A DNA stretch of 64,000 nt from NCBI GenBank assembly GCA_013141175.1, contig JABFRN010000001.1, forward strand, positions 2,934,001-2,998,000, given 5' to 3'. Origin of the DNA: Lysobacter sp. (GTDB lineage Bacteria; Pseudomonadota; Gammaproteobacteria; Xanthomonadales; Xanthomonadaceae). Below are positions 1 through 64,000 of the stretch, one piece after another. The stretch's first letter is position 1. Every line of letters begins with the position of its first letter. The notes under the pieces were generated by a model. The model searched no databases, had not been told where the DNA came from, and saw nothing but the letters and a program-made list of their open reading frames with translations. Both the position numbers and the translations under genes were made by a program.

Positions 1-766
1 GATTCGGCAAGGCACCGGCGGCGGCGCGGATATCGCTCATGCGCTCGTCGGTCGCCGGGTGGGTGGCGAACACCACGCCGCGGCGCTGGTACTTGCGGGT
101 GTCCTCTTCGCGCTTGAGCCGCGCCCACAGATCGGCGCCGGCATCGGGGTCGTAGCCGTGCGCGACTGCGGATGCGAAGCCGAGCCGGTCGGCCTCGCGC
201 TCCTGGTCGCGGCTGAATTTGAAGATGCCGGCGTAGGCGCCCAGCGCGCCGAGCAGCGCGGCGTCGGGCACGCCCGCGCCGTAGGCCACCAGTTGGAAGG
301 CGCTGAGCACGGCGGAAGTGTCCTTGAGCCGTCGCCATTGCCGGATCGAATGCTGGGCGCGGAAATGGCCGGCCTCGTGCCCGAGCACGAAGCCGATCTC
401 GGCCTCGTCGCGGGCGCGGAGCAGGGCGCCGGTCCAGACCAGCATCATCCCGTTCGGCGCCATCGACGCGTTGAATTCCGGTACATCCATGACGTAGACG
501 CGCAGATCGCGGCAGTAGTCGTCGGCCACATCGCAGGCGATCTTGCGCACGTACTCGTTCAGTGCGGGATCGCGGACCCGCTGCGGCGCGCGCTGCAGTT
601 CGGCCTCGGCGCGCTGCATCGCGTACCAGAGTTCGTCCTCGTCGCTGCCGGCGACCGGTGCATCGCCCGGACGATGGTTGCGGACCTGCTGGCTGGTAGC
701 GCAGCCCGTAAGCGCTGCGATGATCAGCACCATCCCCAGCATGGGAATCCGCCACCCCGGGCTCAT
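1..766 (-). CDS. M48 family zinc metalloprotease, lipoprotein (3' end cut by window edge)
   Basis: The translation begins MSPGWRIPMLGM, followed by a hydrophobic stretch and the lipobox LTGC, so the mature protein should be anchored to the periplasmic side of a membrane. A zinc-binding HEAGH motif (HExxH) sits in the middle, with a later EREAD segment carrying the third metal ligand, as in M48/BepA-YcaL peptidases involved in outer-membrane protein quality control. About 255 codons are visible and the reading frame is still open at base 1. The start codon overlaps the stop of the upstream lipoprotein gene (ATGA), so the two are probably translationally coupled. The family assignment is secure; the substrate is unknown. 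Confidence 0.85.
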   Translation of the reverse strand, partial: MSPGWRIPMLGMVLIIAALTGCATSQQVRNHRPGDAPVAGSDEDELWYAMQRAEAELQRAPQRVRDPALNEYVRKIACDVADDYCRDLRVYVMDVPEFNASMAPNGMMLVWTGALLRARDEAEIGFVLGHEAGHFRAQHSIRQWRRLKDTSAVLSAFQLVAYGAGVPDAALLGALGAYAGIFKFSRDQEREADRLGFASAVAHGYDPDAGADLWARLKREEDTRKYQRRGVVFATHPATDERMSDIRAAAGALPN

Positions 767-1578
767 CGCCGGCTCCCGCTGCTTGATCGAAGCTTGTCGT
801 TGAGGCCCTTGAGCAGATCCTCCGCGGTTTCGCGCGCGCCGGCCTCGTCGCGCAGATCGCCGGCCTGATCGACCAGCAGGTTGTGCCAGACCACCTGGCC
901 GGTGCGCAGGTCGACCAGCGACGTCAGCCCGATCTGGTAGCCGCCGCCGATGTCGCCGCCCAGCAGCAGGAAGCCGACCACCCGCATCGCCACGCGACCG
1001 CTGCCGGTGTAGCTGTCGCGGACGTAGGTGAACAGGGCGTAGTCGGCGCCGGTGGCATCGCGTAGCGCTTTCACGCCGGGACCGAGGGTCCAGTCGAACT
1101 TGCCGTGCTTGTTGCGCAGGCCGCTATTGGGGCTGCTGCCGCTGCGCGAGTATTGGAGGATGCTGATCGAAACCGCCTGGTTCAGCAGCATCAGCTGGCG
1201 CAGCGGATCGTCGTTGCTGGTGGCGGGCGGCAGGTTGAAGTCGGGAACCACGGTCATGCCGCGTCTGCCGAGGATGTCGCGCGCCATCTGCGGATACAGC
1301 CGCCGGGCGGTGTCGGTCCAGACTTTGCGCGGTTCCTGGGCGCCGCCGGCGAGCACTTCGTAAAGCTCCATGTCCGGTTCCACCAGCACCACGCTGCCGG
1401 CGATGGCCAGCGGCTGGCCGGTTTCGTCTTTCACCACCCGCGTCTGCGTGGAGACGCAGGCGTTCAGCAGCAGGCAGCAGGCCAGCACGAAGGCCCAGCG
1501 GGATCGTTGCAGAACCGGCGCAGATACGGTCGGCAAGCGGGTCGCGGCGGCGGTCGGAACGGTGCGCTGTGCTAACAT
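763..1578 (-). CDS. Uncharacterised lipoprotein upstream of the M48 protease
   Basis: This 271-residue protein has a long N-terminus ending in the lipobox LLNAC (Cys about residue 41), so a later GTG start is possible; ATG at 1578 was taken. Downstream it has a mixed alpha/beta look, with segments such as VVLVEPDMELYEV near the N-terminus and a Gly-rich segment (FLLLGGDIGGGYQIG) followed by SLVDLRTGQVVWHN. The latter resembles GNA1162/CsgG-like periplasmic lipoproteins that hold a nucleotide-binding-like fold, but I do not recognise a specific family. It overlaps the start of the M48 gene by 4 bp, which suggests a shared role in the envelope. It is divergent from the aminotransferase gene, with 69 bp between starts. 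Confidence 0.7.
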   Translation of the reverse strand: MLAQRTVPTAAATRLPTVSAPVLQRSRWAFVLACCLLLNACVSTQTRVVKDETGQPLAIAGSVVLVEPDMELYEVLAGGAQEPRKVWTDTARRLYPQMARDILGRRGMTVVPDFNLPPATSNDDPLRQLMLLNQAVSISILQYSRSGSSPNSGLRNKHGKFDWTLGPGVKALRDATGADYALFTYVRDSYTGSGRVAMRVVGFLLLGGDIGGGYQIGLTSLVDLRTGQVVWHNLLVDQAGDLRDEAGARETAEDLLKGLNDKLRSSSGSRR

Positions 1579-1647
1579 TTCGTGCTTCCTCCGGCCTGCG
1601 TCCGCAGGCTCCCCCTCAGTGTTTTCGAACCCAAAACAGGTCAAGCG

Positions 1648-2853
1648 ATGCTGCAGCTCGCCCGGCGCGTCGGTCGCGCCAAGCCCAGTGCGATCATGGT
1701 TGTCGCCGAAAAGGCCAAACGGCTCAAGGCCGAAGGCCGCGACATCATCAGTTTCTCGATCGGCGTCCCGAATTTTCTGCCCGGTGCTCATGTCTATGAC
1801 GCCGTCCGTGAGGCCCTGAACAAAGACTCGGGCCAGTATGGCAGCAACCGCGGCTCGGACGCGCTGCTCGACGCCTTCCTGAAGCACATGGAAGCCACCG
1901 GTCTGACCGGCTACACCCGGGCCAACATCGCCACCGGCATCGGCGCCAAACACGTCATCTACAACCTGGCCGAAGTGCTGCTGGACGAAGGCGACACCAT
2001 CGCCTTCCCAACGCCCTACTGGACCAGCTATCTCGATATCGCGGAGATCGTCGACGCCAAGATCGATCTGCTGCCGTGTCCGCCGGAACAGGACTACAAG
2101 CTCACCCCCGCGCAGCTCGACGCCGCGATGGCGAAGAAGCCGAAAGTGTTCCTGTTCAACAATCCGTCCAACCCGACCGGCATGGTCTACGGCAAGGACG
2201 AGATCGCGGCGCTCGCCGACGTTCTCGTGAAGTATCCGGACACCTGGATCATCACCGACGACATCTACAACCGAATGGTCTTCGACGATGTCGGCTACCA
2301 CAACTTCATCCAGTTCCGTCCCGAGCTGCGCGACCGGGTGATCTTCCTGGATTCGCTGTCGAAGACCTACGGCATGCCCGGCTGGCGCGTCGGCTTCATG
2401 GCCGGCCCGGAAGCGGTGGCGAAGGCAGTGGTGACGATGAACTCGAACCACATCACCAATATCCCGGAGATGACCACCGCCGCTGCGATCGCCGCGCTCA
2501 GTGGCCCTCAGGACGTCCCGACCCTGAAGAACGCCGAATTCCAGGCCAAGCGCGACCAGGTGATGGCGGCGCTGATGGCCATTCCGGGCATCGTCTGCCC
2601 GAAACCGCGCGGCGCGTTCTACGTGTTCCCCGATGTCAGCGCCTACTTCGGCAAGACCCACGGCCCGACCGGGCTGAAGATCGCCAACGACGTCGACCTG
2701 TGCAACGCGCTGCTGGATGCCAAGGGTGTGGCCTGCGTGCCCGGCTCGGCCTTCGGCGAACCGCGCGCGCTCCGGATCAGCTACACCTGCCCGACGCCGC
2801 AGCTGGCCCCGGGTCTGCAGCGCATCCAGGAGTTCTTCGCCGAATTGCACTGA
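1648..2853 (+). CDS. Class I/II PLP-dependent aminotransferase, aspartate aminotransferase type
   Basis: This 401-residue fold-type I aminotransferase transfers an amino group from an amino acid (aspartate is likely) to 2-oxoglutarate. The signature motifs are visible: NNPSNPTG, a DDIYN segment for the PLP pyridine nitrogen, [14 protein letters not shown] with the Schiff-base lysine, and a C-terminal RISYT carboxylate-binding arginine. Several upstream in-frame codons exist, but ATG at 1648 gives the family N-terminus ([19 protein letters not shown]). It lies 97 bp before mdh on the same strand, which fits oxaloacetate/aspartate interconversion. The exact donor specificity (aspartate versus aromatic or kynurenine) cannot be read from sequence. 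Confidence 0.85.
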
Positions 2854-2950
2854 GTCCGGGCCGCCGGAGACGAAAGTCGAATTGCCCTTCGTCTCCGGTT
2901 CGGTCGAACTTTCCTTTTTTCGCCACTCGTCATCCCCCCGGAGTTCCGTC

Positions 2951-3934
2951 ATGAAACAACCCGTCCGAGTCGCCGTCACCGGCGCCGCTGGCCAGATCGG
3001 TTACGCCCTGTTGTTCCGCATCGCTTCGGGCGAAATGCTGGGCAAGGACCAGCCGGTGATCCTGCAGATGCTGGAACTGCCGCTGGAGAAAGCCCAGGCC
3101 GCGCTCAAGGGCGTGATGATGGAGCTGGAAGACTGTGCATTCCCGCTGCTGGCCGGTATGGTCGGCACCGACGATCCGAACGTCGCGTTCAAGGACGCCG
3201 ACGTGGCCATGCTGGTCGGCGCGATGCCGCGCGGCCCGGGCATGGAGCGCAAGGATCTGCTGCTGAAGAACGCCGAAATCTTCACCGTGCAGGGCAAGGC
3301 GCTGAACGCTGTCGCCAGCCGCAACGTGAAGGTGCTGGTGGTCGGCAACCCGGCGAACACCAATGCGTATATCGCGATGAAATCCGCGCCCGATCTGCCG
3401 GCGAAGAACTTCACCGCCATGCTGCGCCTCGACCACAACCGCGCGCTGTCGCAGCTCGCCAACAAGGCCGGCGTGGCTGTCGGCGACATCCAGAACATGG
3501 TTGTGTGGGGCAATCACTCGCCGACGATGTATCCCGACTACCGCTTCGCCACCATCAACGGCGAATCGCTGAAGGACAAGATCAACGATGGCGACTGGAA
3601 CGCGAATGCGTTCATTCCGCAGGTCGGCAAGCGCGGCGCGGCGATCATCGAAGCGCGCGGCCTGTCCTCGGCCGCGTCGGCCGCGAATGCCGCGATCGAC
3701 CACATCCACGACTGGGTGCTGGGCACCAACGGCAAGTGGGTGACCATGGGTATTCCGTCCGATGGCAGCTACGGCATCCCCGAAGGCGTGATGTACGGCG
3801 TGCCGGTGACCTGCGCCAACGGCGAATACACGCGCATCGAAGGCCTGCCGGTCGACGACTTCAGCCGCGCGGCGATGGACAAGACGCTCGCGGAACTCGA
3901 AGAGGAACGTGCCGGCGTCGCGCATCTGCTCTGA
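2951..3934 (+). CDS. mdh: Malate dehydrogenase (NAD-dependent, cytosolic-type)
   Basis: This 327-residue enzyme oxidises malate to oxaloacetate in the TCA cycle. The Rossmann motif [13 protein letters not shown] at the N-terminus is the MDH type 2 form. The catalytic aspartate/histidine pair is seen in [13 protein letters not shown] and [11 protein letters not shown], and the substrate-binding arginines lie in [13 protein letters not shown]. Length matches the family. The gene ends just before a strong intrinsic terminator. Oxaloacetate is also the co-substrate of the methylcitrate synthase encoded 7 kb downstream, so mdh adds to the local concentration of propionate-pathway functions. Confidence 0.95.
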
Positions 3935-3962
3935 TCGTGACAACGCTCGTAATTCATGAACG

Positions 3963-3985
3963 CGCCGGGCATTGCCCGGCGTTTT
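3963..3985 (+). terminator. Rho-independent terminator of mdh
   Basis: An 8-bp GC stem (CGCCGGGC / GCCCGGCG) with an ATT loop is followed directly by TTTT. It lies 29 bp after the mdh stop. Confidence 0.85.
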
Positions 3986-4070
3986 CGTTTGCGCCTGCGA
4001 CCAAGGTCGGAAGGCCGGGCACGGCGCGGAGGACTAAGCTCCTCCCATCGCGTTGTCCGTGGGAGGGCGC

Positions 4071-5972
4071 ATGCGCTACGAAGACGAATATCGCCGCTCG
4101 ATAGAAGACCCTGAAGGGTTCTGGGCGGAGCAGGCGAAAGCCATCCACTGGCATGTCCCGCCAGCGAAGATCCTCGATTACGACAACCCGCCGTTCCGGT
4201 CGTGGTTCGTCGGCGGGCAGACCAATCTCTGCTACAACGCCGTGGACCGGCATCTGGACGCGCGCGGCGATCAGCTCGCACTGGTCGCGATCTCGACCGA
4301 AACCAACCTCACCCGCGAAATCACCTATCGCGAGCTGTATCGCGAGGTGAATGCCTTCGCCGCCGTGCTGCAGCGGCTGGACGTGGGCTGCGGCGACCGG
4401 GTCGTCATCTATATGCCGAACATGGCCGAAGCGGTGTTCGCGATGCTGGCCTGCGCGCGCATCGGCGCGATCCATTCCGTCGTGTTCGGCGGATTCGCCG
4501 CGCACAACCTCGCGCTGCGCATCGACGACGCCACGCCGAAGCTGCTGATCGCGGCCGACGCCGGCATGCGCGGCGGCAAGGTGATTCCGTACAAGGCGCT
4601 GGTCGATGCCGCCTGCGCCGAAGCGGCGTCTCCGCCAGCGAAAGTGTTGATCGTTTCGCGTGGTCTCGATGCCGCCGAGCCGAAGCTCGCCGGTCGCGAT
4701 GAGGATTACGCAATGCTGCGCGCCGAAGTCGGCGATACCGACGTGCCGGTGCAATGGCTGGAATCCAACGAACCCAGCTATCTGCTCTACACCTCCGGTA
4801 CCACCGGCAAACCCAAGGGCGTACAGCGCGACGTCGGCGGCCACGCGGTGGCGATGGCGCTGTCGATGCGCACGGTGTTCGATGTCGGCCCCGGGCAAGT
4901 GATGTTCTCCACGTCCGATGTCGGCTGGGCGGTCGGGCATTCCTACAACGTCTACGGCCCGCTGATCGTCGGCGCGACCTCGCTGCTGTACGAAGGTCTG
5001 CCGGTGAATCCCGACCCCGGCATCTGGTGGTCGCTGTGCGAGAAGTACGGCGTGCGCACGATGTTTTCGTCGCCGACCGCCGCGCGCGTGCTGAAGAAGC
5101 ACGATATCGATTTCATCCGCCGCCACGACCTGTCGTCGCTGCAGTATCTGTTCCTCGCCGGCGAGCCGCTGGACGAACCCACCGCGCACTGGATCACCGA
5201 TGCGTTGGGCAAACCGGTGATCGACAACTACTGGCAGACAGAAACCGGTTGGCCGGTGCTCGCGCTGCTGCCGGGCCTGGACATGAAGCCGGTGAAGTTC
5301 GGTTCGCCGGGTTTCCCGAATCTCGGCTACCGCACGAAGATCATCCACGAATCCACCGGCGAGGAAGTCGGTGCCGGCGAGAAGGGCGTGCTGGTGATCG
5401 AACCGCCGCTGCCGCCGGGCTGCATGACCACGCTGTGGAACGACGACGCGCGCTTCCTGCGCAGTTATTTCGGCCACTTCAAAGGCCTACTCTACAGCTC
5501 GCTGGATTGGGCGATCCGCGACGAAGACGGCTACACCTTCATCCTCGGTCGCACCGACGACGTGATCAACGTCGCCGGCCACCGCCTGGGCACGCGCGAG
5601 ATCGAGGAATCGGTGTCGAGTTGCCCGCTGGTGGCGGAGGTCGCCGTCGTCGGCGTCGCCGACGAACTCAAGGGCCAGGTGCCGGTGGTGTTCGCGACAT
5701 TGCGTCAAGCAACGAGCGAACCGCAGGAACGCATCGCCGCCGCCGACAGCATGCGCAAACAGGTCGAACACAGCCTCGGCGCCGTCGCGCGCCCCGCGCG
5801 GATTTACATCGTCAATGCGTTGCCGAAAACGCGATCCGGCAAGCTGCTGCGCCGCTCGCTGCTCGCCCTCGCGCAGGGCGGCGACCCGGGCGATCTGTCG
5901 ACGCTGGATGATCCGAATGCGTTGGAGGATGTGAAGCGCGCATTGCAGCGTGGGCCGGAGTTTGGCAGTTGA
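4071..5972 (+). CDS. prpE: Propionate--CoA ligase (acetyl-CoA synthetase family)
   Basis: This 633-residue acyl-CoA synthetase activates propionate to propionyl-CoA through an acyl-adenylate. The P-loop-like motif YTSGTTGKPKGVQRD, the adenylate motif DNYWQTETGWP and the C-terminal acetylatable-lysine motif PKTRSGKLLRR are all present. The sequence YEDEYRRSIEDPEGFWAEQA and the moderate length favour PrpE over Acs. ATG at 4071 was chosen because GGGAGG precedes it by 4-9 bases; a TTG 18 bp upstream has no such site. The downstream prp genes in this window support propionate as substrate. Acetate activity remains possible. Confidence 0.9.
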   Translation: MRYEDEYRRSIEDPEGFWAEQAKAIHWHVPPAKILDYDNPPFRSWFVGGQTNLCYNAVDRHLDARGDQLALVAISTETNLTREITYRELYREVNAFAAVLQRLDVGCGDRVVIYMPNMAEAVFAMLACARIGAIHSVVFGGFAAHNLALRIDDATPKLLIAADAGMRGGKVIPYKALVDAACAEAASPPAKVLIVSRGLDAAEPKLAGRDEDYAMLRAEVGDTDVPVQWLESNEPSYLLYTSGTTGKPKGVQRDVGGHAVAMALSMRTVFDVGPGQVMFSTSDVGWAVGHSYNVYGPLIVGATSLLYEGLPVNPDPGIWWSLCEKYGVRTMFSSPTAARVLKKHDIDFIRRHDLSSLQYLFLAGEPLDEPTAHWITDALGKPVIDNYWQTETGWPVLALLPGLDMKPVKFGSPGFPNLGYRTKIIHESTGEEVGAGEKGVLVIEPPLPPGCMTTLWNDDARFLRSYFGHFKGLLYSSLDWAIRDEDGYTFILGRTDDVINVAGHRLGTREIEESVSSCPLVAEVAVVGVADELKGQVPVVFATLRQATSEPQERIAAADSMRKQVEHSLGAVARPARIYIVNALPKTRSGKLLRRSLLALAQGGDPGDLSTLDDPNALEDVKRALQRGPEFGS

Positions 5973-6094
5973 GACCAACGGCCGCCGCAAGCACATCGCG
6001 TCGCCCAGAAATTTCGTAGCGCGCATAAGCCGAAGGCGTCATGCGCCATCGCAGTTTTCAGATGGCGATGACCCTCAAACGCACAGCGGAATGG

Positions 6095-6205
6095 GTAGCC
6101 CGGGTAAGCGCGCCGCGCGCACCCGGGAAAGCGCAAGCCACGTAAAATCCGTTGCGGTTAAATTTCAAAAGCCCCGGGTGCGGCCTGCGGCCTTACCCGG
6201 GCTAC
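6095..6205. repeat. REP-like intergenic inverted repeat (GTAGCCCGGGTAA family)
   Basis: A perfect 13-bp inverted pair (GTAGCCCGGGTAA at 6095-6107 and its complement at 6193-6205) encloses a second inner pair around CACCCGGG / CCCCGGGTG. The layout is that of a paired REP element (BIME) between convergent genes, as is common in Xanthomonadales genomes. Confidence 0.75.
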
Positions 6206-6221
6206 TCGCTCGACGAAATCT

Positions 6222-6572
6222 TTAGGCGGATTCCCAAGCATCCAAGGCGTGGTCAACGATCACGGGAGCGACCGCCTCAACAATCCTTGACCCTCCGGGC
6301 TGCTGCATTGTTTTCAACAAATCGACAGCCTGCTCAAGATTGGCGTTGATATTCAGAAGCACGATGGGGATGCCGAAAAGAATCGAAGCGGCAAAAATGC
6401 CGATCACCGCGCCGATGCCGTAACCGATTCCTTCCGATACGTCCGGGAAGCCCAGTTCCGCGGTGACCTCCGGGCCGACCAGCGCGCCAATGATGACTGT
6501 GAGCAGCGCTCCTGTGTATATGGATAGCTTTAGGCAAAGCGTCAAGAATCTGAACATCCATCCCCCGATCAT
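6222..6572 (-). CDS. Small membrane protein of unknown function
   Basis: The product is about 116 residues and has two predicted membrane segments, LSIYTGALLTVIIGALVG and a longer one around GIGYGIGAVIGIFAASILFG. A soluble C-terminal tail ends in VDHALDAWESA. ATG at 6572 was taken; a GTG at 6611 would add 13 residues, and neither start has a clear Shine-Dalgarno site. It stands alone between two repeat elements. I do not recognise the family and assign no function. Confidence 0.55.
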   Translation of the reverse strand: MIGGWMFRFLTLCLKLSIYTGALLTVIIGALVGPEVTAELGFPDVSEGIGYGIGAVIGIFAASILFGIPIVLLNINANLEQAVDLLKTMQQPGGSRIVEAVAPVIVDHALDAWESA

Positions 6573-6617
6573 TGATTGTGTCCGTACAACGTTTGAATTG
6601 AATCGCGCCACATTGCG

Positions 6618-6678
6618 TAGGCTGGGTCATCGATCCAGCTCTGATCCCCTCCGGCAGTTGGGTCGATGACCCAGCCTA
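6618..6678. repeat. 16-bp perfect inverted repeat at the 3' end of the GGDEF gene
   Basis: TAGGCTGGGTCATCGA (6618-6633) and its exact complement (6663-6678) are separated by 29 bp. The right arm contains the TAG stop codon of the GGDEF gene. No T-run follows, so it is more likely a mobile REP-like dyad than a terminator. Confidence 0.75.
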
Positions 6679-8400
6679 TGGCTCTTTGGCGCTGTTGGCG
6701 GTGTATACGCAGACCCGATTGCGACCTTCATTCTTCGCGCGATACATCATCTGATCGGCGTGCGAGAGAAGATTGGAGAGATCGTAGCTCGACTGCTCGG
6801 TCGAGCTGACTCCGAAACTCGCGGTGACCACTAGCCCGTCATCGCTTTGGCGCGTGTCGATCTGGGCCAACTTCGCACGGTAACCTTCCGCCATCTGCGC
6901 CGCAGTGGCCAGATTCATTCCTCTCAGTAGCATCGCGAACTCCTCACCGCCGATGCGGCCAAGATAGTCGGTCTTGCGGCAGTGCGCCGAACATATCTTG
7001 CCCACCTGCTTGAGCACCCAGTCGCCAGCGTCATGGCCGTAGGTGTCGTTGATCGCCTTGAAATGATCGAGGTCGAACATGATCAGCGCGACGGGCTCGC
7101 CGGTGCGCGCCGCAGCGACGAGGGCGCGTTCGGATTTCTGGGTGAAGAAGTGACGGTTGCCCAAGCCGGTGAGCGTGTCGGTCTGCGCCAAACGTTTGAA
7201 CTGGGTCAACCTGGAAAATACGATGCCTGTCAATAGAAACATCGGCATCAGGAGCATCAGGGTCACCATCGCGAGTCGCGCCTGCTTCGCACCGTTGCGC
7301 TCCAGCTCGAGCTGCCGCTGCAGCTGCTGCGCCTGCTGATTGGTCTGATGACGCGCGATCTCGTAAGCCAGCTCCCTCACTCTGGCATCGGACATGCGCG
7401 CCATTTCCGATTCGGCGTAACGCTTGTACAGTTCAAGCGCCACCGACTGCTTCTCGCGGCTGGCTGCGATCCGATAGAGGGTGTGGTAGGCGCTAACGAG
7501 AGTCGACGAGGACGGAATCTGCTCGCCCATGGCGATCGCTGACCGAGCGTGGGCTTCCGCCGATGGCGCATCGCCGATCGTCAATTTGAGTTCGGCGATC
7601 AGCGAGTGGAACTCCGCGATCAGACGCGGATACCGCGTGGCTTGCACCTCGGGGAGCGCGGCTTCGAGCAGGGCGGCAGCCTTCACTGAATCGCCGTCGG
7701 CCGCCAGCTTGCGGGCCAACACCCCGCGCGCGAGATTCGCGGAGATCAGCTCGCGGATCGACCTGCAGTGGTCGATGACTTCTTGGATCGACTGAATGTC
7801 GCCGGGCTTGAGCAAGCCCAGCTCGAATATCGACTCGTGCCGAGCGAGTCCGGCAAAGCACTTGACTTGGGGGCTCGGACGATCCGAAAGCAGTTCATCG
7901 GCATAGCGCATGCCGATCCTGTACTGCGCCATTTCGTTGTACAGCACCGCGGCGGCGCCGATGCCTTCATGCCGGACGCTCCTATTGTTGATCGAGTTCC
8001 GCATCTCCATCGTCTTGGTCAAGTAACGAATACCGTTACTGAAATCCCGACTGAGTGCGAAGAAATTTGCGGCCAAGGCGCCAGATCGGTACTTCAGTTC
8101 GATATCACTCGCTTGATCGAACAATGCCTTGGCCAGTTGCGCTCCGGTCGTTATCTCATCCAGATATATGCCAGTGTAATACGCCTCCAGATACTTGAGG
8201 TGTTGCCGCTGAAGTGCGCTGGCGCTAACGGCATCAGATTGAAGCTGCGGTAGAAACTCCATGAATTTCAACGGATCGGAGGCCTTGGCCTCGTCTGCAG
8301 CCCGTAATTTCGCTTCAAACTCAGACGATGCAGCATTACTAACAGCGGCCTGCGCGCTAACCGATAGCAGCAGCATGAAAACCAAGAGCGTCCTTCTCAT
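6676..8400 (-). CDS. Diguanylate cyclase with periplasmic helical-repeat sensor domain
   Basis: This is a 574-residue membrane sensor that should make cyclic di-GMP. A signal peptide (MRRTLLVFMLLLSVSAQA) is followed by about 350 residues of TPR-like helices in the periplasm, then a coiled coil (QQLQRQLELERN). A transmembrane segment lies near residues 374-397, and the GGDEF domain follows. The active-site motif is GGEEF (484-488), and an RxxD product-inhibition site (R475, D478) lies the correct five residues upstream. Both point to an active, feedback-regulated enzyme. The start at 8400 gives the signal peptide. It is not in an obvious operon; the ligand is unknown. Confidence 0.88.
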   Translation of the reverse strand: MRRTLLVFMLLLSVSAQAAVSNAASSEFEAKLRAADEAKASDPLKFMEFLPQLQSDAVSASALQRQHLKYLEAYYTGIYLDEITTGAQLAKALFDQASDIELKYRSGALAANFFALSRDFSNGIRYLTKTMEMRNSINNRSVRHEGIGAAAVLYNEMAQYRIGMRYADELLSDRPSPQVKCFAGLARHESIFELGLLKPGDIQSIQEVIDHCRSIRELISANLARGVLARKLAADGDSVKAAALLEAALPEVQATRYPRLIAEFHSLIAELKLTIGDAPSAEAHARSAIAMGEQIPSSSTLVSAYHTLYRIAASREKQSVALELYKRYAESEMARMSDARVRELAYEIARHQTNQQAQQLQRQLELERNGAKQARLAMVTLMLLMPMFLLTGIVFSRLTQFKRLAQTDTLTGLGNRHFFTQKSERALVAAARTGEPVALIMFDLDHFKAINDTYGHDAGDWVLKQVGKICSAHCRKTDYLGRIGGEEFAMLLRGMNLATAAQMAEGYRAKLAQIDTRQSDDGLVVTASFGVSSTEQSSYDLSNLLSHADQMMYRAKNEGRNRVCVYTANSAKEP

Positions 8401-8565
8401 GATGGCTCGACCCAAGTGGTGGAAGTCTCTTGGGCAGGCCATCATGCTGATGGCTACCCCCTGATTCGGTGCTTCGCTGTCCGGGTTACGCAATTCGGCT
8501 CGTCAGACGTGCGGTCACTTTATCTGGGGGGTAGGCCCTTCTACAGGCACTACAAGTACCTAGGC

Positions 8566-8592
8566 AACCTGTCAAAAGTGACAGGTTTTCTT
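8566..8592 (+). terminator. Orphan intrinsic terminator
   Basis: AACCTGTCA / TGACAGGTT (9-bp stem, AAAG loop) runs into TTTTCTTT on the plus strand. No plus-strand gene is seen upstream for several kilobases. It may end an unannotated small transcript or read-through, or act as a barrier. Confidence 0.6.
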
Positions 8593-8601
8593 TGCCAGTT
8601 C

Positions 8602-8780
8602 CGTAGCCCGGTTGTCGCATAGCGACAGCCGGGAATGCAAGCCGGATACACATTCGCGATTGCAGCCATCGTTAAACCCTCCTGCAAGCCTCGTGAAACG
8701 CCATCGTTGCATGGCGCCGCGCTTCGATGTCGACACCGCTGTGGAAGCCCATCCCGGCTGTCTTCGACAACCGGGCTACG
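8602..8780. repeat. REP-like inverted pair (GTAGCCCGGTTGTCG family)
   Basis: CGTAGCCCGGTTGTCG at 8602-8617 is exactly complementary to 8765-8780. Each end also forms its own hairpin; for example, CCCGG...TTGTCGC pairs with GCGACA...CCGGG at 8607-8633. It fills the gap between the GGDEF gene and the HTH-citrate-synthase gene. Apart from this and the orphan terminator, nothing else is seen in 8401-8789. Confidence 0.7.
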
Positions 8781-8789
8781 AATCGGCGG

Positions 8790-9998
8790 TCATGGCGAAT
8801 TCGGCTCTACGCCCGTATACCTCGCCCTGGGCCGAATCAATTTCCCCTCAGCCTGCTGTTCCAACGCATGCGCAAGCCACCCCGCGAGGCGCCCCGCCGC
8901 GAACATCACCAACGCAGGCGTCGCAGGCAATGCATTGGCGTGGCAGATCGCGGCGAGCATGAAGTCGATGTTCGGGTGCTGGCCGCTGACGTCTTCGGTC
9001 GCGGTGACGATCGCATCGAGTTCGCGCATCGCGGCTTCGCCCGCGTGCTGCACTCGCAAAAGGGCGAGTAGTTCTGCAGCCCGCGGGTCGCCGTGCGGAT
9101 AGAGCGCGTGGCCGAAGCCCGGGAGGTCGTCGCCGCGCTGCAGTCGGGTTTCGATGAAATCGCGTGGCGATACAGCCTCGCGCGCGTCTGCGATGAGCGC
9201 ATAGGCGCGCGCGGTCGCGCCGCCGTGGCGCGGGCCGGACAGCGCAGCCAAGCCTGCGCACACCGTCGCGTGCAGATGCGCGCCGGTGGACGCGACCACG
9301 CGCGCGGCGAATGCGGAGACATTGAGTTCGTGGTCCGCGCACAGCACCAGCGCGGCGCGGACGAGATCGGCGAAACCGGCGTCGCCGGGTTTCCAGACCT
9401 CGGCGAGCAGCGCATGCGCAGGCCCGGCTGGCGGCGGGCGACCGACCAGCAGCGCGGCGTTCTGGCGGAGCAGGGTGGCAGCGATCTCGTGGCGTGCGCG
9501 CGTTGTTGTATTCAGCGCGCCGCGTGTGCCGAGCGCCAGCAGCGGGATCGCAGCCATCGCGCGTTCCAGCGGCGGCAGCGCGTCGTCGGCGGCGATTGCG
9601 GCGACGTGGGTGGGCCACGCGCCATCGACGGCGGCGAACGGGTCGTGGTCGCCGCAGTCCCACAGCAGGCGAGCCGCGTCCTCCAGGGTGGCGCCGTCGC
9701 GCACCGCAGCGATTGCGGAACGACCGCGGTAGTAGGGGCCATCGGGCCGGATCAGCGAGATCCGCGTTTCCAGCACCGGCAGACCCCGGTCCAGGCTGTG
9801 CGCTGCGGCTGCGGCGGCGCTGCGGCCGACCTGCTTGCGCTGCATCAGGCGCTCCACGTCGATCCTCGGGTAAAGCCGGGTCCGGTGGTCCGGGCCGGGC
9901 CGCGATTCGAGCAGGCCACGGCTGACATAGGCGTACAAGGTCGCCTGGCTGATGCCGAGCAGACGGCAGGTTTCGCGGGCGGTCAGCAGATCGGCCAT
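8790..9998 (-). CDS. Citrate synthase-like protein with N-terminal MerR/excisionase-type helix-turn-helix
   Basis: The 402-residue product joins a DNA-binding domain (residues 1-55: LLTARETCRLLGISQATLYAYV, then YPRIDVERLMQRKQ) to a citrate-synthase domain. The enzyme-like part keeps the catalytic pattern: DHELN (H223), GPRHGGA (H258), GFGH (H297), DPR (R306), IDF (D345) and RPRARYTG (R389, R391). Catalysis may therefore be intact, although the usual GFGHRVY has become GFGHALY. Its start is 143 bp from and divergent to prpB, next to a genuine methylcitrate synthase gene. I infer a ligand-sensing regulator of the prp genes, or a DNA-binding moonlighting synthase; either is unproven. Confidence 0.8.
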   Translation of the reverse strand: MADLLTARETCRLLGISQATLYAYVSRGLLESRPGPDHRTRLYPRIDVERLMQRKQVGRSAAAAAAHSLDRGLPVLETRISLIRPDGPYYRGRSAIAAVRDGATLEDAARLLWDCGDHDPFAAVDGAWPTHVAAIAADDALPPLERAMAAIPLLALGTRGALNTTTRARHEIAATLLRQNAALLVGRPPPAGPAHALLAEVWKPGDAGFADLVRAALVLCADHELNVSAFAARVVASTGAHLHATVCAGLAALSGPRHGGATARAYALIADAREAVSPRDFIETRLQRGDDLPGFGHALYPHGDPRAAELLALLRVQHAGEAAMRELDAIVTATEDVSGQHPNIDFMLAAICHANALPATPALVMFAAGRLAGWLAHALEQQAEGKLIRPRARYTGVEPNSP

Positions 9999-10011
9999 GG
10001 CGATAGATTGA

Positions 10012-10034
10012 TTGATTCGATCAAGATTGATCAA
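10012..10034. promoter_or_regulatory. Candidate operator between the HTH-citrate synthase gene and prpB
   Basis: Two adjacent palindromes, TTGATTCGATCAA (10012-10024) and TTGATCAA (10027-10034), with another TTGAT half-site just before them, sit immediately upstream of the hybrid regulator gene and within the divergent prp promoter region. Binding is inferred only from position and symmetry. Confidence 0.45.
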
Positions 10035-10141
10035 CCCTCGGGATGGTGCCAGATTTGCGGCCCCGGGAGGGGCGTACGATGCGACGCACCTCCGCCATCC
10101 GGACGTATGTCCGGGCCCGTGGACGATCAGGAGTCCCGACC

Positions 10142-11026
10142 ATGTCGCAACATTCCGCAGGCGCGAAGTTCCGCGCCGCCCTCGCCGAAGAATCGCCGCT
10201 GCAGGTGATCGGCGCGATCAACGCCAATCACGCATTGCTGGCGAAGCGCGCCGGTTACCGCGCGATTTACCTTTCGGGCGGCGGCGTCGCTGCCGGCTCG
10301 CTGGGGCTGCCCGATCTCGGTATCAACACGCTTGAAGACGTGCTGATCGACACCCGCCGCATCACCGATGTCTGCGATCTGCCGCTGATGGTCGACATCG
10401 ATACCGGCTTCGGGCCCAGCGCGTTCAACATCGAGCGCACCATCAAATCGCTGATCAAGGCCGGCGCCGCCGCCTGCCATATCGAGGACCAGGTCGGCGC
10501 CAAGCGCTGCGGCCATCGCCCGGGCAAGGAGATCGTGTCGCAGGGCGAGATGGTCGATCGCGTGAAGGCCGCAGCGGACGCGAAGACCGACGCGGCCTTC
10601 TTCCTGATCGCGCGCACCGATGCGATCCAGGTCGACGGCGTGGACGCCGCGATCGAACGTGCCATCGCCTGCGTCGAAGCCGGCGTCGACGGCATCTTCG
10701 CCGAGGCCGCCTACGACCTGCCGACCTATCGGCGTTTCGTCGATGCAGTGAAGGTGCCGGTGCTGGCCAACATCACCGAGTTCGGCAAGACCCCGCTGTT
10801 TTCCCGCGACGAACTGGCTTCGGCCGGCGTCGCCATCCAACTGTTCCCGCTGTCGGCGTTCCGGGCCATGAACAAGGCTGCGGAGAATGTCTACGAAAGC
10901 ATCCGCCGCGATGGCCATCAGCAGGCCGTGGTCGATACCATGCAGACCCGCGAGGAACTCTACGACCGGATCGGCTACCACGCATTCGAACAGAAGCTCG
11001 ATGCGCTGTTCGCCGCCAAGAAATGA
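10142..11026 (+). CDS. prpB: 2-Methylisocitrate lyase
   Basis: This 294-residue enzyme cleaves 2-methylisocitrate into pyruvate and succinate, the last step of the methylcitrate cycle. The isocitrate-lyase superfamily motif KRCGHRPGK with the catalytic cysteine is present, along with DIDTGFG for Mg2+ and [11 protein letters not shown] typical of PrpB. AGGAG lies eight bases before the ATG at 10142. prpC follows after 17 bp, so they form an operon. The divergent hybrid citrate-synthase gene and TTGAT palindromes upstream suggest local control. A short hairpin (CCGGAC/GTCCGG, 10099-10114) lies in the leader. Confidence 0.95.
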
Positions 11027-11043
11027 TGTCAAAGGACAAGACC

Positions 11044-12198
11044 ATGAGCGAGAACACCACCCAGACGTTGCCGAAAGCCAAGAAATCCGTCGCGCTGAGC
11101 GGCACCGCTGCGGGCAATACCGCGCTGTGCACGGTCGGCCGCAGCGGCAACGATCTGCATTACCGCGGCTACGACATCCACGATCTGGCGACCCGATCGA
11201 CGTTCGAGGAAGTCGCGCATCTGTTGGTCCACGGTGTGCTGCCGACCGCATCGCAACTCAAGGCTTATCGCACCAAGCTCAAGCGCCTGCGCGGGCTGCC
11301 GGCGATCGTGCAGGAAGCGCTGGAACTCATTCCCGCGAACGCGCATCCGATGGACGTGATGCGTACCGGCTGCTCGGTGCTGGGCACGGTGCTGCCGGAA
11401 CGCGAAGGGCATCCTGCGAGCGAGGCGCGCGACATCGCCGATCGCCTGATCGCCAGCTTCGGTTCGATGCTGCTGTACTGGTGGCATTTCACCCGCAACG
11501 GCCGCCGCATCGACTGCGAAACCGACGACGACACCGTCGCCGCGCATTTCCTGACGCTGCTGCACGGCGAGCCGCCGAGCGAGCTCCATGCGGATGCGCT
11601 GGACAAGTCGCTGATCCTCTATGCCGAGCACGAATTCAACGCCTCGACCTTCGCCGCGCGCGTCATCGCCGGCACCGGCAGCGATCTGCATTCGTGCATC
11701 ACCGGCGGTATCGGCGCCCTGCGCGGCCCGAAACACGGCGGCGCCAATGAAGTGGCGATGGATATCATCAGCCGTTACGCCACGGCCGATGAGGCCGAAG
11801 CCGATATCCGCGCGCGCATGGAGCGCAAGGAAATCGTCATCGGCTTCGGCCATCCGGTGTACACCATCGGCGATCCGCGCAACCCGATCATCAAGGCGAT
11901 CTCGAAGACGCTGTGCGAAAGTGGCGGCAATCAGGTCCTGTTCGACGTGTCCGAGCGCATCGAAAACCTGATGATGGATACCAAGAAGATGTTCCCGAAC
12001 CTCGACTGGTACAGTGCTTCCAGCTACCACATGATGGGCATCCCGACGCCGCTGTTCACGCCGTTGTTCGTGATCGCGCGCACCACCGGCTGGAGCGCGC
12101 ACGTGATCGAGCAGCGAGAAGATGGCAAGATCATCCGCCCCAGCGCGAACTACGTCGGCCCGGACGATCGCGCGTACGTCACCATCGACAAACGCTGA
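11044..12198 (+). CDS. prpC: 2-Methylcitrate synthase
   Basis: This 384-residue enzyme condenses propionyl-CoA with oxaloacetate. It has the citrate-synthase triad in [23 protein letters not shown] and [10 protein letters not shown], and the C-terminal RPSANYVGP. The [12 protein letters not shown] form and short length are characteristic of methylcitrate rather than citrate synthases. ATG at 11044 was preferred because AAGGA precedes it by seven bases; two earlier in-frame ATGs overlap that site. It follows prpB by 17 bp and precedes the K+ channel gene by 10 bp. Confidence 0.95.
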
Positions 12199-12208
12199 CA
12201 TCACGTAG

Positions 12209-12658
12209 ATGTATCAACACTGGGACGCTAACGCGCTGGTGGTGCTGATCACCGCGATTTCGGTGAGCCTCGCGGTATTGGTGCATTACGAAGGACTGAA
12301 TCTGCTGTCGCGCTGGCTCTCGGCCCGTCACGAAAGTCATCGGCGCAGGAAGGTGCTCTACGGCATCTTCGGCGTGCTGGCGCTGCATGTCGCCGAAATC
12401 TGGGTGTTCGGCGCAGCGATCTGGGGGCTGTTGATGTTCCCGAACACCGGCGTCGTCGCCGGTGCGCATCCGCTGAGTCTGCTCGATGCGGTGTACATGT
12501 CGGCGGTGACCTACACCACGGTGGGCTTCGGCGATCTCGCACCGATCGGCCCGATCCGCTTCATCGCCGGGACCGTCGCGCTCACCGGTTTCGTGCTGAT
12601 CACGTGGTCGGCGTCGTTCACGTATCTGGAAATGACCCGCGACTGGCGCGAGCGCTGA
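12209..12658 (+). CDS. Small potassium-channel-like membrane protein
   Basis: This 149-residue protein has membrane segments near residues 8-28, 50-75 and 117-140. Between the last two is a pore loop carrying TYTTVGFGDL (filter residues 104-109), the K+ selectivity signature of the two-TM ion-channel domain. No cytoplasmic RCK or cyclic-nucleotide domain follows. The start lies 10 bp after prpC, so it may be transcribed with prpBC. An operon link to propionate metabolism would be unusual and is unexplained. Confidence 0.8.
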   Translation: MYQHWDANALVVLITAISVSLAVLVHYEGLNLLSRWLSARHESHRRRKVLYGIFGVLALHVAEIWVFGAAIWGLLMFPNTGVVAGAHPLSLLDAVYMSAVTYTTVGFGDLAPIGPIRFIAGTVALTGFVLITWSASFTYLEMTRDWRER

Positions 12659-12676
12659 GTCGTTTCGATCGATCGA

Positions 12677-12710
12677 CGAAGAAGCCGCACGATGCGCGGC
12701 TTCTTCGTTT
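12677..12710. terminator. Bidirectional terminator between the channel and GST genes
   Basis: A 12-bp perfect stem (CGAAGAAGCCGC with its complement at 12696-12707) is followed by TTT on the plus strand. It sits between convergent genes. Confidence 0.85.
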
Positions 12711-12725
12711 GCCGCAGCGAACGGA

Positions 12726-13337
12726 TCAGCTCAGGCCTTCGTCCTGCAACGCTTTCTGCACGGCGGGATCGGCTTCCATTCGCGTTGCGAAGGCGGCGAG
12801 GTTGTCCAGACCGGAAAGATCGACACCGGTGGCGCGTGCCCAACGATAAGTCACATACAGATAGGGATCGGCGACCGTGCGGCTGCCGGCCAGCCACTGC
12901 TTGTCGGCCAGATGCGCGTCGGCGCGTTCGTAAAGCGTGCGGATTTTCGCGCGTGCGGCATCCTTGGTCTTGTCGATCAGCGCGGTATCTTCGAGATAAG
13001 CCGTACTGCCGAACAATGGATGGAACGACGGGTGTAGGTCGGAGTTGGAGAATGCGATCCATTTGTTCACCTCTGCGCGGCTCTTCGCGCTGCCGTCGCC
13101 ACCGAGACCGGATTCCGGATTCAGATCGGCGAGGTAATTGAGGATCGCCGAATTCTGGGTGAGCACCCAGCCATCGTGATCGAGTGCGGGGACCGCGCCG
13201 GCCGGATTGATCGCCAGGAATTCCGGCTTCTTGCGGTCGTCGCGGCCGACCTTGACGGTTTCGTATGGCTTGCCGATCCATTCCAGCACGATGTGATCGG
13301 AGAGAGAGCAGGCGCCGGGGGAGAAATAGAGTTTCAT
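12726..13337 (-). CDS. Glutathione S-transferase, bacterial beta class-like
   Basis: This 203-residue cytosolic enzyme conjugates glutathione to electrophiles. The N-terminal thioredoxin-like domain starts MKLYFSPGACSLSDHI with the beta-class active-site cysteine (residue 10). It is followed by INPAGAVPAL and the glutathione-binding L-TQNSAILNYLAD segment, then an all-helical C-terminal domain. The start was chosen to match the family N-terminus; an ATG 12 bp upstream is possible. It is monocistronic between two convergent terminator/leader regions. Confidence 0.9.
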   Translation of the reverse strand: MKLYFSPGACSLSDHIVLEWIGKPYETVKVGRDDRKKPEFLAINPAGAVPALDHDGWVLTQNSAILNYLADLNPESGLGGDGSAKSRAEVNKWIAFSNSDLHPSFHPLFGSTAYLEDTALIDKTKDAARAKIRTLYERADAHLADKQWLAGSRTVADPYLYVTYRWARATGVDLSGLDNLAAFATRMEADPAVQKALQDEGLS

Positions 13338-13503
13338 CGAGGGTTCCATGGGGTGGGTTCCGGATCATGGTGCGCTGGGGCGTGGCGCTCAATCGCGACG
13401 CATGGAACGCAGTGTCGTTCGCGTCGCGCAAAAAAAACGACCGCGAAAATGGCGGTCGTGAGCAGTACAGCGATTCGATTCCGGAATCGAAACCGTGGCG
13501 GCG

Positions 13504-13977
13504 TCATCCGCGTCCGGGTTTGTCTTTCTGGGGCTTCAGCGATTGCACCTTGAAGAAACTGTGATCGCCGATGGTCGCGACCTGATAGGCGTTGCGCCAG
13601 CTGGGCTGGGCGATGGACAGGGCCGCGAAGTGGCTGGCGCCGGGAACGATCTCCTTGCGCTCACCGACCGGAAGCGCCCAATTGCGCTCCGCCTCGAGGG
13701 CGATGGTGATCGCCTGCGACCAGGCTTCGGCATTGCTGAGTTGCGTACGCGGCGAAACGATGGTCGGCGCGAACTGTTTGCGGGCGGTGACGACTTCGCA
13801 CATCGAATCGCCCCACAAGCCGCTGTCCTCGCGACGCAGGGCGACTTCGGCGACCGCCTGCTGTCCGCGGACAGGCTGATTGCGTGCTTCCAGGTACAAC
13901 GTGGTGCTGAGACATAACGAGTCGGCGGCCTGGGGGGGCAACACCGAGGCGATCCAAAGGATCCATGCGAGCTTCAT
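13504..13977 (-). CDS. SleB/CwlJ-type cell-wall hydrolase
   Basis: The 157-residue secreted protein has a signal peptide (MKLAWILWIASVLPPQAADS) and a Hydrolase_2 domain. The conserved opening LCLSTTLYLEARNQPVRGQQAVAEVALRR positions a catalytic glutamate, and a GASHF motif follows (usual form GATHY/F). Such enzymes cleave peptidoglycan glycan strands. AAGGAG precedes the ATG at 13977. An unusually long, hairpin-rich leader lies upstream, which may regulate it. Confidence 0.82.
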   Translation of the reverse strand: MKLAWILWIASVLPPQAADSLCLSTTLYLEARNQPVRGQQAVAEVALRREDSGLWGDSMCEVVTARKQFAPTIVSPRTQLSNAEAWSQAITIALEAERNWALPVGERKEIVPGASHFAALSIAQPSWRNAYQVATIGDHSFFKVQSLKPQKDKPGRG

Positions 13978-14066
13978 GAGAACTCCTTGCTTCGTTGCTT
14001 CGGGCCGGACGGTGGCGGGGTAAGGGCCCACGACATCGATACGGGTGCGACATGGCGATAGACAGT

Positions 14067-14196
14067 CCGGCGTGAAGCCGGGCGCTTGCGAGGATCGCAA
14101 GACAAGGGGCTGCGGGCTCTATGGCCGCTTGTAGCCCAAACGTGGATCGTGTCCGGGGAAGCACCCTTCCTGGGCGGTTCGTCGCCTGACACGATC
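14067..14196 (-). ncRNA. Candidate structured RNA in the sleB-type gene leader
   Basis: In the 464-bp gap 13978-14441, a 9-bp closing stem (14145-14153 with 14188-14196) encloses two short hairpins (GGAAG/CTTCC at 157-170 and GGCG/CGCC at 173-186 of the 14-kb block), giving a three-way junction. Two or three further hairpins lie closer to the gene: CTTGCGA/TCGCAAG at 14085-14101, CCGGC/GCCGG at 14067-14081, and possibly GGGCT/AGCCC. It matches no riboswitch class I know. The minus strand is assumed because the sleB-type gene follows. The rest of the gap shows nothing clear. Confidence 0.4.
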
Positions 14197-14441
14197 TCGC
14201 GCTGGTCCCGCATCCGGTGGCGGGAAAGCGGGCGTAGGTTAGTCATCGAAACATAACGACAGCTGAACAGAAATCAGGAAATCTCTGATTCAATTGGAGT
14301 TTTTGTTCAAAAGGCGCCGTAACTCACTGTCAGGGCAGGAGGAATAGCCTGCCGTGGACTCGTGCCAACGGCACTGTGACCAGAGTCGCGAACTGGAGCG
14401 TCCGATACGATCGAGGGCCGATCCGCGCGCTTTCGAGCCCT

Positions 14442-18183
<3,742 letters not shown>

Positions 18184-18271
18184 ATGAATACGTTCAGGTT
18201 CCAACCCGGATCATGCGCACCGACAGCAGACTCTCGGCGATGGCAAAGGTTCCCTCCAACCTGAACTGTGC

Positions 18272-18300
18272 TTGGAATCGCAAAACTGTTATGCTATTGT
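18272..18300 (+). promoter_or_regulatory. Candidate sigma-70 promoter of the OmpA-family gene
   Basis: TTGGAA (18272-18277) and TATTGT (18295-18300) are spaced by 17 bp in an AT-richer patch about 120 bp before the start codon. It is an inspection-based call. Confidence 0.4.
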
Positions 18301-18418
18301 TAACAAGGCCATGACGCGGCCGGATCACAATGAATGGGATGGTGAGCCCCGATCGGTGGCCATCCTGTTCAAACCGACACCACCGAGTCTTTTCAATTCC
18401 TCCAAGGAGCATTGAGTA

Positions 18419-19546
18419 ATGAACAAGAAACTCCTCTGTGCTGCGCTGCTGAGTGGGCTGGCCGTGGCCCAGACCGTCTCCGCGCAGGACTTCGACGACC
18501 GCTGGTACCTCACCACGTCTGCAGGCTTCAATCTGCAGGATGGTGCCCGTGACACCCGCAGCGCCCCGTTCGGCACCCTCGGTTTCGGCAAATTCATCAG
18601 CCAGAACTGGTCGCTCGATGGCGAGTTCAACTACCAGAACCCGCGTTTCGACAACCAGAACCTGCTTCTGAATCCGAACCGTCCGCTCGCGGGCCGTGCG
18701 CAGAACCTGAACTGGAGCCAGTACGGCGTCTCGCTCGATCTGCGTCGCCACTTCATCACTGAAGGCCGCAACTGGAACCCGTACGTGCTGGCCGGCCTCG
18801 GCTATCAGCGTTCGGAAGAAGAATTCGACGCTTTCCCGAACCCGAATTCCCCCGGTCAGCGTGAAGACGGCAACCTCGCCGGCAAGGTCGGTGGTGGTTT
18901 GCAGGGCGACCTCGGTCGCGTCGGCATCCGTGCTGAACTTGCTTATCGCCTCGACGCCGACGACAGCAGCGTTGCCGCTGCCAACGAAAGCTGGTTCGGT
19001 GATGTCTTGGCTTCGGTCGGTTTCGTTGTACCCCTCGGTGCGGAAGCTTCCGAGCCGGTCGCCGATGCCCCGCCGCCGCCGCCGGCCCCGAACTGCGCCG
19101 ACAAGGATGGCGACGGTGATGGCGTCAACGATTGCAACGACAAGTGCCCGAACTCGGTTGCTGGTGAAGCGATCGGTCCCGACGGTTGCAAAGTCAACAT
19201 CGCGATCGACCTGAAGGGCGTCAACTTCGACTTCGACAAAGCCACCCTGCGTCCGGACGCGGTTGCGATCCTGAACGAAGCCGTCGAAATCCTGAAGCGT
19301 TACCCGGATCTGCGTGTCGAAGTCGCCGGTCACACCGACCTGTGCGGCAAGGACACGTACAACCAGTCGCTCTCGCAGCGTCGTTCGCAGACCGTGTACG
19401 ACTACCTGACCAGCAACGGCATCGACAGCGGTCGCTTGGCCGGCCCGAATGGTTACGGCGAAAGCCGTCCGCTCGTGCAGACCGGTCAGACCCTGCCGGA
19501 ATGCAAGAACGAAACCAACCGTCGCACCGAGCTCAACGTCCAGTAA
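18419..19546 (+). CDS. OmpA-family outer-membrane protein with TSP3 calcium-binding repeat
   Basis: This 375-residue protein has a signal peptide (MNKKLLCAALLSGLAVAQTVSA), an N-terminal beta-barrel of about 190 residues and a PPPPPAP linker. A thrombospondin type 3-like Asp-rich repeat (DKDGDGDGVNDCNDKCPNS) comes next. The C-terminal OmpA peptidoglycan-binding domain has FDFDKATLRPDA and VAGHTDLCG...SQRRSQTV. It ties the outer membrane to the wall. AAGGAG precedes the ATG by nine bases, a promoter-like pair lies upstream and a strong terminator follows. These are signs of a highly expressed single gene. Confidence 0.93.
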   Translation: MNKKLLCAALLSGLAVAQTVSAQDFDDRWYLTTSAGFNLQDGARDTRSAPFGTLGFGKFISQNWSLDGEFNYQNPRFDNQNLLLNPNRPLAGRAQNLNWSQYGVSLDLRRHFITEGRNWNPYVLAGLGYQRSEEEFDAFPNPNSPGQREDGNLAGKVGGGLQGDLGRVGIRAELAYRLDADDSSVAAANESWFGDVLASVGFVVPLGAEASEPVADAPPPPPAPNCADKDGDGDGVNDCNDKCPNSVAGEAIGPDGCKVNIAIDLKGVNFDFDKATLRPDAVAILNEAVEILKRYPDLRVEVAGHTDLCGKDTYNQSLSQRRSQTVYDYLTSNGIDSGRLAGPNGYGESRPLVQTGQTLPECKNETNRRTELNVQ

Positions 19547-19572
19547 TTCCGGACGCGCTCCGCAGCAATATC

Positions 19573-19608
19573 CCGAAGCCCGGCCTTGTGCCGGGCTTCG
19601 GTGTTTTT
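19573..19608 (+). terminator. Intrinsic terminator of the OmpA-family gene
   Basis: An 11-bp stem (CCGAAGCCCGG / CCGGGCTTCGG, 7-nt loop) runs into TGTTTTT 27 bp after the stop codon. Confidence 0.9.
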
Positions 19609-19736
19609 GAGAATCGTTTTCCGGAGAGCCGATTTTCCTGCGCCCGGTCACGCTCTCTACGATCTGCAGCGATGGACGGTTGTCGCCAGCCCGGTCGGCG
19701 GCCTACACTCCGAAGTCATTCGACCGGAGAGAACCC

Positions 19737-20276
19737 ATGCGCATAGCCCCTGCGTCCACCTGCATGCAAGGATTGATGGCCGTGGGTCTGATTGCGCTGT
19801 CGGCGACATTCGCTGGTCCTGCGCATGCTGCCGCCGTGGATTGCGCTTCGTTCAAACCGCTTGCGCCGGTCAAAGGCAATGCCCTGCAGTTGACACCGAT
19901 TGCCGAAGAACTGGCCGCACCGAGCGCGCAGGTCGGAACCGGCGTTGGTTTTGCCCAGTTGTTCTCGGAAGGCGCCACCGTCGAAGTCGTGCTGTCGCGT
20001 GTCCAGCATCAGGAATGCCGTGCGACCGCTGCTGCAAGACAGCCCCTTCCAGCCACGGCGAGCGCGGGCGCATATCAGCCGAAGCCTGGCGAAAGCAGTA
20101 CCGCTTGGCGCTTCGATATGACCCAGAACGGCAAGCGCATGACTGCGGACGAATTCGACGCGTGGATGAAGGCGCGTGGCGTGCGTGTCGTGCAGGGTCC
20201 GGCCAAACCTGCTGCAGTGGCGTCGCCACCTGCGCCCACGCCGCCGACGACACCCCCGAAGAAGAAAAAGCGCTGA
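19737..20276 (+). CDS. Secreted protein of unknown function with C-terminal FDAWMKARG motif
   Basis: The 179-residue product has a signal peptide ending near AGPAHAAAVD and a central domain with two cysteines. Near the C-terminus is the motif FDMTQNGKRMTADEFDAWMK followed by ARGVRVVQG, and then a Pro/Ala/Lys-rich tail (PTPPTTPPKKKKR). The same motif ends the small lipoprotein at 21439-21717. GGAGAG precedes the ATG at 19737. I do not recognise a named family; the basic tail suggests contact with an acidic surface such as peptidoglycan or LPS. Confidence 0.65.
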   Translation: MRIAPASTCMQGLMAVGLIALSATFAGPAHAAAVDCASFKPLAPVKGNALQLTPIAEELAAPSAQVGTGVGFAQLFSEGATVEVVLSRVQHQECRATAAARQPLPATASAGAYQPKPGESSTAWRFDMTQNGKRMTADEFDAWMKARGVRVVQGPAKPAAVASPPAPTPPTTPPKKKKR

Positions 20277-20540
20277 TTCTGTCGCGCCGCGAGCGCTCTC
20301 GGAGTTCCTCCTTCCGGTGGCGCCATGGTGTTGTCGTGCACCGATCCGCCATACATTTTTCGCCGTACCCGTCGCCATGAACCGGATATTGCCTGCGCTG
20401 TTCCATGCGATCAGTCTGATGATCGTTCCGGGTCGGCAATGCACCGGACATGCAACCGGTCGAACGTGCAATCACATCGGGCCACTCGGCATCACCCCTC
20501 CGCGTATGCGGTGCGCCTGTGATTCAACGATAGCGTCCTG

Positions 20541-21284
20541 ATGCCATCTGCATCGCCCCCTCGCTATGGCCTCGCCCGCGTCCTTTCGAAGCGCGGCGTT
20601 TGTTCGCGCACACAGGCGGCCGAGTGGGTGCGTGCAGGCCGTGTCAGCGTCGGTGGCCGTGTTGTACGAGATCCCGAACATCCCACCGTGCTCGATCGCG
20701 CCGACATCGTCCTCGACGGCAATCTGCTCGGGGCGCAACCGCCGATCCATCTGATGCTCAATAAGCCGCGCGGTCTGGTCACCACTGTCAGCGACGAGCG
20801 TGGCCGGGATACCGTGTATCGTTGTTTCGATGGTGCGGCGCTGCAGGGTGTGCCGTTGCCTTGGCTCGCCCCGGTCGGGCGCCTGGACAAGGCCAGCGAA
20901 GGACTTCTGTTGTTCACCAATGATCCGCGATGGGCGGCACGCATCACCGATCCGGAAACCGGGCCGCGCAAGACTTATCACGTCCAGATCGATCGGATAC
21001 CGGATGTCGATCAGCTCGCGGCGCTGCGCCATGGGCGGGAAGTGGATGGCGAATGGCTGAATGCGGTCGAGGCGACGTTGCTGCGTGCTGGTGAAAAGAA
21101 CGCCTGGATCGAGATCGTGCTCGACGAAGGCCGCAATCGGCAGATCCGGCGACTGCTGGGTGCGTTCGAGATCGAAACGCTGCGATTGGTGCGCGTGGCG
21201 ATCGGCGGCTTGGCGTTGGGTGAGTTGCCGAAAGGACAGTGGCGTGTCCTGGACGAGACCGCGCTAAGCAGCCTGGGCCTCTGA
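20541..21284 (+). CDS. rRNA pseudouridine synthase, RsuA/RluB/E/F family
   Basis: This 247-residue enzyme isomerises a uridine in rRNA. An N-terminal S4 RNA-binding domain (GLARVLSKRGVCSRTQAAEWV) is followed by the catalytic domain. That domain has the aspartate motif VGRLDKASEGLLLFTND and the C-terminal DEGRNRQIRRLLGAFE. The SEG and LLLF combination does not decide between RluB, RluE and RluF, so no symbol is given. The 264 bp before it (20277-20540) hold no convincing gene; a 54-codon open frame ends at its start codon but has no family features. Confidence 0.9.
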   Translation: MPSASPPRYGLARVLSKRGVCSRTQAAEWVRAGRVSVGGRVVRDPEHPTVLDRADIVLDGNLLGAQPPIHLMLNKPRGLVTTVSDERGRDTVYRCFDGAALQGVPLPWLAPVGRLDKASEGLLLFTNDPRWAARITDPETGPRKTYHVQIDRIPDVDQLAALRHGREVDGEWLNAVEATLLRAGEKNAWIEIVLDEGRNRQIRRLLGAFEIETLRLVRVAIGGLALGELPKGQWRVLDETALSSLGL

Positions 21285-21438
21285 AGCCGGACGCGCACGA
21301 ACGAGACACGGATCACCTGCGCGCCAGACGCGATGCGTGAACTGTGCGCGCCTTCACGCCCGCATTCAGGCTTTGCGGTTGGCGCCCCGCCTAAACTTCC
21401 AACGGGGGCGGTCCAACGTCCAACGAAGGTGTCACTCG

Positions 21439-21717
21439 ATGCGCATGTTCATGCCTGCGGTGCTGTGCGCCGCGATCGCTGTTGTTTCCGGTTGCGCCAC
21501 GCAGGCCCCGGGTGTCGTCAAAGCATCGCCCCTGCCCGCGCCGCCGGTGGCTGTCGGTAAATCCAACCGGTTCGAAATGACCCAGAACGGTCGCCAGATG
21601 AGCGCACGCGATTTCGATGCATGGATGAAGGCGCGTGGCATCCGTATCGCAAAGGGAGCGCCTGCCGCAAAAAAACCGCCCAAGTCACAACCCAAGGCGC
21701 AGGCAAAACGGCGCTGA
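21439..21717 (+). CDS. Small lipoprotein sharing the FDAWMKARG motif
   Basis: This 92-residue protein has a signal peptide with lipobox VSGC (mature Cys about residue 18), a short linker and the motif FEMTQNGRQMSARDFDAWMK followed by ARGIRIAKG. It ends in a strongly basic tail (AAKKPPKSQPKAQAKRR). The motif block is nearly identical to that in the protein at 19737-20276, so the two are probably paralogous at their C-termini. ATG at 21439 was chosen for the signal peptide. Function is unknown. Confidence 0.65.
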   Translation: MRMFMPAVLCAAIAVVSGCATQAPGVVKASPLPAPPVAVGKSNRFEMTQNGRQMSARDFDAWMKARGIRIAKGAPAAKKPPKSQPKAQAKRR

Positions 21718-21885
21718 CGACCAGCGGTGTATCCGCAAGTAGATATCGGCAAGCAATCCAAAGGAGTCGTTCGCAACGATACCTTCGGTTTCCGGAACGA
21801 TCGCCGCACGTCGTTCGGACAGTTCGCGCTGGCTGTCATCAAAGGAAAAGGCGCAGTCACGTTCACATGCTCAAGGAGCGACACG

Positions 21886-22431
21886 ATGAACAACCAATTA
21901 CAGGCCCCACTTCTCAAGCGCTTCGGGCAGTTTCCTCCAGCGATGGGCCGACGATACGGCTTTGCGGCGATGTTCATGAGTCTGCTGCTGTTGTTCGGCG
22001 GGACCGTGCAAGCGCAGCAGACGCCGGCAATGCAGCAACTGCTGTACACGAAGGTGAATTTCGACGTTGCCAAGGTCAATTATCAAATCGGCCGCGGTTA
22101 TGCGCTCGCAGGGAAAGCCGCCACGGCACGCACTTATTTCACTTCGGCGCATATCAGTGCAATGCAGATGTATGCTCATTCGTTGTATCTCCACCAAGAG
22201 AACATCAATGCGCTCGTCAATGGGCAATACAGCAACGTCTATTACCAGCAGCTGGCGGTATCGTATTCAAGTCTATTGCGGGCGAGGGTGAACATCCTCA
22301 CGGCGCATTTGGGCGTATTGAGGCAGACGCCACTTTCAGCGTCGGCTCGCGCCAGCGTTGATGCGGATATTCTCAATGTCTATGCCGCGTTGCTGTACAC
22401 CGAGCAGGCGATGTACAACGCGCAGTATTGA
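21886..22431 (+). CDS. Secreted helical protein of unknown function
   Basis: The 181-residue product carries a late signal sequence (FAAMFMSLLLLFGGTVQAQQ) and then a mostly helical, Tyr- and Ala-rich mature domain. It has repeated hydroxylated or aromatic segments (AHISAMQMYAHSLYLHQEN, YSNVYYQQLAVSYSSLL). AAGGAG lies eight bases before the ATG at 21886. No enzyme motif or known family is recognised. It stands alone between the small lipoprotein and convergent kbl. It could be a helical envelope protein. Confidence 0.55.
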   Translation: MNNQLQAPLLKRFGQFPPAMGRRYGFAAMFMSLLLLFGGTVQAQQTPAMQQLLYTKVNFDVAKVNYQIGRGYALAGKAATARTYFTSAHISAMQMYAHSLYLHQENINALVNGQYSNVYYQQLAVSYSSLLRARVNILTAHLGVLRQTPLSASARASVDADILNVYAALLYTEQAMYNAQY

Positions 22432-22455
22432 TGGAAGTGGATTTTCAGGCATCGG

Positions 22456-22487
22456 GGCATCCGGGTCGCTTTGGCAAGCCGGATGCC
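22456..22487. terminator. Weak hairpin between convergent genes
   Basis: GGCATCCGG (22456-22464) pairs with CCGGATGCC (22479-22487). No T-run follows on either strand, so terminator function is doubtful. Confidence 0.3.
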
Positions 22488-22603
22488 TCGATTCGATCGA
22501 CGAGCGCAGTGGTGGGTATGTCGTTCCATGGGCTGGGAACGAATGATCGCTACCGTCTCGATGGACGATAGACCGTCGAGCGCAAGGTGGCGCTGGATCG
22601 AGG

Positions 22604-23812
22604 CTAACGCCCGACCACGCCCAGTTCGTGCCCGATGCGGGTGAACGCGTCGATCGCGCGGTCGAGATGTGCCCGCGTATGCGCCGCGCTCATCTGCGTG
22701 CGGATGCGTGCCTGGCCTTTCGCCACGACCGGGAAAAAGAAGCCGATCGCGTAAATGCCCTCTTCGAGCAGCCGCTCGGCGAAACGTTGCGCCAGCGGCG
22801 CGTCGTAGAGCATCACCGGGCAGATCGGGTGCACGCCGGGTTTGATATCGAAACCGATGGCGGTCATCTTCTCGCGGAAATAACGGGTGTTGTCGGCAAG
22901 TCGCTCGCGCAGATCCCCGGCGGTGGACAACATGTCGAAGGCCTGGATGCCCGCCGCAACCACGTGCGGCGGCAGCGAGTTGGAAAACAGATACGGCCGC
23001 GAGCGTTGGCGCAACATTTCGATCACTTCGCGCTTGGCGGTGGTGAAACCGCCGAGCGCGCCACCCATCGCTTTGCCGAGCGTACCGGTGAAGATGTCGA
23101 TCCGATCCATCACCCCCTTCACTTCGGCCGAGCCGCGGCCATTCGCACCGAGGAAACCGGTGGCGTGGCATTCGTCGATATGCACCAGCGCGCCGTACTT
23201 CCTCGCCAGCGCCGTGATGTCGTCGAGCGGCGCGATGAAGCCATCCATCGAGAACACGCCATCGGTGGTGATCAGTTTGGTTCTGCAGCCGGCCGCATCG
23301 GCGGCCTGCAGCTGCGCTTCCAGATCGGTCATGTCGCAGTTGGCGTAGCGGAAGCGCTGTGCCTTGCACAGGCGCACGCCATCGATGATCGAAGCGTGAT
23401 TGAGCGCATCGGAGATGATCGCGTCGTGTTCGTCCAGCAGCGGTTCGAACAGTCCGCCGTTGGCGTCGAAACAGGCGGCGTACAGGATGGTGTCTTCGGT
23501 ACCGAAGAAATCGGCGATTTTCGCTTCGAGCTGCTTGTGCAGATCCTGCGTGCCGCAGATGAAGCGTACCGATGCCATGCCGAAGCCATGGGTGTCGAGG
23601 GCGTCTTTCGCTGCAGCGATGATGTCGGGGTGGTCGGCCAAGCCGAGATAGTTGTTGGCGCAGAAGTTCAGCACCATGCGGCCGTCGGCGAGCCGGATTT
23701 CGGCCGACTGCGGGCTGGTGATGATCCGTTCGGACTTGAACAGCCCCTGCGCGCGGATGGTGTCGAGTTCGTCAGCGTATCGGCGGGTGAGGGGCGGAGT
23801 GGCTTCGGACAT
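22604..23812 (-). CDS. kbl: Glycine C-acetyltransferase (2-amino-3-ketobutyrate CoA ligase)
   Basis: This 402-residue PLP enzyme splits 2-amino-3-ketobutyrate with CoA into glycine and acetyl-CoA, the second step of threonine degradation. Motifs of the alpha-oxoamine synthase family are clear: [36 protein letters not shown] and the PLP lysine in [15 protein letters not shown]. Length matches E. coli Kbl. The partner dehydrogenase tdh lies 9 kb away (32915-33937) on the same strand, separated by the chemosensory operon. Confidence 0.95.
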
Positions 23813-23926
23813 GGCAGCGGATCGCAGTGGGCGAGCTGCCTAGTGTAAATCGGCCGCCGCTGCGGGAGGGGCTCGAGTATCGGGGTTCGCTTCGGTGCAG
23901 AGGCCGGCCCCGAAAGCCCGGCCATG

Positions 23927-26900
23927 TCAGTCGGCAGTGGTGCCCACCGCTGCGTTTTCGGCGATCAGTTCCCGCACCAGTATCACCAGCGAGTCTTCGG
24001 AGAAGGGTTTGCCCAGCATCCGGGTCACGCCGGCCTGTTCCGCCATTGTCTGGTGTTTGTCGGTCGCGCGCGAAGTGATCATCACCACCGGCAGGTCGCG
24101 GGTCTCGGCGTGATTGCGCAGGTTGCGGGTGACTTCCAGGCCGTTCATGCGCGGCATCTCGAGGTCGACCAGCAGCGCATGCGTGGGTTTGGCCTGGATC
24201 GCCGCCAGCGCCTCGAAACCATCGCGCGCGGTCGCGACTTCGAAGCCGGCGTCCTGCATCAGTTGTTCCAGTGCGCGACGCACGCTGAGCGAGTCGTCGG
24301 CGACCACCACACGGGTCACGGGCGCCGCCGTCAGCGAAAGATCCGCCGTATCGAAGTGGCTTTGCTGCGCGGACTGCAGCAGTACGTCGAGATCGATCAC
24401 CGGCGCGAGGCCACCGTCGCCGAGCTGGGTGATGCCGCGGACCGCGGGAATCGGCGGGAGGTAGGCGCTGATCGGTTTGACCACGACACTGCGGACTTCG
24501 TCGATGCCGCGCACGAGCACCACGTTGCCCCTGCCGTCCGCATCGCGAACGTAGAGGCCGATGCCGGACGTGCCGACCCACATCGAGAAGTCGGCCGATT
24601 CGTCGTAGAACGCTTCGATCGGCAATGCGGGCAGGACCTCGCCATCCAGTGCGACGCGCAGTTGGCCGTCGTCGTAGCTGCATTCGCCAGCGGCGAAACT
24701 GACGACGCGTTCGACCGATGCCGCCACCACTGCGCTGACCTGACGCTGGCCGCGGGCGACGATGACGTTGGCGAGGGTCTGGGTGATCGGCAGGCGCAGT
24801 TGCACGCGGGTGCCGTGGCCGGATTCGGTGGTGATCGCGAGCGTGCCGCGCAGTGCGGCGATGCGCTGGTTGACCACGTCCATACCGATGCCGCGCCCCG
24901 AGACTTCGGAGGCGGTGCTGCGGGTGGAGAAACCCGGCAGCAGGATGAGGCGGGTGAGTTGGCGTTCGTCGATCGCTTGCCCGGGGCCGAGCAGGCCGGC
25001 GCTGATGGCGCGCGCACGGATCGCTTCGAGGTCGAGCCCACGCCCGTCGTCATGCAGCTCGATGGTCGCGGCGTCGCCCTGCAGACCCACGCGCAGCACG
25101 ATATGACCATGTTCGGATTTGCCGGCGGCGAGGCGCTCCTGCGGCGTCTCGATGCCATGATCGATGGCATTGCGCAACAGATGCGCGAGCGGTTCGACGA
25201 TGCGTTCCAGCAACTCGGCGTCGACCGGGATGTCCTCGCCGATGATCTCGAGCTGTACTTGCTTGAAGACCTGTTTCGCGGTCTGGCGCACGATACGCTG
25301 CAGGCGCTGCGAGACTTGGCCGAACGGCACGGTGCGCGTGCGCAGGATGGTGCGCTGCAGGTCGCGATTGAGCTGTTCCTGTTCGCTGCGCAGGTCGGAC
25401 AGCGCATTCATGATGCGTTCGATGCGGCGCTGGAATTCGCTGCTGTCGGCATGCGCTTCCAGCAGCTGGCGCGAGATCACGTGCAGTTCGTTGTACTGGT
25501 CGATCTCGAGAGGATCGAGATCGGCGCCGGCTTTCTGTGCGGTGGACTGCAGTGCCGCGCCGCGCAGCGCGACCAGATCGTCGAGTCGGCCCATGAGTTC
25601 ATGGGTATAGCGAACGCCCTGTCGCTGGTCGCGTTGAATCGTACCCAGGCCATCGAGCTGCTGGTCGATCTGACGCGAGGTCACCAGCGTTTCGCCGGCC
25701 AGTCGCTGCAGTTCGTCGAGCAGCGTGCTGGGGACGTTGAGGCTTTGAATGCCGCTGGCGGCCATGCCGGTGTCTTCGGTCGGGATCGCGGGCGCGATGA
25801 CCGGCGACATGGCCGGCAATGCGTCATCGGTCGGAACGACCGGCAGGACGACGTCGGTGGGGCTGGATTCCGCGCGATCCTGTTCTGCGCGCGGCGCGGC
25901 TGCCTGTGGCGCCTGGGCGCCATCGGCAAGTGCGTTCGCGGTGTCGAGGATGTGCTGATAGAGGTCGAGCAGGTTGTCCGGTGCACGCCCCCGGCCGAGC
26001 AGGTGGTCGGAGATTTCTTCGACACCGTCGCTGGCGGAGGTCAGCAATTCGGCGCAATCGTCGTTGAGCAGATCGGGCCGCTTCGCCAGTACGATCAGGA
26101 TCTCTTCCAGCGCGTGGGTGATGTTCGCCAGCCCACGGATACCCACGGTGTTGGCATCGCCCTTGAGCGTGTGCGCCACGCGGCGGGCTTCGTCGATGGG
26201 TTCGGGCGAACGGGTGTCGGCGAGCGCACGGACCGAAGCGCCAAGGCGCGCGGTATTGCCCGGCAGTTCCCGGAACATGCCGTCGAGCACATTCGGCAGG
26301 ACGTCTTCCGCTGGCGAAAGGCCGATGTCTTCGACGGTGGCGAGGGTTTTGCGCTGCGCGATCAATGCCGGATCGAAGCCGATGACGATCCTCGCCATCT
26401 CGTCGTGCAGGGCGCGCGCCCAGGCGTCGTCCAGCTCAGGCAGTGCCGGTGCGACGGAGGTCAGCAGGTCGGCAGCATCGTGGCCAGGCTGTTCGATCGC
26501 TCCGAACAATGCGCCGCACCACATCGCCACTTGTTCGGGCGGCACTGCGGGGTCGCGGCGTTCGATACTGTCGTGGACCGCAGCCATGCCCTGCGCGAGC
26601 ACCGGCGTGCCGATCAATTCCAGCACGTTCACGATGAGCTGGCATTGGTAGGCGAGTTCTTCGACGATGGGCGCATTGGCGTCCGCATCCGGCGTTTCGG
26701 ACCATGCCTGCGCGAGCGGAAGGACCTGCTCGACGATGGCTTGGCGGGTGAGATCGAGTTCTTCCTGACCGATCCAGATCGGCGACTGATCCGCTTCGAT
26801 CGTCGGCGTGCCGCAGTCCTGCGAAAGCGCGCCTTCGGTGAAGGCGAGCGCGAGATCGCCAGAAGCGATCCCGGCCCCTGTCGTTGGCTCCATCGCAGGA

Positions 26901-27499
26901 TCGTCGATTGCGGTCTCCGTGGACGACGGCGCCTGCGATCCCGTGGTTTCGACAGCGACCGCTGCCGCAATCGCAGGGACTTCCTCATCGAAGGCAAAGA
27001 CGAAAGCATCGACATCCGCAGGCGCCTGCAGCGTGTCGATGGCGATGGGCGACGCCGGGATTTCCGCGGCGGTCGCGCCTTCTTCGAGTCGGCGCGCGAT
27101 CGCATGGGTGAAATTTGGCGACAATCGCGGCATCCATTCGATGCCTTCCGGCAACTGCGCCAACAGTTGCCGCCCTTCGCGATCGAGGCGACCGGCGGCA
27201 TGCTCCTGCAGGCCGATGAACCAGAGCGTCATCTGGGTCAGATCGTCCTGACTCAGGCCGTCGCCACGACGGCCGAGATCCTGCAGCGCCGCTTTCCAAC
27301 TGCGCAGCAGATCCGGGACGCCGGGCAGGGGCGCGGCGGATGCGCCTTCCTGCAGGGTTTCGACCATCTGCCCGAGCAGGATGGGATCCGCCATGTCGGG
27401 CACGGCGTTGGCCACTTGCAACAGCGACACGAGGGTGTCGAGCTGCGAACGGTAGTGCGCTGGCGCGATCGTCTCTGCGCTGCCGGGCGGCGGTGACAT
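23927..27499 (-). CDS. chpA: ChpA/PilL-type hybrid chemotaxis histidine kinase of the pilus chemosensory system
   Basis: This 1190-residue CheA-like kinase should phosphorylate PilG and PilH to control type IV pilus activity. Residues 1-400 are divergent helical (degenerate Hpt-like) regions. A canonical Hpt domain has AHTLKGDAN with H443. Dimerisation and ATPase domains follow (HLLRNAIDHG about 773, DDGRGLD 817, GRGIGMD 868), then a CheW-like domain and a C-terminal receiver (D1112 in LLVDLEMPRMNG, LGKPF lysine). GAGGAAG precedes the ATG at 27499. It is the last gene of pilG-H-I-J-chpA. Only one canonical Hpt is visible, fewer than in Pseudomonas ChpA. Confidence 0.9.
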   Translation of the reverse strand: MSPPPGSAETIAPAHYRSQLDTLVSLLQVANAVPDMADPILLGQMVETLQEGASAAPLPGVPDLLRSWKAALQDLGRRGDGLSQDDLTQMTLWFIGLQEHAAGRLDREGRQLLAQLPEGIEWMPRLSPNFTHAIARRLEEGATAAEIPASPIAIDTLQAPADVDAFVFAFDEEVPAIAAAVAVETTGSQAPSSTETAIDDPAMEPTTGAGIASGDLALAFTEGALSQDCGTPTIEADQSPIWIGQEELDLTRQAIVEQVLPLAQAWSETPDADANAPIVEELAYQCQLIVNVLELIGTPVLAQGMAAVHDSIERRDPAVPPEQVAMWCGALFGAIEQPGHDAADLLTSVAPALPELDDAWARALHDEMARIVIGFDPALIAQRKTLATVEDIGLSPAEDVLPNVLDGMFRELPGNTARLGASVRALADTRSPEPIDEARRVAHTLKGDANTVGIRGLANITHALEEILIVLAKRPDLLNDDCAELLTSASDGVEEISDHLLGRGRAPDNLLDLYQHILDTANALADGAQAPQAAAPRAEQDRAESSPTDVVLPVVPTDDALPAMSPVIAPAIPTEDTGMAASGIQSLNVPSTLLDELQRLAGETLVTSRQIDQQLDGLGTIQRDQRQGVRYTHELMGRLDDLVALRGAALQSTAQKAGADLDPLEIDQYNELHVISRQLLEAHADSSEFQRRIERIMNALSDLRSEQEQLNRDLQRTILRTRTVPFGQVSQRLQRIVRQTAKQVFKQVQLEIIGEDIPVDAELLERIVEPLAHLLRNAIDHGIETPQERLAAGKSEHGHIVLRVGLQGDAATIELHDDGRGLDLEAIRARAISAGLLGPGQAIDERQLTRLILLPGFSTRSTASEVSGRGIGMDVVNQRIAALRGTLAITTESGHGTRVQLRLPITQTLANVIVARGQRQVSAVVAASVERVVSFAAGECSYDDGQLRVALDGEVLPALPIEAFYDESADFSMWVGTSGIGLYVRDADGRGNVVLVRGIDEVRSVVVKPISAYLPPIPAVRGITQLGDGGLAPVIDLDVLLQSAQQSHFDTADLSLTAAPVTRVVVADDSLSVRRALEQLMQDAGFEVATARDGFEALAAIQAKPTHALLVDLEMPRMNGLEVTRNLRNHAETRDLPVVMITSRATDKHQTMAEQAGVTRMLGKPFSEDSLVILVRELIAENAAVGTTAD

Positions 27500-27555
27500 G
27501 GCGTACTTCCTCGTCGGTGTGGCGTGTGTCGTTTCGGTGCTGTTCCGCTGCCGGA

Positions 27556-30078
27556 TCAACTCGGCAGGCGGAATTCCGAAACCGTCCGCACCAACGCCGA
27601 TGCCGATTCGGTCAGCGACTCGGTATCGCCGCGCTGCTGTTCGATTTCCTCCAGGGTGTTCTGCGAAGCGCTGATCAGGTCGTAGGCGCGGGCCAGCAGG
27701 CGCTGCGAGGCTTCGCCCTGGGTCTGGGTCGCGATCGTGATGCTGCGCACCGAGTTCACCAGCGCTTCGGTCGCTTCGCGGTTGTCGTTCATCTGCGCGC
27801 CAGCGCGGTCGGCGAGCTTGGTGATGTCCACGACCTGGCTGATGGTGCCGTTCATCGCCTGCAGTGTTTCGGTGGTATCCGACTGGATCGCACTCACCAG
27901 TCCGGCGATCTGCTGGGTCGCTTCACGGGCGTTTTCAGCAAGGCGCTTCACTTCGTCCGCCACCACTGCGAAACCGCGCCCGGCTTCGCCGGCCGCCACC
28001 GCCTGCATCGACGCGTTGAGCGCGAGGACCGAGGTGCGTTCCGCGATCTGTCCGATGATGGTGACAGCAGAGGAGATTTCCTGCGAACGTTCGGCCAGTC
28101 GCTTCACGCGTTTTTCCGTCTCGCGGATCTGATCGCGCGAGTTGGTGATGCCTTCGACCGTGGCGCGGACCACCGACATCGCTTCGTTGGTCGTGACCAG
28201 CGCGCGTTCGGCCTCGCGTCCCGCATCCTGCGCCTGTTCGCCGATCTTGCGCAGTTCGTTCGCCGTGGTGCTCAATTCCGCCGATGCGGCGTTCGCCTGG
28301 TTGCTCGCCTCGTCGGCGAGTTTGTACACGTTGTCGGCGCGCTGTTTGACGCGCCCGGAGCTGTCGGAGACCTGCGCCGAAATGGTGTTGACTTCGCGCA
28401 GCGCGCGCGCGGTCGCGTTGGTCATCATGTTGATGGCGTCCGAGACCACGCCGGTGACGTCTTCCGACACCGGGACCTTCACGTTGAGATCGCGCTGCGC
28501 GAGCTGCGCGACCGAGGTCATGATCTCGATCACCGAGTTGTTGAGCTGTTCGTTCTCCTGCTGCGCGCGGGCGAGTTCCGACACTTTATCGTCGAGCAGG
28601 GCATCGAACGCTTGCGAGAGCTGGCCGATTTCGTCGTTCGATTGCATGCGGGTACGGGCGTCGAGTTCGCCGGCGCTGACCTTGGCGACGGTGTCCTGCA
28701 CCTGGGACAGCGGCACGTTGATCGAGCGGGCGAGTCGCAGACCGGCGAACAATGCGATCAGGCCCACCAGCAACAGCGTGAAAAGGCCCACGACGGCGAT
28801 ACCGCGCTGCAGCGCCGTGACCGGCGCGTTCGACTCGGTTTCGTCGATTTCGGAGAGAATGACCCAGCGCAGGCCGAGGATATCCAGCGGCGCGTACGAA
28901 CCCAGCACGTTGATGCCGCGATAGTCCGGATACACCGCGGTGCCGCTCTGTCCGGCCAGCGCGCTCTGCACGCCACGGGTGTCGACGGTCATCAGGCCGA
29001 CGTTGGAATCGCGCGAGTCCATCGAGGCGAGTTTGTTCTGGGGCGTTTTCAGCCCGCGCATCAGCTCGACGAAACCCGTGCTGTTCTGCTTCATGAATCG
29101 CGAGATCGAGCGCGGCGTCTTGTCGGGGCCGACGAGATACGTTTCGCCGGAGTCGCCCAGGCCGACATCCTTCCACTTGTCGTTGAAGGTCATGATCTGG
29201 TTCACGCGGTCGATCGGCAGCTGCACGATGAAGACGCCGATGGTGCGCCCGTTTTCGATGATCGGCGTGCTGACGAACGATGCCTGATCGTCGTACGAGG
29301 GACGGTACGGCGCGTAGTCGGTGATCAGCACATCGTTGCTGTTCTTCGCCGACATCGCTTTGGAGAAGGCCTGGCCCAGGCCGCTCTGTGCCCATGGGCC
29401 ATCGCGCAGGCTGGTCGCGAAATCCAGTTCCTTGAAGTAGGTGTAGACCACGAAGCCGGTCTCGGCATCGACGAGGAAGAAGTCGTACAGGCCGTAATCC
29501 TGCACCGCGCGGCGTGCATAGGCATGGATGCGCGGATGCATCGCGCTATAGGCGGAGCCGTCGCCCGACTGGTCGAGATCGTTCTTCTTGCCGAGCGGAT
29601 TCGGATTCTTGGCGATGTAGGCGTATTGCGCCGCAAGGGTCTGCGGCGGCAGTTTCGCGACGACCTCGGAGATGTCGGTGCGCTGTCCGGGGTTGCGGAC
29701 GGAAAACTGGCGGCCGAAGTCGTTGCGGTAATAATCGCTCAATGCGGCCTTGGCCTGCTCGAGGTCCGTGGTCGCGACCATCTTCGGCTGCATCGCGATG
29801 CCGTCGCGCAGCGCCTGCTGCACTTCGGCGGTATTGGACACGGTACGCATCAAGTCGGCGACGTTGTCGAAGTAGGCCTTGATTTCCTCCTGCTTGCCGG
29901 CGCGGATCGAGGCCATCTGGTCGTAGCCGCGTTGGTTCAGCGCGCTCGCCGACTGGCGGCTGGCGTAGTAGCCCAACACGATCGCGAGCAGGATCAGCGG
30001 GATCAGCGCCAGCGCCGCGGTACCGGCGATGAGTCGCCCACGGATACTGCCGAAGAAGGAAGATGAAGAGCTGGCCAT
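27556..30078 (-). CDS. pilJ: PilJ-like methyl-accepting chemotaxis protein with large periplasmic sensor
   Basis: This 840-residue receptor feeds the pilus chemosensory kinase. TM1 lies near residues 17-38 and a large extracytoplasmic domain spans about 39-425, with Cache-like stretches such as DYGLYDFFLVDAETG and GVFIVQLPIDRVNQIM. TM2 is near 426-449, then HAMP and a long signalling coiled coil. The CheA/CheW-contacting tip is about 688-712 (ALNASMQAVAAGEAGRGFAV). The Cache-like sensor makes it longer than Pseudomonas PilJ, so the input may be a small molecule; the PilJ name rests on operon position. Confidence 0.85.
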   Translation of the reverse strand: MASSSSSFFGSIRGRLIAGTAALALIPLILLAIVLGYYASRQSASALNQRGYDQMASIRAGKQEEIKAYFDNVADLMRTVSNTAEVQQALRDGIAMQPKMVATTDLEQAKAALSDYYRNDFGRQFSVRNPGQRTDISEVVAKLPPQTLAAQYAYIAKNPNPLGKKNDLDQSGDGSAYSAMHPRIHAYARRAVQDYGLYDFFLVDAETGFVVYTYFKELDFATSLRDGPWAQSGLGQAFSKAMSAKNSNDVLITDYAPYRPSYDDQASFVSTPIIENGRTIGVFIVQLPIDRVNQIMTFNDKWKDVGLGDSGETYLVGPDKTPRSISRFMKQNSTGFVELMRGLKTPQNKLASMDSRDSNVGLMTVDTRGVQSALAGQSGTAVYPDYRGINVLGSYAPLDILGLRWVILSEIDETESNAPVTALQRGIAVVGLFTLLLVGLIALFAGLRLARSINVPLSQVQDTVAKVSAGELDARTRMQSNDEIGQLSQAFDALLDDKVSELARAQQENEQLNNSVIEIMTSVAQLAQRDLNVKVPVSEDVTGVVSDAINMMTNATARALREVNTISAQVSDSSGRVKQRADNVYKLADEASNQANAASAELSTTANELRKIGEQAQDAGREAERALVTTNEAMSVVRATVEGITNSRDQIRETEKRVKRLAERSQEISSAVTIIGQIAERTSVLALNASMQAVAAGEAGRGFAVVADEVKRLAENAREATQQIAGLVSAIQSDTTETLQAMNGTISQVVDITKLADRAGAQMNDNREATEALVNSVRSITIATQTQGEASQRLLARAYDLISASQNTLEEIEQQRGDTESLTESASALVRTVSEFRLPS

Positions 30079-30147
30079 GGAGTGTCCCCTCGAAAGCGAA
30101 AGTCTGGATGCGTGTCGGTGTGCGGTGCCGCGCCTGGTCCGCGGTGT

Positions 30148-30642
30148 TCAGGCGGCCGCGTTGCCGGAAATCTGCCGCGCAGTGGTTGCGAGCCAACGCT
30201 GGATATCGAACTCGCGCGCCCTCCCCAGGGCGCTGGTGTAGCTCCGGCCGAGAAACGGCGAGAGTGCGCCGTCCTCGGTCGGTGTTGCGTCTTCGGCGCC
30301 GATGGCCAGGAGCGTTGGCGTGGTGGCGCAGAGCATCGCGCAGGCCTGTGCGCCCAATCCGATCGCGACCACCTGTCGACGCGTGTCGGTTTCGGCCGGC
30401 AAACCGGCCCAACCGGCGAGGTCGAATACCGGCAAGAGGTTGCCGCGCTGGCTGACCACGCCCTGGAACCAGGGCCGCGTGTTCGGGACCCGGACCGGTG
30501 CGGCTTCGATCAGTACCTGGAGCGGCACGCCTTCCGGCAGCAGCAGCCAAGGCAACTGGCGATGCGGACGGAACGCAATGCGCGGCGCGATGACCTGCGC
30601 CGCCGGCTCCGATCCCGCAATGGCCGTTCCGGATGCGGACAT
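30148..30642 (-). CDS. pilI: PilI-like CheW adaptor
   Basis: This 164-residue CheW-domain protein would couple the receptor to the ChpA kinase. Recognisable CheW features are the central PWFQGVVSQRGNLLPVFDLAGW (the family's G..N.RG..LPV.DL) and a second hydrophobic half (RQVVAIGLGAQACAMLC). The start at 30642 is two bases after the pilH stop, so translation is probably coupled. Its end is 69 bp before the pilJ start. Confidence 0.88.
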   Translation of the reverse strand: MSASGTAIAGSEPAAQVIAPRIAFRPHRQLPWLLLPEGVPLQVLIEAAPVRVPNTRPWFQGVVSQRGNLLPVFDLAGWAGLPAETDTRRQVVAIGLGAQACAMLCATTPTLLAIGAEDATPTEDGALSPFLGRSYTSALGRAREFDIQRWLATTARQISGNAAA

Positions 30643-30644
30643 GC

Positions 30645-31004
30645 TCAGCCGTAGGCCTTCAGTGTGTCGAGGATCTGGTCGGCGGAGTAAGGCTTGCCGA
30701 TGAGCGCTTTGCCACCCTGCATCTTCGCCCAGATATGGTCGGCCTTCTGGTTCTTGCTGGAGACGAACACCACCGGGATCGCTTTGGTGTCGGGGTTCGA
30801 CTGCAACTGCCGGCAGGCTTCGTAGCCGTCCATGTCCGGCATGATGATGTCCAGGAAAATCAGCGACGGTTTCTCGACAGCGGCTTTCTGCACGGCCTCG
30901 CTGCCGTTGGAGGCGGTGACCGAATGCCAGCCGGCGTCGGTGAGAATGCTGCGGAGGTTGGCGAGTTCGGCGGCGGAATCGTCGCAGATGAGGATCTTGG
31001 GCAT
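30645..31004 (-). CDS. pilH: PilH-like single-domain response regulator
   Basis: This 119-residue CheY-like receiver has acidic residues in ICDDSAAEL, the phospho-acceptor aspartate in FLDIIMPDMDGYEAC, SSKNQ in place of the usual hydroxyl position, and the lysine in IGKPYS. There is no output domain. It is expected to modulate pilus retraction or act as a phosphate sink. AAGGA precedes the ATG at 31004. It is the second gene of the operon. Confidence 0.9.
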   Translation of the reverse strand: MPKILICDDSAAELANLRSILTDAGWHSVTASNGSEAVQKAAVEKPSLIFLDIIMPDMDGYEACRQLQSNPDTKAIPVVFVSSKNQKADHIWAKMQGGKALIGKPYSADQILDTLKAYG

Positions 31005-31077
31005 GGGTGTTGAATCCTTGGGGAGCGCGTGAACAGGGGAAAGCATCGCGTTGCGCCGATGGCATCGCGGGTCGGTA

Positions 31078-31944
31078 TCAGGTCCGGTAGCCGCGGGCGA
31101 TCATCTGCGCGCGGTCGTTGCGGAAGTGCTTCATCAGCGCCTTGTCGACCGCCTGGCTGAAGGTGTCCCAGGTGATCGGCTTGGTCAGATAGCTGTCGCA
31201 GCCCGAGAGCGCGCCGCGGGCGCGGTCGAACGGCGAAGAGCGACTGGTGAGCATCAGGACCGGCATCAGCCGGGTGTAGCTGTTGTGCTTGATCTTGCGG
31301 CAGAGCTCGTAACCGTCGGTACCGGGCATGACCACGTCGAGGAAGGCGAGGTTGTAGCTGTTGTGCTGCAGCAACTGCATGGCCGCTTCGGCGCTGTCGG
31401 CCTGGTCGCAGGCGATGCCCAGGCGCTCCAGCGCCATCCGCATCTGTTCGCGCACGGTCAAACTGTCGTCGACGACCAGGGCGCTGAGCGGCTGCGGCTG
31501 CCCGGCCTTGCCGGCGACGAAGGCGCTGTCGGTGGCGGCGGCCAGCGACGAGGCGGTTTGGGTCTGCTGTGCGGTCAATGTGGGATGGGAGCTGACCTTG
31601 GTCCCGGTGAATTCATGCTCCGCCAAGTCTTCCAGGACCCGCATGACCTGCAGGAACAAAGACTTGCGCTCGATCCGGTAACGGGTATCGCCCGCCATGC
31701 CGTGGTCCGAGATCGTGACCGCCAACAGGTTCGGACAGCGCTGGCGGAGACTCTGGTACATCTCAAGGGAAAGCGGCGAGCTGGCGTCGACGATGGCGAC
31801 ACGGGGAGACGACGCGTTTTCGGCCTGGGATGCGTGGAAGGTATGTCGCCCGCTGTTTGCGCGGTTGATCACGATTTCGAGGAGCCGCGAGTCCCGGGCG
31901 GTCAATCCGCAAAGCGCTACCGAGTAGGTCATACCATGTCTCAT
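31078..31944 (-). CDS. pilG: PilG-like response regulator with N-terminal pseudo-receiver
   Basis: The 288-residue product has a C-terminal receiver (about residues 153-275) with DD at 159-160, phospho-acceptor D203 in FLDVVMPGTDGYELC and K255 in TKPI. Its first 110 residues look like a second, degenerate alpha/beta receiver-like domain (VALCGLTARDSRLLEIV, then RVAIVDASSP). A Ser/Thr/Ala/Gln-rich linker joins them. Standard PilG is about 130 residues, so this is an extended form; the symbol rests on operon order. The start could also be ATG at 31932. Confidence 0.75.
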   Translation of the reverse strand: MRHGMTYSVALCGLTARDSRLLEIVINRANSGRHTFHASQAENASSPRVAIVDASSPLSLEMYQSLRQRCPNLLAVTISDHGMAGDTRYRIERKSLFLQVMRVLEDLAEHEFTGTKVSSHPTLTAQQTQTASSLAAATDSAFVAGKAGQPQPLSALVVDDSLTVREQMRMALERLGIACDQADSAEAAMQLLQHNSYNLAFLDVVMPGTDGYELCRKIKHNSYTRLMPVLMLTSRSSPFDRARGALSGCDSYLTKPITWDTFSQAVDKALMKHFRNDRAQMIARGYRT

Positions 31945-31995
31945 TCACTTGGGAGGGGACGCCCGCGATCCTTTGCAGGGTGTTCGGGATATTGA

Positions 31996-32056
31996 GCAAG
32001 TTTGATGCCAATTAATCAACAGGTGGTGGCTGAATTGTTGCTGGCATCAAATTTGC
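31996..32056. repeat. Near-perfect 15-bp inverted repeat in the pilG-porin intergenic region
   Basis: GCAAGTTTGATGCCA (31996-32010) and TGGCATCAAATTTGC (32042-32056) pair with one mismatch across 31 bp. They sit in the AT-richer divergent promoter region. They may form a cruciform, an RNA hairpin in the leader, or regulator half-sites. Confidence 0.6.
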
Positions 32057-32157
32057 TGAGGGGTTTCGGCGAGTTAAATATGAGTTAATCTCGTTGCGAT
32101 GCAGCCTGAAGCGGCATCCACTCCCCCCCGTACACCCATATACCTGAGGAGGTTTTT

Positions 32158-32850
32158 GTGCGTAAACAGATGATTTCGCTGGCGTTGCTGGCACTGATGC
32201 CGCTGGCGGCCCAAGCCCAGGAAGACGATGGTTCCGGTTTCAACTGGAATGCTGCAGCCACGTCCGAATACATGTTCCGCGGTATTTCTCAGACCGACGA
32301 CAAGCCTGCCATCCAACTCGGTGCCGGCTACAGCTTCTCCAACGGCATCTATGTCGGCGGTTGGGCGTCCAACGTCGACTTCGGTGAATCCACCGATGCC
32401 GAAATCGACACCTTCGTCGGCTGGAACGGCGATCTGAACGACAACGTCAACCTCGACGTGCAGCTGGTCCGCTACAACTATGTCGGCGAACCCACCGGTG
32501 TCGATTACGCCTACAACGAACTGATCGGCAAGGCCACGATCGCCGAGGATTACACGGTCACGCTCGGTTACACCAACGACTATCTCAATACCAGCGAAAA
32601 CAGCATCTATGCCGGTGTGGGCGGGAGCTGGGGCGTTGGCCACGACATCAACCTCACTGCAGGTCTGGGTTATACGTCCAACAGTGGTCCGCTCGACAAC
32701 TACATGGACTACTCGGTCGGTGTGAACCGCGATTTCGGTCCCGTCAACGTCGGTCTGGGCTACATCGGAACCGACAACAACGGCGAAGCCATCTTCGGCA
32801 AGGATAATGCCGAAGACAAGTTCGTGGTGACGTTCGCGTTCGGCGGCTGA
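32158..32850 (+). CDS. TorF-family putative porin (TIGR02001 type)
   Basis: This 230-residue outer-membrane beta-barrel protein has a signal peptide (RKQMISLALLALMPLAAQA) and a mature part rich in alternating aromatic/Gly strands. The family opening is visible (FNWNAAATSEYMFRGISQTD), and it ends in the aromatic-terminated strand FVVTFAFGG. A GTG start at 32158 is favoured by GAGGAGG six bases upstream; an ATG at 32170 lacks such a site. Family members are small porins of unclear substrate. A terminator hairpin follows. Confidence 0.85.
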   Translation: MRKQMISLALLALMPLAAQAQEDDGSGFNWNAAATSEYMFRGISQTDDKPAIQLGAGYSFSNGIYVGGWASNVDFGESTDAEIDTFVGWNGDLNDNVNLDVQLVRYNYVGEPTGVDYAYNELIGKATIAEDYTVTLGYTNDYLNTSENSIYAGVGGSWGVGHDINLTAGLGYTSNSGPLDNYMDYSVGVNRDFGPVNVGLGYIGTDNNGEAIFGKDNAEDKFVVTFAFGG

Positions 32851-32890
32851 TCCAGCGCATCACGCGGCTGCAGTACGGCCGTGAATACGG

Positions 32891-32912
32891 AAGGGCGCCC
32901 CAGGGCGCCCTT
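32891..32912. terminator. GC-rich hairpin between the porin and tdh
   Basis: AAGGGCGCCC and GGGCGCCCTT form an almost loopless dyad followed by CTTC. It lies between convergent genes and could stop both transcripts. Confidence 0.6.
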
Positions 32913-32914
32913 CT

Positions 32915-33937
32915 TCAGTTCCAGCTGAGGACGACCTTGCCCGATTTTCCGGACTCCATCAGATCGAAACCGGTCTGGAACTCGTCGATCGGCAGTTGGT
33001 GGCTCAGGACCTTGCCCAGTGGGAAGCCCGACAACACAAGCTGCGTCATCTTGTACCAGGTTTCATACATTCTGCGTCCATAGATGCCCTGCATGGTCAG
33101 CCCCTTGAAGATGACCTTGTCCCAATCGATTCCGGCACCGCGGGGCAGGATGCCAAGCAGCGCGATCTTGCCGCCGTGGTACATGCAGTCGAGCATATCG
33201 TTGAAAGCGCCGGGATTTCCGCTCATTTCCAGGCCTACGTCGAAGCCTTCCATGTGCAAGTCCGCCATCACTTCCTTCAACGAACTCTTGCTGACGTTGA
33301 CGACGCGGGTCGCACCCATGTCCGCAGCGAGCTTCAAACGATAATCGTTCACATCGGTGACCACCACATTGCGGGCGCCGATGTGTTTGCAGATGCCGGC
33401 GGCCATCACGCCGATCGGGCCGGCACCGGTGATCAGCACGTCCTCGCCGACGACATCGAACTCCAGCGCGCAGTGCGCCGCGTTGCCGTAAGGGTCGAAG
33501 AACGCGGCCAGTTCGCTGGGGATCTGGTCGGGGATCGGCCACAGATTGCTCGATGGCATCGTCATGTATTCGGCGAAGGCGCCGTTGCGGTTCACGCCGA
33601 TGCCGACGGTATTCGGGCAGAGATGCTGTTTGCCGGCGCGGCAGTTCCTGCAGTGCCCGCAGACGATGTGACCTTCGGCGGACACGCGTTGACCGATGCG
33701 GTAGCCGGTGACGCCGGGGCCGAGCTCCACGATACGGCCGACGAATTCATGGCCGATGACCAGACCGGGTCTGATCGTACGCTGGCTCCACTCGTCCCAA
33801 AGATAGATGTGGAGGTCGGTGCCGCAGATCGCGGTTTTCTCCAGCTTGATCAGGACTTCGTTGGCGCCGGGAGAGGGCACGGGCACCTGTTCCATCCAAA
33901 TCCCTTTGGCGGCTTCGCGCTTCACCAGGGCTTTCAT
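32915..33937 (-). CDS. tdh: L-Threonine 3-dehydrogenase
   Basis: This 340-residue zinc-dependent NAD enzyme oxidises L-threonine to 2-amino-3-ketobutyrate, the substrate of Kbl. Catalytic zinc ligands are in [11 protein letters not shown] and GHEFVG. The structural zinc site is [15 protein letters not shown], and the Rossmann motif is [13 protein letters not shown]. The start was set at 33937 ([17 protein letters not shown]), the usual family N-terminus, but in-frame ATGs at 33940, 33943 and 33952 are possible and none has a good ribosome-binding site. Confidence 0.95.
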
Positions 33938-34198
33938 CATCATCGCGGCCATCGCTTGCCCATCGGTCGGGGTAAGGGCGCGGATTATACGCCGCGCGGT
34001 CGTTCGCTCCGGGCCTTGTACCGTGCACGATCCGCCATTCAGAACCGTATGGTCGAAAGCCGCTGTTCCCGGGGCGATGCCTCGAAAAGCGGGGCCGGAT
34101 CGAGACGCGCGTCGCACGACTATGACCATTGGACATGGTGACGATCGGTGGCTGCCGATACACTCATGCTCTTTAGCTCCGATTTCCCGAGAGATGCC

Positions 34199-36400
34199 AT
34201 GCGCCGTTATGGATCCACACCCACGTTTCTTGTCGCTGCGACCCTGACCGCCGTTGCCGGTGCGTTGTCGTCCGCCGCGATCCCGTCCGCCCATGCCGCC
34301 GAAGGGATGTGGGTTCCGCAGCAACTGCCCGAAATTTCAGGTCCGCTGAAGGCGGCTGGCCTCAAACTCACGCCCAAGCAGCTCAGTGATCTTGCCGGCG
34401 ACCCGCTCGGCGCCGTCGTATCGCTGGGCGGGTGTACCGCCAGTTTCGTGTCGCCTCAGGGGCTCGTCACCACCAATCATCATTGCGCTTACGGCGCGAT
34501 CCAGCTCAATTCGACGGCGCAGAAGAACCTGATCAGGGACGGCTTCAATGCCGCGACCCAGGCCGAGGAACTGACTGCCGGCCCGAATGCGCGGGTGTTC
34601 GTGCTCGATCGTATCGACGATGTCACGCCGCAAGTACGTCAGACCATCATGGCGGCGCCGGACGCGCTGGCGCGCAGCCGCGCCCGCGACACGATCGAAA
34701 AACGACTGGTCGCGGACTGCGAGGCGGTTCCGGGCTATCGCTGTCAGTTCTACAGTTTCGCCGGTGGCGCCAGCTACCGTCTGTTCCGCAACATCGAGAT
34801 CAAGGACGTGCGCCTGGTCTATGCGCCGCCGAACAGCATCGGCAACTACGGCGGCGAAGTGGACAACTGGATGTGGCCGCGCCACACCGGCGACTTCGCG
34901 TTCTATCGCGCCTATGTCGGTCGCGACGGCAAGCCCGCCGCATATTCGCCGGACAACGTGCCGTACAAGCCGAAGCAATGGCTGAAGATCGCCGACAAGC
35001 CGCTTGCCGCTGGCGATTTCGTGATGGTCGCCGGCTACCCTGGCAGCACCAATCGCTATGCGCTGGCCGGTGAGTTCGACAACGCCGCCGATTGGACCTA
35101 TCCCACCGTCAGTCGCCACAACAAGGCACTGGTCGCGATGATCGATGCCGAGGGCAAGAAAATCCCGGATATCGCCGTCAAGTACGCCAGCATCGTGCGC
35201 GGTTGGGAGAACACGCTCAAGAATTACGACGGTCAGCTCGAAGGCTTCCAGCGCATGGGCGCCTCCGGCATCAAGGCCAAGCAGGAAGAAGCCGTGCTGA
35301 CGTGGCTGCGCAAGCGCAACAAGGCCGGCATGCCGCCCGCACTGGAAGCATACGAGACGCTGCGCGCGCTGCAGGCGCAGACCGTGGCGACCCGCGAACG
35401 CGATCTGGTGCTCGGGCGGCTCGGCGGCAACGGCGTGCTGAGTGCCGCAGTGCAGCTGTATCGCCTGTCGATCGAACGCGCCAAACCCGATGCCGAGCGT
35501 GAGCCCGGCTTCCAGCAGCGCGATTACGCTGGCATCGAGGGTGGATTGCGGCAGATGGAGCGTCGTTACCATCCGACGATGGACCGCGAGTTGATGCGTT
35601 ACTGGCTCGATCAGTACGTGCGACTGCCGAAAGAGCAGCGTCTCCAGGCGATGGACGCGTGGCTGAAGGGCAGCGATGCCAAGGCGATCTCGGCGGTGCT
35701 GAAGTCGCTCGCCGCCACCAAGCTGGGCAACACCGATGAACGCCTGCGTTGGATGAACGCGGACCGCAAGGCTTTCGAGAGCAGCAAGGATCCTGCGATC
35801 CGCTATGCGGTAACCATGATGCCGACGCTGCTGCGGCTGGAAGAGGCGCGCAAATCGCGTGCCGGCGACAGCATGGTCGCGCGGCCGGTCTTCCTGCAGG
35901 CGGTGGCCGAATACAAGAAAAGCCGCGGTGAAGCGGTGTATCCCGATGCCAATGGCTCGCTGCGGATCACCTTCGGCAATGTCACGGGCTACGCCAAACG
36001 CGACGGCAGCAAACAGTTGCCGTTCACGCGCCTGGAGGAAGTCGCGCAGAAGGCGACCGGACAGGAGCCGTTCGATGCGCCGCAGGTGCAGCTCGATGCG
36101 ATCCGCGCCAAGCGCTACGGCGGCCTGGCCGATCCGAAACTCGGCACGGTACCGGTGAATTTCCTCTCCGATCTCGATATCACCGGCGGCAACTCCGGTT
36201 CTCCGGTGCTGGATGCGCAGGGCAAGCTGGTCGGCCTGGCGTTCGACGGCAACTGGGAATCCGTCAGCTCCAACTGGGTGTACGACGGCACGGTCAATCG
36301 CATGATCTCGCTCGATCAGCGCTACATGCGCTGGATCATGCAGGAAGTGTTCCCGGCGCCGCAGCTGCTGCAGGAACTGGGCGTGCCTGCGAAGAAGTGA
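34199..36400 (+). CDS. S46 family dipeptidyl-peptidase, DPP7-type
   Basis: This 733-residue secreted serine exopeptidase removes dipeptides from oligopeptide N-termini in the periplasm. A signal peptide ends at SAHAAEG. The chymotrypsin-like triad is visible: His in [11 protein letters not shown], Asp in [16 protein letters not shown], and Ser in [11 protein letters not shown]. Eighteen residues after the serine is Gly (LAFDGNWE), the hydrophobic-preferring DPP7 form, rather than the Arg of acidic-specific DPP11. It is divergent from tdh across 261 bp. Such enzymes feed amino-acid catabolism of peptide-using bacteria. Confidence 0.92.
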
Positions 36401-36424
36401 TTGTCGGCGCATTTGCGCCGCAAG

Positions 36425-36454
36425 CGAAAACGGCGGCCTCGGCCGCCGTTTTCG
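36425..36454. terminator. Bidirectional intrinsic terminator after the S46 peptidase
   Basis: A perfect 14-bp stem (CGAAAACGGCGGCC and complement, TC loop) has A-rich and T-rich flanks built in. It serves both the peptidase and the convergent small gene. Confidence 0.88.
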
Positions 36455-36467
36455 TGTGCGCTGCGGA

Positions 36468-36713
36468 TCAGTCCACGGGGTCGCAGATCGCGTAGCCGTT
36501 GGAATAGCGCGCGCTGGTCTTGCCCCAGGAAACGAATGTGCCGTTGCAATTGATCGCGCGGTAACCGATGGTCTTGCCGCTTGCATCGAAGTAGTAATAG
36601 AACTCGCCGTTCGACGTGGGGCCGGGGGCAGCGGCGATCGCCGCACCGATCACGCAGGCAGCGGCGAGAGCCAGCGCGATCTTCGCGCTGCGACGCTGGA
36701 TCGAAGTTTTCAT
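36468..36713 (-). CDS. Small secreted protein, DUF6289-like
   Basis: This 81-residue product has a signal peptide (IALALAAACVIGAAIAAA) and a 50-residue mature domain with two cysteines. The pattern GEFYYYFDASGKTIGYRAIN followed by CNGTFVSWGK resembles the DUF6289 small-protein family as I remember it (YYSDA..., CxG...WG). AAAGGAA precedes the ATG at 36713. These proteins are numerous in Xanthomonadales and have no known function. The family call is tentative; the gene itself is well supported. Confidence 0.6.
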   Translation of the reverse strand: MKTSIQRRSAKIALALAAACVIGAAIAAAPGPTSNGEFYYYFDASGKTIGYRAINCNGTFVSWGKTSARYSNGYAICDPVD

Positions 36714-36846
36714 CGTGCGTTCCTTTTCTCTTGAAGTCCTGCCGGGGATTCCGGCCACCCGACTCTAGCGCCGCTCCGCTTCCGAAAACGTTATGTCCTC
36801 GGCAGTCTTCGCGAGTGATGCGTTCAGATTCCGGGCGATGCCTCGT

Positions 36847-37242
36847 TCAGGCGGGCAGGGCATAGTCGAAGGTATAGAGATGCTTGCCGTCGACGATGTC
36901 GATCGCGAGCGTGCCGCGCAGCCCGGTCAGTGCTTCGGTGCCGGAATCCGGGACCACCGACACGATCAGCGACGGTGTGCCCCGATCCATGACTCCGGTG
37001 TGGTGCATGCAGAACGCGCCGGCACGCCCCTCGAGCGTGCCGACGATGCGCTCCACCGCCACGTATGCGGCAGAGCCCGGTGTCGGTGTCATGACCGCGA
37101 GCATATGCACGACGCTGATGGCGTCCAGCGGCCCATGGAACATCTTGTCGAAGCGGTTGTGCATCGCTTCCATGCCATCGCCGAGGTCGCAGCCGGGTTC
37201 CGCGCTGCGACGGACGTCGAACTCGCCTTTGACCTGGGGCAT
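36847..37242 (-). CDS. DUF3224 domain protein
   Basis: This 131-residue beta-rich cytosolic protein fits the DUF3224 pattern: VKGEFDVRRSAEPG at the start, FCMHHTGVMDRG in the middle, VVPDSGTEALTGLRGTLAID and a final DGKHLYTFDYALP. The family is related to the allene-oxide-cyclase-like/AOC-barrel fold and has no established reaction. GGAGAAGG precedes the ATG at 37242. It is monocistronic. The 255 bp to serA hold no clear feature. Confidence 0.8.
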   Translation of the reverse strand: MPQVKGEFDVRRSAEPGCDLGDGMEAMHNRFDKMFHGPLDAISVVHMLAVMTPTPGSAAYVAVERIVGTLEGRAGAFCMHHTGVMDRGTPSLIVSVVPDSGTEALTGLRGTLAIDIVDGKHLYTFDYALPA

Positions 37243-37497
37243 GCCCTTCTCCGATGATTTCGATTGCAAGAGCATGCCGTGTTCGAGAGGGGAGTGCGAG
37301 CGCCCTTTGCAGCACTGGCGTGGTCTGCTAGTCTGTCGGCTGTCGCGGATTCCCATGCCAGCCGGCCCCGTTTTCCGACACGCAGGTGACTGCCCTTCGA
37401 TCGAACATGATCGTCCGGCATCCCCATTCAGCTACATCGTCAGCGTTGTGCCGGCTTGCAGGGCTCCGCGGGATACCTTCCCCACTAGGAGCTGACG

Positions 37498-39060
37498 ATG
37501 AAAGTACTGGCATGCGACGGAATCCACGAAGACGGTCTGGCGATGTTTCGCGACGCCGGTTGGACCGTCGAAATCTCCGATCCGATCAAAGACCCCGCCA
37601 AACTGGCCGTCGCACTCGCCGACGTCGATGCGGTGCTCGTGCGTTCGTCGACGCTGATCACGGCCGAATCCATCGAAGGCGCGAAGCAGTTGAAGGTGAT
37701 CGGCCGCGCCGGTGCAGGCGTCGATACCATCGACGTCGATGCCGCCACGGCGAAGGGCATCGCGGTGATGAACGCGCCCGATGGCAACACGCTCGCCGCC
37801 GCCGAGCACGCGATTTCGCTGCTGTTTTCGCTGGCGCGCCATGTGCCCAAGGCCGACGCGGGCATGAAGGCCGGGTTGTGGCCCAAAGCCGGTTTGACCG
37901 GTTTCGAACTCGAAGGCAAGCGTCTCGGTGTCATCGGCCTCGGCCGCATCGGCAGCACCGTCGCGCGCAAGGCGCAGGGCATCGGCATGGATGTGGCCGC
38001 GTTCGATCCGTTCCTGCCGGCTTCGGCCGCGGGCAAAGGCAGCGTCGCGCTGAAATCGCTGGACGAACTGCTGGCGTGGGCCGACATCATCACCCTGCAT
38101 ATCCCGCGCACCAAAGAAACCACCAACCTCATCGGCGAAGCGCAGATGCGCGCGATGAAGAAGGGCGCGTATCTGGTCAACGCCGCGCGCGGCGGTCTGG
38201 TCGACGAAGATGCGTTGCTGCGCCTGCTCGACGAAGGCCATCTTGCCGGAGCCGCGCTCGATACCTTCGTCACCGAGCCGCTGCAGGCCGATTCGCCTTT
38301 GCGCGCGCATCCGAAGTTGATCCTCACCCCGCATCTCGGCGCATCGACGAGCGAAGCGCAGCAGGCGGTGAGCACGATCCTCGCGAAACAGATCATCGAT
38401 TTCGCGGCCACCGGCGCGGTTGCCGGCTGCGTCAACCTGCCGCCGCTCACTGCCGAGGCCGCGCGTGAAGTGGGACCATGGATGCCGCTGATGTCGTCGC
38501 TCGGTCGCCTTGCGGTGCGTCTGGTGCGCGCGCCGACGCGTCTGGAAATCACCTATGCCGGGCGGACGGAAGCGCTGGACACCCGCCCGCTGACGCGCCT
38601 GCTGGTGGCGGCGTTGCTCGGTACATCCTCGGGCCGCGTCACCCCGGTGAATGCGCTGCAGGAAGCCGCTGCGCGTGGATTGACGGTGGCCGAAACCGTC
38701 GGCGGCGATGGCGACGGTTTCGATCGTCTGCTGCGCGTGCGCGTGGTCGGCGACAACCGCACCCGCGAGATCGAAGCCACGCTGCATCGCGGTCCGCGCG
38801 TGGTGCGCCTGGACGGCGTCGAGATCGAATTCGATCCGCTCGCGCACGTGCTGTTGATGCGCAACGAGGATCGCCCCGGCATGATCGGTCAGGTCGGTTC
38901 CCAGCTCGGCGCGGCTGGCGTGAACATCATCAACTTCGCGCTGGGTGCCGCCGGCGATGGCCAGGCGCGCGCCGCGATCACCGTCGACAAGCCCTTGACC
39001 GATGCACAGATCGCGGTACTGAAAGCAGTGCCGGGCGTGTTGTCGATCCAGCAGGTCTGA
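37498..39060 (+). CDS. serA: D-3-phosphoglycerate dehydrogenase (long form)
   Basis: This 520-residue enzyme starts serine biosynthesis by oxidising 3-phosphoglycerate. The substrate and NAD domains contain VIGRAGAGVDTIDVD, GVIGLGRIGSTVA, NAARGGLVDEDAL and the catalytic His in TPHLGASTSEAQ. The C-terminal third holds the allosteric substrate-binding and ACT domains (LMRNEDRPGMIGQVG), so serine feedback is expected. GGAG lies seven bases before the ATG. A histidine phosphatase gene follows after 13 bp. Confidence 0.95.
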   Translation: MKVLACDGIHEDGLAMFRDAGWTVEISDPIKDPAKLAVALADVDAVLVRSSTLITAESIEGAKQLKVIGRAGAGVDTIDVDAATAKGIAVMNAPDGNTLAAAEHAISLLFSLARHVPKADAGMKAGLWPKAGLTGFELEGKRLGVIGLGRIGSTVARKAQGIGMDVAAFDPFLPASAAGKGSVALKSLDELLAWADIITLHIPRTKETTNLIGEAQMRAMKKGAYLVNAARGGLVDEDALLRLLDEGHLAGAALDTFVTEPLQADSPLRAHPKLILTPHLGASTSEAQQAVSTILAKQIIDFAATGAVAGCVNLPPLTAEAAREVGPWMPLMSSLGRLAVRLVRAPTRLEITYAGRTEALDTRPLTRLLVAALLGTSSGRVTPVNALQEAAARGLTVAETVGGDGDGFDRLLRVRVVGDNRTREIEATLHRGPRVVRLDGVEIEFDPLAHVLLMRNEDRPGMIGQVGSQLGAAGVNIINFALGAAGDGQARAAITVDKPLTDAQIAVLKAVPGVLSIQQV

Positions 39061-39073
39061 GGCGGAGATCTCC

Positions 39074-39724
39074 ATGCGCATCCTCCTCGCACGTCACGGC
39101 GAAACGCCGTGGAACGCCGAAGGCCGCTATCAGGGCCAGGAAGACATCCCACTTTCGCCCGTGGGCGAAGCGCAGGCGCGCGCGCTCGGTGCGCGGCTTG
39201 CCGACGTCCGCATCGATCGCGCGGTCGCATCGCCGCTGGTCCGCGCGAAAACCACCGCCGAGTTCGCGCTCGGAGATCCGCGCAAATCACAGCTGATGAC
39301 CGATGCCGGCCTGATGGAAATCGCGCATGGCACGTGGGAAGGCCTGCTTGCCAGCGAAATCCGCGATCGCGATGGCGAACGCCTGCAGGCGTGGCGCGAC
39401 GCCCCCGACACCGTGCTGATGCCCGGTGCCGGAGGCGAATCGCTGCAGATGGTCTTCGATCGCGCGTGGCCGGCATTCGCACGCGCCACCGAAGGCCTCG
39501 GCGACGATGACACCCTGCTGGTGGTCGCGCACGATGCCGTCAACCGCGTGCTGCTGTGTCGTCTGCTCGGCATTCCGTTCGCGAAGCTGTGGACGTTCCG
39601 CCAGGCGCCGACCACGCTGAATCTGCTGGAAGGCCCGGATGTCGAACGGCTCGACATCGTCCGCCTCAACGACTGCGCGCACCACACCGCGCTGTTCGGC
39701 GAAGCGGTGCATCGGGCGTTGTAA
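39074..39724 (+). CDS. Histidine phosphatase family protein, possible phosphoserine phosphatase
   Basis: This 216-residue member of the phosphoglycerate-mutase-like branch has the phosphohistidine motif LLARHGETPWN and the second-site arginine in SPLVRAKTTAE. It also has the acid residue in MEIAHGTWEG and the second histidine in VVAHDAVNR. The gene is 13 bp behind serA with a GGCGGAG site, so an operon is likely. By position it may be a metal-independent phosphoserine phosphatase like PspA; alternatives are alpha-ribazole phosphatase or an unspecific phosphatase. Confidence 0.85.
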   Translation: MRILLARHGETPWNAEGRYQGQEDIPLSPVGEAQARALGARLADVRIDRAVASPLVRAKTTAEFALGDPRKSQLMTDAGLMEIAHGTWEGLLASEIRDRDGERLQAWRDAPDTVLMPGAGGESLQMVFDRAWPAFARATEGLGDDDTLLVVAHDAVNRVLLCRLLGIPFAKLWTFRQAPTTLNLLEGPDVERLDIVRLNDCAHHTALFGEAVHRAL

Positions 39725-39803
39725 AGCGATCCATCCTGTAAAGCGATCCATCCTTCGCTCGTGGCGTTTTCTTCTTCCTTCTCCCCGTGAAACGGGGAGA
39801 AGG
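39721..39803. repeat. 17-bp tandem duplication and 12-bp dyad after the phosphatase gene
   Basis: GTAAAGCGATCCATCCT occurs twice head to tail (39721-39737, 39738-39754), with the gene's TAA stop inside the first copy. A CCTTCTCCCCGT/ACGGGGAGAAGG hairpin follows at 39777-39803, belonging to a common Xanthomonadales intergenic dyad. Confidence 0.75.
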
Positions 39804-39830
39804 TGGCCGAAGGCCGGATGAGGGGCGCTT

Positions 39831-40700
39831 TCAAGGCACAGCTTTCCCCCGCGCCGCTTCCCACAATGCGTACCACGCATCGCGCGGCAGCGGTTCGGCG
39901 CAGGCATGCACCGCATCGCGGAGTCGTTCGATCTTCGTGCTGCCGATGACCACACGCGTTGACGGCAGCGACGCCACCCAGCGTAGCAGCAGCGATGCGG
40001 CATCAAGCCCGAATTCGCGGCTCATCGTCTGCAGACGCTCGTACACGCGACCGCCGATCTGCGACTGCGGATCGAGCAGATCGCCGCCGCCGAGCGGCGA
40101 CCACGCCTGTACTTCCGCACCCCGTGCGCGGGTTGCGCTGTGCGTGCCGTCGTCCAGCGCTGCGCTGTTCGCGAGCGACAGCTCGATTTGATTCGCGACC
40201 ACCGGCAGATGCACGTCGAACAGCGCGATGGCATGCGCATCGACATTGGACACGCCGAAGTCGCCGACATGGCCTTCGCGTTGCTCGTAGCGCACCCAGT
40301 CCGCGATGGCGGCAGGCTGCAGATGCGGATCGAAGCGATGCAGCATCAGCGTGTCGACGCGATCGGTATGGAGCGCGGACAACGTGCCGCCGAGCGTGCG
40401 TTGCAGATGTTCGACCGAAAGATCGTAGTGCTGCACACCGCGCGGGTTGTCCGGGCTGCTGGTCATGACGATGCCGATCTTGGCGATCAGTTTGAATCGC
40501 GCGCGCAGCCCCGGGCGCAGCGCGAACGCGGCGCCGACCAGCGCATTGGTGGTGTGGCCGCCGTAGATGTCGGCCAGATCGAGGGTGTCGATGCCGAGAT
40601 CGAGCGCGGCTTCCAACAGCTCGGCCACGGCCTGCGGCGACAGCCGCGCGCCCCATTCGCCGAAGCGCATCGAGCCGAGGATCGGGGTTGTGTTCGACAT
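39831..40700 (-). CDS. Aldo/keto reductase
   Basis: This 289-residue NADPH-dependent oxidoreductase of the TIM-barrel AKR superfamily has the catalytic tetrad in DLADIYGG (Asp, Tyr), LIAKIG (Lys) and LMLHRFD (His). The cofactor-binding end VVIGSTKIERLRDAV is typical of YdhF-like members. The start at 40700 leaves 49 bp to the divergent folC. Substrate is unknown. Confidence 0.88.
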   Translation of the reverse strand: MSNTTPILGSMRFGEWGARLSPQAVAELLEAALDLGIDTLDLADIYGGHTTNALVGAAFALRPGLRARFKLIAKIGIVMTSSPDNPRGVQHYDLSVEHLQRTLGGTLSALHTDRVDTLMLHRFDPHLQPAAIADWVRYEQREGHVGDFGVSNVDAHAIALFDVHLPVVANQIELSLANSAALDDGTHSATRARGAEVQAWSPLGGGDLLDPQSQIGGRVYERLQTMSREFGLDAASLLLRWVASLPSTRVVIGSTKIERLRDAVHACAEPLPRDAWYALWEAARGKAVP

Positions 40701-40749
40701 CTGTGATCTCACGATGGCCGCAGGGGCAGGGCATCGCGATAATAGCCGC

Positions 40750-42024
40750 ATGACAACCCGCACCCTCTCCGATTGGCTCGGCTACATCGAGCGCCAGCAC
40801 CCGAAAACGATTGCAATGGGACTGGAGCGCGTTCGCGCCGTCGCCGAACGCATGGCGTTGCCCAGGCCCGCGCGCCATGTCATCACGATTGCAGGCACCA
40901 ACGGCAAGGGCTCGACGGTCGCGTTCATCGAAGCCATCGCCCGCGCTGCGGGTTGGCGGGTCGGCGCCTACACCTCGCCGCATCTGCTGCGCTACAACGA
41001 ACGCGTGCGCATCGATGGCGAAGACGTCGACGACGCATCGCTGGTCGCCGCGTTCGAGGCGGTCGAAGCCGCGCGCGGCGACGCTGCGCTCACCTATTTC
41101 GAATACGGCACGCTCGCCGCTTTGTGGCTGTTCGCAGGCCGCGATCTGGATATTGCCATTCTCGAAGTCGGCCTCGGTGGCCGACTCGATGCGGTGAATC
41201 TTGTCGATGCCGATGTCGCCGCGATCACCACGGTCGACCTCGACCATCAGGATTGGCTCGGCGATACCATCGAGACCATCGGCCTCGAGAAGGCGGGCAT
41301 CGCCCGCGCCTGGAAGCCGCTGGTGCTGGGCGACGACGACCCGCCGTCGAGCGTGCTGGGCCATGCCTATGCCATCGGTGCATCGGCGGTGCGGATCGGC
41401 TGTGATTTCTTTTTCGAGCGCATCGAAGACGATCCGCAGCACTGGCGCTGGCGCGAGATCGGCTGCGAACTCGAACTGCCGATGCCGCAGCTGGCCGCGC
41501 CGGTGCAACTGCGCAATGCCGCCGTGGCGATCGCCGCGCTGCGTGCGCTGCCGGTGGATCTGCCGGAGGCTGCGTTCATCGCGGGTGTGCGCGATGCGCA
41601 GATCGCGGCGCGGCTGCAGCGGTTCGTGCGCGACGGCGTCGAGATCGTGGTCGATGTCGGCCACAACCCGCAGGCGGCGCGTGCGTTGGCGGCGTGGCTG
41701 GAGGCGTCGCCGGTCGCCGGCCCCACGCACGCGGTGTTCGCAGCCTTGGGCGACAAGGATATCGCCGGCGTGATCGCGGCGCTGGAAGGGCGGATCGACC
41801 GCTGGTGGCTGGCCGGACTGGCCGATGCCGGACCGCGCGGGCTGAGCGTGGATGCGTTCGCCGAACGGCTCGCGGGTACGGCAGCGGCGGATGGGGTCCG
41901 GTGTCCCGAAGTCGCGCATGCCTTGGCCGCCGCGCGTCATGAGGCTGTCCCGGGCGCACGGATTCTGGTGTTCGGCTCGTTCCATACCGCCGCCGCCGCG
42001 CTGGACGCGCTCGCCACGGCCTGA
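40750..42024 (+). CDS. folC: Bifunctional dihydrofolate/folylpolyglutamate synthase
   Basis: This 424-residue Mur-ligase-family enzyme adds dihydropteroate to glutamate and extends polyglutamate tails on folates. The ATP P-loop is ITIAGTNGKGSTVAFIE. The family segments YTSPHLLRYNERVRI, ILEVGLGGRLDAVN and DHQDWLGDTIE follow, with VVDVGHNPQAARAL in the C-terminal domain. It is the first gene of the folC-SPOR-purF run, a conserved gammaproteobacterial order. Confidence 0.93.
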   Translation: MTTRTLSDWLGYIERQHPKTIAMGLERVRAVAERMALPRPARHVITIAGTNGKGSTVAFIEAIARAAGWRVGAYTSPHLLRYNERVRIDGEDVDDASLVAAFEAVEAARGDAALTYFEYGTLAALWLFAGRDLDIAILEVGLGGRLDAVNLVDADVAAITTVDLDHQDWLGDTIETIGLEKAGIARAWKPLVLGDDDPPSSVLGHAYAIGASAVRIGCDFFFERIEDDPQHWRWREIGCELELPMPQLAAPVQLRNAAVAIAALRALPVDLPEAAFIAGVRDAQIAARLQRFVRDGVEIVVDVGHNPQAARALAAWLEASPVAGPTHAVFAALGDKDIAGVIAALEGRIDRWWLAGLADAGPRGLSVDAFAERLAGTAAADGVRCPEVAHALAAARHEAVPGARILVFGSFHTAAAALDALATA

Positions 42025-42104
42025 ACGATACGTGCGCCGCTGCCCGGTCGGTCGTGCCCGGGGCCGGCGTATAATTCGCCCGCTCCCTCTTCCTCCGGAT
42101 GCCG

Positions 42105-43163
42105 ATGGACACTGGACTCAAGCAGCGCCTCATCGGCGCCGCCGTACTCGTTGCCCTTGCGGTGATTTTCCTGCCGATGCTGGTCAAAGGCCCGGCGCCC
42201 GACAGCGGCGTCTCGGACGTGTCGATCAAGATGCCCGACGGCCCGGAAGGCGAGCTCGAAACCCGTGAGTTGCCGCTGGTCATGCCCGGCGAAGTACCCA
42301 AGGGTGGTGCGGTCGGCATGGATACGACGCCGGTCGATCGGCCATCCACCGCTACTGCGCCCACGCCCACGACGGCAGCCGCTGCCGACCCGGCCGCGAC
42401 CGGCGCCGATCAACCCGTGTCCTCCGATCCCGCAGCCACCGCATCTGCACTGCCTGCCACCGCTGCCGGCGGCGACTACGCCGTGCATTTCGGCGCGTAT
42501 GCCAGCCAGAAGGGTGCCGACACCGTGGTCGCGTCGGCCAAGGCCGCGCAATTGCCGGCCTACAGCGAAGCCACGACCGTCAACGGCAAGCCAGCGTTCC
42601 GGGTGCGCATCGGCCCATACGCGACCCGGGCCGAAGCCGAATCGGTGCGATTGAAGGCGCTCGAAGTGCGCAGCGATGTGCCGGTGAAGGTGGTGACACT
42701 GGATGCCGAGCCTGCGCCGGCAGTCGCCCCGCCACAGCCAGTGGCTGCGGCTGAAACGCCGAAGCCAGTCGCTGCGAAGCCGGAGCCCAAGCCGGCCGAG
42801 ACGAAGCCGGTTGCCGCGAAGCCAGCGGTGGTCAAACCGGCCGAAACGAAGCCTGCGCAAACCAAGCCTGCAGTGCCCGCGAAGCCGCCGGCACCGAAAC
42901 CCGCCGTCGCGCCGCCCGCAGCCGCCAAGGTCGGATTCGCGGTGCAGCTCGGTGCGTTCAGCGACGCCGCCGAAGCCGGTGCGATGCGCGAGCGCCTCCG
43001 CGCCGCCGGCTTCACCGCCTTCACCGAGGCGGTGAACACCGACAAGGGCAGACTGACCCGCGTGCGCGCCGGCCCGGTGCTGGACCGTGCCGCAGCCGAT
43101 CAGCTGAAGTCACAGATCAAAGCGAAAACGGGCATCGACGGTATCGTCCGCCCGCATCCGTAA
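42105..43163 (+). CDS. Membrane-anchored protein with two SPOR domains (DedD-like)
   Basis: This 352-residue protein has a short cytosolic start (MDTGLKQRLIGA) and one transmembrane helix (AVLVALAVIFLPMLV). Two SPOR peptidoglycan-binding domains follow: GDYAVHFGAYASQKGAD... at about 125-200 and GFAVQLGAFSDAAEAG... at about 280-350. They are joined by a Pro/Ala/Lys linker with imperfect KPAETKPV repeats. SPOR domains bind denuded glycan at the division septum. E. coli DedD has one SPOR domain. A TATAAT hexamer lies at 42070-42075. An ATG six bases upstream is equally possible. Confidence 0.85.
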   Translation: MDTGLKQRLIGAAVLVALAVIFLPMLVKGPAPDSGVSDVSIKMPDGPEGELETRELPLVMPGEVPKGGAVGMDTTPVDRPSTATAPTPTTAAAADPAATGADQPVSSDPAATASALPATAAGGDYAVHFGAYASQKGADTVVASAKAAQLPAYSEATTVNGKPAFRVRIGPYATRAEAESVRLKALEVRSDVPVKVVTLDAEPAPAVAPPQPVAAAETPKPVAAKPEPKPAETKPVAAKPAVVKPAETKPAQTKPAVPAKPPAPKPAVAPPAAAKVGFAVQLGAFSDAAEAGAMRERLRAAGFTAFTEAVNTDKGRLTRVRAGPVLDRAAADQLKSQIKAKTGIDGIVRPHP

Positions 43164-43223
43164 GTTTCACGTCCGCAGTTTCACGTCCGCCCGTTCGCGA
43201 CCGCTCTTCCCGGAGTCAACATC

Positions 43224-44693
43224 ATGTGCGGCATTCTCGGCATCGTCGGTACGTCCGACGTCGCGGCAGCGCTCTACGACGGGCTGACCGTGCTCCAGCA
43301 TCGCGGCCAGGACGCTGCAGGCATCGCCACCGCCAACGGCACCCAGGTGCGCCTGCACAAGGGCAACGGTCTGGTGCGCGACGCGTTCGACGCGAAAGCG
43401 ATGGCATTGCTGCAGGGGCGCGTGGGCATCGGCCACTGCCGCTATCCCACTGCCGGCAGCGAAGGCAGCGACGAGGCGCAGCCGTTCTACGTGAATTCGC
43501 CGTTCGGCATCGCGCTCGCGCACAACGGCAACCTGATCAATACCGACACGCTGCGGCGCGAAGTCTTCGAGCAGGATCGCCGCAACGTCAACACCGAATC
43601 CGATTCCGAAGTGCTGCTCAACGTGTTCGCGCACGAACTGGACAAGCAGCGCGTGCTCACGCCCGACGCCGCGTTTCGCGCGGTCGAAGGCGTGACCCGC
43701 CGTGCGAAGGGCGGTTACGCGGTGGTGGCGGTGGTGCTCGGCCTCGGTCTGGTCGCATTCCGCGACCCGCACGGCATCCGTCCGCTGGTGCTGGGTCGGC
43801 GCGATTCCGACGCCGGCAGCGAATATGCGGTCGCTTCCGAATCGGTGGCGCTGGACATCCTCGGCTTCGACCGCGTGCGCGACATCGCGCCAGGCGAAGC
43901 GGTGGTGATCACCCCGCGCGGCGAGCTGTATTCCCGCCAGTGCGCCGATGGCGAGCTGCGGCCGTGCATCTTCGAATTCGTGTATTTCGCGCGACCCGAC
44001 TCGATGATGGACGAGATCTCGGTGCACAAGGCGCGCATGCGCATGGGCGTGACCCTCGGCGAGAAGATCCTGCGCCTGCGCCCGAAGCACGACATCGATG
44101 TGGTGATCCCGATTCCCGACACCTCCCGCGACGCCGCGCTGGAAATCGCGAACACGCTCGGCGTGAAATACCGCGAAGGCTTCATCAAGAACCGCTATGT
44201 CGGTCGGACCTTCATCATGCCGGGGCAGGGCGAACGGGTGAAATCCGTGCGCCGCAAGCTCAATCCGATTCCATTGGAATTCCGCAATCGCGTCGTGCTG
44301 CTGGTCGACGATTCCATCGTCCGCGGCACCACTTCGCAGCAGATCGTGCAGATGGCGCGCGATGCCGGCGCGAAGAAGGTCTATCTCGCCTCCGCCGCGC
44401 CGCCGGTGCGTTTCCCGAACGTTTATGGCATCGACATGCCGTCGCCGGAAGAACTGGTCGCCCACGGTCGCACCGAGGAAGAGGTGCAGACCCTGCTCGG
44501 CTGCGATTGGTTGATCTACCAGGACTTGGCCGATCTCGAAGCCGCCGTCGCCGGCCCGAAGTTTCCCGGCAGAAAGTTCGACAGCTCCTGTTTCGACGGC
44601 GAATACGTCACCGGCATCGAGCCCGGCTACTTCGAGCGCATCCAGCAACTGCGTTCGGACGAGGCGAAGAAGAAGCGGCGGCTGGCGAGCTGA
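43224..44693 (+). CDS. purF: Amidophosphoribosyltransferase
   Basis: This 489-residue enzyme makes phosphoribosylamine from PRPP and glutamine, the first step of purine synthesis. After Met removal, Cys1 (CGILGIVG) is the glutaminase nucleophile. The glutamine domain contains [12 protein letters not shown] and LAHNGNL, and the PRPP loop is [22 protein letters not shown] lies about ten bases before the ATG. It follows the SPOR gene by 60 bp with no cvpA between. Confidence 0.95.
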
Positions 44694-44703
44694 CCTCACT
44701 TCT

Positions 44704-44774
44704 GTGGGAGCGGCGGGAGCCGCGATGCTTTTGCATCGCGAAGGGGATAAGAAAAGCCTGTCGCCGCTCCTGTA
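44704..44774. repeat. GGAGCGGCG-type intergenic inverted repeat
   Basis: GGAGCGGCG (44707-44715) pairs with 44762-44770, and an inner CGCGATGC/GCATCGCG hairpin lies between. It is the same family as the perfect pair at 45607-45684. Confidence 0.75.
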
Positions 44775-44799
44775 GTAGCCATGGATACGATGTTCACGC

Positions 44800-45612
44800 A
44801 TGAATTCATTATTCAACGCCGCTGACGCCTGTCTCCACGCTTCGGCGCCGGAGGACAAGATCGCGCGTACGTTCGCAACAGCGGACGCCTTCTTGCGCGG
44901 CGAACTTGTCATCGTCGACAACGCGCCATTGCCCGAACCGATCCGCATGCCCGGGCGCCCTGGGCGACCTGAACTCGTGCATCCGCGCGAACTGCCGCGT
45001 CGCGGGTTCGGCAGCACCGAAGGCCGCGCGGCGTTCGTCCATTCCATCGCGCATATCGAATTCAACGCGATCGATCTTGCGTGGGATGCGGTCTATCGCT
45101 TCCGCGAGATGCCGCATGATTTCTACGCCGACTGGGTGAGCGTCGCCAACGACGAAGCCCGGCATTTCACGATGCTGCGCAAGCGGCTCAATGAATTCGG
45201 CCACGACTACGGCGATTTCGACGCCCACAACGGCTTGTGGGAAATGGCCGAGAAGACCGCGCACAGCGGACTGGAACGGATGGCGCTCGTGCCTCGCGTG
45301 CTGGAAGCGCGCGGCCTCGACGTGACGCCGGGCATGATCGCCAAGCTGCGCCAGATCGGCGACGATGCCACCGCCGATATCCTCGAAATCATCCTGCGCG
45401 AAGAAGTGGGCCATGTTGCCGCAGGTTCGCGCTGGTACCGTTGGTGCTGCGAACGAGAAGGCGTGGAACCGGAAGCGACGTTCCGTCGCCTGTTGACCGA
45501 ATACGGTCGCGGCGTGCTCTACGGTCCGTTCAATCTCGAAGCGCGCAGCGCGGCCGGCTTCAGCGAAGCGGAATTGATGGCATTGCAGAGTGCGGTCGAA
45601 GGCGTTTTGTAG
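44800..45612 (+). CDS. Ferritin-like DUF455 family protein
   Basis: This 270-residue helical protein carries diiron-type ligand motifs spread over a four-helix bundle: SIAHIEFNAIDLAWDA, VANDEARHFTML and LREEVGHVAAGSRW. The spacing of Glu and ExxH pairs matches the ferritin-like superfamily close to tRNA hydroxylase MiaE, but the DUF455 reaction is not established. It follows purF with a repeat element between. Its TAG stop lies inside an intergenic repeat arm. Confidence 0.85.
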   Translation: MNSLFNAADACLHASAPEDKIARTFATADAFLRGELVIVDNAPLPEPIRMPGRPGRPELVHPRELPRRGFGSTEGRAAFVHSIAHIEFNAIDLAWDAVYRFREMPHDFYADWVSVANDEARHFTMLRKRLNEFGHDYGDFDAHNGLWEMAEKTAHSGLERMALVPRVLEARGLDVTPGMIAKLRQIGDDATADILEIILREEVGHVAAGSRWYRWCCEREGVEPEATFRRLLTEYGRGVLYGPFNLEARSAAGFSEAELMALQSAVEGVL

Positions 45613-45684
45613 GAGCGGCGCGAGCCGCGATGGGCAATGGTGCGCGCGTCGAGTGTTCGATCGCGGCTCGCGCCGCTCCTACAA
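45607..45684. repeat. Perfect 25-bp inverted repeat joining two convergent genes
   Basis: Arms at 45607-45631 and 45660-45684 are exact complements (core GTAGGAGCGGCGCGAGCCGC), separated by 28 bp. The TAG in the left arm stops the DUF455 gene (45610-45612) and the TAG in the right arm stops lpxH (complement of 45679-45681). Confidence 0.9.
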
Positions 45685-46422
45685 AGGCAATGCCGACAAT
45701 TGCATGCCGCCTGCGTCGGCGCGCAGCACCGAGCCCTGCGTATACCAGTCGCCGAGCACGATACGCTCGCAGTTCCGGCCATCGACATCGAGCACATGGA
45801 TCGCAGGACGATGGGTGTGGCCGTGGATGATCGTATCGATGCCGTAGCGGGCGAACGTTTCGCGGACCGCATCGGCCGATACATCGGTGACCGCCTCGAA
45901 CTGCGCGCGGTCGTCCTGCTTCATCGCCTGCTGCCGCTGCTGGCTTGCCGTGCGTGCCTGCGCGGCGAACGCCAGGCGCGCGGCCAATGGCTGCGCGAGG
46001 AACTGCGCGCGCCACGCCGGGTCGCGGGTCTGCGCGCGGAACGCCTGATAGGCATGATCGTCGGTGCACAGGGTGTCGCCGTGCATCAGCAATACCGGCT
46101 TGCCATGGAGCATGATCACCGCGTTTTCCGACAGCAGCGTGATGCCTGCGCGCCGCGCGAAATCGCGCCCGACCAGGAAATCGCGATTGCCGTGCTGGAA
46201 ATACACCGGCACGCCGTTGTCGGCCAGTGCGCGCAGTTTCGAGGCGACGAATGCGCCGGGTTCGGATGGATCATCGTCGCCGACCCAGGCCTCGAACAGG
46301 TCCCCGAGGATGTACAGCGCATCGGCGCCGCGGGCCTCGCCGTCGATGAAGTCGCCGAACAGACGGGTGATCTCCGGGCGCTCGGAATCGAGGTGAAGAT
46401 CGGAAATGAAGAAAGTGGCCAT
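45679..46422 (-). CDS. lpxH: UDP-2,3-diacylglucosamine diphosphatase
   Basis: This 247-residue metallophosphoesterase makes lipid X in lipid A biosynthesis at the inner-membrane surface. The calcineurin-like metal motifs are [41 protein letters not shown] and IIHGHTHRP. The length and the [12 protein letters not shown] signature separate LpxH from LpxG/LpxI. The start at 46422 lacks a strong ribosome-binding site but gives the family N-terminus [12 protein letters not shown]. Confidence 0.93.
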
Positions 46423-46474
46423 GGGGGAATTGTAGTGGCCGGGCGGTGAGCAGTGAATGGAAGCGCGTAAACCA

Positions 46475-46575
46475 CTGTCATCCCGAACCCCTGCTCCATC
46501 GGGGTGAGGGACCTGCTTTTTGTGTGTCACAGGAAGCATGAAAGCAGGTCCCCCGCCTGCGGCTCGGGATGACAG
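46475..46575. repeat. Nested inverted repeat (CTGTCATCCCGA family)
   Basis: Outer arms CTGTCATCCCGA at 46475-46486 and its complement at 46564-46575 enclose inner arms GGGACCTGCTTT (46508-46519) and AAAGCAGGTCCC (46541-46552). It lies in the divergent lpxH/gltX region. Confidence 0.8.
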
Positions 46576-46658
46576 GATTTGCTGCTGACGTCGAAGGCCG
46601 GAATACACCTGCCGGAACAGGTAAAATTCGGCCTTTCCCGCGCCCCGGCACCAACCGA

Positions 46659-48074
46659 ATGACCATCCGCACCCGCTTCGCTCCCAGCCCGACCGGCTAT
46701 CTGCACATCGGCGGCGCCCGCACTGCGCTCTACTGCTGGCTCGCTTCGCGCCACAGCGGTGGCCAGTTCGTGCTGAGGATCGAGGACACCGACCAGGAGC
46801 GAAGCACCCAGGGCGCGATCGATGCGATTCTCGACGCGATGGACTGGCTGGGTCTGGGCTACGACGAGGGCCCGATCTACCAGACCCAGCGGCTTGATCG
46901 TTACCGCGAAGTCGCCGAGCAGATGGTCGCCGCCGGCACCGCCTACTACGCCTACGAGACCAAGGAGGAACTCGATGCCATTCGCGAGGCGGCGATGGCG
47001 GCGAAGCAGAAGCCGCGCTACAACGGCGCGTATCGCGAGCGGAATGCCGGTTTCCGCGACGATCCCAACCGGGTGATCCGCTTCAAGAATCCGCTCGACG
47101 GCGTGGTGTCGTGGGACGACAAGGTGAAGGGGACGATCGAGTTCGCCAACACCGAGCTCGACGACCTGGTGATTTTCCGCTCCGATGGCTACCCGACCTA
47201 CAACTTCGCGGTGGTGGTGGACGATGTCGACATGCGCATCACCGATGTGGTGCGCGGCGACGACCACGTCAACAACACGCCGCGACAGATCAACATCTAT
47301 CGCGCGCTGATTCAAATGGGCGTTCCCGCCCTAGTGCCGAATTTCGCGCACTTGCCGATGATTCTCGACGAGAGCGGCGCCAAACTGTCCAAACGCACCG
47401 GCGCCGCCGACGTGATGCAGTATCGCGATGGCGGCTATCTGCCGCATGCGCTGCTGAACTATCTGGTCCGCCTGGGCTGGTCGCATGGCGACCAGGAAAT
47501 CTTCTCGATCGACGAGATGATCCGTCTGTTCGAGTTGCACGACGTGAACCCCAGCGCGTCGCGACTGGACATGGCCAAACTCGGCTGGCTCAACCAGCAG
47601 TATCTGAAGAGCGACGATCCGGCAGCGGTCGCGCGACATCTCGAATGGCATCTGCAGCAGCAGGGCTACGATCTGTCGCAGGGCCCGGCCCCGGCGGACG
47701 TGGTGGTGGCGCTGCGCGATCGGGTGCAGACCTTGAAGGACATGGCCGAACGCGCCGGCATCTGGTACCGCCCGCTGACCGAATACGACGAGGCGGCGGT
47801 CGCCAAGCATCTCAAGCCCGAGACTGCGGCAGCGCTGACCGATGCCCGCGACCGCTTCGCCGGGCTCGACACCTGGACGGCCGACAGCGTGAGTGCCGCG
47901 CTGCATGCCACCGCCGAGGCGCTGGGGGTGGGCATGGGCAAGGTCGCGCAACCGATGCGGGTGGCGATCACCGGCACCCAGGTGAGCCCGGACATCTCGC
48001 ACACGGTCTATCTGGCCGGGCAGGCGCAGGCGGTGGCGCGGATCGACGTCGCCTTGGCGAAGATCGCAGGCTGA
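46659..48074 (+). CDS. gltX: Glutamyl-tRNA synthetase
   Basis: This 471-residue class I aminoacyl-tRNA synthetase has the HIGH-type motif [17 protein letters not shown] and the KMSKS-type motif AKLSKRTGA. The family block IEDTDQERS is also present. Length equals that of bacterial discriminating GltX, and the anticodon-binding C-terminal region is intact. The start at 46659 gives [11 protein letters not shown]. It precedes the Zur gene by 70 bp. Confidence 0.96.
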
Positions 48075-48144
48075 ACATCGCCCGCATGCGCCGATCGTGT
48101 CCGCACCGCTTGAGTCCGCGCCGTTGCGTCGCCATCATCCACCC

Positions 48145-48660
48145 ATGCCACGCGCCTGCACCGATCCCCACCACCACGTCCACGACGCACCGAGCTTCGT
48201 GGACGCGGTCGAACGCGCCTGCCGGGAGCGCGGTCTTCGACTGACCCCGATCCGCGCACGGGTGCTCGGGTTCATCGCCCGGCAGGGCAAGCCGATCAAG
48301 GCCTACGATCTGCTCGAACAGCTGCGGGTCGACAACGCCCGCATCGACAAGAGCGACGACGAAGACAGCTCCGGCGCCGCTGCGCCGCCGACCGTGTATC
48401 GCGCGCTGGATTTCCTGCTTGCCAACGGCTTCATCCATAAATTGGAATCGGTGAACGCATTCGTCGCGTGCCACCATCCGAGCACCGCGCAGCACTCGGT
48501 CCCGTTCCTGATCTGCGATCGCTGCCACAGCGCGGTGGAGCTGGAGGATATGGACGTCGTCTCCGCGCTCGACGAGCGCGCACGCGATCTGGGCTTCGAG
48601 CCGAAGGCGCAGACCCTGGAAGTGCACGGCATTTGCGCGCGATGCGCTGAGGCCGCCTGA
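48145..48660 (+). CDS. zur: Zinc uptake regulator Zur (Fur family)
   Basis: This 171-residue Fur-family repressor has a winged-helix domain (GLRLTPIRARVLGFI, then APPTVYRALDFLLANGFIHKL). Structural-zinc cysteines sit in two CxxC pairs (FLICDRCHSAVE and GICARCAEAA), and His/Cys sensor residues lie in FVACHHPSTAQH. The context (a ZnuD-like receptor, ZnuA, ZnuB and Zur-box-like palindromes within 7 kb) makes zinc the effector. The GTG at 48097 is an alternative start. The insertion IDKSDDEDSSGAAA before the recognition helix is longer than usual. Confidence 0.88.
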   Translation: MPRACTDPHHHVHDAPSFVDAVERACRERGLRLTPIRARVLGFIARQGKPIKAYDLLEQLRVDNARIDKSDDEDSSGAAAPPTVYRALDFLLANGFIHKLESVNAFVACHHPSTAQHSVPFLICDRCHSAVELEDMDVVSALDERARDLGFEPKAQTLEVHGICARCAEAA

Positions 48661-48802
48661 TCTCCGGACCGCCGCAGATACGACGTTGAAAAGTTGCACG
48701 CGCCGCGCGCCTGTCCGGGAGAGAATCGACAGGCACGCGGCACGTGCTGGGGCGCCGTGAAGATCCCGATGCCGTGTCCGGACTTCGGGATCGATGCAAC
48801 GA

Positions 48803-50815
48803 TCAGAAGAACAGGCGCACGCCGAGCCCGAAATTCCGGCCCGGCAATACGACGTTGTCCTTCAGGAATGAGGTGTGCACCCGGGCGTCGACATCGCCCA
48901 GGTTGCTGCCGTCGACGAAGACTTCTCCACCGTAGTCGTTCACGTCCCAATGCCATGCGAAGTGGGCATCGATGAGGGTATGGCCGTCGGTCGCGGTTTC
49001 GTCCGGAGCCACGTTGTTCTGGCGCATGACCCGGGTTGCGCCGAGGGCGACGCGCCAGCGATCGGCGTTCCAATTCAAGTCCACGCCGAAACGCGACGGT
49101 ACGACGCGCGGCAGGTTTTCGCCGCTGTCCAGCTCGCCGCGGACGTGATCGCCGAACGCGCGCAGATCCAGCTTGCCGCGTTCGTTGTCCAGCAGGTGCG
49201 CGATGAATTCGGCTTCCATCCCCTGGAATTTCGCGTCGGCCTGCGACCACTGGCGGATCGGCAACGGATCAGCGCCGGGTTCCGGCGGGGTGAACGTGCC
49301 GGTGTCGGCGAGATAAATGAAGCCGTCGAAGCGCGTGGCGTAGAGCGCCGCTTTCGCTTCGAAACGCGCGCCGTGGTAATGCAGGCCGACCTCGGCCTGA
49401 TTCGCGCGTTCTTCGCGCAGTCCCGGTTCGCCGATCTCGTACGACGCGGTCGCCGCATGCGGGCCATCGGCGAACAATTCTTCCTCTGCGGGCGCGCGTT
49501 CGGCGCGATCCAGATTCAGGGTTACGCGCCAGGCATCGTTGAAACGCCACAGTGCGCCGGCGGACAGGCTCATCGGCGTGAAACTGCGACGTCGCAGGCC
49601 TGCCGCGTCGCTGCTCACGCGGTCGGCGCGGACACCCAGATCGACCTGCAGCGCATCCCACTGGCCGTGCTCCATCCAGAACAGGCCGCGCGAACGGGTC
49701 TTGGTGCGCGGCACGAAGGCTTCTTCTCCGACCGCTTCGAACACACGATCGCCCGTCTGGAAGCCGATGGCGCCGGTCCAGTTCGCGATAGGTTTGTGGG
49801 TGAGTTCGAGCCGGCCTTCGTTGGCGTCGTTGGTGAAGACCGTGCCGACGGCAGCGCCTTCGAATTCGGTGTGTTCGTAGTTCGTGCTTGCGAAGCTGCC
49901 GCGCAGGCCGTCGAAGATCCAGAAATCGCGGTTGATCCCGGTCTTCAGTTCGAAGCGGTTCTGCAGCATGTCCAGCGAGACGCCGCCTTCGCCGGCGGAC
50001 GGATCGCCCGGCTCGCCGGGATTGCCGTAGCGGTTGTCGTAACGCGATGCCGACACGCCGATGAAACCATCCGCGCCGATGTACGACGCGCCCAGCGCGC
50101 CGGTGCGGGTTTCGACGAAGCTGTTGCGTTGCTTGCCGTCAGGGATGTCGTAGTCGTCCTGGTCGCGATACACACCGTCGGCATGCAGCACCAGCGCGCC
50201 GTCGGCGCCGGACGCGTCGACCCGGGCCATCGCGGTACGCCCGTTGTCGACGCTGTCGTAGCGGAGTTCGGCGCGACCGCCGAAGGTTTCGTCGAGACGG
50301 CGCTCGGCGATACGGCCATCGACCACATTGACCACGCCGCCGATCGCGCCGCTGCCGTAGAGCAGTGTGGCGGGGCCTTTGAGCACCTCGATCTGGTCGG
50401 CCAGGAAGGGCTCGACTGCTGTCGCATGATCCTGGCTGATCGTCGATACATCCTGACTGCTGAGGCCGCCGGACAGCACGCCGACGCGCGGGCCGTCCAG
50501 TCCGCGGATGATCGGGCGACCGACGCCGGCGCCGAAATTCGAAGTCTGTACGCCGGGCAGTTTGTCCAGCGTTTCGCCCAGGGTGGCCGACTTGGCTTGA
50601 TCCAACTGCTCACCGGCCAGCACGTCCACCGGCTGGCTCAGCGCTTCGGCGGTGAGGCGCAGGGGGTTGGCGGTGACGACGATGGTATCGAGTTCTTCGG
50701 CAGGGTCGTGCCTGGGGTCGCTCATCGTCGAGGGCTCGGTCGCATTGGCCACCGATGCCGCCAGACAGATGGCGACGAAGAGCGGGGTACGCACGTAACG
50801 GAAAGAGTTGTGCAT
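48803..50815 (-). CDS. znuD: ZnuD-like TonB-dependent zinc receptor
   Basis: This 670-residue outer-membrane transporter has a signal peptide (FVAICLAASVANA), the TonB-box-like DTIVVTA and a plug domain. The plug resembles neisserial ZnuD (LDKLPGVQTSNFGAGVGRPI, then DQIEVLKGPATLLYGSGAIG). A 22-strand barrel ends in NFGLGVRLFF. It would import zinc, possibly a zinc complex, using TonB energy. Its start is 32 bp from a Zur-box-like palindrome shared with the divergent MerC-like gene. The function is inferred from plug similarity and regulation; His-rich loops are modest. Confidence 0.87.
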   Translation of the reverse strand: MHNSFRYVRTPLFVAICLAASVANATEPSTMSDPRHDPAEELDTIVVTANPLRLTAEALSQPVDVLAGEQLDQAKSATLGETLDKLPGVQTSNFGAGVGRPIIRGLDGPRVGVLSGGLSSQDVSTISQDHATAVEPFLADQIEVLKGPATLLYGSGAIGGVVNVVDGRIAERRLDETFGGRAELRYDSVDNGRTAMARVDASGADGALVLHADGVYRDQDDYDIPDGKQRNSFVETRTGALGASYIGADGFIGVSASRYDNRYGNPGEPGDPSAGEGGVSLDMLQNRFELKTGINRDFWIFDGLRGSFASTNYEHTEFEGAAVGTVFTNDANEGRLELTHKPIANWTGAIGFQTGDRVFEAVGEEAFVPRTKTRSRGLFWMEHGQWDALQVDLGVRADRVSSDAAGLRRRSFTPMSLSAGALWRFNDAWRVTLNLDRAERAPAEEELFADGPHAATASYEIGEPGLREERANQAEVGLHYHGARFEAKAALYATRFDGFIYLADTGTFTPPEPGADPLPIRQWSQADAKFQGMEAEFIAHLLDNERGKLDLRAFGDHVRGELDSGENLPRVVPSRFGVDLNWNADRWRVALGATRVMRQNNVAPDETATDGHTLIDAHFAWHWDVNDYGGEVFVDGSNLGDVDARVHTSFLKDNVVLPGRNFGLGVRLFF

Positions 50816-50846
50816 GGGTTGAACGCACGGGATGGGGATGAGCAGT

Positions 50847-50867
50847 GATGTTATAATGTTACATTAC
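50847..50867. promoter_or_regulatory. Zur box between znuD and the MerC-like gene
   Basis: GATGTTATAATGTTACATTA, an AT-rich imperfect palindrome with core GTTATAATGTTAC (50850-50862), matches the proteobacterial Zur-site pattern GTTATA-AT-ATAAC. It sits between the two divergent starts, where it could repress both. Confidence 0.8.
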
Positions 50868-50890
50868 GGCTCCCGCATCCCCCAGAAGTC

Positions 50891-51322
50891 ATGCCCCATT
50901 CCCCTGCTGCCTTGTCCAAAGCCGACCATCTCGGGTTTGCCGCGTCATTGCTCTGCGCCGTGCACTGCGCGCTGTTTCCGCTCGCGCTGGCGCTGTTGCC
51001 ATCCCTTGGTTTGCAGTCCGTCGGCTGGGTCGATCTGGACCAGGCTTTCGTCGTGTTCGCAACGGTGCTGGGCACGACCACGCTGACGCTGGGCTGGCGT
51101 CGGCATCGGGCGTTTCGCGCCTGGGCGGTGCTGCTGCCGGGATTGCTGCTGGTCTGGCTGGCGTCATTCAGTGGGCTGCATCAACACACCCTCGGCCATG
51201 CGCTGGTGATGACGCTCGGCGGCACCCTGTTGGCGGCCGGTCATTGGCTCAATCTGCGGCTCACCCATGCAGCGGAAGCGAACGGTGGCTCGAAGCCATG
51301 CGCGCGGGCCAGCGCTGAATGA
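50891..51322 (+). CDS. MerC-domain membrane protein, first copy
   Basis: This 143-residue protein has four predicted membrane helices. The conserved SLLCAVHCALFP lies at the first helix (C22, H25, C26), followed by TLGHALVMTLGGTLLAAGHWLN. The MerC family includes mercury importers, but this gene sits under a Zur-box-like site and next to zinc genes, so it may move zinc across the inner membrane. A paralogue at 54550-54987 has C22, H25 and C26 at identical positions. Confidence 0.82.
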   Translation: MPHSPAALSKADHLGFAASLLCAVHCALFPLALALLPSLGLQSVGWVDLDQAFVVFATVLGTTTLTLGWRRHRAFRAWAVLLPGLLLVWLASFSGLHQHTLGHALVMTLGGTLLAAGHWLNLRLTHAAEANGGSKPCARASAE

Positions 51323-51381
51323 ATGGCCCGGGGAAACGCGCCTGGCAAATTGCGGAAAGAGGATGCAACCCGCCCGGGATA

Positions 51382-51398
51382 TTGTTACGTTATAACTT
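51382..51398 (+). promoter_or_regulatory. Second Zur box, upstream of the outer-membrane barrel gene
   Basis: Core GTTACGTTATAAC at 51384-51396 read on the opposite strand matches the first box at 11 of 13 bases. It lies 32 bp before the start at 51428 and probably controls the barrel-znuA-znuB-MerC run. Confidence 0.75.
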
Positions 51399-51427
51399 CA
51401 TCAAAGACGGCTGCCGCCGGGATCGTC

Positions 51428-52855
51428 ATGAAGAAGTCGTTATCGGGTCTGGGCGTGCTCGCGGCACTGATGTGCGCGCCGGCATCGGCGGCTGAAACAT
51501 CCCCCGCCAAAACGCAGATGGAAGCGCTCGAACAAAAGATCCAAGCGCTGCAGTCCAGCGTCGACGCATTACGCAAACAGGCCGACGAAGCCACCGCTTC
51601 GGCCGAAGAGGCGCAGGCTGAATTGCGTGCGCTCAAGGCCAATGGCGTGCAGATCGCGGCCTCGCCAACGGCGGACGGGGTCGATTCCCTGGCAGCGGGT
51701 CCGGAGTCGGATTCGATGTCGCCGCCGGTCGAATCCTTGAGCGCCGCGGACGCATCCGGGAGCGGCGGCGCCAACGCCAACGCCAACGCCAACGCCTTCA
51801 ACCCGGCGATCAGCCTGATCCTCAACGGCAGTTATTCGCACCACTCGCTCGATTCCGATGCCTATGCGCGTGCCGGGTTTCCGCTGGTGGGCGAGGGCGC
51901 ACCCAGCCCCGATGGTTTCTCGCTCGGAGAAAGCGAGCTGACGCTGTCGTCCAATATCGACGACAAACTGTACGGCCAGATCACGCTCGCGATCGGCAGC
52001 GAGGATGGTCAGGACGATGTCGGTATCGAAGAGGCCTACATCGAGACCACGACCCTGCCGGACGGGCTGAGCCTGCGCGCCGGCCGCTTCTTTTCCAATA
52101 TCGGCTATCTCAACAGCCATCACGCGCATACCGACGGTTTCTTCGACAGGCCTTTGGCCTATCAGGCGTTCCTGGGCAACCAGTACGGCGACGACGGCGT
52201 CCGCCTGAGCTGGGTCGCGCCGACGTCGTTGTTCCTGGAAGTCGGCGCGGAAGTGTTCCGCGGAAACAATTTCCCCAGCGGCGGCGCGCAGCGCGGCGGA
52301 CTGGGCACGCGCACGCTGTTCGCGCATCTGGGCGGCGCGGCCGGCACCGAAAACGAATGGCTGGCCGGCATTTCGGCCTTGCATACGCGCGCAGAAGGCG
52401 CCGAAGACGGCTTCAGCGGCGACAGCACGCTGTATATCGCCGACGGCACCTGGAAATGGGCGCCGCAGGGTAATTTCAAGGATGGCGGTTTCACCGTGCG
52501 TGGCGAGTATTTCCTCGACGATCGCGACGGTGGATACGTCGATCCGAACGATCCGCTGATCACGTCGCTGTGGAACGGACAACGTCGCGGTGTCTATCTG
52601 GAAGGCGTCTATCGCCTCAGCCGCAGTTGGGACATCGGTTATCGCTACGACCGGCTCTGGGCGGACAGCGCAGGACCGTACGCCAGTGCCTTCGATCCCT
52701 GGCGCCACAGCGCCGAGCTGACGTGGCGCAACAGCGAATTCAGCCTGTTCCGCCTGCAGGTCAGCCACGACAAACCCAATGCCGACGACAGCGACAACGC
52801 CGTCACCCTGCAATACCAGACCAGTCTCGGCGCCCACGGCGCCCACAAATTCTGA
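51428..52855 (+). CDS. Outer-membrane barrel protein with N-terminal coiled coil, putative zinc-regulated porin
   Basis: This 475-residue protein has a signal peptide (SGLGVLAALMCAPASA) and a coiled coil (MEALEQKIQALQSSVDALRK). A low-complexity linker contains an ANANANANA run encoded by repeated GCCAAC. A beta-barrel of about 340 residues follows, with strands such as GLSLRAGRFFSNIGYLNSHH, ending in a C-terminal phenylalanine. The many His/Asp residues (YSHHSLDSD, NSHHAHTDG) could bind metal. Its placement after a Zur-box-like site and 14 bp before znuA suggests outer-membrane zinc entry. I do not know a named family. Confidence 0.75.
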   Translation: MKKSLSGLGVLAALMCAPASAAETSPAKTQMEALEQKIQALQSSVDALRKQADEATASAEEAQAELRALKANGVQIAASPTADGVDSLAAGPESDSMSPPVESLSAADASGSGGANANANANAFNPAISLILNGSYSHHSLDSDAYARAGFPLVGEGAPSPDGFSLGESELTLSSNIDDKLYGQITLAIGSEDGQDDVGIEEAYIETTTLPDGLSLRAGRFFSNIGYLNSHHAHTDGFFDRPLAYQAFLGNQYGDDGVRLSWVAPTSLFLEVGAEVFRGNNFPSGGAQRGGLGTRTLFAHLGGAAGTENEWLAGISALHTRAEGAEDGFSGDSTLYIADGTWKWAPQGNFKDGGFTVRGEYFLDDRDGGYVDPNDPLITSLWNGQRRGVYLEGVYRLSRSWDIGYRYDRLWADSAGPYASAFDPWRHSAELTWRNSEFSLFRLQVSHDKPNADDSDNAVTLQYQTSLGAHGAHKF

Positions 52856-52869
52856 GAAGTTCGCCGCCC

Positions 52870-53769
52870 ATGAAACCGATCGCGATTCCCGTCCTGCTGG
52901 TCGCCGCGTTGTTGGCCGCACCGGCGCAAGCCAAGTTGAAGGTTTTCGCCTGCGAACCGGAATGGGGTTCGCTGGTGCGCGAACTCGCTGGCGACAAGGT
53001 CGATGTCGATGTCGCGACCTCCGCGCTGCAGGATGTGCATGTGATCGAGGCCAAACCCAGCCTGATCGCCAAGATGCGCGCCGCCGATCTGCTGGTGTGT
53101 ACCGGCGCGCAGCTGGAAATCGGCTGGTTGCCGCAGCTGCTGCGCCAGTCGGGCAATACCAGAGTCGCTTCGGGACCCGGTTCGTTCATGGCTGCCGCGC
53201 AGGTGAAAACCCTCGAAAAGCCGACAACGCTCGATCGCGCCAACGGCGACGTGCACCCGGACGGCAATCCGCATATCCATCTCGACCCGCGTCGCGTGCT
53301 GATCGTCGCGCAGCGGCTCGATGCCCGTCTGGCGCAGCTTGATCCGGCCAATGCTGCGGTCTATCAGCAGCGTCTGGGCGACTTCTCCACGCGCTGGACG
53401 GCGGCGATGAAGCGTTGGCAGACCAGGGCGGCGCCGCTGCGCGGTCGCAAAGTCGTGGTCCACCACATCAGCTGGGTGTACTTGTGGGATTGGCTCGGCA
53501 TCCAGCAGATCGGCGCGCTGGAACCCAAGCCCAGCGTGCCGCCGACCAGCGCGCATCTTTCCGGTCTGATCGCGACCACCAAGGCCGTGAATACGCTGGC
53601 GATCGTCAACGCCGCCTACCAGGACGGCAAACCGTCCGCCTGGTTGTCGCAGCGTACCGGCGTGCCGGCGGTGACCCTGCCGTATACGGTAGGGGGCGAT
53701 GCGCAGGCGAAGGATCTGTTCGGCCTGTTCGATTCGACCATCGACAAACTGCTCGGCGCGGCGAAATGA
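52870..53769 (+). CDS. znuA: Zinc ABC transporter substrate-binding protein
   Basis: This 299-residue periplasmic cluster A-I metal-binding protein has a signal peptide (IAIPVLLVAALLAAPAQA). Metal-ligand histidines are in ALQDVHVIEAKPS, NPHIHLDPRR and VVVHHISWVYLW. The family lysine/asp segments QDGKPSAWLSQRTGV and LPYTVGG follow. The long His-rich loop of enterobacterial ZnuA is absent. The ATG overlaps nothing upstream, but its stop overlaps the znuB start (ATGA). Zinc rather than manganese is inferred from Zur context. Confidence 0.88.
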   Translation: MKPIAIPVLLVAALLAAPAQAKLKVFACEPEWGSLVRELAGDKVDVDVATSALQDVHVIEAKPSLIAKMRAADLLVCTGAQLEIGWLPQLLRQSGNTRVASGPGSFMAAAQVKTLEKPTTLDRANGDVHPDGNPHIHLDPRRVLIVAQRLDARLAQLDPANAAVYQQRLGDFSTRWTAAMKRWQTRAAPLRGRKVVVHHISWVYLWDWLGIQQIGALEPKPSVPPTSAHLSGLIATTKAVNTLAIVNAAYQDGKPSAWLSQRTGVPAVTLPYTVGGDAQAKDLFGLFDSTIDKLLGAAK

Positions 53770-54560
53770 GTCCCAACTGGGAAGGTCTGGATCCCGGTAT
53801 CCTCGGCCCGGCCTGCGTCGCCGGGCTGATCGTGTTGTCGACCCATGTCCCCCTGGGGCGTCAAGTGCTGTCGCGCGGCATCATCTTCATCGATCTGGCG
53901 ATCGCGCAGATCGCGGGTCTGGGCGTGATCCTCGCCCAGTATCTGGGCATCGGCGAGCACGGTCTGGGTGTGGAACTGGCCGCCGCCGCCGCCGCGCTGC
54001 TGGGCTCCGGCCTGTTGGCATGGACCGACCGGCGCTGGCCCGAATACCAGGAGCCGCTGATCGGCACCCTGTTCGTGCTGGCGGCCACCGGCGGCCTGCT
54101 GCTGCTCGCGAACAATCCGCAGGGCGGCGAACACCTCAAAGACCTGCTCGTCGGGCAGATCCTGTGGGTCAGTTACGAGCAGCTATTGCCAGCGGCGATC
54201 TTGTCTGCGGTCCTGCTGGCGGTGCTGTGGCTGCGCGGCGGCGAGTTGCGGGGCCTGCTGTTCTATGCGCTGTTCGCACTGGCGATCACCGTATCGGTAC
54301 AGCTGGTCGGTGTGTATCTGGTGTTCGCCAGCCTGATCGTGCCGGCCCTGGCGACCGTCCGCATGCGCGGAAAAGCCCGCATCGTCGCCGCTTACATCAT
54401 CGGGGCGCTCGGTTATGCGCTCGGGCTCGTGCTGTCGGCCATTCTCGACCTCCCCAGCGGCGCGATGATCGTCTGGACCCTGGCCGGCTGCGCGCTGTTG
54501 GCGCAATGGTTGCCGTTGCCGCGCGATTCGCGCCCACCAACGTCTGCCGATGCCGCCTGA
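53766..54560 (+). CDS. znuB: Zinc ABC transporter permease
   Basis: This 264-residue ABC-3 family inner-membrane permease has about eight hydrophobic helices. They include VAGLIVLSTHVPLGRQVLSR, then FIDLAIAQIAGLGVILAQ, and SVQLVGVYLVFASLIVPALA. These blocks are characteristic of ZnuB/MntB/TroC. It starts within the znuA stop codon and overlaps the following MerC-like gene by 11 bp. No ATP-binding subunit gene is found anywhere in the window, so ZnuC must be encoded elsewhere. Confidence 0.88.
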   Translation: MSPNWEGLDPGILGPACVAGLIVLSTHVPLGRQVLSRGIIFIDLAIAQIAGLGVILAQYLGIGEHGLGVELAAAAAALLGSGLLAWTDRRWPEYQEPLIGTLFVLAATGGLLLLANNPQGGEHLKDLLVGQILWVSYEQLLPAAILSAVLLAVLWLRGGELRGLLFYALFALAITVSVQLVGVYLVFASLIVPALATVRMRGKARIVAAYIIGALGYALGLVLSAILDLPSGAMIVWTLAGCALLAQWLPLPRDSRPPTSADAA

Positions 54561-54987
54561 TCTTCGCCGCCGCCGTCTCCTCGACCGGATCGGAGCGACC
54601 GGATCGCTGCTGTGCGCGGCCCACTGCGCGCTGTTGCCGCTGTTGATCGTGTTGCTGCCCACTTTCGGCGTGGCGGCCTGGTTGAAAGAGGATTTCGAGG
54701 TCTGGTTCGTGCTGTTCGCAACGCTGGTCGGCGTGTTCAGCATGGTCATCGGCTATCGCCGCCATCGGGTCATCCGTGCCTTCAGATTGCTGCTGCTGGG
54801 TCTGTCGGGGCTCTGGATCGGTGTGCTGTACCCGCCGTTGCATGCGTCGGTGTGGCTGCATGCGCTGGTCATGGCCACCGGCGGGACTCTGGTGGCGCTG
54901 GCGCATCTGGCCAATCTCCGGCTCGACCACGCCCATGTCCACGGCCCCGGGTGCGCGCATGAGCCCGGATCGCCGGGTCTGCGGTGA
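54550..54987 (+). CDS. MerC-domain membrane protein, second copy
   Basis: The 145-residue product has four membrane helices and the same GSLLCAAHCALLP signature (C22, H25, C26) as the copy at 50891. It differs in a His-rich tail (LDHAHVHGPGCAHEPG) that may bind metal in the cytosol or periplasm. It overlaps the end of znuB, so it is the last gene of the putative Zur-controlled run. Mercury transport is less likely given the absence of merR, merT or merA. Confidence 0.8.
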   Translation: MPPDLRRRRLLDRIGATGSLLCAAHCALLPLLIVLLPTFGVAAWLKEDFEVWFVLFATLVGVFSMVIGYRRHRVIRAFRLLLLGLSGLWIGVLYPPLHASVWLHALVMATGGTLVALAHLANLRLDHAHVHGPGCAHEPGSPGLR

Positions 54988-55182
54988 TCGATCCGGCCAC
55001 GGTTGGAGGGCAGTCGTCCCGGCCCGTTGATCGCAGGATTTTTCGAGCCGGCCGCAATCTGCTAGGCTTTGCGCCCGGAAAGCCCGCGTTATCGGCGCAT
55101 GCCGGTTTCTCGGCTCGCTCCACCGCCCGATGCGGCACGGGGCCCGTCACATCATTCAGATATCAGATCAGGAGTCATCCCC

Positions 55183-55362
55183 ATGGGTAAAGGCGACCGC
55201 AAGACGGCCAAAGGCAAGCGTTACAACTCCAGCTACGGCAACGCCCGTCTGCAGGTTTCGAAGAAGGCGACCGGCGCCGCCGCCGCGCCTGTCGTGAAAA
55301 AATCCGCTGCCAAGCCGGCCGTGACCAAGAAAGCCGTGGCCAAGAAGGTCGCTGCCAAGTAA
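55183..55362 (+). CDS. Small ribosomal protein bTHX with Lys/Ala-rich tail
   Basis: This 59-residue basic protein opens with MGKGDRKTAKGKRYNSSYGN, the bTHX signature. It ends in a histone H1-like run (KKSAAKPAVTKKAVAKKVAAK is the character; Lys, Ala, Val repeats over residues 38-59). bTHX sits in the 30S head. AGGAG is placed nine bases before the ATG. A triple terminator array follows. Confidence 0.85.
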   Translation: MGKGDRKTAKGKRYNSSYGNARLQVSKKATGAAAAPVVKKSAAKPAVTKKAVAKKVAAK

Positions 55363-55395
55363 GCGACCGACCTGTTCAGGCGTGTTGCGCAGAAA

Positions 55396-55506
55396 CCCCG
55401 CCTTGGCGGGGTTTTCGCTTTTCAGGATATTGAGCCCCGCCTTGGCGGGGTTTTCGCTTTTCAGGATATTGAGCCCCGCCCCGGCGGGGTTTTCGCTTTT
55501 CCGGAT
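55396..55506 (+). terminator. Three tandem intrinsic terminators (39-bp repeat unit)
   Basis: CCCCGCCTTGGCGGGG followed by TTTTCGCTTTT recurs at 55396, 55435 and 55474 with a period of 39 bp; units 1 and 2 are identical and unit 3 has CCCCGG in the loop region. Each unit is a complete hairpin plus U-tract on the plus strand, ending the bTHX transcript. Confidence 0.9.
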
Positions 55507-55534
55507 CCTGCGAAGCATCCTGCGGAACCCGGGC

Positions 55535-56440
55535 TCAGCGCGCCGGGACGCGTTCCAGTTGGCCGTCGGCGTAATCGCGCGCGAACGGCAGGTCCTTGCG
55601 GTGAACATAGCCGATGAAGCAGTCGCAGACCGGATTCGGGCAAGGTTTCGGCCCGAGGCGTGCGGCGAAACTGCCGTCATGGAGATTCCCCAACGGCTCG
55701 GCCACGAAATGACAGCGGCGCACGTCGCCGTCGCCGTTCACCGACAGCACCGATTCGCCGGTCGCACAGGGCGCCCCCACGCTGGGCGGCGGCGCAAGGT
55801 TGTAGCCGAAGTGCGGATCGATGGCGGTGAGCCGCGCGGTATCGGCCCCATCGTAATAGTCCGCAGTGCGCTGATCGTAGGCGTTGAGCCACATCGGCAC
55901 GTCCACCGGCAGCATCGCGCGCAGGCGCTCGATCTCATCGAACGATTCGCGCAATGCGACCATGCCGACGCTGAAACGGATTCCACGGCGGCGCAGGTCC
56001 AGGCAGCGGTCGACGAAGGCGCGCAGCGATACCTGGCTCGGGTGGTACGTGCACCACAGCGCGAACGACCGCGTATCGACACGCTCCAGCCAGCGCGTGC
56101 CGATGCACAGATTGGTCTGTATCGCGACGCGTCGCACGTGCGGCAGATGGCTGAGCGCGATCATGGCTTCGCGATAGTGCTTGCGCACCAGCCCCTCGCC
56201 CCACGGCGTGAACAGGATCGACAGCGTCGTCGTCTGCCGCGCGGCCCAATCGACGAAGCGCGCGAGGTCCGCGGCGTCGCGCTGCAGCGTCGCGCGACTG
56301 TCGCGGGTTTTCGCGAACGGGCAATAGTCGCAATCGTAATTGCAGCTGCTCAATCTGCCGCGATACAGCAGCGACAGCGCCGAAGGCAGGCCGTCTTCGA
56401 GCGCGCTCAACTGCGATGCGGGAATCTGCGGTGCGTCCAT
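55535..56440 (-). CDS. Radical SAM protein, STM4011 family
   Basis: This 301-residue radical SAM enzyme has CNYDCDYC (C33, C37, C40) binding the SAM-cleaving 4Fe-4S cluster. A C-terminal cysteine-rich region (APCATGESV, RRCHFVAEP, KPCPNPVCDCF) could hold an auxiliary cluster, as in SPASM-like proteins. It is the last gene of the five-gene run, 3 bp after the second radical SAM gene. I recognise it from memory as the STM4011 family; the reaction and substrate are unknown. Modification of a peptide or protein partner is a reasonable guess. Confidence 0.85.
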   Translation of the reverse strand: MDAPQIPASQLSALEDGLPSALSLLYRGRLSSCNYDCDYCPFAKTRDSRATLQRDAADLARFVDWAARQTTTLSILFTPWGEGLVRKHYREAMIALSHLPHVRRVAIQTNLCIGTRWLERVDTRSFALWCTYHPSQVSLRAFVDRCLDLRRRGIRFSVGMVALRESFDEIERLRAMLPVDVPMWLNAYDQRTADYYDGADTARLTAIDPHFGYNLAPPPSVGAPCATGESVLSVNGDGDVRRCHFVAEPLGNLHDGSFAARLGPKPCPNPVCDCFIGYVHRKDLPFARDYADGQLERVPAR

Positions 56441-56443
56441 GCG

Positions 56444-57817
56444 TCAGCGCAGCTCGAATTCGGCCATGCGCGCGGCCACCGCATCGGAAATCAGCCAGGG
56501 ACCGATCGTGTCCGCACGCGCCATGCCGGCATCGGTCAGCGCCAGCAGCGCGCCTTCGCGACGCGCGAGCGACAGCGCCTCCAGCGCCTGCAACTGCGGT
56601 AGGTCCTGGAAACAATCGCTGCCGAAGCGTGCGCGATACGCCTCCGCATCGAGTCCCGGACGCACCAGCAGCGATTGGATGACGTAACGCCGCTGCTGTT
56701 CGCCCGCGTCCAATGCGATGCCGTAGTCGATGCTTGCGAAATCGTCCTGCGACAGCGACAGGTAGTGATCGAGAATCTCGGCGACGCTGCGCCGCGAAAC
56801 GCCGAATTCGCTGGAGTAGTGCAGCGCGTGCGTGTACGAGCGCGCGCCGCAGCCGATGCCGACCATGCCGTCGTCCTGACAACAGTAGGCCGGGCCTATA
56901 TCGCTGGCGGGCGCGTGCGGCGCGCGGAACATGCGCATCGAGACTTGCCGATAACCGGCAGCGAGCAGCGCGTCGCGGCCGGCGCGATACAGGGTCATGC
57001 GGTCGTCGACCGGTTCGGGACGCAGTGCGAAACGGGTTTTGCCGTCGCGGCCTTCGATCCTGTCCCCGATTCTGCTCAAACCAGTCAGCGGCCGGACGTA
57101 CAGTGGATAGAGATAGAGCTCTTCCGGCGCGAACGCCAGCGCACTGTCGATCGATGCCAGGAAACTGGCTTCGGTCTGTCCCTGGATGCCGTAGATCAAA
57201 TCGAGATTGAGGGTAGGAAAGTCGTGCGCACGGATCGCGGCGATCGCGCGCTCCACCTCGTCGCGCTGCTGGGGGCGGACCAGCGTGCGTACTTCGGCAT
57301 CGCTGAAACTCTGGATGCCCATGCTGATGCGGTCGATGCCCGCGCTGCGGCAGATCGCCATTTTTTCGGTGTCGACGGTTTCCGGCGACACTTCCATGCC
57401 CGCCGGAATCGTATGAAGATCGATCGTGCAATGGCGCCGCACGCTGTCGAACAATCGCTGCAGTTGATCGGCGGACAAATAACTCGGCGTGCCGCCGCCC
57501 AGCGCGAAGCGGACGAAGCGATGCGTGCCGAGCGCGTCGGCGGTGACTGCGAGTTGGCGATCAAGTTGATCGAGATAGCGTGCGACCGTATCGGCCGATG
57601 GTCGCGCCAGCGTGAACAGATTGCAGAAGCCGCAGCGATACGAGCAGAACGGAACGTGCAGATACAGGAACAGCGCATTGCGGTCTTCGTTCGCCCATGT
57701 GTCCCGCAACGGTTGCGGTTCGGTCAACGCCCGGTACGCGGTCTTGTGCGGATAGGAATACGAATACGCCTGGTACGGCGGCAATTCGAGCAGGGATTCG
57801 AGCGCGGCAGCGTTCAC
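56444..57817 (-). CDS. Radical SAM protein, STM4012 family (HemN-like)
   Basis: This 457-residue protein has the HemN-type opening LYLHVPFCSYRCGFCNLF (C58, C62, C65). It also has the glycine-rich SAM-binding FALGGGTPSYL, and a GIQSFSDAEV segment as in coproporphyrinogen dehydrogenase-like enzymes. The C-terminal region has a HemN_C-like helical part. A GTG start at 57817 overlaps the stop of the preceding hydrolase gene (GTGA), so translation is coupled. Despite HemN likeness, the gene neighbourhood argues for a dedicated role rather than heme synthesis. Confidence 0.85.
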   Translation of the reverse strand: MNAAALESLLELPPYQAYSYSYPHKTAYRALTEPQPLRDTWANEDRNALFLYLHVPFCSYRCGFCNLFTLARPSADTVARYLDQLDRQLAVTADALGTHRFVRFALGGGTPSYLSADQLQRLFDSVRRHCTIDLHTIPAGMEVSPETVDTEKMAICRSAGIDRISMGIQSFSDAEVRTLVRPQQRDEVERAIAAIRAHDFPTLNLDLIYGIQGQTEASFLASIDSALAFAPEELYLYPLYVRPLTGLSRIGDRIEGRDGKTRFALRPEPVDDRMTLYRAGRDALLAAGYRQVSMRMFRAPHAPASDIGPAYCCQDDGMVGIGCGARSYTHALHYSSEFGVSRRSVAEILDHYLSLSQDDFASIDYGIALDAGEQQRRYVIQSLLVRPGLDAEAYRARFGSDCFQDLPQLQALEALSLARREGALLALTDAGMARADTIGPWLISDAVAARMAEFELR

Positions 57818-58647
57818 GGCGTCAGCAGGAAATGAGCATAGGGCACGTGCATCACGACATCGTGCGCGATGCGGTGCCCATGATAACCGTCCTCGCCGTA
57901 GGCGGTGCCGTGATCCGAGCAGACGATGACGAAGGTCGGCGCGCGCCGTCGCGATGTGTCGAACAGCTTTGCCAAAACGCCATCCACATGGACCAGCGCA
58001 GCCATGTGGGTCTCGATGTCGTCGCGTTCCGCGCCCGGAAGATAGTGCCGGTTCGGTTGATGCAGCGCGGAGACATTGATGAAGGTGAAGCACCGCTGTC
58101 CGTGCAGATCGTCTGACTGCAGGCGTTCGCAGGCCAGCGTGACCTGCGCTGCCGTCGAGTCGATCGCGGTCACGCCGAATTCCGGTCGCCAGTGGGCTTC
58201 GTCGAACATCGACGGCAGTGCGCGGCCCAAGGGATTGGCGAGATTGAAGAAACCGACGCCGCCGATGCAGATCGTTCGGTAACCCTGTGCTGCCAAGCCA
58301 TGGACGATGTCGGCATGATCCGGAAACACGAGGGTATTCGCATCGATGGTTTCGCTGCCGGCGAAGGCCAGCGCGAACAGGCGCGGATGCGGCCCGGGTC
58401 GCGCGGGTGTGGGCAGGAACCCCGCGAAAAACGCCTGATGCGCCGCGTAGGTGAAGCTGGCCGGCGTGTGCCGGCGTTCCCAGCCGCCGGCGGGCAGATG
58501 CGCGGCCAGCGCCGGCAGCCGGCCCTGCGCGAAGCAGGCCTGCGCGGCGTCGTAGCGCAGCGTGTCGAGGGTGATGAACAGGATGTCGTGCGTGCCGACG
58601 ATGGCGTGCATGTCGATGGCAGGTGGTGCGGCAGGATCGTGGGTCAT
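57814..58647 (-). CDS. Alkaline-phosphatase-superfamily hydrolase, STM4013/SEN3800 family
   Basis: This 277-residue protein has the sulfatase/phosphatase-like fold. ILFITLDTLRYDAA gives the first metal aspartate, and HTPASFTYAAHQAFFAG is a likely nucleophile region. FVIVCSDHGTAYGEDGYHGH holds the second metal set. Such enzymes hydrolyse or transfer phosphate or sulfate esters. There is no signal peptide, so it acts in the cytosol, unlike most sulfatases. It overlaps both neighbours by 4 bp (ATGA with the ATP-grasp gene, GTGA with the radical SAM gene). Confidence 0.83.
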   Translation of the reverse strand: MTHDPAAPPAIDMHAIVGTHDILFITLDTLRYDAAQACFAQGRLPALAAHLPAGGWERRHTPASFTYAAHQAFFAGFLPTPARPGPHPRLFALAFAGSETIDANTLVFPDHADIVHGLAAQGYRTICIGGVGFFNLANPLGRALPSMFDEAHWRPEFGVTAIDSTAAQVTLACERLQSDDLHGQRCFTFINVSALHQPNRHYLPGAERDDIETHMAALVHVDGVLAKLFDTSRRRAPTFVIVCSDHGTAYGEDGYHGHRIAHDVVMHVPYAHFLLTP

Positions 58648-59759
58648 GCCGCGTTCCTGTCCTGTTCGTCATGGCCTGCGACCCAGGCCGCTTGATCGTC
58701 GTAGGCATCGGCGCCGTGCCAGCGCAGACCCGGCAACAGGTCACCGAAGGCATTCGCCTCCAGCACGTGGCAGGCTTCGCGACCGGGAATCAGGTCGAAG
58801 CCGATCATCGCGCTCTTCGCGAACACGGCCGCTGCTTTCCTGACGCGGTCTTCGATGACGCTCGTCTCCGTTGCGTCGAGCAGCGCCTGCGGATCGCCAC
58901 GTCGGTTGCCGAGGTGAAGATTGGTCATCGGCCGGTCGGCGATGCGCGCAACCCGCTGCCGAGGCTCACCCTCGAAAGCGACCACGCGCAGATCGAAATG
59001 ATGGCCGGCGTGTCCGGGTGCGCGTGGTTTCGCGATCCAGCGTTCGACGTAAGCACCCTGTATCGCCAGCGCATCGATCAATGCTGCGATGCTTCGACGG
59101 TCGGTATAGCGCTTCGGCGCAAGGGTGTTGAACAGATGCGGGTCCTTCGCGCCTTCGATGATCGACGTGCTCGCGTAGGCGACTTCACGACCGTCGCGAT
59201 GATGCCGATACGCGAGTACGCCCGCTGCGGACGAACCGTAGCGGGCCTTGACGAAGATGCGATCGCAATCGTGCTGTTCGGACAATCGACGCAGGGCATC
59301 GTAGCCATCGATGAGGCCGAGCAGCGGCGGCGCGACGACGCCAGCGGCAATCAAATCCTGCTGGCAGCGCCATTTGTCGCACATGCGCAGGATATCCCCG
59401 GGCGGATTCAGCCAGCGCGCGTCGCCTGCAACCCGATGCAGTGTCTGCAACAGCCCGGCGAAGCCGGCGTACCACAGGTGCTGGTTGGCGAGCTCGGCAT
59501 GCGCAAGCGGTTTGGGTGGCGGACCTTGTTCGCCGTTGCGGATCCAGCCGCGATGCAACAATGCATCGTGCAGCGCGGCGGATTCGCCGGGCGAATCGAG
59601 TTTGACGACGACGCTGCCAGAAACCGCATCCGCAAAGCGCTGCGGCTCGTCGAGCAGCGTCGTGTAATCCACGATGCGCGCCGGTGCCAGGCCGCGTCGT
59701 TTCAGCGCCGCCTGCAGTAGATGCGTGCGGCGATGGTCCGGTTGTCCGACCAGGACCAT
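58644..59759 (-). CDS. ATP-grasp-like protein, STM4014 family
   Basis: The 371-residue product shows a RimK-like ATP-grasp organisation. Segments include DKWRCQQDLIAAGVVAPPLL, FVKARYGSSAAGV (nucleotide lysine and glycine loop), FDLRVVAFEGEP, and the metal-site ending IGFDLIPGREACHVLEANAFG. ATP-grasp enzymes ligate carboxylates to amines or thiols through an acyl-phosphate. ATG at 59759 was taken; a GTG at 59774 is possible. Its stop overlaps the start of the hydrolase gene. It is the only ligase-type activity in the cassette. Confidence 0.8.
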   Translation of the reverse strand: MVLVGQPDHRRTHLLQAALKRRGLAPARIVDYTTLLDEPQRFADAVSGSVVVKLDSPGESAALHDALLHRGWIRNGEQGPPPKPLAHAELANQHLWYAGFAGLLQTLHRVAGDARWLNPPGDILRMCDKWRCQQDLIAAGVVAPPLLGLIDGYDALRRLSEQHDCDRIFVKARYGSSAAGVLAYRHHRDGREVAYASTSIIEGAKDPHLFNTLAPKRYTDRRSIAALIDALAIQGAYVERWIAKPRAPGHAGHHFDLRVVAFEGEPRQRVARIADRPMTNLHLGNRRGDPQALLDATETSVIEDRVRKAAAVFAKSAMIGFDLIPGREACHVLEANAFGDLLPGLRWHGADAYDDQAAWVAGHDEQDRNAA

Positions 59760-59787
59760 CGAGGCCTGCGTCACGGCGACTGCCGGC

Positions 59788-60717
59788 TTACTCGGACACC
59801 GCGACATAGCGGTCGCCGTCGCTTTCTTCGGCATCCTGGGGATCGTCCAGCACGACCTTGCAGGGCAGTGCGCGCAGTTTGGCCTGCCAGGCTTCGCCGA
59901 CGTAATGGTGACTGAGGTCGAGCGTTCCCAGTCCCGCGATATGCGGACTTTCGCAGAGCGCCTGCGCGCCCTCGTCGCCGATGACGCCCATCGAAAGGTC
60001 CAGCGTTTTCAGTTTGCCAAGCCACGGTTGCGTGGCCAGATGCGCAGCCAGTGCATCGCTGAGCTGCGAGTTGCGCAGGCCCAGATAGTCCAGTCGCGAG
60101 GCATCGATGGCATCGAGGAGGCGTGCATAGGTGCCGACATCGCCATCGAAGCCATAGCCATCGTCGCCGAGCCACAGTTCCAACCGGCGCAGCGCCGGCA
60201 GCTTCGATCCGGCGATCGCATTCGCGATATCGCTGGGCAAGCCGCCGCATTCGATCGCCAGTTCATCGAGTTGTGCGTGCTCGAACGCTTCCAGCTTCAA
60301 TTGGCTGCTGCCGCGGATCCGCAGCGAGCGCAACTGCGGAAAGGCGGCCAGCAGCGGGTTGTAACCGACCTGGATGATCCACGAAACCTCGCAGTCTTCG
60401 TAGGTCATGTCGCCGATGAACAGGGCCTGCAGCGCAGGCAGTTCCGCGCGGCGTTCGATCAGGCCATCGAGATAGCCCTGCGGACCTTCGTCGTGCGCTT
60501 CGCTCCATGCGCCGATGATCAGCGCGTCGAGCGCTGCCGTGTCGACCTGTCCGAGGAAGCTGTCGAGCAGGTCGCGCTGGCTCTCGGCCGAGTCGTAATC
60601 CTGCATCAGCCGATAGATGTTGGTGCGGACGGCAGCCGGATCGGCGATGGTGTCGCCCATCCGGAATTCGACGACGGGCTTGTCGAGATAGCGGTCCTTG
60701 GTTTCGTTGATCGTCAT
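59788..60717 (-). CDS. Leucine-rich-repeat protein, STM4015 family
   Basis: The first gene of the cassette encodes 309 residues with no signal peptide. Residues 90-280 contain leucine-rich repeats (LPALQALFIGDM, FPQLRSLRIRG, AQLDELAIECGGLP, LPALRRLELWLGDDG, RLDYLGLRNSQLSD, KLKTLDLSMGVIGDEG). The N-terminal part includes VSWIIQVGYNPLLAAFP. An acidic C-terminal tail ends SDGDRYVAVSE. LRR domains usually bind proteins, so it may be a scaffold, immunity-type partner or substrate of the four enzymes. The start at 60717 gives MTINETKDRYLDKPVVEF. Confidence 0.83.
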   Translation of the reverse strand: MTINETKDRYLDKPVVEFRMGDTIADPAAVRTNIYRLMQDYDSAESQRDLLDSFLGQVDTAALDALIIGAWSEAHDEGPQGYLDGLIERRAELPALQALFIGDMTYEDCEVSWIIQVGYNPLLAAFPQLRSLRIRGSSQLKLEAFEHAQLDELAIECGGLPSDIANAIAGSKLPALRRLELWLGDDGYGFDGDVGTYARLLDAIDASRLDYLGLRNSQLSDALAAHLATQPWLGKLKTLDLSMGVIGDEGAQALCESPHIAGLGTLDLSHHYVGEAWQAKLRALPCKVVLDDPQDAEESDGDRYVAVSE

Positions 60718-60764
60718 GTCGAGTCCAATGCATGGGGTGTGGGTGGAGTGGCACTTGCTTGAGC

Positions 60765-60856
60765 TTCGTCATCCCCGCGTATGCGGGGATCCAGCGTCTT
60801 TGCTTCGTCGCAGAGGCCTGAAGTCACTGGATCCCCGCGTGCGCGGGGATGACGAA
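60765..60856. repeat. CGTCATCCCCGCG-type inverted repeat
   Basis: TTCGTCATCCCCGCG (60765-60779) and its exact complement (60842-60856) bound a 92-bp element. Each end also carries a GATCC-containing local hairpin. It lies upstream of the STM4015-type gene in its promoter region. Confidence 0.85.
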
Positions 60857-60946
60857 AATCCGGATGCCGCGCACAAGAAAGTGCCATTCGGGTGTGAATG
60901 TATTGTCGATTCTGCGCGGTATTCCTTGTTGACGCCTCAACCGCGA

Positions 60947-62146
60947 TCAGCGGGATGCGGTTGCGGTTTTTTCCACTTGCCGCCACATCCGCAGCAGATT
61001 TCCGCCGAGGATCTTGCGGATATCCGCGTCGTTGTAGCCGCGCGCCTGCAGGCCGGCGATGAGGTTCGGGAAATCGGCGACCGTCTTCAGGCCCTCGGGC
61101 AGCGCGCCGCTGACGCCGTCGAAATCGGAGCCGATGCCGATGTGGTCGATGCCCACCAGTTTCACGCCGTAATCGATCTGGTCGAGTACCGCCTCGATCT
61201 TCACGGCCAGCGGCGGGTGGTCCCGGTCCCACGCCTCATCGAATCCGGCGACGGTCTGCGTGGTCTTGCCCGAATTGCGGTCGCGCTCGAACGCGGCGTA
61301 GGCGACGAAATAGGCCTGTGTCTTGGCGGCCGAGGCAGGATCGACGAAGGCGTTGCCGAACGGGATCTGGATCACGCCGCCTTTTGCGGCGATGGCCTTG
61401 GCCAATTCGTCGCTGAGATTGCGCTCGAAACCGGGCGTGAAGTGGCGAAACGCCGAGTGCGTCGCCACCACCGGCGCGCGGCTGAGTACGACCGACTGCG
61501 CCACCGCCGCATCGGACAGATGCGAGACATCGATCATCATCCCGAGGCGATTCATGTCCGCCACCACCTCGCGGCCGAACGGGCTCAGTCCGTTCCACTT
61601 TTTCTCCTGCGCGTACGAGGAATCGGCGATGCGGTTGTTGGCGCTGTGGGCGAGGGTGATGTAGCGCACGCCGCGTTCGAAGAAGAACCCCAGTTTGCCC
61701 AGATCGTCGCCGATCGGCGCGCCGTTCTCCATGCCCAGCGGCAGCAGCACGCGGTCGCCGCGACGCAGGCGGTCGACATCCCGAGGCGAGCGCAGCAGCG
61801 CGAATTTGTCGGGATGACGCAGTGCGAGCGATTCCACCGCGTCGATCATGTGGTTGGCGACCGTCCATGCGCTGCCGTTGTCGTCCTGTCCGGGCGAGGT
61901 GTAGATCGACATGAATGCGACGTCGAGGCCGCCGGCGCGCGCTTTCGGAAAATCGAATTCGCGCGATTGCTCTGCACCAAGATCGATCCAGGTTTTCATC
62001 AGTTCGGTCGGTGCGTCGATATGCGTATCGACGATGACCGCGTCCTGTGCGAGTTTCCGCGCGGCCGGCGCGGCATCCGCTGCGGTCGCGTTGGCGAAGG
62101 GCGTCGCGCAGAGCGCGAGCGCGGCGGCGAGCGTGAGGGGGCGCAT
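60947..62146 (-). CDS. Membrane dipeptidase (peptidase family M19), exported
   Basis: This 399-residue protein has a signal peptide (LTLAAALALCATPFANATA) and the renal-dipeptidase fold. The first metal motif is DTHIDAPTE. A bridging-acid and metal region includes PLGMENGAPI, and VSHLSDAAV and VATHSAFRHF carry further ligands. Its end includes IGSDFDGVSGALPEGLK. Such enzymes split dipeptides, including some D-amino-acid forms, in the periplasm. AGGAA precedes the ATG at 62146. It lies 19 bp downstream of hutI, so co-transcription with hutI is likely. Confidence 0.9.
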   Translation of the reverse strand: MRPLTLAAALALCATPFANATAADAAPAARKLAQDAVIVDTHIDAPTELMKTWIDLGAEQSREFDFPKARAGGLDVAFMSIYTSPGQDDNGSAWTVANHMIDAVESLALRHPDKFALLRSPRDVDRLRRGDRVLLPLGMENGAPIGDDLGKLGFFFERGVRYITLAHSANNRIADSSYAQEKKWNGLSPFGREVVADMNRLGMMIDVSHLSDAAVAQSVVLSRAPVVATHSAFRHFTPGFERNLSDELAKAIAAKGGVIQIPFGNAFVDPASAAKTQAYFVAYAAFERDRNSGKTTQTVAGFDEAWDRDHPPLAVKIEAVLDQIDYGVKLVGIDHIGIGSDFDGVSGALPEGLKTVADFPNLIAGLQARGYNDADIRKILGGNLLRMWRQVEKTATASR

Positions 62147-62165
62147 GCGGAATTCCTGTCGTGGT

Positions 62166-63401
62166 TCAGAACGTGGAGGGAGTGGGGCGACCGCCTGCGA
62201 ATACGGTACCCGCAAGCGCACCGCCGAGCCAGTAGCACAGGTCGGCGGGGCGGCGGATCTTCCAGTGCGCGAAATCCGCGCGCATGCCCACCGCCAGGAC
62301 GCCGCGATCGGACAGGCCGAGCGCGCGCGCCGCATGCACGGTCGCGCCGCGCAGGGCTTCCTCCGGCGTGAGCCGGAAATGGGTGCAGGCCAGCGACATG
62401 GCGTGGCGCAGCGAGAGCAGCGGTGAAGTACCGGGGTTGCAGTCGGTAGCGACGGCCATCGCCACGCCCTGCGCGCGGAAGGCGTCGATCGGCGGCAGTT
62501 TCGTTTCGCGCAGGCAGTGGAATGCGCCGGGCAGCAGCACGGCGACAGTGTTGTTCGCGGCCATTGCGCGCACGCTGTCGTCGCTGGCGAATTCGACATG
62601 ATCCGCCGAGAGTCCGCCGAACTCCGCGACCAGTCCGGCGCCGCCGAGATCGCTGAGCTGGTCGGCGTGCAGTTTCACCGGCAGCCCCAGCGCTGCGGCA
62701 GCCGCGAATACGCGACGCGTCTGCGCAGGCGTGAAGCCGATGCCTTCGCAGAAGGCGTCGACCGCATCGACCAGTCCTTCTGCGTGCAGCACGGACAACC
62801 AGTCGACGACGCCATCGATGTAGCCGTCGGCATCGTTCGCGAATTCCGGCGGCAGCGCGTGCGCGCCGAGGAAGGTCGTGTGCACGCCGATGCCGAGCGC
62901 GTCGCCGATGCGGCGCGCGACCCGCAGCATCTTGCGTTCGTTGTCGAGATCCAGGCCGTAGCCGGATTTGATTTCCAGCGTGGTCGCGCCATCGCGCAGC
63001 AGCGCCTGCGCGCGCGGCAGCGATTGCGCGAACAGCGCATCTTCGCTGGCCTCGCGCACCGCACGTACGGTCGAGAGGATGCCGCCGCCTGCGCGCGCGA
63101 TCTCCTCGTAGCTCGCGCCCTGCAGCCGCAGTTCGAATTCGTGCGCGCGGTCGCCGGCGAACACGAGATGCGTATGGCAGTCGATCAGCCCGGGCGTGAC
63201 CCAGCCGCCGTCGACTTCGAAAACCGCCTTCGCCACCCTCGCCGCCGCTTCCGGCAGCGCGCTGCGCGGGCCGACGAAGCGCAGCACGCCGTCCTTCCAG
63301 GCGAGCGCGCCGTCCTCGATTTCGCCGTAGCCGTGGGTCGCGTCGAGCGTCGCCAGCGAGGCGCCGACGAGCAGGCCGTCATAAAGGATTGCGGACGTCA
63401 T
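62166..63401 (-). CDS. hutI: Imidazolonepropionase
   Basis: This 411-residue amidohydrolase opens imidazolone-5-propionate to N-formimino-L-glutamate in histidine degradation. Metal ligands are in [17 protein letters not shown]. Family segments [31 protein letters not shown] and [11 protein letters not shown] follow. The start overlaps the stop of the CoA-transferase gene (ATGA). The usual partners hutH, hutU and hutG are not in the window, so they are either beyond the right edge or elsewhere. Confidence 0.94.
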
Positions 63402-64000
63402 CCGATCGCTCCTGCGGCGCGCAATGCCTCCGCATCGAAGCCGTGCACGGCGCAGACCGCATCGGCATGCTCGCCGAGGTGCGGCGGGCGTTTGGGTTCG
63501 GCCATCGGCGAGGCCGACATCCGCAGCGGGCTGGCGATCATCGGAATGCCGTCGTCCTCGATGCGCAGGCCGCGCGCGGTCGCCAATCCGCTCATCACCG
63601 CATCGCGCACGCCGTTGACCGGTGAGGCGGGAATACCGGCGGTTTCGAAGCGCGCCAGCCACGTCGCCACCGTGTCGCCGGCGAAACACTCCGCCAGCGC
63701 CGGGATCAGCCAGTCGCGATGCAGTACTCGCGCGCTGTTCGTCGCGCAGCGCGGGTCGTCGACCCACTGCGGGCGGTCGATCAGCACGCACAGGCGATGC
63801 CAGAGATGGTCGCTGGCGCAGGCGAGCGCGAACGTGCCGTCGGCGGCATCGAAGGTCTGATACGGCACGATCGTCGGGTGTGAATTGCCGAAGCGCTTCG
63901 CTTCGTCGCCGGTGAACAGCACGCTGCTGGCGATGTTGGCCAGCGCCTGCACCTGAACCTCGAACAGGCTCAGTTCGATGTACTGGCCTTCGCCGGTGCG
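63398..64000 (-). CDS. CaiB/BaiF family CoA-transferase (5' end beyond window)
   Basis: About 200 C-terminal residues of a type III CoA-transferase are visible. They include the family strand [18 protein letters not shown] near the right edge, the [20 protein letters not shown] block, and [15 protein letters not shown]. These transfer CoA between organic acids. The gene is still open at 64000, so the N-terminus and active-site aspartate lie outside. It is coupled to hutI by a 4-bp overlap. The substrate cannot be inferred. Confidence 0.88.

Follow-up and report, generated by a model that had tools for sequence, protein, structure and literature searches.

A conserved C-terminal glutamate tail on the LRR protein of the STM4011-STM4015 cassette and its probable role as an enzyme substrate

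Gene content and distribution of the cassette

The window, a stretch of 64,000 nucleotides from Lysobacter sp., contains five genes that a sequence-only reading had described as tightly packed on one strand and had assigned to the STM4011 to STM4015 families. Both statements are upheld: all five minus-strand ORFs were recovered, and 5/5 of the encoded proteins exceed the curated NCBIfam cut-offs. The features are as follows.

59788..60717, minus strand: STM4015, LRR protein, 309 aa (NF038076, 308.6 bits, cut-off 275)
59812..59853, minus strand: acidic, weakly conserved linker of STM4015, about residues 289-302, preceding the tail
59791..59811, minus strand: codons of the conserved tail of STM4015 (RYVAVSE, R303-E309), directly abutting the stop codon
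58644..59759, minus strand: STM4014, ATP-grasp carboxylate-amine ligase (NF038074, 323.6 bits, cut-off 175)
57814..58647, minus strand: STM4013/SEN3800, hydrolase of the alkaline phosphatase superfamily (NF038075, 391.7 bits, cut-off 250)
56444..57817, minus strand: STM4012, HemN-like radical SAM enzyme (NF006067, 582.1 bits, cut-off 380)
55535..56440, minus strand: STM4011, radical SAM enzyme with SPASM-like auxiliary cysteines (NF038073, 373.6 bits, cut-off 200)

The STM4014 gene starts with ATG after a gap of 28 bp behind STM4015, an alternative GTG at 59774 being possible. STM4013 overlaps STM4014 by 4 bp, STM4012 begins with GTG and overlaps STM4013 by 4 bp, and STM4011 follows STM4012 after 3 bp. 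The Salmonella STM4011-STM4015 record has the identical gene order. The NCBIfam descriptions of the five families give no function and do not mention a C-terminal tail. A search of the open-access literature, outside which most subscription papers lie, returned no study of the cassette and merely two bare mentions of locus tags.

In the window's own family, the genomes in which a protein family exceeded its cut-off were the same for all five, 14 of 149, and span 4 of 54 genera; for STM4013, 24 further and weaker matches (E<=1e-3) lay below the cut-off. Loci from other organisms were represented by the best 80 of 569 matches, a non-random sample biased toward near relatives, and 64 of these 80 carry the complete set. 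The homologues are thus found mostly together, in 14/14 positive genomes and in the majority of the distant loci, and a scattered occurrence, which would have refuted the sequence-only reading, is not observed. The complete set is present in at least ten phyla, and Bacteroides possesses the cassette families in part. Seven plasmid regions surrounding STM4013 relatives were also compared. Five of them (Methylobacterium, Salmonella, Deinococcus, Paenibacillus and Streptomyces fungicidicus) have the same gene order as the window, those of Deinococcus and S. fungicidicus with two STM4015 genes each, and a lone STM4013 relative resides in Agrobacterium pTi-SAKURA and in the Streptomyces albidoflavus plasmid region. 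Since gene order is the same in five of seven plasmid regions, the cassette is more than a chance assembly. Clustering of the ORFs that neighbour the cassettes yielded nothing useful among the first 45 clusters, where ten Janthinobacterium loci dominated.

A known anti-phage defence system was also considered and rejected, as PADLOC gave no convincing support and three of the five window proteins had no match at all. The partial match of STM4012 to the candidate PDC-M51A (E 2.6e-7) and the match of STM4011 to pVip (E 0.0051) are read as radical SAM cross-hits.

The LRR protein and its C-terminal tail

For the analysis of STM4015, two truncated sequences (L091 and L114 16162-16794, both ending in E) were removed from 103 LRR ORFs and the window protein was added, giving alignment A4 with 102 members. 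Column identity averages 26%. The proteins end, behind a variable and acidic linker, in the motif R-[YF]-x-x-[VIL]-x-E-COOH, which reads RYVAVSE in the window and is newly recognised here. The C-terminal residue is Glu in 99/102 members, the remaining three ending in a different residue, and the full pattern R[YF]xx[VIL]xE$ is matched by 92/102; Phe takes the place of Tyr in five. When the 309 positions are ranked by information, R303 comes 10th and E309 11th, and linker positions 289-302 occupy ranks 139 to 295. The distance from V288 to the tail varies from 8 to 24 residues (median 16), and the 13 residues preceding the tail consist on average of 42% D/E and 6% K/R. Each of the ten phyla named for the set shows the tail, the phylum labels having been assigned by hand from record titles here, and likewise by hand in the tree described below. 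In an additional list of 38 LRR rows that covers genomes with split clusters, two rows lack the terminal Glu and some members have Y, T, A or V instead of the tail Arg. Spacing deviates in Methylobacterium and Salmonella (IYRSIAVSE and IYMNAMYTE). LRR genes located at a distance from the enzyme genes in the split-cluster genomes mostly retain the tail. A similar tail outside LRR genes occurred in none of 13091 closed ORFs of at least 50 codons from 87 loci, many of these ORFs being spurious. The corresponding DNA pattern is found at three places in the window's genome, one of which is STM4015 itself, the other two being matches at the DNA level.

Conservation of the last codon could, in principle, be imposed by overlapping start and stop codons. 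This was ruled out, because the terminal Glu is kept both in 74/77 LRR genes lying clear of the STM4014 start and in 26/26 overlapping it. The final codon is GAG in 69 and GAA in 31 of the 103 LRR genes.

Two to four LRR genes are present in 19 of the 80 loci (best 80 of 569) without a second strong copy of any enzyme gene, a second copy being counted from 100 bits. L067 contains additional weak pieces of STM4013 and STM4014, which with 60 and 71 bits lie below this line. The multiple LRR genes mostly keep the tail. A FastTree tree calculated without the tail places LRR duplications inside Cyanobacteriota, Actinomycetota, Deinococcota, Planctomycetota and two groups of Myxococcota. In 1835 pairs whose bodies share less than 35% identity, identity averages 0.30 over the body, 0.55 over the seven terminal residues and 0.10 over the linker. 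For the 42 pairs inside multi-copy loci the respective values are 0.48, 0.63 and 0.14. Note that within these loci the identity of the tail exceeds that of the body just modestly and that of the linker by far.

The profile matches of STM4015 comprise LRR models, the STM4015 family and one weak match to DUF3220 only. A relative has been solved, PDB 2ra8 (Bacteroides fragilis Q64V53, E 3.3e-75), which is named uncharacterised and for which the HMM match ends short of the last residues, where the tail would be. It is also the best Foldseek match (TM 0.80, 30% identity) of our AF2 model, which was folded with alignment A9 (80 of the 102 LRR sequences) and has a pLDDT of 94.6. As model confidence is fairly high for the last residues (block means 86 and 82), the tail might pack against the LRR body instead of hanging free. 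LRR proteins commonly bind partners, and together with the moderately confident placement of the tail in the model this lends some weight to a purely structural reading, in which the tail would serve for docking or structure only and the LRR protein as regulator or scaffold of enzymes whose product is a free small molecule. A docking strand could, however, end anywhere, yet Glu is exactly C-terminal in nearly all members, and the tail is mostly retained in duplicated and unlinked LRR genes. We therefore consider such a role unlikely.

Properties of the four enzymes

STM4014 was studied in alignments A3 (the window and 73 of 75 ORFs) and A8, both of which include eight extra N-terminal residues of the window ligase (from 59783, no start codon). 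A8 shows D330, E342, N344, R280, T287 and N288 without exception, and in A3 E342 is nearly invariant; we take these residues to fill ATP-grasp motif roles, and they would be compatible with an active ATP-grasp enzyme. In a sequence search of the PDB the best matches, LysX (8.8e-5) and RimK (1.3e-4), were both weak, and in neither was a single stretch significant alone (per-stretch E for LysX 0.38 and 3). Foldseek placed PsnB first (3.1e-12), followed by ArgX-LysW (5.8e-12) and RimK-RpsF (6.1e-11), with LysX also among the top matches; the fold matches are moderate, with TM about 0.55 and rmsd 5-7. Although the fold group is shared with LysX/ArgX, no LysX model of NCBIfam was matched at E<=0.1, and scores stayed below the cut-offs of the RimK-related ligase model (12.3 vs 314.2 bits) and of Pfam RimK (13.1 vs 21). 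STM4014 appears to resemble ligases that act on Glu or Asp carboxylates of proteins and peptides (LysX/ArgX, RimK, PsnB). The substrate does not follow from the fold alone, because D-Ala ligases, DcsG and biotin carboxylase are on the same list of 542 chains with E<=0.001.

As the graspetide ligase PsnB is the closest fold match and the STM4015 linker is acidic, the ATP-grasp enzyme might be thought to form an ester or amide cross-link within the tail or linker. The last 20 residues of the 102 STM4015 members lack a conserved Ser, Thr or Lys partner, and a short leader-core precursor is absent as well. The cross-link was rejected for want of a conserved acceptor and is very improbable.

The hydrolase STM4013 had been called sulfatase/phosphatase-like. 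It matches arylsulfatase and NPP, and T66, D28, H70, H196, D222, D245, H246 and H258 are each present in 73/73 aligned members (alignment A7, consisting of the window and 72 of 86 ORFs, once 12 near-duplicates as well as L035 and L041, two relatives standing alone, had been excluded). The residue at position 66, that of the nucleophile, is always Thr, and the FGly sulfatase motif C/S-x-P/A-x-R near the nucleophile occurs in 0/73. On this basis the label leans to the phosphatase/phosphodiesterase type, and the earlier description needs correction in this point. The pairing of a radical SAM enzyme with a sulfatase is a classical system, and STM4011 weakly matches a sulfatase maturase model (E 0.023). 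A function of STM4011 as a maturase making formylglycine in STM4013 is nevertheless rejected and practically out of the question, given the missing FGly motif and the invariant Thr.

For the radical SAM enzymes, alignment A5 consisted of the window and 77 of 78 ORFs and alignment A6 of the window and 80 of 81 ORFs. The 'extra cysteines' noticed earlier in STM4011 proved real: in addition to the radical SAM triad C33/C37/C40, the five residues C225, C243, C267, C272 and C274 are invariant in 78 sequences. Its C-terminal part matches SkfB (E 0.0016), and the SPASM model gives 15.5 bits (cut-off 21.5). STM4012 finds HemN (1olt, E 3.1e-57) and the NocN methyltransferase (9p2u, E 1.5e-36) in the PDB. 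A haem or porphyrin pathway is suggested by this likeness to HemN and by scores of 144.7 bits for the HemN and 148.5 bits for the HutW/ChuW model. These values are far under the equivalog cut-offs (324.95 and 400), that of HemW (145.1 vs 205.4) is not reached either, no haem gene lies inside five annotated cassettes and Salmonella hemN is about 7 kb away. Such a pathway is highly improbable.

A model for chemistry at the tail

From the gene set and its co-occurrence, the conserved tail and the enzyme families, we propose that the cassette serves ligation and subsequent tailoring at a protein C terminus, a reading that we hold to be fairly probable irrespective of what becomes of the product. 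The acidic LRR protein would offer its tail, an acidic linker followed by R-Y-x-A-V-x-E-COOH, to four enzymes, and it is likely that the tail is their substrate. STM4014 would activate a carboxylate of the terminal Glu as an acyl phosphate and join an amine to it. Because of the fold group of the ligase and the near-invariant Glu, we judge ligation at this residue probable. STM4012 and STM4011 would then act by radical chemistry on the tail or on the group attached to it. STM4013 might remove or transfer phosphate; the order and nature of these later steps are tentative. The sequence-only reading had suggested that the pathway is biosynthetic or modifies a protein, the LRR protein being its target or scaffold. 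It is supported in part: the conserved Glu tail, multiple LRR genes beside single-copy enzymes and an ATP-grasp protein of the LysX/RimK/PsnB group speak for it. By the same reading the product may be intracellular, given that the set lacks a transporter.

In principle, the finished group could have two fates: Either the LRR protein keeps it, as an effector or a prosthetic group, or it is released as a small product in the style of amino-group carriers or pearlins. We lean toward retention, because the five proteins do not include a peptidase and one tail is common to divergent LRR bodies, but release is nearly as likely. In the latter case STM4015 would correspond, on a larger scale, to LysW or to the scaffold of a pearlin: a building block would be attached to the terminal Glu, altered in the tethered state and finally set free by a peptidase whose gene lies elsewhere. 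Such carriers are known (PMC9303977), and the ligase group shared with LysX/ArgX, the C-terminal Glu and the combination of an acidic carrier with a basic ligase (median pI 4.45 and 8.7) fit this picture. Against it, none of the five proteins is a peptidase, kinase or reductase, and a mere carrier would not need several divergent LRR bodies per locus. Taken by itself, loading followed by release is somewhat unlikely; it is a sub-case whose probability is contained in that of tail-directed ligation and tailoring.

LysW is a small carrier. STM4015, a 309-aa protein of LRR fold, differs in this respect, and proteins of the LysZ, LysY, LysJ and LysK type are replaced by radical SAM and phosphatase-type enzymes in the cassette. 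Common to both systems are the fold group of the ligase, the C-terminal Glu and an acidic partner of a basic ligase; C-terminal Glu and electrostatic docking are features of LysW-type carriers (PMC9303977). RimK, likewise an ATP-grasp enzyme, extends a protein C terminus by adding Glu to RpsF (ribosomal protein S6), as stated in PMC10092738. STM4014 differs from it in falling below the RimK-related cut-off and in being accompanied by radical SAM enzymes. With the pearlins (PMC9303977) the proposed scheme has in common that a genetically encoded protein undergoes chemistry at its C terminus and that a radical SAM step is involved. In contrast to them, the five cassette proteins include no PEARL (aminoacyl-tRNA dependent ligase), which the ATP-grasp enzyme would replace, and no protease or transporter.

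It is conceivable, if rather doubtful, that STM4015, as a folded recognition protein, is the first LRR-type precursor or carrier, whose C-terminal Glu an ATP-grasp, two radical SAM and a phosphatase-type enzyme would convert into a new prosthetic group, and that diversified LRR bodies aim one 'warhead'. If so, the LRR body would be varied, in up to four copies per locus, while one tail chemistry is kept. Should the model of chemistry at the tail be correct, LRR proteins would join the short list of genetically encoded scaffolds for building small groups. For five families that NCBI has named without a function, two of them radical SAM enzymes, the tail provides a motif for finding substrates.

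An additional phosphatase was encountered near some cassettes. Comparison of three HAD seeds with the 80 loci (best 80 of 569) by phmmer gave no similar ORF, the matches being confined to Salmonella and one seed itself (Deinococcus, 1.4 kb from the cassette), and the model above therefore does not draw on this phosphatase. In Salmonella a HAD phosphatase gene overlaps the end of STM4011, and in Bacteroides finegoldii a HAD phosphatase is fused to STM4011, both of which hint at phosphate chemistry.

The five-gene cassette and its surroundings

The sequence-only reading had recognised five tightly packed genes at 55535-60717, and these are indeed present; neighbouring genes either overlap by 4 bp or leave a gap of 3 or 28 bp. 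Each encoded protein scores over its NCBIfam cut-off:

STM4015, within 55535-60717, minus strand, LRR protein
STM4014, within 55535-60717, minus strand, ATP-grasp protein
STM4013, within 55535-60717, minus strand, alkaline-phosphatase superfamily
STM4012, within 55535-60717, minus strand, HemN-like radical SAM protein
STM4011, within 55535-60717, minus strand, radical SAM protein with extra cysteines

The surrounding genome is one single contig of 4.16 Mb, and the closest named STM4013 relatives among the matches listed stem from Lysobacteraceae (81-82% identity). The cassette's neighbours appear ordinary: ribosomal protein THX and HutI are over their cut-offs, and the matches of nearby metal-type ABC transporter genes are under theirs. 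The THX and STM4011 genes, which converge, flank three tandem copies of a 39-nt GC-rich hairpin with a T-run (55396-55512; 100, 100 and 85% identity), an arrangement that looks like a multiplied terminator. Directly upstream of STM4015 resides a REP-like inverted pair of 36-nt CCCCGCG..CGCGGGG repeats (60765-60856, 89% complementary).

Each of the five families exceeds its cut-off in the identical 14 of 149 genomes of the window's family and in no others, and none does so in 14 control genomes. Loci of other bacteria were located via STM4013 (best 80 of 569 matches, up to 8 kb fetched on each side), and 64 of these 80 contain all five genes within the fetched stretch. The 16 incomplete loci, 13 without STM4015 and 12 without STM4014 in the stretch, include many from Myxococcota in which the set is divided over two clusters, and some that are cut at contig ends. 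Whole-genome searches recovered an STM4015 relative for 12 of the 13 (one weak, E 4e-11) and STM4014 for 10 of the 12. In one metagenome-assembled genome (G302), STM4013 is present and STM4014 and STM4015 are both absent; in a genome of another family of the same class, STM4014 adjoins STM4011 and the LRR genes stay under the cut-off. If the cassette is read as a biosynthetic or protein-modification pathway, as had been proposed, its homologues should not lie mostly apart, and by these counts they are mostly found together.

The C-terminal tail and copy number of the LRR protein

Comparison of LRR proteins from four phyla, and then of 103, revealed a common end consisting of a variable acidic linker followed by R-Y-x-A-V-[GSA]-E and the stop. 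Among 102 aligned STM4015 proteins, the terminal Glu is present in 99, Arg at -7 in 98, Tyr at -6 in 92 (Phe in 5) and Val at -3 in 86. The tail stands out because the family is divergent overall (mean column identity 26%) and the linker ranks low. Proteins ending in Glu make up 28/28 in Pseudomonadota, 27/27 in Actinomycetota, 21/23 in Cyanobacteriota, 13/14 in Myxococcota, 2/2 each in Deinococcota, Chloroflexota and Planctomycetota, and 1/1 each in Acidobacteriota, Armatimonadota, Bacillota and an unclassified bacterium. All three exceptions come from multi-copy loci. An eleventh phylum is represented by a Bacteroides finegoldii plasmid with a related tail (...WYYPMITE), where STM4013-STM4012 is broken. 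LRR genes elsewhere in the genomes end in E in 36 of 38 closed rows, some with Y, T, A or V replacing R; these rows overlap one another and the 102-protein alignment, and two are below-cut-off LRR genes of another family of the same class. The most constant features are the Glu and its C-terminal position, while Arg and Tyr vary in some members. The AF2 model places the tail with moderate confidence, possibly a sign that it packs on the LRR body. A relative of STM4015 has been solved (PDB 2ra8, Bacteroides fragilis, named uncharacterised).

Two to four LRR genes per locus occur in 19 of the 80 loci (best 80 of 569), and in those 19 each enzyme gene is present in at most one copy at >=100 bits. 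Precursor genes usually look like this, with the substrate multiplied and the enzymes single. When the tail is left out of the tree, the LRR duplications fall separately within Cyanobacteriota, Actinomycetota, Deinococcota (at a plasmid locus), Planctomycetota and two groups of Myxococcota.

In 23 of 87 loci opened around STM4013 relatives, from several phyla (including L036, L038, L040, L074, L086, L094, L095, L105 and L116), a DUF6745 protein and a conserved protein of ~98-108 aa are encoded beside the cassette. The DUF6745 proteins have a similar C-terminal end of their own, Y-x-P-x-x-[EQ]-[TA].

The ligase STM4014 and a possible modification of the tail

Against the PDB, the STM4014 profile matched LysX and RimK best, though weakly. 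The AF2 model is confident (pLDDT 93.6), and its best structural matches are PsnB, the ArgX-LysW complex, LysX, and the RimK-RpsF complex. The substrates of PsnB are Glu/Asp carboxylates in proteins or peptides. Aligned with LysX, STM4014 agrees at the D-x-R, R and T-N positions, and D330, E342 and N344 resemble the usual metal ligands. The LysW- and RpsF-directed ligases among the top matches likewise target Glu/Asp carboxylates in proteins or peptides (PMC9303977 and PMC10092738). The median pI is 4.45 for the LRR protein and 8.7 for the ligase, an acidic-basic pairing like the one described for LysW systems (PMC9303977). In the main text of two ATP-grasp surveys (PMC4431377, PMC8939145), a term search found no mention of LRR proteins. 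A search of open-access literature gave no study of the cassette, with bare mentions in a positive-selection table and in a sigma54 binding table; a function may have been published elsewhere.

Taken together, sequence and models, on which the whole analysis rests, suggest that STM4014 would activate a Glu carboxylate of the STM4015 tail, which fits the constant Glu at the C-terminal position, with Arg and Tyr varying in some members. The steps after ligation, in whichever order, would fall to the radical SAM enzymes and STM4013. The main alternative is that the product is released from the LRR protein. Since there is no peptidase among the five proteins and the LRR bodies vary, we lean towards retention of the modified group on the LRR protein.

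The enzymes STM4011, STM4012 and STM4013

The extra cysteines noticed earlier in the second radical SAM protein, STM4011, are borne out: five are invariant besides the radical SAM triad, and its C terminus is SkfB-like. STM4012 matches HemN and the radical SAM methyltransferase NocN. By profile, STM4013 can be aligned to arylsulfatases and to nucleotide phosphodiesterases, and Thr66 then lies at the phosphodiesterase nucleophile site.

A Cof-type HAD phosphatase is fused to STM4011 in Bacteroides finegoldii (L181, 7337-8902) and encoded directly after it in Salmonella. On Agrobacterium pTi-SAKURA, an STM4013 relative occurs alone (L035, 8001-8861; 26% identity), near a GTP cyclohydrolase II-like and an HPr-kinase-like gene. 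A Streptomyces albidoflavus plasmid also has a stand-alone relative (L041, 9765-11928), close to a NUDIX gene and to one with the annotation lasso-peptide B2. STM4013-like sequence also occurs in the short phage records OR845521 and OR850900, where it is perhaps host DNA.
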